Source: Nitrospira sp.
GTDB taxonomy: Bacteria > Nitrospirota > Nitrospiria > Nitrospirales > Nitrospiraceae
Length of the DNA stretch: 34,477 nt
Assembly (NCBI GenBank): GCA_005116815.1
Contig: SWDR01000013.1
Location: forward strand, 20,862-55,338
Direction of reading: 5' to 3'
Below the pieces are notes generated by a model. That model did no database searches and was not told the DNA's origin. It saw nothing but the letters and a program-made list of their open reading frames with translations. Below are positions 1 to 34,477 of this stretch, piece after piece. A program made the position numbers and the translations under genes. Numbering within the stretch: position 1 is the stretch's first letter; the number at the start of each line of letters is the position of its first letter.

Positions 1-1273
1 CTTCTAATTGGTGATGCATGCGATTGAATTCGTCGGCCAGATCCTGAATTTCATCGCCGGTCCGAATGTCGATGGGCTCCAGCAGCTCACCACGTCCGAT
101 CAATTGTGCAGCGGCCTGTAATCGGCGCACGGGTGTGACGATTCGATTGGCCGCCAGGTAGCCGAGCGATGCCATCAATCCGACAGAGACGAGACTGAAG
201 ACGGCCATCCAGGTGAGCAAGTGACGGATCGGGGCAAAGAGTTCGTCGGAGGCTTGCCACACGAAGCTGTGCCAGGAGCCTTTACTCAGATCGCCGTTGG
301 TGGCTCGGCTGGTTTCCGGCACCGGGGCGTATCCAATAATCGAGCGGGATTGTCCGCCATGGCCATCGCTCGGAGCACTGACCCAGCCAGGCTGAAGGGG
401 CGTGACGAGGGGAATGAGCTGTGCGTCGGAGAGCGAGACGCCGGTCGGCAGGATGGGACAGCTGATGACGATGCCGCGATGGTCGATCAGCATCACATGT
501 CCGGTTTTGCCGAAACGAATCGGCGCGATGGAGGGCGAGAAAAAGTCCTTGGCGTCGATCACGCGATGGATCACTCCGATCGCCCCATACCGGATGCGGT
601 CCATGATGGGAAGCGAGATGGTGATGACATAGGTCTGGGCTCGTTCGTCGAAGTGCACATCCTCAATGAAGAGTTGCCCGACCCCGTGATGGAAGGCGCC
701 GTTCCACCAGGCCGTGTCTTTGTTGGCAAAAGGAGGGATCGTGGTCAACGCGGTGACCAGGTTGCCCTCCATGTCGGTGACATACAACATCTTGGTGGCG
801 GATCGGACCACTTGCGGGATCAGTTGATCGGCTTCACTCTTGGCTCCCGAGAAGTATTCCTGAAGGAGGCCGGCCATAGTGCTTCCCGTGATGGCCTGGA
901 CGGCCAGGGGATCTTTTGACTCCCAGCCCTCCTTGCGCTTCTCCACCATGCGGCGGCGTTCATCATCGGTCATGTCCATGAGGGCATCGCGGCGTTGCTC
1001 CAGTTCACGGATAATCAACGGGTCAGCCGCAATCCGTGACGTCCGTGCTACTTCGTCCGATACCAACAGATCGATTTTCCTGGCCGACTCCTCAGCCAGG
1101 GCCTTGAAGCTTTCGCCGTTGACCGTCTGGATTTCGCGCGAGCCCTGCCAAAAGGCGAGGCCGAGGCCGACCATGAGGGGAACGACCCCCACCAGCAACA
1201 TGGAGAGAATCAGTTTGTGTTGGAGTCCCCATCTCGAGTCGGTGCGAGCTGGGGGGGCCGCGGGAGTCATCAT
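1..1273 (-). CDS. Cache-HAMP transmembrane sensor protein (partial, C-terminus outside window)
   Basis: The minus-strand reading frame is open from 1273 to the window edge, 424 codons. It has a short basic N-terminus, a membrane segment at about residues 18-41 (LILSMLLVGVVPLMVGL), a long extracytoplasmic part resembling a dCache domain (residues ~45-350, with motifs such as MLYVTDMEGNLVTAL, DTAWWNGAF and GKTGHVMLIDHRG), a second membrane segment near 360-382 and a HAMP linker (ANRIVTPVRRLQAAAQ then TGDEIQDLADEFNRM). The output domain lies beyond position 1, so kinase, cyclase or chemoreceptor cannot be decided. The start ATG at 1273 overlaps the TGA of the upstream kinase (ATGA, 1273-1270), implying translational coupling in a three-gene signalling operon; a second in-frame ATG follows at 1270. 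The membrane receptor probably senses a small ligand through its Cache domain. Confidence 0.85.
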   Translation of the reverse strand, partial: MMTPAAPPARTDSRWGLQHKLILSMLLVGVVPLMVGLGLAFWQGSREIQTVNGESFKALAEESARKIDLLVSDEVARTSRIAADPLIIRELEQRRDALMDMTDDERRRMVEKRKEGWESKDPLAVQAITGSTMAGLLQEYFSGAKSEADQLIPQVVRSATKMLYVTDMEGNLVTALTTIPPFANKDTAWWNGAFHHGVGQLFIEDVHFDERAQTYVITISLPIMDRIRYGAIGVIHRVIDAKDFFSPSIAPIRFGKTGHVMLIDHRGIVISCPILPTGVSLSDAQLIPLVTPLQPGWVSAPSDGHGGQSRSIIGYAPVPETSRATNGDLSKGSWHSFVWQASDELFAPIRHLLTWMAVFSLVSVGLMASLGYLAANRIVTPVRRLQAAAQLIGRGELLEPIDIRTGDEIQDLADEFNRMHHQLE

Positions 1274-2319
1274 GGACTTCCCTCCCCGGCCGGTTGGGCA
1301 TGGGGGAAGGTCAAGGTAAAGGTGCTCCCCTGATCGACCTTGCTCTCGACCGTGATCTGGCCATGCATTTTGCTGACGATGGTGTTGACATTATAGAGGC
1401 CCAGGCCCGTGCCTTTACCCGGGGCCTTCGTCGTGAAAAACGGCTCGAAGATCTCGGGGATTTTCTCCGGGGCGATGCCACAGCCTGTATCGGAGATTCG
1501 GATATCGACCTGTCCGCCGAGGACTCTGGTCTCGAGCGTCAATGTGCCGCCCGCTTGTTCCATCGCATGAACCGCATTCGTGATCAGGTTGACGAAGACA
1601 TGGAGGAGCTCATCCGGGTTCCCTTTGACTGCGGCGCCGGGCTGGTATTGTTTGAGCATCTCGATGTCGTGAAAACTCGATGCATACCGTGCGATCTTGA
1701 GGGCCTCGTCCAATTTGGCGTTGATCGATACCGATACGTCTTCATGCGGGGATGCGCGTCGTGAGTAGCGGGTGAGGTCCCGACAAATGGCACTCGTCCG
1801 TTTGACCGCTTCAATAATATCTAAGGCCTGTTCGTGGACAGCAGCCACGTCGCGTTCCTCCGCGAGGTTTTCCGCCAAGCCTAAAATGAGTTGCAGGGGG
1901 TTGTTGATATCATGCGCGATGCCTGCGGCGAATGAGCCGATTCCGGCAAGCTTCTCGGCTTGGAGGAGTTCGGCTTCGAGCTTGGACTCATGTTGAATCA
2001 GTTTCCAGAGCAGGCGGGAGGCCGATCCGCTCAGGATATCCGCGGTCGGAGGTTTATGGGCCTTCAGATAGGTCTCCATCTCCGGATTGCCGGTGACATC
2101 CATGATGAGCTGTACGCCGTGGTTGCCGATCAAGTCCGGCACATTGGTGGTCACGGGGATGTGGAGGGTCCGTGCGCGTTGCAGCCCTGGCGCAGCTGGA
2201 TCACGGTCTGTAATGCCGACGATCTCAATCGACGGGATTTGGTGCAGCAGATCTAACAGCGCACGGCCGCCGCGACCTGCCCCCAGAATGGCGACCTTAG
2301 TCGGGTCGGAATGTTCCAT
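1270..2319 (-). CDS. Histidine kinase with N-terminal Rossmann-like domain
   Basis: This 349-residue protein has no membrane segment. Residues ~7-100 look like a nucleotide-binding Rossmann fold ([17 protein letters not shown] with GAGRGG at 13-18, then [11 protein letters not shown] and MDVTGNPE), similar in pattern to the N-terminus of homoserine dehydrogenases or CoA/NAD-binding domains. A HisKA domain follows with H136 in [11 protein letters not shown], then a HATPase domain with N box ([11 protein letters not shown]), G1 (DTGCGI), F box (FEPFFTTK) and G2 (GKGTGLGLY). It probably autophosphorylates H136 and signals to the response regulator encoded just upstream. The N-terminal fold may make it respond to a dinucleotide or CoA-type ligand; that is inference. 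It is the middle gene of an operon and ends in a 4-bp ATGA overlap with the Cache-HAMP gene. Confidence 0.88.
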
Positions 2320-2355
2320 TCAGGCGGTCTCCCTATGGCAGAGTTGGAACTCTTG

Positions 2356-2385
2356 TGCCGAGGAGGGCAAGGCCTCTCCTCGGCA
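2356..2385 (-). other. Intercistronic hairpin between regulator and kinase genes
   Basis: A perfect 10-bp stem (TGCCGAGGAG at 2356-2365 against CTCCTCGGCA at 2376-2385) with a 10-nt loop lies between the response regulator stop and the kinase start. No run of T follows in the direction of transcription, so it is unlikely to be a full intrinsic terminator. It may stabilise the regulator mRNA 3' end or partly attenuate transcription so that regulator exceeds kinase. Confidence 0.6.
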
Positions 2386-2408
2386 TAGAGGGGGATGGAG
2401 GCTCATGA

Positions 2409-2843
2409 TTACAGCCGTGCAAGCTCCCGTTGCTCCATGGCTCGAGCGACGGCTGACCGCAGTTTCTCACCTTCGACCGGTTTGACGAGATAATCGACCA
2501 CGCCTTGCCGGAGGAAGGAGGTCGCCATATCGGTATCCGGGAAGCCGGTCAGCACGATGAGCGGGACATGCGGGTAGTTGCTCCGGAAGTAGGCGATGGC
2601 TTCGGCTCCGTTAACCTTTGGCATGCGGATATCGCAGATCATCACATCCAGCATGAGCCGGTTCTCACCGCTGTTGATAACTTCAATCGCTTTTTCACCG
2701 TTTTCGGCTTCTAGCACGGCGTAGCCTGCTTTCTGCAGCGTCATCTTGACGACTTTCCGAATATCCGGCTCATCGTCTACCACGAGCACCCGTCCGTTGC
2801 AGGCCTCTCCCCCGACAAAGAACCCAGAGTTGAAGTCACTCAT
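2409..2843 (-). CDS. CheY-like response regulator (single receiver domain)
   Basis: The product has 144 residues and is a single receiver domain: acidic pair D23-D24 (VLVVDDEPDIRK), phospho-acceptor D71 (MICDIRMPKVNG), T in LIVLTGFP and K in DYLVKPVEG. There is no output domain, so it likely relays phosphate or acts on a protein partner. The start at 2843 is chosen because a strong Shine-Dalgarno (AAGGAGG) lies 8 nt upstream; the frame stays open further upstream to 3170 but that stretch has no family similarity and contains the promoter. It is the first gene of an operon with the Rossmann-type histidine kinase and the Cache-HAMP receptor. A canonical sigma-54 promoter stands about 75 bp upstream, so expression should depend on RpoN and an enhancer-binding protein. 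Confidence 0.93.
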   Translation of the reverse strand: MSDFNSGFFVGGEACNGRVLVVDDEPDIRKVVKMTLQKAGYAVLEAENGEKAIEVINSGENRLMLDVMICDIRMPKVNGAEAIAYFRSNYPHVPLIVLTGFPDTDMATSFLRQGVVDYLVKPVEGEKLRSAVARAMEQRELARL

Positions 2844-2915
2844 GGCACCCTCCTTGGTTGGTAGTGAGATATGGTTTCCTGCTGGCTTCCTCACATGCTG
2901 TTGCACTACGTAAGT

Positions 2916-2932
2916 CGCAATGCGCGTGCCAG
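2916..2932 (-). promoter_or_regulatory. Sigma-54 (RpoN) promoter of the response-regulator operon
   Basis: On the minus strand the bases read CTGGCACGCGCATTGCG. This fits the sigma-54 consensus YTGGCACG-N4-TTGC, with GG (-24) and GC (-12) at the correct 10-nt spacing. Transcription would start near 2905, leaving a leader of about 60 nt before the ATG at 2843. No enhancer-binding site was identified. Confidence 0.75.
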
Positions 2933-3295
2933 CATGGCTGCGTAGAAAGGATTCTGGTTTCCCAGCAAATATGCGTTTTCTGGCACAGGCTGCACAGACA
3001 CATGGTTGATACCCACCAGCTTGTGCTGAAAACCACCACCAGTGAGACTTGAAGGTGACTTGAGCATTGCCGTTTCTGTTGTTCCCCGTGAGCGACGAAG
3101 AAGGTGAGCGGTGACGAAACGAGTTTGGTCCCCACGATGATGCGAGAGCGAAAGGCCTGTGGTGAGTCAATCGGATGAATCACAGGCGATGCGAGCCTGG
3201 ATGAGAAGGGATACAGGGCTCAATCGCATTCATGCTTTCGGCATAGGGCTTTCGGAGCGAGATGTCGCGATTAAGCCCTGTTCAGTGGCTTTGAA

Positions 3296-3325
3296 TTGCC
3301 TTTCAGTCTGGGGCTGGGGTATCCT
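3296..3325 (+). promoter_or_regulatory. Possible sigma-70 promoter of bolA
   Basis: TTGCCT (3296-3301) and TATCCT (3320-3325) are separated by 18 bp and lie 27 bp before the bolA start codon. Both hexamers are imperfect, so this is a weak prediction. Confidence 0.35.
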
Positions 3326-3351
3326 GACAACACAATGAAATTGGAGAGTCT

Positions 3352-3591
3352 ATGATCACGCCAGACGTGTTGACTGAGTATGTGCGCCAGACGATGCCGG
3401 ATGCTGCGGTGACGGTCTTGGACCGGACCGGTACGATGGATCATCTCAAAGTGGTGGTGATTTCAGCAGCCTTCGCGGGAAAGAACCTGCTGGACCGGCA
3501 CCGCATGATCTATCAAGCATTAGATGTTCCGATGAAGGACGGGCGGATTCATGCGCTCGAACTCACAGCCAAAACCACAGACGAAGCCTAG
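3352..3591 (+). CDS. bolA: BolA/IbaG family protein
   Basis: The 79-residue protein matches the small BolA family: an N-terminal helix (VLTEYVRQTMP), then DHLKVVVISAAFAGKNLLDRHRMIYQAL with the conserved H-R-x-I/V-Y pattern, and a C-terminal IHALELTAKT strand. BolA proteins bind [2Fe-2S] clusters together with CGFS monothiol glutaredoxins and act in iron sensing or cluster trafficking. The gene faces grxD, and the two stop codons overlap in a shared CTAG (3588-3591), a context that supports the partnership. GGAGAG 6 nt upstream serves as ribosome site. The palindromic repeat unit (CAGGATGCT) starts at the base after the TAG stop. Confidence 0.92.
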   Translation: MITPDVLTEYVRQTMPDAAVTVLDRTGTMDHLKVVVISAAFAGKNLLDRHRMIYQALDVPMKDGRIHALELTAKTTDEA

Positions 3592-3971
3592 CAGGATGCT
3601 GAAACAGTCCGCCAGACAGGAAACGCTGAACGATGAGTGATGAGCGATGAAACAGAAGTTGATTTTTTCAGCAGCGGCTCAATCTCGCCTTTGGCCGCCA
3701 TCGGGTCCAGCACGTCGGTGTCGCCGTAAAACTGCCCGTCGATGAACACCTTGGGGAGCGTCGGCCAGTTGGTCATTTTTGCGAGCGCTTCTCGCTTGCT
3801 CGGCTGAGAAAGGACATCGATCAGTTCAAACGGGTATCCGTACTTATCAAAGAACTGTATCGTCTCTCGCGTGAACCCGCACATGGGCATCTGCTTGGTG
3901 CCCTTGCCGTAGATCAAAATCTTGTGTGCGGCGACTTCTTTGTTAATTTCATCTTGAATGGAATCTGCCAT
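3588..3971 (-). CDS. grxD: Monothiol glutaredoxin (Grx4/GrxD type) with repeat-derived C-terminal tail
   Basis: Residues 1-103 match a monothiol glutaredoxin: KILIYGKGTKQMPMCGFT with the active cysteine C31 (CGFT in place of CGFS), TLPKVFIDG with the cis-proline loop, and YGDTDVLDPMAAKGEIEPLLKK at the end. The family delivers or holds a glutathione-coordinated [2Fe-2S] cluster and pairs with BolA, encoded convergently next door. ATG 3971 is chosen because it has GAGGAGG just upstream and starts with the usual MADSIQDEI. The last ~23 residues (TSVSSLITHRS..VSASC) are translated from a copy of the dispersed palindromic repeat and have no family counterpart, so the original stop seems lost and the repeat supplies tail and stop. 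The glutaredoxin fold itself is complete. Confidence 0.92.
   Translation of the reverse strand: MADSIQDEINKEVAAHKILIYGKGTKQMPMCGFTRETIQFFDKYGYPFELIDVLSQPSKREALAKMTNWPTLPKVFIDGQFYGDTDVLDPMAAKGEIEPLLKKSTSVSSLITHRSAFPVWRTVSASC
3592..3664. repeat. Dispersed repeat, one arm (copy 1)
   Basis: This 73-bp copy starts with CAGGATGCTGAAACAG immediately after the bolA stop and continues as AGGAAACGCTGAACGATGAG. It is the near-perfect inverted counterpart of 4149-4220 (one mismatch noticed), so the grxD region is bracketed by inverted copies. Its reverse strand forms the 3' end of the grxD reading frame. Confidence 0.85.
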
Positions 3972-4060
3972 GGCTCGGCCTCCTCGCAAGTTGCGGATAA
4001 ACTATGTTGGCACACGAAAATTCAACGGTTCTACATTTGGCACAACGGAAGAACACTACG

Positions 4061-4220
4061 CAGGATGCTCAAACAGTCTGTCCAGCAAGGCCGCAGCGAG
4101 TGAACAACTGTGAACTTTGAACGAAGAACAAGGAACGCTAAAGCGACGATCAACTTCTGTTTCATCGCTCATCACTCATCGTTCAGCGTTTCCTGTCTGG
4201 CGGCCTGTTTCAGCATCCTG
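4061..4220. repeat. Dispersed palindromic repeat (copy 2, complete)
   Basis: A 160-bp unit begins CAGGATGCTCAAACAGTC and ends with its imperfect inverse CTGTTTCAGCATCCTG. The inside holds short direct motifs of the TCATCGCTCATCACTCATCG kind. The right end touches the TAA of the minus-strand membrane protein gene with no base between. It has the look of a small non-autonomous element with inverted ends of about 25 bp; no coding capacity is seen. Confidence 0.85.
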
Positions 4221-4604
4221 TTAGGCAGGTTTCTTCGGCTCGTTGAACATAAAATACATAACGACTACTACGGTCGACCAAAACACCACCTGTTTGTGCC
4301 AGAAGAGGACTTCTCCATAGTGGAAGAAGATGGCTGCGAGCAGGAGGGAGGCGCCGATCAGGCTGTAGCGGAGAGTCATGTTTTCGACGACCGCATTCGC
4401 CCATACCGCGACCCCGCCGAAATAAATCAAGAGGGGAATGACGTCGATTTCGAATCCCCCGCTGATCGAGAGAAAGATGTCGAGAAAGCCGATGAAAATC
4501 AGGGCGGTGCCCACGATCATCCCGGCGACACGCATTTGATTGTCGCTCCCGGAGTCGTCCTCTGATTCTGGGGGCACCGGCTTGTTGGTTGGCTCTAGCT
4601 GCAT
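4221..4604 (-). CDS. Small four-helix membrane protein, function unknown
   Basis: The 127-residue product has an acidic, proline-rich N-terminal tail (~25 residues) and four hydrophobic segments at roughly 26-48, 53-73, 78-97 and 101-121, the last ending in MYFMFNEPKKPA. I do not recognise a family. GAGGAA lies about 10 nt before the ATG at 4604. The stop codon TAA is followed directly by the palindromic repeat at 4220. Downstream on the same strand, 249 bp away, is grxD; the repeat between them makes a shared transcript uncertain. Confidence 0.8.
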   Translation of the reverse strand: MQLEPTNKPVPPESEDDSGSDNQMRVAGMIVGTALIFIGFLDIFLSISGGFEIDVIPLLIYFGGVAVWANAVVENMTLRYSLIGASLLLAAIFFHYGEVLFWHKQVVFWSTVVVVMYFMFNEPKKPA

Positions 4605-4626
4605 GGTCAGATGGTTCCTCGCTATT

Positions 4627-4702
4627 CGTGAAACGTGAAACGTGAAATGTGAAACGTCAGAGTTCTAAGCGAACGTCGCTTCACGAGATACGCTTCACGA
4701 GT
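4627..4702. repeat. Tandem GTGAAACGT repeats and a dispersed 25-bp unit
   Basis: Four near copies of GTGAAACGT lie at 4628-4657. They are followed by CGCTTCACGAGATACGCTTC plus ACGAG (4677-4701), 25 bp that recur without mismatch at 32446-32470. Both sites are in the 3' flank of a minus-strand gene (dcd and sthA) and in the same orientation to it. Confidence 0.75.
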
Positions 4703-4715
4703 GTTGCGCATTCTG

Positions 4716-5867
4716 CTAGGCCTTGAAATGTTTGCTCAGGGTTAAGCCCTGGCGCTGATACGAAGACCCAAGCGCCGAGCCATAGAGCTGACCGGGGCGC
4801 GCGAGCATCCTGTCGTATACAACCTTGAAGAAGGTTTGTCCATCATGGATCAGGAAGGGGACGTCGTGGGGGCGGACTTCCAGCACGACTTGGGTGCCGT
4901 GCAACTCGCCTTGGCCGTACCCGAATCCAGGATCGAAGAATCCGGCGTAGTGGGTTCGCAACTCGCCGCAGGCTGCTTCGAAGGCGACCATCTCGGCCGC
5001 GTAGCCGGCCGGCACACGGATCCGTTCCTTCGACGCGAGAATGTAAAATTCTTCCGGCTCCAAGAGGAGGCTGTCCTGCCGGTGGCGGTAGAGGGGCTCC
5101 CAGAAATCGAGCGCCGCATAATGGCCGACCTTGGAGAGATCGATGACGTGGCTGTTCTTCTTCGCTCGATAGCCGATAATCGGCGAGGCGCTTCGGTCGT
5201 CCCCCTTCAGGTCGATGCGGAGAAACAGGCCGCGGTCCGTTCGGAAATCGCGGGTGGCCAGCGCCTGCTTCGTGGGGAGGTTGTGGTAGAGCAGGGGTTC
5301 CCGCTTGTGGAGCGTCTGCAGCGATCGGTCTGGCACGGTGGCGTCGCCGCGCACGAAGCGAATTTGATTGAGCGAGTACCCGGTCTTCACCTTGATCGTG
5401 AACGAGCGAGGGACGATCTCCAGATAGAGGGGGCCGGTATAGCCGGCTCGGATTTCATCGAATCCCGTGTTGAGATCCGTCACGACGCGGGTAAAGACGT
5501 CCAGCCGTCCGGTCGTGCTTTTGGGATTGGTTCGTGCCCGGATGGTCTTGGGCAAGGTTACCCGTTCCAGCAGCGGCACCAAATAGACATGGCCTTTTTC
5601 GAGGATCGCTCCTTCGGTCAGGTCCATCTCGTACATCACGAGATCGGACTGATAGAAGTCCAGGACGTTGAGCCGGCTTGTAATATCGGACAGTTCCGGC
5701 AAAAAGCTGCTGATCAATCGGTAGGCCTTGCGTCCGAGCCGCAGGTCGAGGCTGGCCGGCTGAATTTGGCGGTCTTCGATCGGTACGTCGGCTTGGATGG
5801 CCCCGCTTGCGATCAGTTGCTTGATCTGTTGGTAGGGCAAAATGCCTTGTGGGGTTCTGGTACTCAC
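4716..5867 (-). CDS. dcd: 2'-deoxycytidine 5'-triphosphate deaminase, two-domain type
   Basis: The 383-residue protein matches the long two-domain dCTP deaminase family (usual length about 370). It begins GILPYQQIKQLIASGAI and carries IQPASLDLRLG, which is typical of Dcd proteins. Two tandem dUTPase-like folds are visible: residues ~80-175 (ARTNPKSTTGRLDVFTRVV, YTGPLYLEIVP) and ~260-360 (YILASKERIRVPAGYAAEM, HYAGFFDPGFGYG, TQVVLEVR). It would convert dCTP to dUTP on the route to dTMP. The start is GTG at 5867, which overlaps the kamA stop as GTGA, so translation is probably coupled to kamA. The gene ends the minus-strand operon. The stop TAG is followed by CAGAATGCGCAAC, a degenerate form of the repeat end seen after other stop codons. 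Confidence 0.88.
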   Translation of the reverse strand: MSTRTPQGILPYQQIKQLIASGAIQADVPIEDRQIQPASLDLRLGRKAYRLISSFLPELSDITSRLNVLDFYQSDLVMYEMDLTEGAILEKGHVYLVPLLERVTLPKTIRARTNPKSTTGRLDVFTRVVTDLNTGFDEIRAGYTGPLYLEIVPRSFTIKVKTGYSLNQIRFVRGDATVPDRSLQTLHKREPLLYHNLPTKQALATRDFRTDRGLFLRIDLKGDDRSASPIIGYRAKKNSHVIDLSKVGHYAALDFWEPLYRHRQDSLLLEPEEFYILASKERIRVPAGYAAEMVAFEAACGELRTHYAGFFDPGFGYGQGELHGTQVVLEVRPHDVPFLIHDGQTFFKVVYDRMLARPGQLYGSALGSSYQRQGLTLSKHFKA

Positions 5868-6988
5868 AGGTCGTCGTGCTCTCCATTACTGCATGAGTTC
5901 AGTGAAGGCCCTGCGCTGACCATCGGCAGCTCGCGGGACGATCCCTGTTTCGGCTGAGGATAGTGGAAGGCCTTGCCCTCATAGTTTTTCAAGAGAACGC
6001 CCTCGGCATCCATGTGCACCATATAGTCGCCGGGAAGCAAGGGGATCTTGCCGCCGCCGCCCGGTGCATCGATCACGAAGTGCGGGACGCCCATTCCGCT
6101 GGTATGGCCCTGCAACGACTTGATGATATTCAGCCCCGTTTCGACCGTGGTGCGGAAGTGATTCGTGCCCTTGGTTAGATCGGCTTGATAGAGATAGTAG
6201 GGCTTGATGCGGGCGAGCAGGAGCTGATGCATCAAGCGCTTCATGATCTCAGGATCGTCGTTGACGCCTTTGAGCAGTACGGTCTGCGCCCCAAGGGGCA
6301 CGCCGGCGTCGGCTAACATCCCACAGGCCGCTTTGACGGCCGGGGTCAGTTCGTCCGGGTGATTGAAATGCAGGTTCATGTAGATGGGGTGATACTTCTT
6401 CACGATCGCGCAGAGTTCCGGGGTGATCCGTTCCGGCAACGTGCCGGGCACCCGCGATCCCAAGCGAACCAGTTCTAAATGTGGAATGGTGCGCAGGGCC
6501 TTGAGGATCCGCTCCAGTAAATGATCCGGCAGGAGCAACGGGTCGCCTCCGGAGAGGATGACATCGCGCACTTCGGTATGTTCCCGCAAGTAGGCGATGG
6601 CCTGGTCGAGTTCGCCCTTCTTGAGGAAGCCAGGTTTTCCGACCAGTCGTTTTCTCGTGCAGAACCGGCAATAGATCGGGCACTGATTCGTGACCATCAG
6701 CAGGACGCGATCCGGATAGCGGTGGACGAGGTGCGGGACCGGGCTCATGAGATCCTCTTCGAGCGGATCGTCTTCCGCCTCGAAGTCGTCCATTTCGGCG
6801 ATATCGGGAACCACCTGTTTCCAGATGGCGTCGCCCTTTGTCTTAATCGTGGCCATCACCGTGGGGGTAATGCGCATCGGATAGTCGCCCACGATGGCTT
6901 CGATTTCTTTCGCATCGACACCGAGCTGCGCTGCCAAGTCTTTGGGTTTCACGATGCTGTCGGCGAGTATGCGTCTCCAAGCTTCCAT
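5864..6988 (-). CDS. kamA: Lysine 2,3-aminomutase (radical SAM, PLP-dependent)
   Basis: The 374-residue protein has the radical-SAM cysteines C103, C107 and C110 (CPIYCRFCTRKR), the SAM-binding ILSGGDPLLL, and the PLP lysine K314 in DAPGGGGKIPLLP. D270 (QADLTKG.NHFRT) and D307 (VIDAPGG) correspond to the two aspartates that bind the lysine side chain in characterised lysine 2,3-aminomutases, which favours L-lysine to beta-lysine activity over the EpmB or glutamate-mutase branches. The start at 6988 has AAAGGAGA 6 nt upstream; the frame stays open upstream but overlaps the glutaredoxin gene. It sits 41 bp behind a glutaredoxin-like gene and overlaps dcd. No beta-lysine acetyltransferase (ablB) is next to it, so osmolyte synthesis is not supported here. 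The C-terminal ~30 residues are poorly conserved. Confidence 0.9.
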   Translation of the reverse strand: MEAWRRILADSIVKPKDLAAQLGVDAKEIEAIVGDYPMRITPTVMATIKTKGDAIWKQVVPDIAEMDDFEAEDDPLEEDLMSPVPHLVHRYPDRVLLMVTNQCPIYCRFCTRKRLVGKPGFLKKGELDQAIAYLREHTEVRDVILSGGDPLLLPDHLLERILKALRTIPHLELVRLGSRVPGTLPERITPELCAIVKKYHPIYMNLHFNHPDELTPAVKAACGMLADAGVPLGAQTVLLKGVNDDPEIMKRLMHQLLLARIKPYYLYQADLTKGTNHFRTTVETGLNIIKSLQGHTSGMGVPHFVIDAPGGGGKIPLLPGDYMVHMDAEGVLLKNYEGKAFHYPQPKQGSSRELPMVSAGPSLNSCSNGEHDDL

Positions 6989-7029
6989 GCGGTCTCCTTT
7001 GCTGTCGAATGGATCGGCAGGCAGTTCGA

Positions 7030-7284
7030 TTAACGACCCGGGATCCGGTCCTGACCGTACGTCTTGTCTAAATAGTCGAGAATGTCGTCGGTTTCCGTCA
7101 ACACCAGGTCTCCATCCTTGAGGACGGGAACAAAGTACTGGCCTGAGACCTCGTGGACGACTTTGCGCATCGGCCGGATGTCGGGCACGATGACCTGCTC
7201 GTAGTCGATGTGGAGGTCCGCCAACTTGTCGCGCACGACTTCGCAGTCGGGACACCAGGCAACATGATAGAGAGTTAATGGCAT
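7030..7284 (-). CDS. Glutaredoxin-like / GST N-terminal domain protein
   Basis: This 84-residue protein has a thioredoxin fold: MPLTLYHVAWCPDCEVVRDKL with CPDC redox motif at 11-14, a following beta-alpha unit (DYEQVIVPDIRP), the cis-proline position in YFVPVLKDGDLVLTET and a C-terminal helix DDILDYLDKTYG. It is a stand-alone dithiol glutaredoxin-like or glutathione-S-transferase N-terminal domain protein that may reduce a disulfide in a neighbouring enzyme. ATG 7284 begins at the start of the fold; the region just upstream is repeat sequence. It lies between the ATP-grasp-like gene and kamA on the same strand. Confidence 0.85.
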   Translation of the reverse strand: MPLTLYHVAWCPDCEVVRDKLADLHIDYEQVIVPDIRPMRKVVHEVSGQYFVPVLKDGDLVLTETDDILDYLDKTYGQDRIPGR

Positions 7285-7285
7285 C

Positions 7286-7383
7286 GTGCTGAGTCCTAAG
7301 TTCTGAGTCCTAAGTCCTGAGCTCTGAAATGCGCCGTCCGAGTCTGAGAACCAAACCATAGCACTCAGCACTCAGGACTCAGG
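7286..7383. repeat. Intergenic inverted repeat of CTGAGTCCT-type units
   Basis: The left arm holds GTGCTGAGTCCTAAG and TGAGTCCTAAGTCCTGAG; the right arm holds its inverse (GCACTCAGCACTCAGGACTC). The right arm lies over the 3' end of the ATP-grasp-like gene, and the last four codons and the stop of that gene come from the repeat. Confidence 0.7.
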
Positions 7384-8846
7384 TTCTTCATCGCTGCGCA
7401 GGGCACCATGACGGCGTCCTTCATTCCGTGGATCACTTTCTTGTCTGATGAGCAGACCGTTGCCAGGATACCAGCCAGCTCGATGGTTTCGCCACTCACG
7501 AAATAATAGGGGGAGAGCCTGGCGCGACCGGACATCCGGTTCATGTCGCCGCTGATGGGATCGAAGTACTCGAGGTCGTACAGGCGGCCCTTATGAAACT
7601 CCTGCAGGATATAGGGCGTTTTGGGAAAGGAGGCCAGGGCTTTGTCGATGGCAGCCGTCCATTCGGGTTGTGGCATATCGTGGCCAACCGATACCCCTCG
7701 GCTGCCCCAAGCGAGTTCGGAGAACCCCGATGGCTTGATCACGAAGTGCCGTTCTTTTTGGGTGGCCGTGGCCAGATCGCGCCAGTTCATCACGGCCCGT
7801 CCGCCCATCGTCAAGCCAGGAATCGTGGCGGATGGAGGGATCGGCGCAGGATCGAGAATCCACGTACGAGGCATGATCGCCGTCAAGTGGAGAAAGACTT
7901 CTTGCCCCAACGCTTGCTCCCAGAAAGGTCGTAGGGCCGGGTGATGGAGCAGGGCAAAGGCGAGTTTCTCTTCCAACGCCGGCTTATAGGGAGGCGTGAC
8001 GGCGACCCGGTCCTTCTTGACCGCATATTGAACGAGTTCTGATTTGGGTATATTGAGCAGGTCGAATAACTCATAGAAACGATAGATCAAGGCGATCGGC
8101 TGATCGATTCCCTCGTGGGTGATCCGGAGGCCTTCTTCCGTGAATCGAACCTGTCGAGGCTCCACGCAATAGGCGTCGACTCCGATCGCTCGCAGCCGGG
8201 CCGTGAGCCACGTCATTTCCGGCCGGTAGTCTTTGGCTTCTTCCGACAGCAGAATCGCGATGCAGCCGGTATGTGGGGCGAGCTGGGCCTTCAACATGGC
8301 CGCAAATCCTTGCACCATCCCGTCGGGACCTCCCACGAGCGACAGCCCATCGGTCTGCGCATCGGCATAGAGCGACGAGAGGCAGGCCGTCATGCCGATT
8401 CCGCCTGGGACTGAGTCGAGTTCGGTGATGACCATCCCATCCTGGGTGGGGATGACGTCCGGCCGGATGACGGCGGGAAGGTGATCGCGAAATCGCTTCA
8501 TCCGGCTGTACGTGATCAGCCCTTCCGGCTTGCCTTGGTCGAGGTATCCCGCGACCCAAGCCGGTTGGAGGCCTCGCACACTGTCGAGGTAAAGGCGGTT
8601 CAGCGCCCGATAAAACGAGAGGAGCTGCGGGCCAAGCCGGTGAAAAAAATCTAATTGCTCTTGGGTGATGGTGAGTGGCGTGGTGGCGATGCGCCAGGTC
8701 GTCGTCGCGGCAACCGCTCCAGGAACCGGTTCTTGTCCTGGCAGAGACGGAAAGAGGCCAGCGTGGCTCAGTTGGTCACGGATGATCGCGCAGCGATGAA
8801 GGAGGTCGGAGGTAGCCAAATCAGACAGAGGGGATGTCCATGTCAA
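7365..8846 (-). CDS. ATP-grasp-like conserved protein, function unknown
   Basis: The product has 493 residues and is probably cytoplasmic. Stretches such as VIRPDVIPTQDGMVITELDSVPGGIGMTACLSSLY (about 130-165) and HFVIKPSGFSELAWGSRGVSVG followed by YILQEFHKGRLYDLEYFD (about 370-430) resemble the divided ATP-grasp fold of glutathionylspermidine-synthase-like ligases, but I cannot name a substrate. The start is inferred as TTG at 8846 (no ATG is in frame near the N-terminus), with AAAGG about 10 nt upstream. It is the first gene of an operon with the glutaredoxin-like gene, kamA and dcd, so an amine or lysine-related ligation is possible; this is inference. The final residues SPEC come from an intergenic repeat. 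Confidence 0.75.
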   Translation of the reverse strand: MTWTSPLSDLATSDLLHRCAIIRDQLSHAGLFPSLPGQEPVPGAVAATTTWRIATTPLTITQEQLDFFHRLGPQLLSFYRALNRLYLDSVRGLQPAWVAGYLDQGKPEGLITYSRMKRFRDHLPAVIRPDVIPTQDGMVITELDSVPGGIGMTACLSSLYADAQTDGLSLVGGPDGMVQGFAAMLKAQLAPHTGCIAILLSEEAKDYRPEMTWLTARLRAIGVDAYCVEPRQVRFTEEGLRITHEGIDQPIALIYRFYELFDLLNIPKSELVQYAVKKDRVAVTPPYKPALEEKLAFALLHHPALRPFWEQALGQEVFLHLTAIMPRTWILDPAPIPPSATIPGLTMGGRAVMNWRDLATATQKERHFVIKPSGFSELAWGSRGVSVGHDMPQPEWTAAIDKALASFPKTPYILQEFHKGRLYDLEYFDPISGDMNRMSGRARLSPYYFVSGETIELAGILATVCSSDKKVIHGMKDAVMVPCAAMKNLSPEC

Positions 8847-9098
8847 TGAGAGCCTTTCATGCGAGGCCGATGAACTCTAACACGAGGATTTAGGATCGTA
8901 CAAGGGGCGAGGGGTGCGAAGGGGAAGAGGCCGTGATGATCGACGCAAGGCTACGGCAACAAGTGCCGATGGAGCAGATACATGGATGCAATATTGTGTG
9001 GCAGATGATGAGGAGGGACGCAGTGAAAAGGTGACAACCCCTTGGGCCCTCCAGCAGAATGGTGCTAGTATAAGCCGCGTATCGATTGGAATCCTCCC

Positions 9099-10604
9099 AT
9101 GTCCGACTGTATCGATGAACTGCTGAGCCCCTCCGTGACATTACCGATCGCGTTGCCACAACTCGTGCCGAGCCGTAGCTGTCTCCAGTGCGATGTCTGT
9201 TGTCGTTTTCCGGACCCCGACAGCTCCCTGCGTCCCTATTTTACCGGTGACGAAATTTCCAGAGCCTTGGCTGGTGGTATGGAGGGAACGGCCTTTCCCG
9301 ATCGGGGAGGCTCACAGGTGGCTCTGGTGCCAGTCCCTCATGGAGAGGGCTATCTCTGTCCGGCATTCGACTCAACAACGTCACAGTGCCGCATCTATGA
9401 GCAGCGCCCGCTCGATTGTCAGCTCTATCCATTGGCGCTGATGTGGAACGAAGCACACGACCAGATTCTGTTGGGGTGGGATACGAAATGTCCGTTCATG
9501 CGAGAGGAAATTCCTGGGGAGATCCAGCATCATGCCGATCGGGTGATGGCGTTGCTCGATCAACCGGGTATCCGTGAAGAGCTTGTTACCCATCCTCGGC
9601 TCGTCGGACGGTTTCAAGAAGACGTGATTGTACTGGCCCCCCTTCCGGATATGACAGCCGCAGTCGCCGCTCGGTGGGGAACCCTGTCACTGCAGCGTCT
9701 GACGGTGGAGGATATCCCTCGACTGACGATGGCCCTGGAGCAGTCCGGATTCGGCGGGCCTCAATCGCCTGCCGCGTATTCGCCGGTCTATCACTATATG
9801 AGTAACGGGCTGTTAGCCTATTGGTGGATGGAACTTCACGGGGCCTTGTGCCTCTTTGCGCAATCACCGGACGGCTGGTTCATGCTCCTGCCTCCTCTGG
9901 GGCCAGGCGCCATCGACGCGCCATTGTCTGCCGCGATGGAGCTGCTGCGGCGTTGGAATGGTGACTCGTCGGTCAGCCGAGTTGAAAACGTGTCGGCCCG
10001 GTTGGCGCCAGAGTTTGAGCGGCTGGGATATCGGCTGACGCCCAAGGAATCGGACTATCTGTACTGTGCGACGGACCTCGCAGCTCTGGCGGGCGACAGA
10101 TATAAATCTCAGCGCGCATTGTGCAATCGGTTCGAGCGGGAGCAGAGCTGTGAGGTGGACAGTTATCAGCTTGGCGACCGTGAGGGCTGTCGCGCCCTTC
10201 TCGGGGACTGGTCACGCCAGAAGCAGGAGGAAGGGCTTGAGTCGTTCGGCGAGATGCTGCTGGCTGATGCGGAGTCGGTGCATGAAGTCCTGTGGTCGCA
10301 TGCGCCGGTCCTTCAGATCATGGGGACGGTCGTCAGGATTCAGGGCCGGATCTGCGCCTATACCTTCGGCTATTGGTTGACGGACCGGACATTCTGTGTC
10401 CTGTTAGAGGTGGCGGATCGGGCATTTCCCGGTCTGGCCCAATTTCTATTTCGGGAGACCTGTCGGATGGCTGTATCGAAAGGGGCTGGCTACATCAATA
10501 CGATGGATGATGCGGGGCTCCCCGGCCTCCGTGCATCCAAACAGGCCTATCATCCGGCTCTGCTGATTCCCAATTTCGTCGCTTCCCCGGCGCGTGAATC
10601 ATGA
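9099..10604 (+). CDS. YkgJ-type cysteine-cluster domain fused to DUF2156 acyltransferase-like domain
   Basis: The 501-residue protein has two parts. Residues ~25-150 are a YkgJ-family metal-chelating domain: C28-x2-C31-x2-C34-C35 (SCLQCDVCCRF), then LCPAFDSTTSQCRIYEQRPLDCQLYPL, the pattern of the CxxCxxCC family. Residues ~200-495 resemble DUF2156/LPG-synthase C-terminal GNAT-like domains (YKSQRALCNRFER, RIQGRICAYTFGYWL, FRETCRMAVSKGAGYINTMDDAGLPGLRASK), a fold that transfers aminoacyl or acyl groups. The combination suggests a metal-bound protein that modifies a lipid or peptide; the substrate is unknown. Its TGA overlaps the ATG of the hybrid kinase (ATGA at 10601-10604), so the two are co-translated and perhaps functionally linked. 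No strong Shine-Dalgarno precedes ATG 9099. The 252 bp upstream, divergent from the ATP-grasp-like gene, show no clear features. Confidence 0.82.
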   Translation: MSDCIDELLSPSVTLPIALPQLVPSRSCLQCDVCCRFPDPDSSLRPYFTGDEISRALAGGMEGTAFPDRGGSQVALVPVPHGEGYLCPAFDSTTSQCRIYEQRPLDCQLYPLALMWNEAHDQILLGWDTKCPFMREEIPGEIQHHADRVMALLDQPGIREELVTHPRLVGRFQEDVIVLAPLPDMTAAVAARWGTLSLQRLTVEDIPRLTMALEQSGFGGPQSPAAYSPVYHYMSNGLLAYWWMELHGALCLFAQSPDGWFMLLPPLGPGAIDAPLSAAMELLRRWNGDSSVSRVENVSARLAPEFERLGYRLTPKESDYLYCATDLAALAGDRYKSQRALCNRFEREQSCEVDSYQLGDREGCRALLGDWSRQKQEEGLESFGEMLLADAESVHEVLWSHAPVLQIMGTVVRIQGRICAYTFGYWLTDRTFCVLLEVADRAFPGLAQFLFRETCRMAVSKGAGYINTMDDAGLPGLRASKQAYHPALLIPNFVASPARES

Positions 10605-13600
10605 AGACGTCAATGGCCCTCTCATTCCTCGATCTTCGCCGCTATCGCTGGTTGCCCTATCTCATTATTGCCATGTCCCTGCTCGCGCTTGTGGCCGGCG
10701 CCCGGCTGATTCAGTTCGTTGAGTCTCGCCTGGTCGTGGCGACAGGGGAAGAGCTGACGCTTGCCGCGGCGGAAGTGGCCGAGAAAACCGATCGAATGTT
10801 GTTCGAGCGACAGGGCGACGCCCTCATGATGGCCCGCGCCTTTTCGTTGCGCGCGTCGGATCCGCGCTATCTCTCCGAGTATTTGAAGTGGATGAAGACT
10901 GCCTATTCCCCGGTCTATCTGTGGCTCGCGGTCACAGATAGTCAGGGTTCGATTGTGGCGGCGACAGAGTCTTCGCTGGCAGGGCATGACTATAGCCAGG
11001 CCCCATGGTTTGTGGCCGCGCGTAAGACGCGACAACTGGACGTGGCCGATGTGGCAGCCCATGAGGCGGACAGCGGTGTCGATGCCATTGCCTTTACGGC
11101 CCCGATTCTCGACTCGCAAGGCACGTTCATGGGCGTGGTGACCACCCGGGTGGGGATTCCGTTTTTGGAAGAAGTCACCACCAGGACCATTCGCGCGCTT
11201 GAAGATCGACAGGGCGGGGGTGGGCGAGTCGAATATCAAATGGTGACGCGGCAGGGCAAGGTGTTTGTCGATTCGATGGTGTCCTCTTCGCAGAATCTCA
11301 ATCTCAAGACCATGGGGCTCCCGTCGGTGCTGCTGAGCGAGGCTGGAGAGCCGGGGTTTATCGAAGAAGAGCATCTGCGCCGGCATGTCCAGGTGGTCAC
11401 AGGTTATGCGAAGACTCAGGGGTTTGGAGAGTTTGTCGGGTTGGGTTGGGCAGTCCTGGTGCGCATGGATCGGCAGGATATTTTAGCGCCGATTCATACG
11501 TTCATGTGGAAAGCCGGGATCATTGCCGGAGTGGTCTGGATTCCCATGTTGGTGTTGTTGCTCTGGTCTACGGCACGATTGCGCGCCGAACATCGACAGG
11601 CGCAACAAGAAAGTGCCTGGGCGAAAGCCGCCGAGACGGCGCTGCTCCAAAGCCAGGAGCGAAACCGGGCCATCGTCGATACCGCGCTCGATGGGGTGAT
11701 CACGATCGACTCGACCGGGATTGTGACCGATTGGAACGCGCAGGCCACGGCGATTTTTGGATGGTCTCGCGAGGAAGCGCTGGGAAGGGCCCTGGCCGAA
11801 ACCATTATTCCTGAGCGGGATCGGCAGGCGCACGAACGGGGCATTCGTGAGTTTCTCCGGACAGGGGCTGGCGCCATCCTGAACCGCCGGATTGAAATTA
11901 TTGCGCAACACCGGAACGGCTGGGAGCTTCCCGTCGAGCTGGCGGTATCTCCGGCGAAGATCGGGGATGCCTATATCTTCAGCGCCTTCATTCGGGACAT
12001 TACCGACCGTCGCCGGGCTGAACGGCGCCTGGCGTCTCAGTATGCGGTGACGCGAGTTCTGTCCGAGTCGACGACCCTGGAAGAGGCGGTTCCGAAAATC
12101 ATTCAGGCCGTTGGGGAGAGCTTGGAATGGGATCTGGGCGTCTTCTGGCGGGTGGATAAGGCGGCTGGGTTACTGCGCTGTCTCGATCAGTGGAAGTCGT
12201 CATCCGTGCAAGCCGATCCGTTTACAATGGTCACCTGGCAGCAGGTATTTCTTCGGGAAGAAGGCTTGCCCGGGCGTATTTGGGCCAGCGGCAAGTCGGC
12301 CTGGGTGACAGACGTGGCGCTGGATACGAATTTTCCTCGTGGGGTCCAGGCTAAAGAGGCTGGTCTCCACGGGGCGTTCGGGTTTCCTGTACTCGTCGGG
12401 AGTGAGATCGAGGGTGTCATCGAACTCTTCAGCCGGCAGGTCCGGCAGCCCGATGACGAGCTGTTGCGAATGGTGGAAGACATCGGCCTCAAGGTCGGCC
12501 AGTTCGGTGAGCGGGCTCGAACGGAAGGGGTGCTTCGGGAAACCGAAGCCCAATTGCGCCAAGCTCAGAAAATGGAAGCCGTCGGGCGATTGGCCGGCGG
12601 GGTCGCGCACGACTTCAATAACCTCCTGACCGTGATTCGAGGGTACAGCGAGTTGCTGCTTGGTCGGCTGGGACCTACCGATGCCATGCGGAAAGATATG
12701 GAGGAGATTAAGAAAGCAGCCGACCGGGCGTCCGGGCTGACCCGTCAATTGCTGGCGTTCAGCCGCCGTCAGTTTATCGCGGCGAAAGTGCTGGATCTCA
12801 ATGCGTTGGTCGCCAATATGGACGGCATGTTGCGGCGTCTCATCGGTGAAGATATCGTCGAACTCTGTACGGAACTGGATTCATCGGCCGGCGCGATCAA
12901 GGCGGATCCCGGACAGGTCGAGCAGGTGATTATGAATCTGGTGGTCAATGCGCGCGATGCGATGCCGAAGGGCGGGCGGCTGACGATTCAAACCAAAAAT
13001 GTGACGATCGGGAAAGGGGCGCGCCTGGATGCCGTCGGGGTCGAGCCGGGATCCTATGTGCTGCTGTTGGTTCGCGATACCGGTCATGGAATGGATGCCG
13101 AGACCCGGTCGCACCTGTTCGAGCCGTTCTTCACGACGAAGGAGCAGGGCAAAGGGACAGGACTGGGACTCTCAACCGTCTATGGCATCGTCAAGCAGAG
13201 CGGGGGCAGCATTATGGTGGAGAGTGCTCCTGCCAAGGGCACGACCTTCCGGATCTACTTCCCACGGGTCGAAGCCGAGGCGCCGGGGGCGGCGGGGGCG
13301 GTTGAAGCGATCGATCCGGCGCGGGGCCGCGAAACGATTCTCTTGGTCGAAGACGAGCCGGCGGTTCGGGGGCTGGTACACGAAACATTGCGGCTGCATG
13401 GCTATACGGTTTTGGAGGCGCGTCACGGTATCGAAGCCCTCCTCACCAGCACCAAATATGTGGGGCCCATCCATCTGTTGTTGACGGATGTCGTGATGCC
13501 ACAGATGAGCGGCCCCGAAGTCGCAGAGAAGCTTCTGACTGTTCGGCCGGGGATTAAAGTGCTCTACATGTCGGGATACCCGGACCATCCGGTGTTCGAC

Positions 13601-13705
13601 CAGGGCGGCGTCAGCCGGGAGACGGGGTTCCTGCCCAAGCCCTTCTCCCCGCACGTGTTGGCGCAAAAGGTGCGGGAAATACTGGACGGTGTAAAAGCCG
13701 CATAA
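10601..13705 (+). CDS. Hybrid sensor histidine kinase (Cache-PAS-GAF-HisKA-HATPase-REC)
   Basis: The 1034-residue membrane kinase has a transmembrane segment at ~18-38, an extracytoplasmic Cache-like region (~50-300; motif SPVYLWLAVTDSQGSIVAATESSLAG), a second segment at ~306-326, a PAS domain (~355-465, VDTALDGVITIDSTGIVTDWN), a GAF domain (~485-640) and a kinase core with H670 (GGVAHDFNNLL), N box VMNLVVNARDAM, G1 DTGHGM and G2 [11 protein letters not shown]-terminal receiver domain carries D963 (LLLTDVVMPQMSG) and K in FLPKPFSP. It would sense an external ligand plus a cytoplasmic cue and phosphorylate its own receiver; no histidine phosphotransferase or output regulator is encoded next to it. 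Translation is coupled to the preceding YkgJ/DUF2156 gene by ATGA overlap. A dispersed repeat starts 2 nt after the TAA. Confidence 0.95.
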   Translation: MKTSMALSFLDLRRYRWLPYLIIAMSLLALVAGARLIQFVESRLVVATGEELTLAAAEVAEKTDRMLFERQGDALMMARAFSLRASDPRYLSEYLKWMKTAYSPVYLWLAVTDSQGSIVAATESSLAGHDYSQAPWFVAARKTRQLDVADVAAHEADSGVDAIAFTAPILDSQGTFMGVVTTRVGIPFLEEVTTRTIRALEDRQGGGGRVEYQMVTRQGKVFVDSMVSSSQNLNLKTMGLPSVLLSEAGEPGFIEEEHLRRHVQVVTGYAKTQGFGEFVGLGWAVLVRMDRQDILAPIHTFMWKAGIIAGVVWIPMLVLLLWSTARLRAEHRQAQQESAWAKAAETALLQSQERNRAIVDTALDGVITIDSTGIVTDWNAQATAIFGWSREEALGRALAETIIPERDRQAHERGIREFLRTGAGAILNRRIEIIAQHRNGWELPVELAVSPAKIGDAYIFSAFIRDITDRRRAERRLASQYAVTRVLSESTTLEEAVPKIIQAVGESLEWDLGVFWRVDKAAGLLRCLDQWKSSSVQADPFTMVTWQQVFLREEGLPGRIWASGKSAWVTDVALDTNFPRGVQAKEAGLHGAFGFPVLVGSEIEGVIELFSRQVRQPDDELLRMVEDIGLKVGQFGERARTEGVLRETEAQLRQAQKMEAVGRLAGGVAHDFNNLLTVIRGYSELLLGRLGPTDAMRKDMEEIKKAADRASGLTRQLLAFSRRQFIAAKVLDLNALVANMDGMLRRLIGEDIVELCTELDSSAGAIKADPGQVEQVIMNLVVNARDAMPKGGRLTIQTKNVTIGKGARLDAVGVEPGSYVLLLVRDTGHGMDAETRSHLFEPFFTTKEQGKGTGLGLSTVYGIVKQSGGSIMVESAPAKGTTFRIYFPRVEAEAPGAAGAVEAIDPARGRETILLVEDEPAVRGLVHETLRLHGYTVLEARHGIEALLTSTKYVGPIHLLLTDVVMPQMSGPEVAEKLLTVRPGIKVLYMSGYPDHPVFDQGGVSRETGFLPKPFSPHVLAQKVREILDGVKAA

Positions 13706-13834
13706 TTAGAAACGCTGAACGATGAGTGATGAACGATGAAACGATCGTCGCTTTAGCGTTCCGCGTTCATCGTTCAAAGTTCACAGTTGCTCATTGGATG
13801 CGGCCTTGCTGACGGTCTTTTTGAGCATCCTGCG
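13706..13834. repeat. Dispersed palindromic repeat (copy 3, one end missing)
   Basis: AGAAACGCTGAACGATGAGTG starts 2 nt after the kinase stop, and the copy ends TTTTTGAGCATCCTGCG. Read on the minus strand it matches the 5' part of the 4061-4220 unit (AACTGTGAACTTTGAACGA, GGAACGCTAAAGCGACGATC) but lacks one terminal arm. The following 13835-14010 holds no gene that I can support; only the ribosome site for cbbQ (AAAGGTAAG) is seen. Confidence 0.8.
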
Positions 13835-14010
13835 GGAGCGTTTCCCTGCTGTGCCGCTGTCGAAATCCACGCGCGCCAAAATAATACTTTTTGCATTGTT
13901 CGGTCGCATCGGCCCATTCCTGCCGGATCGCTTGATCTTCAGCCTCGGTTCCGTTTATCGTGCCCTACCGCAGTACGAAGCAGGTTGAACATCTACCAAA
14001 GGTAAGAGTC

Positions 14011-14829
14011 ATGAGTCAGCAGGGACGCGAAGTCGACGTGGGGCAATATCGGATCGAGCGAGAGCCGTTCTACGCGGAGGTGCGTGGTGAGATCGGTCTG
14101 TTCACCATCGCGGCGAAGAGCAAGATGCCGGTCATGCTCAAGGGGCCGACCGGCTGCGGCAAGACTCGATTCGTTCAGCATATGGCCTACAAGCTCGGCC
14201 GTCCCTTGATCACGGTGGCCTGTCACGAAGATCTCACCGCCTCCGATCTCGTGGGCCGGTATTTGCTCAAGGGCCAAGAGACGGTCTGGGTCGATGGGCC
14301 GCTCACGCTCGGCGTGAAACATGGCGCGATCGTCTATTTGGATGAAATCGTCGAGGCGCGGAAGGACACGACGGTCATTATCCATCCGCTGAGCGATGAT
14401 CGCCGCTTGTTGCCGATCGAGAAGAAAGGCCAGATTCTCGAAGCGGCGGACGACTTCCTGCTCGTTATTTCTTACAACCCCGGTTATCAGAGCGTGCTCA
14501 AGGATTTGAAGCAAAGCACGAAGCAGCGCTTTATGGCGATCGAGTTCGATTATCCGGCGCCCGATGTCGAAACCACGGTCGTCGAACGGGAAGCAGGGAT
14601 CAGCCGTGATCTTGCTGCCAGTCTGGTGAAGCTCGGCGGCAAGGTGCGCAACCTCAAGAATCATGGCTTGGAAGAAGGGGTTAGCACCAGATTGCTGATC
14701 TATGCGGGGACATTGATTCGGCAAGGTGTGGCAACCGATCGAGCTTGCGATGTGGCGATTGCTCGCCCGATTACCGACGATCCCGATATGCAGCGCAGTA
14801 TCTTGGAGTTGGTGAAGGCCATTTTCTAA
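14011..14829 (+). CDS. cbbQ: CbbQ/NirQ/NorQ-type MoxR AAA+ ATPase
   Basis: The 272-residue protein is a single AAA+ domain: Walker A GPTGCGKT (45-52), Walker B IVYLDEI (D111, E112), sensor-1 region [13 protein letters not shown] and the C-terminal helical lid of the CbbQ/NorQ/GvpN family. Such ATPases work with a VWA-domain partner (CbbO or NorD) to remodel or activate a metalloenzyme, Rubisco or nitric oxide reductase in the studied cases. A CbbO/NorD-like gene lies 2.4 kb downstream on the same strand, split from it by glycine-zipper genes and a minus-strand pair. No Rubisco or nor gene is in the window, so the client is unknown. ATG 14011 is chosen for AAAGGTAAG upstream. A repeat copy begins 7 nt after the stop. 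Confidence 0.9.
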
Positions 14830-14836
14830 TTCCTCC

Positions 14837-14872
14837 CAGGATGCTGAAACAGACCGTCAGCAGCGTTCTCGG
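14837..14872. repeat. Dispersed repeat fragment (copy 4)
   Basis: CAGGATGCTGAAACAGACCG and the following CGTTCTCGG match the left arm and inner part of the dispersed palindrome. It lies between the cbbQ stop and the body of the first glycine-zipper gene, at the place where the signal peptide of the latter would be expected. Confidence 0.65.
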
Positions 14873-14911
14873 CTCATCGAAATCCTCCATCTGCAATCTG
14901 TCGGGAAGGAT

Positions 14912-15229
14912 GTGGCGGAACAGGATCTTGAGACCTGCCGACAAATGGCCGAAACGGCTGGGGCGGAAGAGGGCAATGGGAAAGCTGGGCGTGTGGCGGC
15001 CGGCACCGCCGTGGGGGCAGGAGTCGGCGCGGCAGCCGGAGCGGTCGGTGGCGCCATCTCCGGCGCGGCGGGCCGAGGCTCTCTCATCGGCGCAGCGAGC
15101 GGAGCGGTGTGGGGGCTGCTCACGGGATTGTATTACGCATTCGCCGGGTCGCCGCCGAATCAGGCCTACACGAATTTCGTGAATCGGTGCTTGCAAGAAA
15201 AAGGATATGAAGTGACGGGATGGCAGTAG
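14912..15229 (+). CDS. Glycine-zipper protein, 5' end probably lost to a repeat
   Basis: From GTG 14912 the frame encodes 105 residues with a glycine-zipper membrane motif (AAGTAVGAGVGAAAGAVGGAISGAAG, ~29-54) and a conserved end (AYTNFVNRCLQEKGYEVTGWQ) shared with the neighbouring lipoprotein at 15351. Similarity to that paralogue continues upstream of the GTG (LHLQSVGKDVAEQDLETC against FQLQGREASKLDVAMC), but no ATG and no signal peptide are found; the sequence runs back into repeat copy 4. I therefore think the repeat removed the original start and export signal, and that the gene is a remnant or is translated poorly from GTG. Intact members of this type are envelope lipoproteins of unknown function. 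Confidence 0.6.
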   Translation: MAEQDLETCRQMAETAGAEEGNGKAGRVAAGTAVGAGVGAAAGAVGGAISGAAGRGSLIGAASGAVWGLLTGLYYAFAGSPPNQAYTNFVNRCLQEKGYEVTGWQ

Positions 15230-15248
15230 CGGCATGGGGGTGGATGGA

Positions 15249-15322
15249 TCGATGCTCTGTGCTCGCGCAACGCGCGGCCTCGGAAGGCCCTCGTTCGACG
15301 CGCGCAGTCGAGCATCAATCCA
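15249..15322. repeat. Palindromic hairpin repeat after the first glycine-zipper gene
   Basis: GATGCTC (left) pairs with GAGCATC (right), and inner CGCGCG blocks also pair. The core 15260-15304 recurs at 15805-15849 with three differences. Both copies follow a glycine-zipper gene, suggesting that gene and hairpin were duplicated together or that the hairpin is a terminator-like element. Confidence 0.65.
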
Positions 15323-15350
15323 CCCGTCCCCTCATAGAAAGAGGGAATGA

Positions 15351-15791
15351 ATGATTAAGAGGTTGATGTGGCAGCATCTCATCATTGCCGGAATAGCCTT
15401 TGGTCTCGTGGCCTGTGCGGGGCCTGAGCCCTTGTTGCGGTCGAATGCGAAGTTTCAATTACAGGGAAGAGAGGCGTCGAAGCTCGATGTGGCGATGTGT
15501 CAGAAGAAGGCTGACGAGGCCGGGTTGAAGCCTGGCACTCGCGCCAGAAGCAGTAACGTGGCTGCTGGCGCTGTGTTGGGGCTGCTGACCGGCGCTGGAA
15601 TCGGGGCATCGAGCGGGCTCATTGGCGGCGTGCCTGGTGTGACGATTGGGGCAGCAGTCGGCGGCACGCTCGGAGTGATCGTCGGGTCGTTTGGCGGCGC
15701 CTACAAACCGTTGGAGCCGGATCCTCCGTATGCCGATGCGGTGGTGCGGTGTTTGATTGAAAAGGGGTACGACGTGAGTGGCTGGCAATGA
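15351..15791 (+). CDS. Glycine-zipper lipoprotein, function unknown
   Basis: The 146-residue product starts with a lipoprotein signal peptide (LIIAGIAFGLVACAG, lipobox cysteine C22). A coiled or helical segment follows (REASKLDVAMCQKKADEAG), then a glycine-zipper membrane part (~70-112: AAGAVLGLLTGAGIGASSGLIGG and VTIGAAVGGTLGVIVGSFGG) and the conserved C-terminus YADAVVRCLIEKGYDVSGWQ. It should be anchored in the outer membrane or periplasmic side. GAGGGAATGA precedes the ATG. The paralogue at 14912 shares the C-terminus but has lost its signal peptide. The function is unknown; the position between cbbQ-like and cbbO-like genes may be incidental. Confidence 0.85.
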   Translation: MIKRLMWQHLIIAGIAFGLVACAGPEPLLRSNAKFQLQGREASKLDVAMCQKKADEAGLKPGTRARSSNVAAGAVLGLLTGAGIGASSGLIGGVPGVTIGAAVGGTLGVIVGSFGGAYKPLEPDPPYADAVVRCLIEKGYDVSGWQ

Positions 15792-15795
15792 GGAG

Positions 15796-15866
15796 AGCCC
15801 TCCTTGCTCGCGGAACGCGCGGCTTCAGAAGGCCCTCGTTCGACGCGCGGACCTGAGGTCTCCCCC
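15796..15866. repeat. Palindromic hairpin repeat after the second glycine-zipper gene
   Basis: The core 15805-15849 (TGCTCGCGGAACGCGCGGCT and on to TCGTTCGACGCGCG) is a second copy of 15260-15304. Outer bases GGAGAGCCCTC and GAGGTCTCC can extend the stem. Confidence 0.6.
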
Positions 15867-15962
15867 TTCCATCCCACCACGAGTTGGGGGAGGGAGAAGG
15901 AAATGACTGAAAAGGTTTTATCGGCGAGACCGTAGAGAGTGGTGAATGCGGAGTAAAGAGAC

Positions 15963-16577
15963 TTAGCAGAGGCCAGCTTTGCAGTCGGTCACGACGAGAT
16001 TTGTGGCTTTCTCACCTGCCTCGAGTTCTATCACCAGCCAGGCTAGTCCCGACTGTCGTTCTTCTTGGTGTGTGCCCGATCCTCCTTCGATGAGGCTGAC
16101 GATATAGTAGCGCCCTGCGGGAATTTTCGTGAACCAGAAATGTCCTGTGGGGTTGGCTCTTGTTGTGCGGAGATAGGGAGCCAACCGCTTTTCCATCTGA
16201 AGCCTGGTCAATGCTTCGTGCGCGCAGTCAGCTGGAGTGTGTGGGGTTGGGGTGCTTTCTGCTGAGGCCGAGGTTCCTGTCCCAGAACAGGCTGTGGATT
16301 TGACTTGGTGTTCAAACCAATAACGGGTGTAGGGAGTGATGGGGATAAGATGGACTGGTGTGCCTGCTTGTGTGATGGCCTTTCCTGATGGCGAACTGAG
16401 AAAGGCCTGTCCTGTCAGACTGCCTCGCCCTTTCTGCTTGTAGGCAAAGAAGTCTTTTTCGTTCCACGGCGGTTGGTTCGAGGAGGTTGGCTCAAGCGCT
16501 TGTCCCGATAGGGGGCAGAGGCTCCCGAGGAGTAGGAAGAGCACGAATCCGAACCGGAGTCGGTCAGGGTATCGCAT
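15963..16577 (-). CDS. Exported carboxypeptidase-regulatory-like protein, function unknown
   Basis: The 204-residue product has a signal peptide (MRYPDRLRFGFVLFLLLGSLCPLSGQA, cut near 27). The mature part begins PPWNEKDFFAYKQKGRGSLTGQAFL and contains a beta-sandwich-like stretch (GKAITQAGTPVHLIPITPYTRYW ... GHFWFTKIPAGRYYIVSL). G-x-I/L-x-G-x-A followed by a P-A-G-x-Y-Y motif is common in carboxypeptidase-regulatory-like (CarboxypepD_reg) domains, so a periplasmic binding or structural role is possible. Four cysteines near 143-165 and at the extreme C-terminus may form disulfides. ATG 16577 has GAGG upstream and lies 5 bp after the FTR gene, implying one transcript. Confidence 0.75.
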   Translation of the reverse strand: MRYPDRLRFGFVLFLLLGSLCPLSGQALEPTSSNQPPWNEKDFFAYKQKGRGSLTGQAFLSSPSGKAITQAGTPVHLIPITPYTRYWFEHQVKSTACSGTGTSASAESTPTPHTPADCAHEALTRLQMEKRLAPYLRTTRANPTGHFWFTKIPAGRYYIVSLIEGGSGTHQEERQSGLAWLVIELEAGEKATNLVVTDCKAGLC

Positions 16578-16582
16578 GGTCC

Positions 16583-17017
16583 TCAATTGGTTGGGGTGGA
16601 TGAATCCTTGTCTGTCGTTTGTGGTGCAGTTGCCGCTTTGTGTTTGAGTGCTCGGCCTTTGTCGGGAGTCGGGTCGGTGACGACGCCATAGATCTCTCGC
16701 CCTTCGTGGCCTTCCGGGAGATATTCGGTGATCGGCAGGCCGTCTTCCCGCACGAATAACAGACAGTGGCAATATTTATAGATCTGCATCTCGTCGCAGG
16801 CGCACATCCAGCGGCGGAGTTTGGCTTCTGCTTGTTTATCCTTGTAGAAGTTGCAAGGGCAAAGGGGTTTTCCCAGCTCGTCGATGTGCATCGCGAGGCC
16901 TTTGACCACGGCTTCGGTGACGGCGGGCATGGGATGCATGGAGGTTCCGCTCTTGTCCGCGAAGCCCTTCACGTACTTCCACATTTTATCGAGACTCTCT
17001 TGCTTGGGCTCGGCCAT
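16583..17017 (-). CDS. ftrB: Ferredoxin:thioredoxin reductase catalytic (beta) subunit
   Basis: The 144-residue protein carries all six cysteines of the catalytic subunit: C53-P-C55 (LCPCNFYKDK), C72-A-C74 (MCACDEMQIYKY) and C83-H-C85 (YCHCLLF). These hold a [4Fe-4S] cluster next to a redox-active disulfide, which passes electrons from ferredoxin to thioredoxin. The C-terminus after ~125 is a variable hydrophilic tail (KHKAATAPQTTDKDSS). No variable alpha subunit is seen nearby. ATG 17017 has AAAGGA upstream; sequence further upstream is a palindromic repeat. The gene is first in a two-gene minus-strand unit with an exported protein and is divergent from the cbbO-like gene. Confidence 0.9.
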   Translation of the reverse strand: MAEPKQESLDKMWKYVKGFADKSGTSMHPMPAVTEAVVKGLAMHIDELGKPLCPCNFYKDKQAEAKLRRWMCACDEMQIYKYCHCLLFVREDGLPITEYLPEGHEGREIYGVVTDPTPDKGRALKHKAATAPQTTDKDSSTPTN

Positions 17018-17039
17018 TCCGAAATCCTTTCGATTGTAG

Positions 17040-17110
17040 GCTAGAGGCGAGGGGCCAGGGGCGAGAGGGAAACCGGGTTTTTGCCCTCTAGCCTCGAGCC
17101 TCTGGCCCCG
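17040..17110. repeat. Intergenic inverted repeat between ftrB and the cbbO-like gene
   Basis: GGCTAGAGGCGAGGGGCCAG and the following GGGCGAGAGGG pair with CCCTCTAGCCTCGAGCCTCTGGCCCC-type bases across a short AACCGGGTTTTT loop. It resembles other repeats of this window in structure but not in sequence. Confidence 0.6.
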
Positions 17111-17204
17111 TACCTGCGCGGCAGCGCCTAGTTTACAAGCGCCAGGGCGTCCTTTACAATCCAGCCCTCCCCTCACATTCCGTAGCATTGGATCGAGAAT
17201 CGAG

Positions 17205-20153
17205 ATGTCGGATACCCATCAGCAATTGATCGCGAAGCTGGCAGAAGAGCTAGGGCCAGCCACGGCCCAGCACCTGGTTGCTTGCCTCGTCGAGGCCTCG
17301 GTCAAGCCGAATCAAGCGGAAGGCGTGTTGCTGCTGCTCGATGAACTCGATGAAATATCTCCGAAGGTCGCCCGTGCTGCAATCGAGTCGTTTCCTGACT
17401 TGCAGCGTCGGGATCGGCTCAGCGATGCGGTGACCTGGCTGGATCTGGGGATTGCGCTCGCCGGTTCATCCGGTGCGATCGGATTGAAGTATTTCAAGGA
17501 GAGCCCGCTGGTGTTGGGCTTGATCGAGACTCCATCTGGCCGGTCGTTGGTGCTGAAAACGGCGTTGGAACTGGCCGAGCAGGATGCGAATGTGGCGCTG
17601 GAATTCCTCCGCGTGTCGGCAGAAGCGGTCACGGTTATTCAGCCGGATCAGCTAGAGGCCTGGCTGGAAATCGGGTTCGAGCTGACGCAGGTCGATTTTG
17701 TCGTCGCCCTGGAGTATATCCGCCAAATTCCCGCGGTCGCCCGCGTATTGCCGATCGAAGAGGCCAGAGCCTGGGCGACGTTTGGCTTGAAGCTCATTTC
17801 CCAGAATAGTTTTGGCAAGACCGACTATTTCGGGACCATCGAATTTCTCCGCACCAGCCCGCTCATCCTCGGCGATCTCGAAGACCAATCGGTGCGGGCC
17901 AAAGTCATCACCGTCGGGTCGTTGCTGGCTGAACGGGATCCAGGGGCCGGCATTGCCTGGTTATCGGAATCGCCACGTTTGTTGCGTGCCGTGCCGAATG
18001 AAGAATGGCGATTGAAGATATTGCAGTACAGGGCCTTAGTGGCCGAGCGCGATGCCGACACGGCGTTGGCCTATTTGCGCCGCGCGCCTGAATTGGTGAC
18101 GGTGATCGGCGAGTCTGCCGAAGCCATGACTCGCTTTGAGGCCTGGTTTACCGCGGGCATGGAAGTGCTGGCGTACAGTGTCGAGGGAGCCAGGGCCTAT
18201 TTTGCCCTGGAGTCGCAGAAGGCGCTGACTTCGGTGGAAGCGGCCTTAAGTGGTGTGCCGCTACGGCAGGTCGCGCGGACCATCAAGCTCTTCGTGCAAG
18301 GGCTCTGCGGTACGGACTTGACGATTCAGGCGCTTCCCGACTCGCTGAGCCAGGAGACCGTTGCGCGGCCTACGGTAAGCCAGGATGGGCGCACGATCTC
18401 GCTGCCGGCGCTTCTCCGTCGCTACCCCACGGCCGAGGAGAATACGCGCTTGTATCTGGTAATGGCGGCTCACGAAGCGGGGCACGTCGAGTTCGGGACC
18501 TACCAGCTGACGCTTGAGCCGCTCGCGGATGTGGTCATGGCCCTGCGCGAGAAGTATGGCCGGGTGAAACAGGCCGAGCCGGACAGTTTGGCGGCGCTAT
18601 TCCGTTTCTATCCCCATCCGGGGCTGATCCAGGACCTCTGGACGCTTGTCGAAGATGCGCGGGTGGAGTTCCTGTTGCAGCGAGAGTATCCGGGGCTCCA
18701 GCTGGATCTCCAGCAATTCGCGCGAGAGGCGATCACGACGAGGTCGCTGACACATGGACTGACGGTCAAAGAACTCGTCGTCGATCAACTGCTCCAGCTG
18801 TCGACTGCCGCGTCGCAGCCGGTTGCGATTCATGAGGCGATCAAGGACGAGATCGCTGTCCTCTGGCCGATGTGCCAGGCCATTCTGGATCCAACGGCGA
18901 CGGCGGAAGGGGCTGTGCGTCTAGCCCATGCGCTCTATGTACAGCTCGAAGAATTATTGGCGCCGAAAGGGGCGATGATCCAGGCCGATCAGGCCGGTGA
19001 CGCGTCAGAAGAGCTGGGTGTCGGCCCCTCCGCGTCCGATCAGACTGGTGAGGACTATCGCCCTATCACCAACTGGGTGTACCGTGGGGCCATGAACCCT
19101 GAGTTCATTCGTCAGAATGCGCAGGATGGACGGACGTCGGACGATCAGCCGCAGTCAGAAGAGATTCAACGGATGGCGAGCGCGGCAGGCGGCTCTCAGG
19201 AGGCCTCGTCGCAGGGTCAGCAGAATCGAGGGGGCACACGCACGGAGACGGAGGGGGATCGGCTCGCCGGGGGGCGGCAGTTGCCGTCCCAGGTGGAAGA
19301 GCTCTTGGCCGTGAAGGTCGAGCAGCCGGCGCCGATCGATCATGCCGGGCCGGGCGATCGTGCCGTGCGTTATCCGGAATGGGATCAAGGAATCGACGAC
19401 TATCGCCTCAACTGGTGTCGCGTCGCCGAACGGGCCGCGGAGGAGGGGAGCGGGGATATTGTGGCGGCGACGTTGAGCGCCCATGGCAGTGAAGTCTCCG
19501 CTCTTCGACGATTTTTCGAAGGCCTGCGGCCCCCGGGGCTGCGGCGGGTGCCGGGCCAAGCCGATGGCGACGAGCTGGATGTGGATGCGGCGGTCCGTAT
19601 GTGTGCGGAGCGCGCGGCGGGCATCGATCTGTCGGATCGGATCTATGTCAGGCGGGAGCGAAAAGAACGGGATGTTGCGGCGGCCTTTCTGGTCGACGTG
19701 AGCGGATCGACCAGTCGCCAGTTAGAGAGCGGCCGCCGCGTGATCGACCTGGAAAAAGAGGGGCTCGTGCTGCTCTGTGAAGCGCTTGAGGCGGTCGGAG
19801 ATCAATATGCGCTCTATGGCTACTCGGGCCAAGGCCGTGGGCAAGTAGACTTTCTGGTGATCAAGGATTTCGACGATCGGTTGGGCGGGAAGGCGGCGCA
19901 GCGGTTGGGCGGACTGGTCCCCATGCAGCAAAACCGTGATGGGGCGGCCATTCGCCATGCGACCGCCAAATTGCTGGCGCGCGAAGCGCGGACGAGGCTG
20001 CTCGTCCTCATCAGCGATGGCCGTCCGCTCGAGAGGGCGTCCCCCAGGGGAAGGCGCTCGATATCTCACAGGCCGGTCCCGTTTGCGGCTACAGCACCCG
20101 CGTGGTCGGCACCAACGGCTACGATGAAACGGCCGGCTCAGCCGTGGCGGTGA
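17205..20153 (+). CDS. CbbO/NorD-like VWA-domain protein, 3'-truncated and joined to mdh
   Basis: About 943 of 982 residues belong to the family. Residues ~90-345 hold seven degenerate 37-43-residue helical repeats ([77 protein letters not shown]). HEAGH (423-427) with [18 protein letters not shown] follows, then a low-complexity linker (~590-700) and a C-terminal VWA domain with MIDAS D831-x-S-x-S ([10 protein letters not shown]). These proteins work with CbbQ-type ATPases, adapting them to a client enzyme; a cbbQ-like gene lies upstream. After [12 protein letters not shown] (about 20,030) the family match stops, and the last 39 residues are translated out of frame from malate dehydrogenase DNA. 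About 70 residues of the VWA fold are missing, so the product is probably not functional as shown. Confidence 0.85.
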
Positions 20154-20863
20154 TCACGTCCGGTATTCCCCGCAAGCCGGGGATGAGCCGTGACGAGCTC
20201 TTGACCACGAACGCCAAGATCGTGAAGTCGGTCGTCAAGGAATTGGTGTCCCGATCGCCGAACGTCATCCTGATTCTCGTCACGAACCCGTTGGATGCGA
20301 TGGTCCATGTGGCGCGGCTGGTCAGTGGTTTGCCAAAGTCCAGAGTCTTGGGGATGGCGGGTGTGCTCGATTCTGCCCGCATGCGTGCGTTCATCGCTGC
20401 CGAATTGAATGTGCCGGGGCCAGACGTGCATGCCATGGTCCTGGGGGGACATGGAGATACGATGGTGCCGCTGGCCCGTTATACGACGGTGAAGGGGAAA
20501 CCAGTTTCTGAAATGATGTCGAAGGAACGGCTGGATGCGATCGTCAAGCGGACACGCGAAGGCGGAGCCGAAATCGTGGGCCTCTTGAAGACAGGCAGCG
20601 CGTTCTATGCCCCATCGGCTTCGGCGGTCGATATGGTCGAGGCGATCATGAAGGACCAGAAGCGGGTGTTGCCCTGTGCGGTGCTCTGCGAGGGCGAGTA
20701 TGGATTGAAGGATGTGGTGGTGGGGGTTCCGGTCAAGCTGGGCCGAGGCGGGGCGGAACAGGTGGTCGAATATGAATTGACGGCGGAGGAGCAGGCGGGG
20801 CTGGCGAACTCGGCTCATGCCGTGCGCGAGCTCTGCGCGACCGTCGATCGGTTGATGGCCTAA
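20033..20863 (+). pseudogene. mdh: Malate dehydrogenase lacking its N-terminal NAD-binding segment
   Basis: The frame from 20033 reads [20 protein letters not shown] and on to the end of a lactate/malate dehydrogenase: [15 protein letters not shown] (substrate-binding arginines), VTNPLDAM, catalytic histidine in [10 protein letters not shown] and a normal C-terminus. In intact enzymes of ~310-320 residues the PQGKALD motif is near residue 40-45; here everything before it, including the GxGxxG NAD-binding loop, is absent. The bases before 20033 belong to the VWA gene in another frame. No start codon exists before GTG 20102, so any product would be about 253 residues and inactive. The enzyme would interconvert malate and oxaloacetate in the TCA or reverse TCA cycle. 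Either the true locus is broken or the assembly joins two loci. Confidence 0.85.
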
Positions 20864-20950
20864 CGTGATTGTGTTCGAGGTTCGCTTAACAAAAGAAGCG
20901 AGCCTGCAGTAGAGACAGCGACGTAGCAGTACACCTAATGAGGAGATGTA

Positions 20951-21538
20951 ATGAAATTTCTTGAGAATCCGATGCAAACGATGGGCGCTGGGTTTGCGCT
21001 CGCGGCAGTGTTGATTGTGGGCTATCTCGGCATGGCCGGCATTGCGATTGGTGATGCCGACTGGGCCGGTCTGTTGTTGCGCTGGGTGCACTTTTTGGCC
21101 GGCATTACCTGGATCGGTCTGTTGTATTTCTTCAACCTCATCAATGCGGGGTTCTTGAAGAGCTTGGATGGTCCGACCAAGAACATCGTGATTCCCAAGT
21201 TGATGCCTGCCGCGTTGAACTGGTTCCGTCATGGCGCGACGGTCACGGTGTTCGCCGGGATCGCGCTGTACTTTTACATGTACTCGAAGGGTGGAACCGG
21301 TGCAATCGCGTTGGGAATCGGCGGGCTCTTGGGCCTCATCATGATGATCAACGTCCATGCGATTATTTGGCCGAACCAACAGAAGATCATTGCGGCCGTA
21401 ACGGCGGCAGCCCAGGGAACGCCCGCTCCGGCGGAAATGGCCCAATGGGGGCGGACCGCGCTTCTCGCGTCGCGGGTGAATTTTATGTTGTCGATTCCCA
21501 TGTTGTTATTCATGGGAGCCGGCAGCCACATCAAGTAA
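20951..21538 (+). CDS. PuuD-like (urate oxidase N-terminal domain type) membrane protein
   Basis: The 195-residue integral membrane protein has about five hydrophobic segments and begins after GAGGAG. LLLRWVHFLAGITWIGLLYFFNLINAGF (residues ~36-63) with its histidine and W-x-G, and later MPAALNWFRHGATVTVFAGIALYFY and MINVHAIIWPNQQKII, resemble the membrane domain named after urate hydroxylase PuuD. Conserved histidines in such helices could bind haem. No purine-degradation gene is near, so urate oxidation is not supported. It is placed 87 bp after mdh and is followed by a terminator. Function unknown; possibly a small respiratory or redox membrane protein. Confidence 0.75.
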   Translation: MKFLENPMQTMGAGFALAAVLIVGYLGMAGIAIGDADWAGLLLRWVHFLAGITWIGLLYFFNLINAGFLKSLDGPTKNIVIPKLMPAALNWFRHGATVTVFAGIALYFYMYSKGGTGAIALGIGGLLGLIMMINVHAIIWPNQQKIIAAVTAAAQGTPAPAEMAQWGRTALLASRVNFMLSIPMLLFMGAGSHIK

Positions 21539-21550
21539 GACTCGGTGCAG

Positions 21551-21588
21551 CAAGGCCGGCGGGGAAACCTGCCGGCCTTGTTCCTTTC
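21551..21588 (+). terminator. Intrinsic terminator after the PuuD-like gene
   Basis: CAAGGCCGGC (21551-21560) and GCCGGCCTTG (21571-21580) form a perfect 10-bp stem with a 10-nt loop, followed by TTCCTTTCTT. It starts 12 bp after the stop codon. Confidence 0.85.
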
Positions 21589-21714
21589 TTCCTGTCCCTG
21601 CCTCAATCCTCTCCCATCGTTCCCCTGCTATGCCCAGATGGCCCATATGCCCTGTTTTGCATGGGCCGCTGGCCCTAAGTCGTTGAGATTCAGGCCTATT
21701 ATCGGGTCATTGCC

Positions 21715-21744
21715 TTGACGAATACCGGCGAAGAGCCTTATAGT
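21715..21744 (+). promoter_or_regulatory. Sigma-70 promoter of the nuoF operon
   Basis: TTGACG (21715-21720) and TATAGT (21739-21744) are spaced by 18 bp, 40 bp before the nuoF ATG. Together with the terminator just upstream this marks nuoF as the start of a new transcription unit. Confidence 0.7.
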
Positions 21745-21784
21745 ATCGTTCCTCGCGTGAGGCCAAACTGAGAAGGAAGGGCGC

Positions 21785-23083
21785 ATGACGACTGCGACTG
21801 AACCACGAGTTATCCAACCGCTTGATGGCGCGCCCTGGGATATCGAGGCCTACCTGAAAATCGGAGGCTACGAGGCCTGGAAGAAGTGCGTCAAAGAACT
21901 GAGCGCGCACGACATCGTCAATGAACTCAAAAAAGCCGGGCTTCGTGGACGCGGTGGTGCGGGTTTCCCCACCGGTATCAAGTGGGAAAAGGTTCTCAAC
22001 CACCGGGTGAAAGAACATTATTTCGTCTGCAATGCGGGCGAACATGAGCCGGGCACATTTAAAGACCGTCATCTCCTCAAGTTAGCGCCGCACCAGCTCA
22101 TCGAAGGCTGCCTCATCGGAGCCTATACAGTGCAAGCCAAGGCGGCGTTTATCTATGTGAATCACGAGTACCACGAAGAACGCGAGAATCTGAAGAAAGC
22201 GTTGGCGCAGGCGAAGGAACGAGGGTTTCTGGGGAAGAATGCCATGGGCAGTGGCATGGACATCGATCTGCAAGTGTTCGAAGGCCATGGAAGTTATGTG
22301 GCCGGTGAAGAAACGGCGATGCTCGAATCGATGCAGGGTCGGCCGGCGATGCCAAGGCAGAAGCCGCCGTTCTACCCAACAGACTATGGCCTCTACGGGA
22401 AACCGACTCTGGTCAACAATGTCGAAACCTTGTGCAACATTCCTAGGATCATCCAAAAAGGCGCAGCCTGGTTTACGCAAGTCGGTACAGAAAAGTGTCC
22501 CGGCACGATGATGTTCTCGCTCAGCGGCGCCATCAATAAGCCGGGCGTGTACGAGCGGCCGATGGGCATCACGATCAGGGAACTCATTGATACCTGCGGT
22601 GGCGGTGTGCCGGGCGGACGCAAGATCAAGGCGGTGTTTCCCGGTGGGCCGGCCTTTTCGATGGTCACGGCCGATCAGCTGGATCTGACGATGGATTTCG
22701 ATTCGTTGAAGAAAGCCGGCACTGGACTCGGGTCAGCCGGTATGATCGTGGTCGATGATGCCACCTGTATGGTGGCGAAGACCCTGCACTTTTCGAACTT
22801 CTTCAAAGGCGAGAGTTGCGGACAATGCCCACCCTGTCGAATGGGGACCATCAACCTTGCTGCACTGATGACCAAGATCGAGCAGGGCGAGGGGACGCAG
22901 AAAGACTTGGATAGCCTCCTTCAGCTTTGCGGGTTTGTGAAGGGAACGGGTTATTGCACGCTGGTCACCGGGGCTGCGGTGTTGGTGCAGAGCAGCATGA
23001 AACTGTTCCGTCACGAGTTCGAGGAACATATCCGATTGCAGCGCTGTCCCTTTCAGCCGGTGATTGCCGGCGCGACCGCGTAG
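21785..23083 (+). CDS. nuoF: NADH dehydrogenase subunit NuoF-like flavoprotein
   Basis: The 432-residue protein has the FMN/NADH-binding GLRGRGGAGFPTGIKW (residues ~52-67), CNAGEHEPGTFKDR (82-95), the GSYVAGEETAMLESMQGR loop, the SLBB region and the [4Fe-4S] motif ESCGQCPPCRMG. It fits NuoF or the homologous flavoprotein of NAD-linked hydrogenases and formate dehydrogenases. In the FMN loop the usual N-A-D-E is N83-A-G-E86, so the aspartate is replaced by glycine; the glutamate that contacts NADH is kept. NuoE and NuoG are not adjacent. The partner is probably the small [2Fe-2S] ferredoxin encoded 16 bp downstream, suggesting a stand-alone NAD(P)H:ferredoxin-type electron transfer module. AGAAGGAAGG precedes the ATG. 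Confidence 0.92.
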   Translation: MTTATEPRVIQPLDGAPWDIEAYLKIGGYEAWKKCVKELSAHDIVNELKKAGLRGRGGAGFPTGIKWEKVLNHRVKEHYFVCNAGEHEPGTFKDRHLLKLAPHQLIEGCLIGAYTVQAKAAFIYVNHEYHEERENLKKALAQAKERGFLGKNAMGSGMDIDLQVFEGHGSYVAGEETAMLESMQGRPAMPRQKPPFYPTDYGLYGKPTLVNNVETLCNIPRIIQKGAAWFTQVGTEKCPGTMMFSLSGAINKPGVYERPMGITIRELIDTCGGGVPGGRKIKAVFPGGPAFSMVTADQLDLTMDFDSLKKAGTGLGSAGMIVVDDATCMVAKTLHFSNFFKGESCGQCPPCRMGTINLAALMTKIEQGEGTQKDLDSLLQLCGFVKGTGYCTLVTGAAVLVQSSMKLFRHEFEEHIRLQRCPFQPVIAGATA

Positions 23084-23099
23084 TGAAGAGGTAGTTGCG

Positions 23100-23447
23100 A
23101 TGCCACGTGTGACGTTTCTCCATCCTCAGGGCAAGAGCGGCGAGGTTGAGGTCAACACGTCCTTGTTGGAGGCGTCGAAGGTTCTCGGGTTTACGTTGAA
23201 TAATGATTGTGGTGGGAATGCCTCCTGCACCACCTGTCGGGTTGAAGTGCAGATGGGCGCCGAGAACCTGTCGGAGATCGACTTCGATGAGCAGGATCTT
23301 CTCGATCGGGAAGCGCTCAGTGAGCCCTGGCATCGGCTTGGATGCCAAGCCAAAGTGCTCGGAGACGTGGTCGTGCTGGTTCCAGAGGGTAAGTGGGTTG
23401 CACCCACGACGGCGCAGGTGGAGTCGCAGGGTATTGAAATTCGGTAA
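23100..23447 (+). CDS. [2Fe-2S] ferredoxin, adrenodoxin/plant-like
   Basis: The 115-residue protein has the cluster cysteines C37, C43, C46 (DCGGNASCTTCRVEV) and C82 (RLGCQAKV), the usual spacing of adrenodoxin-like ferredoxins. It would act as a one-electron carrier. ATG 23100 with AAGAGG upstream is preferred over an earlier in-frame start that overlaps the nuoF end. It lies 16 bp after nuoF and 69 bp before an IscA-type gene, so it may serve as the redox partner of this NuoF copy or take part in Fe-S assembly. Confidence 0.92.
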   Translation: MPRVTFLHPQGKSGEVEVNTSLLEASKVLGFTLNNDCGGNASCTTCRVEVQMGAENLSEIDFDEQDLLDREALSEPWHRLGCQAKVLGDVVVLVPEGKWVAPTTAQVESQGIEIR

Positions 23448-23516
23448 AGAGATGTTACACTAAGCCATTCCAGGCAGGTCTTCGAAGGACGGCCTGGTCA
23501 CACGAGGAGGATTTCA

Positions 23517-23837
23517 ATGGTTACGATTACAGCGATTGCAGAGCAGAAGATCAAGGAATTGATGATCGAAGAGAAGGATATCGTCGGCTTGCGCGTCTAC
23601 GTGAAGGGCGGCGGCTGCCACGGCTATCAATACGGGATGGCCTTCGAGTCCAAGATGGGCGATGACGACACGGTCGTCGAGAAGGGTGACGTCAAGGTCA
23701 TCATGGATTCGCAGAGCGCGCCATTGTTGCAGGGCGCCGAAGTCGATTACGTGGACAGCCTCCAAGGGTCCGGGTTCTCGATCAAGAATCCACAAGCGAA
23801 GACGACCTGCGGCTGCGGCAGCTCTTTCAGCGCCTAA
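23517..23837 (+). CDS. erpA: A-type iron-sulfur carrier (IscA/ErpA family)
   Basis: This 106-residue protein has the three conserved cysteines C34 (GGGCHGYQYGM), C98 and C100 (TTCGCGSSF) that bind Fe or a [2Fe-2S]/[4Fe-4S] cluster for delivery to target enzymes. Length and the GSGFSIKNP stretch are typical. ErpA versus IscA cannot be settled from sequence alone. A strong GAGGAGG lies 7 nt before the ATG. It is the third gene after nuoF and the ferredoxin and is closed by an intrinsic terminator, so it may supply clusters to those proteins. Confidence 0.9.
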   Translation: MVTITAIAEQKIKELMIEEKDIVGLRVYVKGGGCHGYQYGMAFESKMGDDDTVVEKGDVKVIMDSQSAPLLQGAEVDYVDSLQGSGFSIKNPQAKTTCGCGSSFSA

Positions 23838-23885
23838 GGGATGTGCGCTGGAGTGGCGCGAGCTGTTTTGTTGAGTGAATAGGGG

Positions 23886-23926
23886 AAGCCAGGATTGTCC
23901 GGGTATGTGGGCAGTCCTGGCTTTTT
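23886..23926 (+). terminator. Intrinsic terminator after the IscA-type gene
   Basis: AAGCCAGGATTG (23886-23897) pairs with CAGTCCTGGCTT (23912-23923), with one bulge or mismatch, and is followed by a TTTTT run. It ends the nuoF-ferredoxin-iscA unit. Confidence 0.8.
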
Positions 23927-23957
23927 CATTTCTTACTGAATGTGAGCTGAATCGACG

Positions 23958-24407
23958 ATGGCACAGGCGAGTGTGACGAGGCGGTATCGGTTTTGCGCGG
24001 CGCATCGGCTGCATACGGATCAATTATCCCCTGCTGAAAATGTGGCGGCATTTGGGAAGTGCAATAATCCCAATGGGCACGGCCATAACTATGTCGTATT
24101 GGTGACCGTCAAGAGCACGGTTCCGACCGCGACGAGCAAAGGGGTAGACCTCGATCAGCTGGATCGGACTGTCGGACAACAAGTAATCACGCGATTCGAC
24201 CATCAGGATCTCAATCAAGATCCTGAGTTTGCCGATCTCACCACGACTGGAGAAAATCTGGTGCTGTTGATCTGGGACCTTCTCGTGAAGCACCTGCCCG
24301 ACGGGCAGCTGGAAAAGGTCGGGCTCATCGAAACACGGGACAATTACTTCGAGTATGCGGGGGAGGCACGTCATGCCCCGGTGCTCAGAGAGGGACGGCA
24401 TGGCTAA
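23958..24407 (+). CDS. queD: 6-pyruvoyltetrahydropterin synthase / 6-carboxytetrahydropterin synthase family
   Basis: The 149-residue protein has zinc ligands H16 (CAAHRLH), H41 and H43 ([13 protein letters not shown]) and catalytic C35, with the terminal [12 protein letters not shown] motif. The [13 protein letters not shown] form is the one usual in true 6-pyruvoyltetrahydropterin synthases, although bacterial QueD proteins also use this fold. The substrate is 7,8-dihydroneopterin triphosphate, made by FolE, whose gene overlaps this one by 8 bp (24400-24407). The pair therefore serves either pre-queuosine or a reduced pterin cofactor; queC and queE are not visible here. The ribosome site is weak, and a terminator ends 31 bp upstream. 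Confidence 0.85.
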
Positions 24408-24900
24408 GCAGGGAGTCAAGCGGCGCAGTCAGCGGCAGATAGAAGATGTCAACGGGAGCGGTAAACCGGCCGATTTGGACGTGCTGCAATCTCTCGTCAC
24501 CGAGATGCTGCTGGCCCTCGGCGAAAAGCCTGGCCGCAATGGGCTCCTGAAAACGCCCGAACGAGTGGCCAAGGCCCTTGCTTTCATGACCCAGGGATAC
24601 CAGCGAGATATCGACCAGCTCTTAAATGGCGCGCTCTTTCCGATCGAGTACGACGAGATGGTCATCGTGAAGGACATCGGATTTTTCAGCATGTGCGAAC
24701 ACCACCTGCTGCCCTTCTTCGGCAAGGTCCATGTGGGTTATCTGCCCAATAAGAAGGTGGTGGGGCTCAGCAAGATTCCGCGTATCGTGGATATGTTCGC
24801 GAGACGGCTGCAGGTCCAAGAACGGCTCACCGTTCAGATTGCCGAAACTCTCAAAACTAGAGATCGCGGAGGTAGCGTGCCGCAGCGACCGTCGACTTGA
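24400..24900 (+). pseudogene. folE: GTP cyclohydrolase I, 3'-truncated
   Basis: Residues 1-152 match Fol[40 protein letters not shown] with zinc ligands C99 and H102, and [31 protein letters not shown]. After K152 (24855) the match stops, and the last 14 residues ([14 protein letters not shown]) come from a lytic transglycosylase gene read backwards. The missing ~40-45 residues include the second zinc cysteine and the conserved MRGV-Q segment, so the enzyme cannot be active as shown. FolE turns GTP into dihydroneopterin triphosphate for folate, queuosine and biopterin. The gene starts inside the preceding PTPS gene (ATG 24400, GAGAGGGA upstream), so the two are coupled. Confidence 0.88.
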
Positions 24901-25600
24901 TGGGGTCTCGCCGTTCGTCCACATAGTTATCGACGCGGAGCCCATAGGCCTTAGCCGTGCCCTGCATGAACTGCCAGGGGCCTGTGGCTTTGGCTCGGGA
25001 GTAAGCGTAGGGGTTGAATCCGCTCTCCACCAGCGAAAGGTAGACCAAGTCGCTGGGGAGATGAAACTCCGAGAAGATTTTATCGACCAGCGGCCGATAG
25101 CGGCTGAGCCGGAGGAGCCATTGCTCGAAGCGATCGTGGATGCCGGTATTGAAGTAGCGAATGTGGGCCTGCACCGAGGAGTCCATGACGATCGGCATAT
25201 CGTAGGCGGCATATTCCGCTGTCGCGCTTCGAGGGGCGTCTTGAGTCGGGGCCAGTTCAGCCGGAGGATTCAAGGCATCTGAAAAACGTGCGGTTGCTGG
25301 AGAGTTTCCCGCTGGGTTCAGCTGTAAGAGATCTTCGGCCCGCGGAACGCTGCTCGTTCGTACAGAGGGGGCGTTGCTGCCTTCCGTTGCCGGGCCTACC
25401 GTATCGAGCGGGACGAGATTGTCGTCCGGGTCGTCTGCTGCCGGTGCGTTCTCGTCCAGAACTGTGGACGGATCGGCTAAGGCTGGTTCGGTAGAAGTGG
25501 CGCTATGCCCTTCCGTCGGTAGGGAGAGGGTGAGCCACATTCCAAGTAAGAGCGCAATCGGAAGGGCGGCATGTCTTGGCCTGAGAGGTGTCGTGGACAT
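24857..25600 (-). pseudogene. mltD: Lytic transglycosylase (MltD-like), 3'-truncated
   Basis: From ATG 25600 the product has a signal peptide (~1-34, AALPIALLLGMWLTLSL), a Pro/Ala/Asp-rich linker, IRYFNTGIHDRFEQWLLRLSRY and the start of an SLT domain with catalytic E192 (LSLVESGFNPYAYS) and TGPWQFMQGTAKAYGL. The match stops at AARYLRDL (residue 247), followed at once by TAG. Intact SLT domains continue with the AAYNAGEG segment, and MltD proteins often add LysM repeats; these are missing because folE DNA begins there. The enzyme would cleave peptidoglycan in the periplasm. Earlier in-frame starts lie in the -35 region or have almost no leader. The truncation mirrors that of folE on the opposite strand. 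Confidence 0.85.
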
Positions 25601-25649
25601 GCGTTGGTTATCAATATTGTGTCTGAAGTTCAACATATTCTGTGAGGGT

Positions 25650-25678
25650 AGACTATCGAGCGACCTCGCGCTTGTCAA
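25650..25678 (-). promoter_or_regulatory. Sigma-70 promoter of the lytic transglycosylase gene
   Basis: On the minus strand TTGACA (25678-25673) and TAGTCT (25655-25650) are 17 bp apart. The predicted start near 25643 rules out the start codon at 25678 and supports ATG 25600. Confidence 0.6.
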
Positions 25679-25823
25679 GGAATTGCAAGAGGATTGGCAT
25701 TCTGTCCGAGGGCATACGGCGGTCAGGCTCGTTCACGTGTACAGAAAATCATGAGCGAAAATCACGCTGGGAACTGGAGAACAGAACAGTCTGGAAATGC
25801 GCGTGCCCGCACGGTTCCTTGCC

Positions 25824-25853
25824 TTGACAGCTTTTGGGAGGCAATGGTATCGT
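25824..25853 (+). promoter_or_regulatory. Sigma-70 promoter of the aminotransferase gene
   Basis: TTGACA (25824-25829) and TATCGT (25848-25853) are 18 bp apart, giving a leader of about 45 nt before ATG 25905. Confidence 0.55.
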
Positions 25854-25904
25854 CCCCCCTTCCCGCGTAGGATTTTTCACGTTTTATCCGAGGAGGATCC
25901 GTCG

Positions 25905-27044
25905 ATGCTGAAGCGGTATTTACTCGCCCCCGGTCCCACGCCTGTGCCCCCTGAAGTATTGTTGGCCATGGCGCGACCCATGTTCCACCACCGTGCTCCC
26001 GAATTCGATAAGGTGTTTGCGGAAGTCCGTGATGGGCTGAAGTGGCTGTTCCAAACGAAAAATAACGTGCTTATGCTGGCGGCATCCGGAACCGGAGGCA
26101 TGGAAGGTTCGGTCTCGAACTTCCTCTCTCCCGGCGACAAAGCGCTTACCATTAATGGCGGGAAGTTCGGGGAACGATGGACGAAGCTCTGCAAGACGTT
26201 CGGCGCAGAGGTCATCGAAATCAAGGTGGAGTGGGGACGGGCTGTCGATCCCCAAGAGGTGGCTGATGCGTTGAAGAAGGATCCTTCAATTAAAGCGGTT
26301 TATGTGCAGGCGAGTGAAACCTCGACCGGCGTGTCGCACGATATTAAGGCGCTTGCGGAGATCGTGAAGCCCTATCCCGATACCATTCTGGTGGTGGATG
26401 CCATTACGGCCCTCGGCGTATTCGACATCAAGACCGATGAGTGGGGACTCGATGTTGTGATCACAGGGTCGCAGAAGGCGCTGATGCTGCCGCCTGGCCT
26501 GGCATTTGTGAGCGTGAGCGATAAGGCCTGGAAGTTGGCAGACAAAGCGAAGAACACGGCGTTCTATTTCAATTTCAAAAAAGAGCATGAGAATCAGCAG
26601 AAGAATCAGACGGCCTATACGCCGGCTGTCTCCCTCATCGTCGGCCTGCAGGAAGTGTTGCGGATGATGAAGGAAGAGGGGCTTGAGGGGGTATTTGGCC
26701 GTCAGGCGATGCTTGCGAAGGCTATGCGCGAAGGGTTACAGGGGGCCGGGTTGGCGCTGTTTCCTAAAGAGTCGCCCAGCGATGCCCTCACTGCTGTGTT
26801 AGCGCCGGAGGGCATGGATGGTCAGGCGATCTACAAGAACCTGCGTGTCCAATACGGCATTACAGCAGCCGGTGGACAAGACCATTTGAAGGGGAAAATC
26901 TTCCGGCTCTCTCACATGGGCTACATGGACCGCTTCGATGTCATTATGGCAGTGGCAGCTGTTGAGATGGTCCTCAAAGGGCTGGGTCATCCGGTGAAGC
27001 TTGGAAGCGGTGTGGCGAAGGCACAAGAAATTTTGATGGCGTAG
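25905..27044 (+). CDS. Class V aminotransferase, alanine/serine-glyoxylate type
   Basis: The 379-residue PLP enzyme begins RYLLAPGPTPVPPEVL and has the PLP-contacting ASGTGGMEGSV (60-70), D165 in LVVDAITALG and the Schiff-base lysine K191 in VITGSQKALMLPPGLAF. The pattern fits alanine-glyoxylate/serine-pyruvate aminotransferases, and such enzymes often supply the phosphorylated or glyoxylate serine route in autotrophs. The exact amino donor cannot be told from sequence. ATG 25905 follows GAGGAGG at the right distance; an earlier in-frame ATG lacks a ribosome site. The gene stands alone, convergent with the FlgO/CsgG-like gene. Confidence 0.9.
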   Translation: MLKRYLLAPGPTPVPPEVLLAMARPMFHHRAPEFDKVFAEVRDGLKWLFQTKNNVLMLAASGTGGMEGSVSNFLSPGDKALTINGGKFGERWTKLCKTFGAEVIEIKVEWGRAVDPQEVADALKKDPSIKAVYVQASETSTGVSHDIKALAEIVKPYPDTILVVDAITALGVFDIKTDEWGLDVVITGSQKALMLPPGLAFVSVSDKAWKLADKAKNTAFYFNFKKEHENQQKNQTAYTPAVSLIVGLQEVLRMMKEEGLEGVFGRQAMLAKAMREGLQGAGLALFPKESPSDALTAVLAPEGMDGQAIYKNLRVQYGITAAGGQDHLKGKIFRLSHMGYMDRFDVIMAVAAVEMVLKGLGHPVKLGSGVAKAQEILMA

Positions 27045-27116
27045 CGGGTACGTCTCGAAACTTATACATATGCAATCGTCAAAACCTGTTTGATGAGTGA
27101 TGTGTTCATATGAGTT

Positions 27117-28097
27117 TCAATTGGTGGAAGGTGGTGTTGTCGTATCGGTGACTGTTGGAGCGGCTCCAGCCGGTTCGGCTGTGAGGCCTTCGATGGAGAA
27201 CCGGGCATCCAGGCGCGGCATTCTCTCGTGATACCGCAAGGTAAAGTGGCTCGCCTGTGCGCCGGCCGGAGCCGAGAATGTCAGTACGGCCCGGTCTTTT
27301 TCGCGTGGCGAGAGTTCGAGCCCCCGTGCACAGAGTCCTTCACGATTATCTTGTGCATCCAATTTCCACAACGCGCCATGGCTGTCTTCCAGCAGGGTGC
27401 TTTGCAGCAGGCAGAGGACTTTGATGTCACGCGAAGAGGTATTTTCGACGGTCAGATCGGCGGTGACCCGATTGTCCCGCTGGTGCAGCGAGGTCACGAC
27501 CAGCTGATACTGCTCATTACGATGGAAGCCGAGACCGGGGGGAAGCGGCGCCTTGGCGGATGGATCGACGATGACGACAGGCGGCTTATTCACTTCCTTG
27601 ATCAGGTCCCCTAGCGGGCCGGCTTTGGGAAGGGTGCCGCGTGTGGCGCCCAGCGATTGGACGGTGCTGGGGCTGAGCAGCTTCACGGTGACCCGAACCT
27701 CTCCCGCCGATTCGAGATAAGACCCAGTGAGAAATACATCGGCCCGTACTGCTTTGGCCGCTCGCGTCACGGCTTTTGCCTGAGCCGGTTCGAGCGTCGT
27801 GACATGGAATTTTTTCAACGTCGAAATCACGAGGGCGCGGTCGACGACTTTGAACTCGCCGGTGACCAAAATCTGCGTGCTCAGTTCTTCTGCGAGAAAC
27901 TGTCCGATCGGTGTGGCAAGGCCTTTCGCATCCGTAAAGTCCATCACCGCCAGACGGCTCCTCTTGGCCTTTGCGACATCGGCGATGACTCCTTCCGCCA
28001 GCAGCCTCAGACTATCCTCGTAGGGTGAGGCTGCGTGAGCAGGAATCGTCCAGCAGATGGAGATGGCCAAAAGAATCGTGAAGAGGAGGCGATTCAT
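27117..28097 (-). CDS. FlgO/CsgG-like exported protein
   Basis: The 326-residue product has a signal peptide (MNRLLFTILLAISICWTIPAHA, cut at ~22). Residues ~30-160 resemble FlgO/CsgG-type domains: SRLAVMDFTDAKGLATPIGQFLAEELSTQILVTGEFKVVDRALVISTLKKF and ADVFLTGSYLESAGEVRVTVKLLSPST. The C-terminal half (~200-310) is beta-rich (YQLVVTSLHQRDNRVTADLTVENTSSRDI) and is less recognisable. FlgO-like domains are found in envelope proteins that bind or assemble other outer-membrane components. No flagellar or curli genes are near. The protein is probably periplasmic, and no lipobox is present. Confidence 0.78.
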   Translation of the reverse strand: MNRLLFTILLAISICWTIPAHAASPYEDSLRLLAEGVIADVAKAKRSRLAVMDFTDAKGLATPIGQFLAEELSTQILVTGEFKVVDRALVISTLKKFHVTTLEPAQAKAVTRAAKAVRADVFLTGSYLESAGEVRVTVKLLSPSTVQSLGATRGTLPKAGPLGDLIKEVNKPPVVIVDPSAKAPLPPGLGFHRNEQYQLVVTSLHQRDNRVTADLTVENTSSRDIKVLCLLQSTLLEDSHGALWKLDAQDNREGLCARGLELSPREKDRAVLTFSAPAGAQASHFTLRYHERMPRLDARFSIEGLTAEPAGAAPTVTDTTTPPSTN

Positions 28098-28147
28098 ACC
28101 GGGAACGTCATCCTGTGAGATCGGGAATCACGTCAACGCTAGCGCAC

Positions 28148-28175
28148 ATTATACTCAGCGGGCAGGGCCTGTCTA
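28148..28175 (-). promoter_or_regulatory. Sigma-70 promoter of the FlgO-like gene
   Basis: On the minus strand TAGACA (28175-28170) and a perfect TATAAT (28153-28148) are 16 bp apart, with a predicted leader of about 45 nt. The -35 box overlaps the stop codon of the preceding membrane protein gene. Confidence 0.55.
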
Positions 28176-28679
28176 GCGGGCTTTTTCAGCATCCTGCCCG
28201 CGAACGAGAACGTGCCTCAGCAGTCGTCCTGCAGCATAACTGACCGGGGTCACGATGATTTGGGCAAATGGCAGGAAGACATAGGCTAAGGCTCCCTGGG
28301 CATCCGGAAACCAGAGGGTCATGACATGGGTCCAGGCAGCGAGTCCGAGAAGCCCAAGTGTGGTCATGAGCACACCGGCTTTGCGCCGACCGGTGAGCGG
28401 CAGATCTTCTGATGGGACGTTTCCGAGATGGAACAGAGCAAAGACGGCAAAGAGGATGAATGGCACAGCGTTCATGACCGCAATCAAGAATAGGTTGTAG
28501 CCTGGGGCAAACAGATGCAGGCGCAGTTGATAGAACGCCTGTCCTAACGACTGTTGGTGTTTGACCAGATCGACGCCGACCGTGGCCAGCAATGGGAGGG
28601 TGAGCCCCAAGAGGATGCAGCCCCAATAGACGATGAGGGTGAAGGTTGTGAGTCGGCGAGCCGGTGCTGAGTCGGTCAT
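28173..28679 (-). CDS. Four-helix membrane protein, function unknown
   Basis: This 168-residue protein has four hydrophobic segments (about 12-38, 58-82, 98-118 and 128-150: LIVYWGCILLGLTLPLLATV, NLFLIAVMNAVPFILFAVFALF, AGVLMTTLGLLGLAAWTHVMTLW and a final FAQIIVTPVSYAAG). I do not recognise a family. Its ATG overlaps the stop of the HEAT-repeat gene (ATGA, 28679-28676), so they are co-translated. The last residues QDAEKAR are encoded by an arm of the dispersed palindromic repeat, in the same reading phase that this repeat takes after the stops of other genes. Confidence 0.8.
   Translation of the reverse strand: MTDSAPARRLTTFTLIVYWGCILLGLTLPLLATVGVDLVKHQQSLGQAFYQLRLHLFAPGYNLFLIAVMNAVPFILFAVFALFHLGNVPSEDLPLTGRRKAGVLMTTLGLLGLAAWTHVMTLWFPDAQGALAYVFLPFAQIIVTPVSYAAGRLLRHVLVRGQDAEKAR
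28178..28196. repeat. Dispersed repeat arm (copy 5) inside a gene's 3' end
   Basis: On the minus strand this reads CAGGATGCTGAAAAAGCCC. It forms the last in-frame codons before the TAG at 28173-28175. Confidence 0.65.
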
Positions 28680-29662
28680 GGCGTCTGGTCCCTCTTGTTC
28701 TCGATCGACTGCAACGCGGCGAGTACTGCTTCGCGCACAATCGGATCGGTATCGTGCAGCGCCCTCTGCAGCGCAGGAGTCGATTCCTTCGCAGCCGGAC
28801 CGATTTCTTCCAATGCAGAGGCTGCCAGATACCGTTCGAGCGGTTTTCCGGTGGTGAGGACCGCAGCGATGCCGGAGACGGCATCGGCCGCGCGCGGGCC
28901 GAGTTTGGCCAATTGATGCAGCGTATAGGTGCGGTTCATCCCTTGGCTCAACATCAGGGAGTAGACAGAAGCCTGTATCAATCGTTCGGCTGCCGCCACG
29001 GCCGATTGAGCCGATCCAGCCAGGGTCTGATTCGAATCCTGTGTGAGTTCGCGCAAGGCGGCGAGGGATTCCTGGCTGGAGAAACCGCTAAAGGAAAATT
29101 GCGTGACTGCCGCGTAACGAACCGTCCATTCAGGATCGCGCAGCGCTTGTAATAAGCCGCCCATGACTATATCGATTGGAAGGCCAATAGCGCCCAGCGA
29201 ACGAGTTGCCCGTTCGCGGACCGCGATGTCTTCGTCACTCAAGAGCCTGACCAGAATAGGAACAGCCGGCTTCGCGACAGGCCCGAGCGCGCCAATCGTC
29301 GAGGCGGCATAGCCCTTCATGTGAGCATCTGGATCGTGGAGCTTCGGCAGCCAAACGGTCATAACCTGCCGTGCCGCACGTAAATCGATCGCCGGCAAGG
29401 CCCCGGCCGCCGCACCGCTCAAGGAGAGGTTTGCATCCGATGTCGCGACTGTCACCAAGACCGGCACTGCCGACTGCGCGTTCGAGCCGATCTCCTTCAA
29501 TCCCTCCGCCGCCAACATCTGCGCCTGCAGATCCCCACTCTGCAGATCTTCAATCAACCCAGGCACCGCCCGCGCACCAGTATTCAACCAATAAACAAGC
29601 CCCAGCAGGGCAATCAACAGCCCGAGTCCACTGAAATTCAGCCAGATTTGCTTGTGTGTCAT
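28676..29662 (-). CDS. Membrane-anchored HEAT-repeat protein
   Basis: The 328-residue product has an N-terminal membrane anchor (~8-27, WLNFSGLGLLIALLGLVYWL) followed by HEAT-like helical repeats: AVPGLIEDLQSGDLQAQMLAAEGLKEIG, AVPVLVTVATSDANLSL, AVPILVRLLSDEDIAVRERATRSLGAIG, GLLQALRDPEWTVRYAAV and STPALQRALHDTDPIVREAVLAALQSI. Such solenoids serve as protein-binding scaffolds. The next gene on the strand, a four-helix membrane protein, overlaps by 4 bp, so the two likely work together in the cytoplasmic membrane. No ribosome site is obvious at ATG 29662. Confidence 0.85.
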   Translation of the reverse strand: MTHKQIWLNFSGLGLLIALLGLVYWLNTGARAVPGLIEDLQSGDLQAQMLAAEGLKEIGSNAQSAVPVLVTVATSDANLSLSGAAAGALPAIDLRAARQVMTVWLPKLHDPDAHMKGYAASTIGALGPVAKPAVPILVRLLSDEDIAVRERATRSLGAIGLPIDIVMGGLLQALRDPEWTVRYAAVTQFSFSGFSSQESLAALRELTQDSNQTLAGSAQSAVAAAERLIQASVYSLMLSQGMNRTYTLHQLAKLGPRAADAVSGIAAVLTTGKPLERYLAASALEEIGPAAKESTPALQRALHDTDPIVREAVLAALQSIENKRDQTP

Positions 29663-29753
29663 TCGGCGGGCCTATTACCGGGGAGTTCATCTGGCTGAAA
29701 GTTGACGCTGTAGAGAAAGTGCCTTAGAGTGATGATCACATGAGGTGATTGTC

Positions 29754-29936
29754 ATGGCCACTCAAACGGTCAAGCAAAAGATTCTTCAGGCTGTCGAGAG
29801 ACTTCCCGATACGGCCACGCTTGAAGATGCCATCGAACGGCTCTGTTTCCTAGCGAAAGTTGAAGAAGGCCTTCGTCAATCCGATGCAGGCGAAACGGTT
29901 CCTCACGCCGAAGCCGTTCGTCAACTCTGCAAATAA
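29754..29936 (+). CDS. Antitoxin-like protein of a ParE/RelE-type module
   Basis: The 60-residue protein (MATQTVKQKILQAVERLPDTATLEDAIERLCFLAKVEEGLRQSDAGETVPHAEAVRQL) is of a kind commonly encoded just before ParE/RelE toxins: an N-terminal helical part, the FLAKVExGLRQxDAGExVPH motif, and no other domain. ATG 29754 has GAGGTGA 6 nt upstream and is preferred over GTG 29745. Only fragments of a toxin follow. It would bind and neutralise a toxin and repress its own promoter; without the partner it may be an orphan. Confidence 0.75.
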   Translation: MATQTVKQKILQAVERLPDTATLEDAIERLCFLAKVEEGLRQSDAGETVPHAEAVRQLCK

Positions 29937-29947
29937 CCCCGCTGAAT

Positions 29948-30063
29948 CTGGACGTGTTGAGCAATCAACGATATCCAGTTCATTCGGCAGTTCAGCCCGC
30001 AACACTCTCCTAACGTACCCAGCTCGTTTTCCCTACAGAGCCTTCGTCATGTCACATCATTAA
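29948..30063 (+). pseudogene. Possible remnant of a ParE/RelE-type toxin gene
   Basis: In one frame the bases read DIQFIRQFSPQHSPN, similar to the N-terminal helix of ParE toxins (D-I/L-x-x-I-x-x-F/Y-I ... D-S-P), and SNQ-like residues occur just before it in a different frame. The rest is not recognisable and no full-length frame of ~95 residues exists. The sequence suggests a frameshifted, decayed toxin behind the antitoxin. From here to 30201 I see nothing else. Confidence 0.4.
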
Positions 30064-30201
30064 GCACACTTGAGCTTGCCTACGGGTGCTCGGGCGGTGC
30101 CGGGGTTGTTCGTCAGCTTTACTGAAGATCATGACTCAAAATGGAAGCGGCGGGTATACGTCCAGGCTGAGATCATGTGGACCGGAGTTTAACGAAGGCG
30201 A

Positions 30202-31077
30202 TTAAAAGTTGTGCTTGGGGGGAAGGTTAGTGTGCCATCCAGAAAGTTTCAAGAACAAGAGAGACAAAAGTGCCACTTCGATCGTGAAGAGTACATAACG
30301 TATAAGTGCCTCTGAGGCAGAGAATATTCCTACATAGACTCCCAAGCTGTAAGATGTGAGTTGGTTGCCTAGTCGCCAATTGATATAAAAGGAGAGCGTT
30401 TTCTCTAGGAGAAGAAGCAAGGTTGGAATCCATCCAACAAGAAGTGCCACTCGCCAGCCGTTCCCCTTTGATTGCAACCAAGCAGAGCGCAGACTTACTT
30501 GGGCATCGACCGCGATGGCTGGGAGCAGCAAACTTAATCGACCTATGAGATAGCCCAAAAGTATTAGCCACAGCAGCGCCCATGGAAATAAGGACAGGTT
30601 GAGTCCCAATAGTCTGATCGATAGTTCATTGAACCCTCCTCCAAGAAAGGGTTCAATGAAATCAATGAACTGTATGACAACTTCGCTGACGATGAACAAA
30701 AGCATAATGCCGATGGTGTAAATGAATATAAGCCAGCCGAAGAACCTGAATTCTCTGTGAGGCCAACCAGGGATGCCAAATCGAGATACCGAATGCTTCC
30801 CAATAAGAATGGAGCGATGACAGGCCACGGCAAAGAAGCTGAAAATCAGGAGGTGTGGTAAATGCATCAATATGCCTATGGGGCGAGGCGCATCTCTCAA
30901 TAGCCAATATTCGCCAAGGTAGACCAAAGTCGTCAATGTCACGGGCAGGGCGAGGAGTCGCCAAAAGTGTTGAGGGTAATTCCAAGGGAGCAGAACCGCT
31001 TCTCTGATAATCGGCCCAATTCGCAAGGGCTGATTAGAGCATCCCTGTGGTGAATTCGTGTGAATAATTGCTTCCAT
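30202..31077 (-). CDS. Low-GC multi-pass membrane protein, function unknown
   Basis: The 291-residue product has about six hydrophobic segments (e.g. FWRLLALPVTLTTLVYLGEYWLL, LLIFSFFAVACHRSILIG, FFGWLIFIYTIGIMLLFIVSEVV, WALLWLILLGYLIGRLSLLL, VALLVGWIPTLLLLLEK, ALIRYVLFTIEVALLSLLFLKL). The VDAQVSLRSAWLQSKGNGWR stretch is found in membrane domains of glycerophosphodiester-like or DUF-type proteins; I cannot assign a role. ATG 31077 follows AGGAAGG and is chosen over an upstream in-frame start without a ribosome site. GC content is visibly lower than in neighbouring genes, and a decayed toxin module lies beside it, so it may be acquired. It contains a 13-bp perfect hairpin (30625-30660). Confidence 0.78.
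   Translation of the reverse strand: MEAIIHTNSPQGCSNQPLRIGPIIREAVLLPWNYPQHFWRLLALPVTLTTLVYLGEYWLLRDAPRPIGILMHLPHLLIFSFFAVACHRSILIGKHSVSRFGIPGWPHREFRFFGWLIFIYTIGIMLLFIVSEVVIQFIDFIEPFLGGGFNELSIRLLGLNLSLFPWALLWLILLGYLIGRLSLLLPAIAVDAQVSLRSAWLQSKGNGWRVALLVGWIPTLLLLLEKTLSFYINWRLGNQLTSYSLGVYVGIFSASEALIRYVLFTIEVALLSLLFLKLSGWHTNLPPKHNF
30625..30660. repeat. Perfect 13-bp inverted repeat inside a coding region
   Basis: TTCATTGAACCCT (30625-30637) and AGGGTTCAATGAA (30648-30660) are exact inverses with a 10-nt loop. They encode FIEPFLGGGFNE of the low-GC membrane protein. Confidence 0.8.
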
Positions 31078-31682
31078 TTGCCTTCCTGATAGTTCCGTTC
31101 GATCATAGTCAGAGGTTGGACACATCTGTCGAGCGATTTCTACTTTCTTACCTGTAGCGGGTAGGTTCACAGGCATAGAAGGCGGCAGTGCGTGCTGGGC
31201 TATTTGTATGGAGGCTTGGGCTTTCGACGTTATCGATTGACTGTTTTTTGTCTATTTGCACCGTGCACCTTTGTGTGGAGCGAGTCGGGGGTGGGATGTT
31301 TATCGCGCGTGTTCTGCGAGTACAGGGGGCCCCACCCACTTCTCTCCGTCTTTTATCTCTCCCCAATCTGGCACGGCGTGATTTGACGGGCTGGTCAGCG
31401 ACAGGACTCGTTCATTTCTTCCCTCATCCCTCTCTCCCTGGCCGGTGTTCAATCTTAGGGCCTGGGCTGGGCGGTTCTCGGAGCGCGATCAGAGCGCCGT
31501 TGGGTGACCGCTCATGCTGAGCTGCTGCGTCTGCCGCAGGCAGTGGCGACGAATGTTCGACGCCACACCGGCGCGACGGTGTGGCTAGTTTTCGGCGCCA
31601 AGCGGAGGCGAAGCATCGAGCGGCCAACGGCGCTCTGTGGCTCCACGCGGAGAGAGCCGCCCAGCTCTGGCCCGCCCGCCTC
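31078..31682. other. 605-bp intergenic region with a palindromic element
   Basis: No gene is supported. The left part (31078-31400) is upstream DNA of the low-GC gene; open frames there give low-complexity, Cys/Leu-rich translations without family features. The right part holds the ~200-bp imperfect palindrome at 31466-31665. Confidence 0.5.
31466..31665. repeat. About 200-bp imperfect palindromic element next to tenA
   Basis: Outer arms are GCTGGGCGG...GAGCGCCGTTGG (31466-31503) and CCAACGGCGCTC...CCGCCCAGC (31624-31665). A perfect internal hairpin CCACACCG/CGGTGTGG lies at 31563-31584, and another (CTGC/GCAG) is near 31530. The element ends 17 bp from the tenA stop. It is non-coding and may be a mobile or terminator-like repeat. 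Confidence 0.7.
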
Positions 31683-32351
31683 TCACACCGGCCACTTCTC
31701 CTCGTTCCACGCCATCTCCCAAAACATCCACTCATACCGCGAGCTGATCACGAACGCGTCTTCCATCCGCCGTTTCTCTTCTTTTCCCGCGGTCTTGGCC
31801 CACTGGTCTACTTTCTTGCGCATCCATTGCTGCACCTCGGCAAATTCAGGCGAGGCATAGAGCATGAGCCAGTCGCGATAAGGATGATTTTTAGAGGGTG
31901 GTCCGTTCTTCAGTAAATGTTGTCCGACGACGCAGTAGATCCAGGCGCAGGGGAGGGCGACGACGGTGATCTCCGCGACCGAGCCTGTATGCGCAACGGT
32001 CAGCATATGCCTGGTGTAAGCATAGTTCGTCGGCGCCATAGAGACGGACGCCATTTCCTTCGCGCTCATCTTCCAGCGCGATCCATATCCTTCGTGGAGG
32101 CTCCGTTCGACGACGATGGTCTCTTCGGCGAGCTTCGTGAGCCGCAGCGCCGTTTCTGAATCCGGCGCTCTCATTGCTCCGGCAGAAAACACGCGGGCCA
32201 GGTCGCCGAGAAACCTGGCGTCTTGCAGGATGTAGTACTTGAATTTGCGCTCCGGCAAGGTCCCCTTGCCCAAGGCCACGACGAATGGATGGGTGAGCTG
32301 TGCGTCCCAGATCGGTTGAGCCAGCATACGCAGATGGTCGGTGAATGACAT
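31683..32351 (-). CDS. tenA: TenA/THI-4 family protein (thiaminase II-like)
   Basis: The 222-residue protein has the all-helical TenA fold: WDAQLTHPFVVALGKGTLPERKFKYYILQD (D44), the catalytic cysteine C135 in VALPCAWIYCVVG, and C-terminal FVISSRYEWMFWEMAW with the conserved glutamate/tyrosine. TenA hydrolyses aminopyrimidine from damaged thiamin for salvage; some members lack a known substrate. Length is normal for the family. No thiamin gene is adjacent. Upstream, sthA is on the same strand 121 bp away with a repeat between. Confidence 0.9.
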   Translation of the reverse strand: MSFTDHLRMLAQPIWDAQLTHPFVVALGKGTLPERKFKYYILQDARFLGDLARVFSAGAMRAPDSETALRLTKLAEETIVVERSLHEGYGSRWKMSAKEMASVSMAPTNYAYTRHMLTVAHTGSVAEITVVALPCAWIYCVVGQHLLKNGPPSKNHPYRDWLMLYASPEFAEVQQWMRKKVDQWAKTAGKEEKRRMEDAFVISSRYEWMFWEMAWNEEKWPV

Positions 32352-32380
32352 CGTGGCCTCTTTCTATACAGGACGTTGTT

Positions 32381-32475
32381 CGTGAAGCGTATCTCGTATC
32401 TCGCGAGAAAGAAATAGAGCGGAAAGGAATGCCCTTTGCGTTTCACGCTTCACGAGATACGCTTCACGAGTTTCA
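32381..32475. repeat. Inverted repeat after sthA with dispersed 25-bp unit
   Basis: CGTGAAGCGTATCTCG (32381 on) is the inverse of CGAGATACGCTTCACG (32452-32467). The 25-bp unit 32446-32470 is identical to 4677-4701. The sthA stop TGA (32473-32475) is the first three bases of the repeat-like TGAAACTCGTGAAGCG. Confidence 0.75.
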
Positions 32476-33876
32476 CTGGTGCGCCGGCCAGGGTCTCGGC
32501 AATCGATTGATGCCGTCCAGCGCAGCGACTTTATAACATTCTGCCAGGGTCGGGTAATTGAAGACCGTGTCGATGAAGTAGTCGATCTTACCCTGGTAGG
32601 CCATGACGGCTTGGCCGATATGGACGAGCTCTGTGGCCCCTTCTCCGATGGCATGGACGCCCAGGAGCGCATGGGTCTGGCGGTGAAAGAGCAGCTTCAG
32701 CATGCCGGTCTCATCGCCGATGAGCTGTCCGCGGGCAATTTCACGATAATGTGCGATGCCGGCGGCGTAGGGAGTCCCTGCTTTTTCCAGCTCTTCCTCG
32801 GTTCGCCCGACCATGGAGATTTCCGGAATGGCATAGATGCCGTAGGGGAGGAGGCCTGTGTCCGTCCGGTCTGGATGGCCGAAGGCATGGCAAGCGGCAT
32901 GACGCCCCTGCTGCATGGAGGTGGAGGCCAGAGCGGGAAACCCGATGATGTCTCCGGCCGCGTAGATATGGGGGATGCATGTTTGGAAATGCTCGTTCAC
33001 AACGATGCGGCCTCTCGCATCAGGCGTGATCCCGATGGATGTGAGATGTAAGGGCTTCGTGGCGCCGACGCGGCCGATGGCGTACATCAATGTTGTGGTA
33101 ATGATCGGCGGCCGGTGCGCCAGCGCGACCGTGATCTGTCCATTTGGGTCTTTCCGGATGGAGACCACTTCTTCTTCGTGACAGAGTGTGACGCCGAGGT
33201 TCGTCATTTGCCGTTGCAAGGCCTCGATGATCTGTGCGTCGACAAATTCCAGCAAGCGTGGCCGCTTGTCGATCAGAGTGACCGGCACACCGATCGCCGC
33301 TAAGATCGAAGCATACTCAGTGCCGATCACGCCGCCTCCGACAATGACCATCGAGGGTGGAAGGTGTGTGAGCGTGAGGAGACCGTCGGTATCGATGATC
33401 GTGCGATCATCGAAGGGAATGTCGGCCGGCCTCGCCGGCTCTGTCCCCACCGCGATCACGATGACATGCGCCCGATGCTCCGTCGATGTGCCGGCCCGTT
33501 GAATGAGGAGCCGGTGCGGATCGAGGAAACGGGCTTCACCATAGAGTACATCGATGTCGTTGCGAGCCATCTGATTCCGCACGATCTCGATTTCATTTTT
33601 GATGATGTGGTTCGCGCGAAACGCGAGGTCTTCGATTGTGATCGTCTCTTTCAGGCGATAGCCGGCTCCGTAGAGGGTGCGCTGGCGGAACCCCGAGAGA
33701 TAGAGGACTGCTTCGCGGAGGGATTTACTGGGGATGGTGCCGGTGTTCGTGCAGACGCCGCCGAGGACCTCTTTGCGTTCGATGATGCCGACTTTTTTCC
33801 CCAGCTTGGCGGCCTGGACCGCTGCCTTCTGGCCAGCCGGGCCGGTTCCAATCACCAGCATGTCGTATTGCGCCAT
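32473..33876 (-). CDS. sthA: Soluble pyridine nucleotide transhydrogenase (Si-specific)
   Basis: The 467-residue flavoprotein has the FAD GTGPAG loop (10-15), GGVCTNTGTIPSKSLREA with only one cysteine of the usual disulfide pair (C42, as in SthA rather than lipoamide dehydrogenase), the NAD(P)-binding VIVGGGVIGTEYAS and the FAD-contact IYAAGDIIGFPALAS. The C-terminal dimer domain is complete. It transfers hydride between NADPH and NAD+ and balances the two pools. In an autotroph with reverse electron flow it can help set the NADPH supply; that is inference. No strong Shine-Dalgarno is visible before ATG 33876. The repeat copy at 33941-34064 lies upstream, between it and tpx. Confidence 0.93.
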   Translation of the reverse strand: MAQYDMLVIGTGPAGQKAAVQAAKLGKKVGIIERKEVLGGVCTNTGTIPSKSLREAVLYLSGFRQRTLYGAGYRLKETITIEDLAFRANHIIKNEIEIVRNQMARNDIDVLYGEARFLDPHRLLIQRAGTSTEHRAHVIVIAVGTEPARPADIPFDDRTIIDTDGLLTLTHLPPSMVIVGGGVIGTEYASILAAIGVPVTLIDKRPRLLEFVDAQIIEALQRQMTNLGVTLCHEEEVVSIRKDPNGQITVALAHRPPIITTTLMYAIGRVGATKPLHLTSIGITPDARGRIVVNEHFQTCIPHIYAAGDIIGFPALASTSMQQGRHAACHAFGHPDRTDTGLLPYGIYAIPEISMVGRTEEELEKAGTPYAAGIAHYREIARGQLIGDETGMLKLLFHRQTHALLGVHAIGEGATELVHIGQAVMAYQGKIDYFIDTVFNYPTLAECYKVAALDGINRLPRPWPAHQ

Positions 33877-33940
33877 CAGGGTCCTAACTGCAACGCGTGA
33901 GCTGAGGTTCAGGACGAGAGCTTGGCCTATGTTTGTCCTG

Positions 33941-34064
33941 CAGGATGCTCAAACAGTTCGTCCAGCAAGGCCGCAGCGAGTGAAGGACCGAGGCGTACCC
34001 TTTGGGGTACGTTGAGGGCCTGAACGACGCGAGAACGAAGCTGGCGGACTGTTTCAGCATCCTG
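33941..34064. repeat. Dispersed palindromic repeat (copy 6, complete)
   Basis: A 124-bp unit runs from CAGGATGCTCAAACAGTTCG to the inverse arm CGGACTGTTTCAGCATCCTG, with an inner GTACCCTTTGGGGTAC hairpin. Arms of ~26 bp pair with few mismatches. Its right end touches the TAG of the thiol peroxidase gene with no base between. Confidence 0.85.
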
Positions 34065-34477
34065 CTAGTTAGCCGTAATCAAGGACTTCGCCACGGCAAA
34101 CGCTTCATTCAGGTCCGGCAGCTGCGCCAGCTCGGGCGTGATTTGCAGATATCGCACCTGGTTGTGGGCGTCGATGACCATGACGGTGCGCGCCAGGATG
34201 TGGGGGTCCTTGAGGAAGAGTCCGTAGGTCTTTCCGAATTCGGCGCCTCGATAATCGGAGAGGAACGTCACGTTGGTGATATGGGCTTCTTCCGCGAATC
34301 GTTTTTGGGCGAAGGGCGTATCGATGCTGACGGTGATCAGCTCGATGAGCTTGTCCAGCCCTTTATTCTTCTCGCTCAGAAAATGGGTTTGTTGCTCGCA
34401 GACTTTCGTGTCCAGCGACGGCACGACGCTGATGTCACCGACACCAAGGGCAAGGGTAAGGTCAGGATCATCAGCGT
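34065..34477 (-). CDS. tpx: Thiol peroxidase (Tpx), N-terminus outside window
   Basis: The visible ~137 C-terminal residues fit an atypical 2-Cys thiol peroxidase: ISVVPSLDTKVCEQQTHFLSEK with the peroxidatic cysteine, ITVSIDTPFAQKRF, ITNVTFLSDYRGAEFGKTYGL, and a C-terminus LARTVMVIDAHNQVRYLQITPELAQLPD. The resolving cysteine expected near the SDYR segment is not seen in this fragment (FLSDYR is present without a preceding C), so recycling may differ. The enzyme reduces peroxides with thioredoxin, which could in turn be reduced by the ftrB-type system of the same window. The stop TAG is directly followed by repeat copy 6. Confidence 0.88.
   Translation of the reverse strand, partial: ADDPDLTLALGVGDISVVPSLDTKVCEQQTHFLSEKNKGLDKLIELITVSIDTPFAQKRFAEEAHITNVTFLSDYRGAEFGKTYGLFLKDPHILARTVMVIDAHNQVRYLQITPELAQLPDLNEAFAVAKSLITAN

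Follow-up and report, generated by a model that had tools for sequence, protein, structure and literature searches.

A probable enhancer-dependent sigma-54 promoter in front of a four-gene sensor operon of Nitrospira

The stretch of DNA analysed here (the window, 34,477 nt) corresponds to contig C5:20862-55338 of a Nitrospira sp. genome (G000) with a size of 1.97 Mb and a completeness of 71.6%. It contains the beginning of a predicted four-gene sensor operon, which codes for a receiver-only response regulator (P0001), a soluble histidine kinase (P0002), a membrane histidine kinase and a c-haem Cache protein. The genes and their presumptive control elements are listed in the table. Beyond the control region follow a divergently oriented bolA gene (3352, plus) and a glutaredoxin gene (3588-3971, minus). 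The latter is flanked by a 78-nt inverted repeat (3586-3663 and 4149-4226 of the window), the arms of which are 97% complementary and separated by 485 nt. The near arm and the end of the glutaredoxin ORF overlap. The repeat looks like a pair of mobile or repeat elements.

Table. Operon genes and predicted control elements, in window coordinates unless a locus is named
Feature	Position	Strand	Remarks
Receiver-only (CheY-like) response regulator P0001, 144 aa	2409..2843	minus	PF00072 E 2.2e-28; first gene
Soluble histidine kinase P0002, 349 aa	1270..2319	minus	N-terminal Rossmann-like domain with GAGRGG, HisKA, HATPase_c
Membrane histidine kinase (dCache, HAMP, HATPase_c)	2..1273	minus	cut by window edge; full length 670 aa
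Fourth gene, Tll0287/DUF3365 c-haem Cache protein, CVSCH	L129:11581-12225		wholly outside window; PF11845 E 6.5e-17, above cut-off
Ribosome-binding site AAGGAGG	2849..2855	minus	before regulator ATG
Sigma-54 -24/-12 promoter element CTGGCACGCGCATTGCG	2916..2932	minus	-24 GG 2930-2929, -12 GC 2918-2917
Paired upstream activating element	3001..3042	minus	predicted sigma-54 enhancer-binding protein site
Unit 1 TGGTGGTTTTCAGCAC	3038-3023	minus	
Unit 2 TGGTGGGTATCAACCA	3018-3003	minus	
Enhancer/promoter relic	L260 (G035 C3), near 7713-7913	minus	same leader, lipoprotein-like gene

The ATG of the membrane kinase overlaps the stop codon of the preceding gene (ATGA). Among the 59 loci of L002-L075 with sufficient DNA on both sides (among the matches listed), 55 had the four genes in the same order, the exceptions being L061, L062, L065 and L073. 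The protein encoded by the fourth gene has a signal peptide by eye and is predicted to be exported. Of 62 loci with a match to the fourth gene (among the matches listed), 60 had its CxxCH motif; the other two were cut by contig ends. A phmmer search of the c-haem protein against solved structures yielded nothing at E 0.1.

The preliminary description of this DNA had called P0002 a Rossmann-type kinase, which is fair. The glycines of the GxGxGG motif, i.e. G13, G15, G17 and G18, as well as D38 were invariant in 15 sequences, and for residues 7-96 alternating strands and helices are predicted with a mean pLDDT of 75.3. Pfam matches of this domain stayed below the curated cut-offs, and the weak matches in the PDB were diaminopimelate dehydrogenase, acetaldehyde dehydrogenase and Rex. 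In a structure search with P0002 the best 50 matches listed were to the kinase part or to whole signalling proteins and hence uninformative on the Rossmann-like domain. A preference for NAD usually goes with an acidic residue that follows the second strand, and hence the domain may read NAD(H).

A sigma-54 promoter with every consensus element had been proposed on the strand of the operon, 73 bp before the regulator gene. Strand and distance hold: the 17-mer CTGGCACGCGCATTGCG lies on the minus strand with 73 bp between its TTGC end and the ATG at 2843. It matches 11 of the 11 fixed positions of TGGCACG-N4-TTGC. A comparison with YTGGCACGNNNNTTGCW shows one mismatch, the final W being a G, and in this respect the wording was slightly generous. 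Transcription would be expected to start near 2905.

Such a match may also be a chance resemblance, with another promoter of the sigma-70 type nearby driving the operon. By arithmetic with equal base frequencies, exact copies of TGGCACG-N4-TTGC are expected about 0.016 times in the window on both strands and about 0.9 times in a genome of 1.97 Mb; CTGGCACGCGCATTGCG is the sole exact copy in G000. Sites with at most one mismatch numbered 32, the window's site included, versus 30 for the reversed control pattern. Thus, the motif alone is unremarkable genome-wide, and its position and conservation have to carry the case. On the other hand, a simple consensus scan of window 1-4000 detected no sigma-70-like site, while 1.9 were expected from shuffles. 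The 32 near-consensus sites were distributed as 25 forward and 7 reverse compared to 13 and 17 for the control, though contig orientation should be arbitrary. Among the 30 of these sites that were fetched, 7 were located outside any ORF of at least 150 aa. The window's site is not counted there because an ORF from TTG 3170 overruns it. This extended ORF was considered as a coding sequence across the promoter and rejected, as relatives differ by many insertions and deletions upstream, with the ATG and GGAGG being kept. GGAGG occurred at most 20 nt from the ATG in 47 of 47 Nitrospira-like leaders and AAGGAGG in 38 of them (among the matches listed). No Rfam family was detected in window 1-6000.

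Conservation was assessed in orthologous loci, as the preliminary description had suggested. A search with P0002 yielded at least 80 loci from named genomes, 66 of which had a full orthologous regulator and an upstream region and were usable: 46 Nitrospira-like loci and 20 from deeper Nitrospirales. The two sets were split by locus number, which roughly follows the rank of P0002 similarity, plus L072. Eight loci were dropped because the regulator was not full or not orthologous (L003, L014, L041, L042, L056, L062, L064 and L068) and L076-L081 were dropped as other kinases. A site was scored if GG-N10-GC with at least 8 of 11 positions of the textbook consensus lay 50-95 bp before the ATG, a distance range that was set after a first look at the data. 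By raw count, 46 of the 47 Nitrospira-like upstream regions (the window and 46 loci, among the matches listed) passed, compared to 1.00 on average in 20 dinucleotide shuffles; the loci are mutually related, and these counts are not independent events. Other position bins or bins on the opposite strand had 0-4 passing sequences each. Sites with at least 10 of 11 positions were found in 24 of 47 sequences versus 0.05 in shuffles, and perfect sites in 12 of 47 versus 0.

Inspection of the sites corrected the tally to 45 of 47 in place, one displaced (L008) and one without the -24 GG (L046). The in-range match of L008 is due to chance and lies within an insertion; the true site scores 9 of 11 and is located 262 bp from the ATG. 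The insert of about 190 bp (L008:3222-3413) has perfect inverted repeats of 18 nt in a MITE-like manner and sits between the promoter and the regulator gene. A chance resemblance does not account for position, orientation and dinucleotides being kept in this way, and together with the fixed enhancer spacing described below this makes an accidental match very improbable. We conclude that the sigma-54 promoter is almost certainly real, as far as comparison of sequences can tell.

The deeper Nitrospirales carry the same operon, yet 18 of the 20 loci had no such promoter (among the matches listed); those passing were L055 with 8 of 11 and L073 with 10 of 11 positions. Element-free relatives of this kind would also be expected if the match in the window were accidental. 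As these relatives keep the operon without the promoter, the system does not in itself require sigma-54 control. Judged by the loci compared, the predicted promoter belongs to the Nitrospira lineage and not to the operon as such.

A second conserved block was first seen when the 250-bp regions preceding the 47 starts were aligned. This paired upstream element was absent from the preliminary description and was found here. It consists of two units, the starts of which are 20 bp apart in the window. In an alignment of 35 sequences (A1) the units had the forms TGGTGG-N-TTTCA..CA and TGGTGGAT..CAACCA. From these 35 of the 47 Nitrospira-like sequences we built a sequence-only model of 46 positions (R1). 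R1 matched 45 of the 47 sequences with E 0.003 or better (among the matches listed), including 10 of the 12 sequences left out of the model; L031 was matched over the second unit only. L047 and L049 had no R1 match. Both have the promoter, and a candidate enhancer about 12 bp further out can be read off the alignment. None of the 20 deeper Nitrospirales loci matched R1 up to E 1. The palindrome TGGTGGN7CCACCA was tried as a finder of enhancer copies, was dominated by background and was replaced by R1: with two mismatches it occurred 116 times per strand in G000 versus 70 for the control, and with one mismatch 11-29 times per strand in six genomes versus 6-17.

The distance between the two elements was determined in 43 sequences, i.e. 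the window and 42 loci; L046 gave no site, and L031, L047 and L049 were not entered. From R1 position 1 to the -24 TGG it was 113 bp in 16 sequences, 114 bp in 15, 115 bp in 11 and 111 bp in one, with a standard deviation of 0.9. Thus, 42 of 43 sequences fell within 113-115 bp (loci among the matches listed). The distance from the 3' end of the promoter to the ATG was 55-86 bp, e.g. 72 bp in L004, except for the 262 bp of L008. The insert in L008 displaces the promoter from the gene, and the enhancer-promoter spacing is still 113 bp. Pairwise identities were calculated for 903 pairs, leaving out L008, L046, L047 and L049 and using the best slide of at most 2 bases for every segment. In the 812 pairs with a spacer identity below 0.5 mean identity was 0.55 for the enhancer and 0.69 for the promoter, as against 0.37 for the spacer and 0.39 for the leader. 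Because enhancer and promoter stay similar in these pairs, their conservation is not a mere consequence of relatedness. Read from sequence and spacing, the two elements have the layout of a sigma-54 promoter and an enhancer placed in helical phase with it.

The conserved elements might serve the divergent bolA gene instead of the sensor operon. bolA is located upstream not only in the window but in 43 of the 46 Nitrospira-like loci (among the matches listed). Yet the promoter reads toward the regulator, and both elements are found close to the regulator at varying distances from bolA; in L018, for example, the start of bolA is at 2640 and that of the enhancer at 3264. We regard this alternative as very improbable. 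The upstream elements may have an additional role in the control of bolA.

R1 was then searched in 32 genomes of the genus, G000 included, which partially overlap with the named loci and are not a fully independent set. Exactly one match at E 0.001 or better was obtained in 28 of the 32 genomes. The four genomes without a match (G007, G019, G028 and G029) also had no P0001 match at E 1e-30; three of them are fragmented and 81-89% complete, and absence there is weak evidence. In the same P0001 search G031 had a match and G035 had none. A second convincing copy of R1 was found in none of seven genomes, the best extra matches being partial with E 0.018 and worse, so no regulon could be drawn. The reduced genome G035 (1.8 Mb, 99% complete) gave a weak R1 match of E 1.6e-5 in the absence of a P0001 match. 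Here a different gene, lipoprotein-like by eye, follows directly on the leader GGAGGGTGCCATG, and AC stands in place of the -12 GC. This is a single case, but one that conforms to a -12 element maintained for the sensor operon alone.

The preliminary description had also pointed to the genes for RpoN and enhancer-binding proteins (bEBPs) as a check on the promoter, and both are present in G000. RpoN was identified by PF04552 with E 7.2e-56 in an open frame of 507 aa. Seventeen matches to PF00158 came down to 14 distinct bEBP ORFs, including broken or truncated ones. No bEBP motif was detected in 35-36 kb around the operon in G001, G002 and G006; in G001 and G002 the nearest PF00158 bEBP is tens of kb away. 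A presence/absence filter of genomes with the operon (G031, G000, G005 and G001) versus those without a P0001 match (G007 and G035) left 7 of the 14 bEBP orthologue groups of G031 as candidates, and a comparison with deeper genomes (30 loci, 10 per genome) gave no single candidate. In one of these 7 groups, that of G000 L113, the receiver was the one nearest to P0001 in G031, G000 and G005 (36-39% identity) and ranked third in G001, the fourth genome with the operon that was compared. This is a weak lead to the L113 group as a candidate for the cognate bEBP.

Some bEBP genes were unusual in themselves. L124 (G000 C5:69362-72694) has a disrupted AAA+ domain that leads into a fragment of a kinase ATPase. 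Its orthologue in G031 (L230) is full length, and L124 is either a deletion fusion or an assembly chimaera. Otherwise intact-looking bEBPs had variants of the GAFTGA loop, i.e. GSFTDA (G031 L233 and L236), GAFTDA (G031 L252 and G000 L121) and GAFTSA (G000 L118).

If the activator were the canonical NtrC, the operon would respond to nitrogen limitation. RpoN is present, and the P0001 receiver scores with NtrX and NtrC receivers, though among many others in a generic manner. NtrC binds to boxes of the consensus TGCACC-N5-GGTGCA and normally has many targets. However, no such box with up to three mismatches was found between the regulator and bolA. The 22 box matches in the window are within the range of shuffles, and the nearest ones at 2785 and 3419 are inside the regulator gene and inside bolA, respectively. 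Moreover, the enhancer occurs once per genome, which does not conform to the many targets of NtrC. We consider NtrC as the activator highly improbable.

Well-known sigma-54 promoters activated by NtrC-type bEBPs are those of glnA, pspA and zraP. The Nitrospira site resembles them by the -24 GG and -12 GC with N10 between and by paired units located some 80-100 bp ahead of the -24 element. It also shares their dependence on helical phase, here implied by the constant spacing. In contrast to them, it is unmatched to a named bEBP, has no adjacent bEBP gene and has one full-length target per genome.

AtoS and ZraS are kinases which feed bEBPs, and the Zra system is an autoregulated sigma-54 operon. 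Both kinases of the Nitrospira operon score best with the model of AtoS, followed by ZraS in third and second place, respectively; these scores are far below the cut-offs and arise from the kinase core. In contrast to ZraS-ZraR and AtoS-AtoC, the Nitrospira operon codes for a receiver-only regulator in place of a bEBP, for two kinases that differ in their input and for a c-haem Cache protein.

The fourth gene connects the operon to the sCache_heme/Tll0287 family (DUF3365, PF11845), to which it belongs by its Pfam match and the CxxCH motif. According to PMC12889525, PF11845 is a Cache domain with covalently bound c-haem and is enriched in Nitrospirota among others; members fused to signalling domains are reported to have properties of an NO sensor, and stand-alone members redox-like ones. 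The Nitrospira protein differs in that it stands alone and yet is encoded with two kinases and a receiver; consequently either the redox or the NO reading may apply. A link to nitrogen, stress or envelope regulation had been envisaged for this operon and found no support here. From its parts we infer that redox or NO sensing fits better.

Taken together, conservation in orthologues and the presence of rpoN and bEBP genes back the initial proposal of a sigma-54 promoter for the sensor operon. We consider it very probable that this is a genuine enhancer-dependent promoter driving all four genes with an unlinked bEBP as the activator. In this mechanism RpoN-RNA polymerase would bind to the -24/-12 element as an inactive closed complex. 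A bEBP encoded elsewhere would occupy the two TGGTGG-type units and, by DNA looping and with ATP, open the complex. The predicted transcript is a four-gene mRNA for the receiver-only regulator, the Rossmann-type soluble kinase, the Cache/HAMP membrane kinase and the exported c-haem Cache protein.

Two further steps are more speculative. Because AtoS is the best-scoring model for the kinase cores, ZraS scores high as well, and these are kinases of bEBPs, we propose that the bEBP acting on this operon may in turn be phosphorylated by the two operon kinases, which would complete a feedback loop. The signal is probably the redox state or nitric oxide; the c-haem protein would sense it on the outside and the Rossmann (NAD-like) domain on the inside. 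Extended to the whole circuit, the operon may be a self-amplifying respiratory sensor of nitrifiers. Here the exported c-haem Cache protein (redox/NO) and the NAD(H)-reading Rossmann kinase would act through two AtoS/ZraS-like kinases on an unlinked bEBP with the operon as its only full-length target. The receiver-only regulator would be a phosphate sink or relay, and the Nitrospira lineage would have acquired sigma-54 control for an operon already present in older Nitrospirales. As a whole this model is tentative and rather unlikely. If it were true, the circuit would let Nitrospira match the dose of its own sensor to nitrite/NO or the state of electron flow.

Nitrospira are major nitrite oxidisers and include the comammox bacteria. 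To our knowledge gene regulation in this genus is little charted. Judged by titles and abstracts, no description of this promoter was found in the papers retrieved on sigma-54 and two-component systems in Nitrospira. The nearest passage, in an excerpt of PMC5767232, deals with sigma-54 for FleQ and flagella. In the excerpts concerned, PMC3162934 is a general comparison of sigma-54 that names Nitrospira for taxonomy, and PMC12516955 has sigma-54 in a reference only. The present data add a promoter-enhancer pair tied to a redox/NO-type sensor operon that is widely kept in the order. With a spacing constant to within 1-2 bp among Nitrospira-like genomes, the pair is a ready DNA bait for the activator. 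The presence of a predicted two-part switch before the sensor genes, kept across Nitrospira-type nitrifiers, suggests that these bacteria raise the sensor only on demand.
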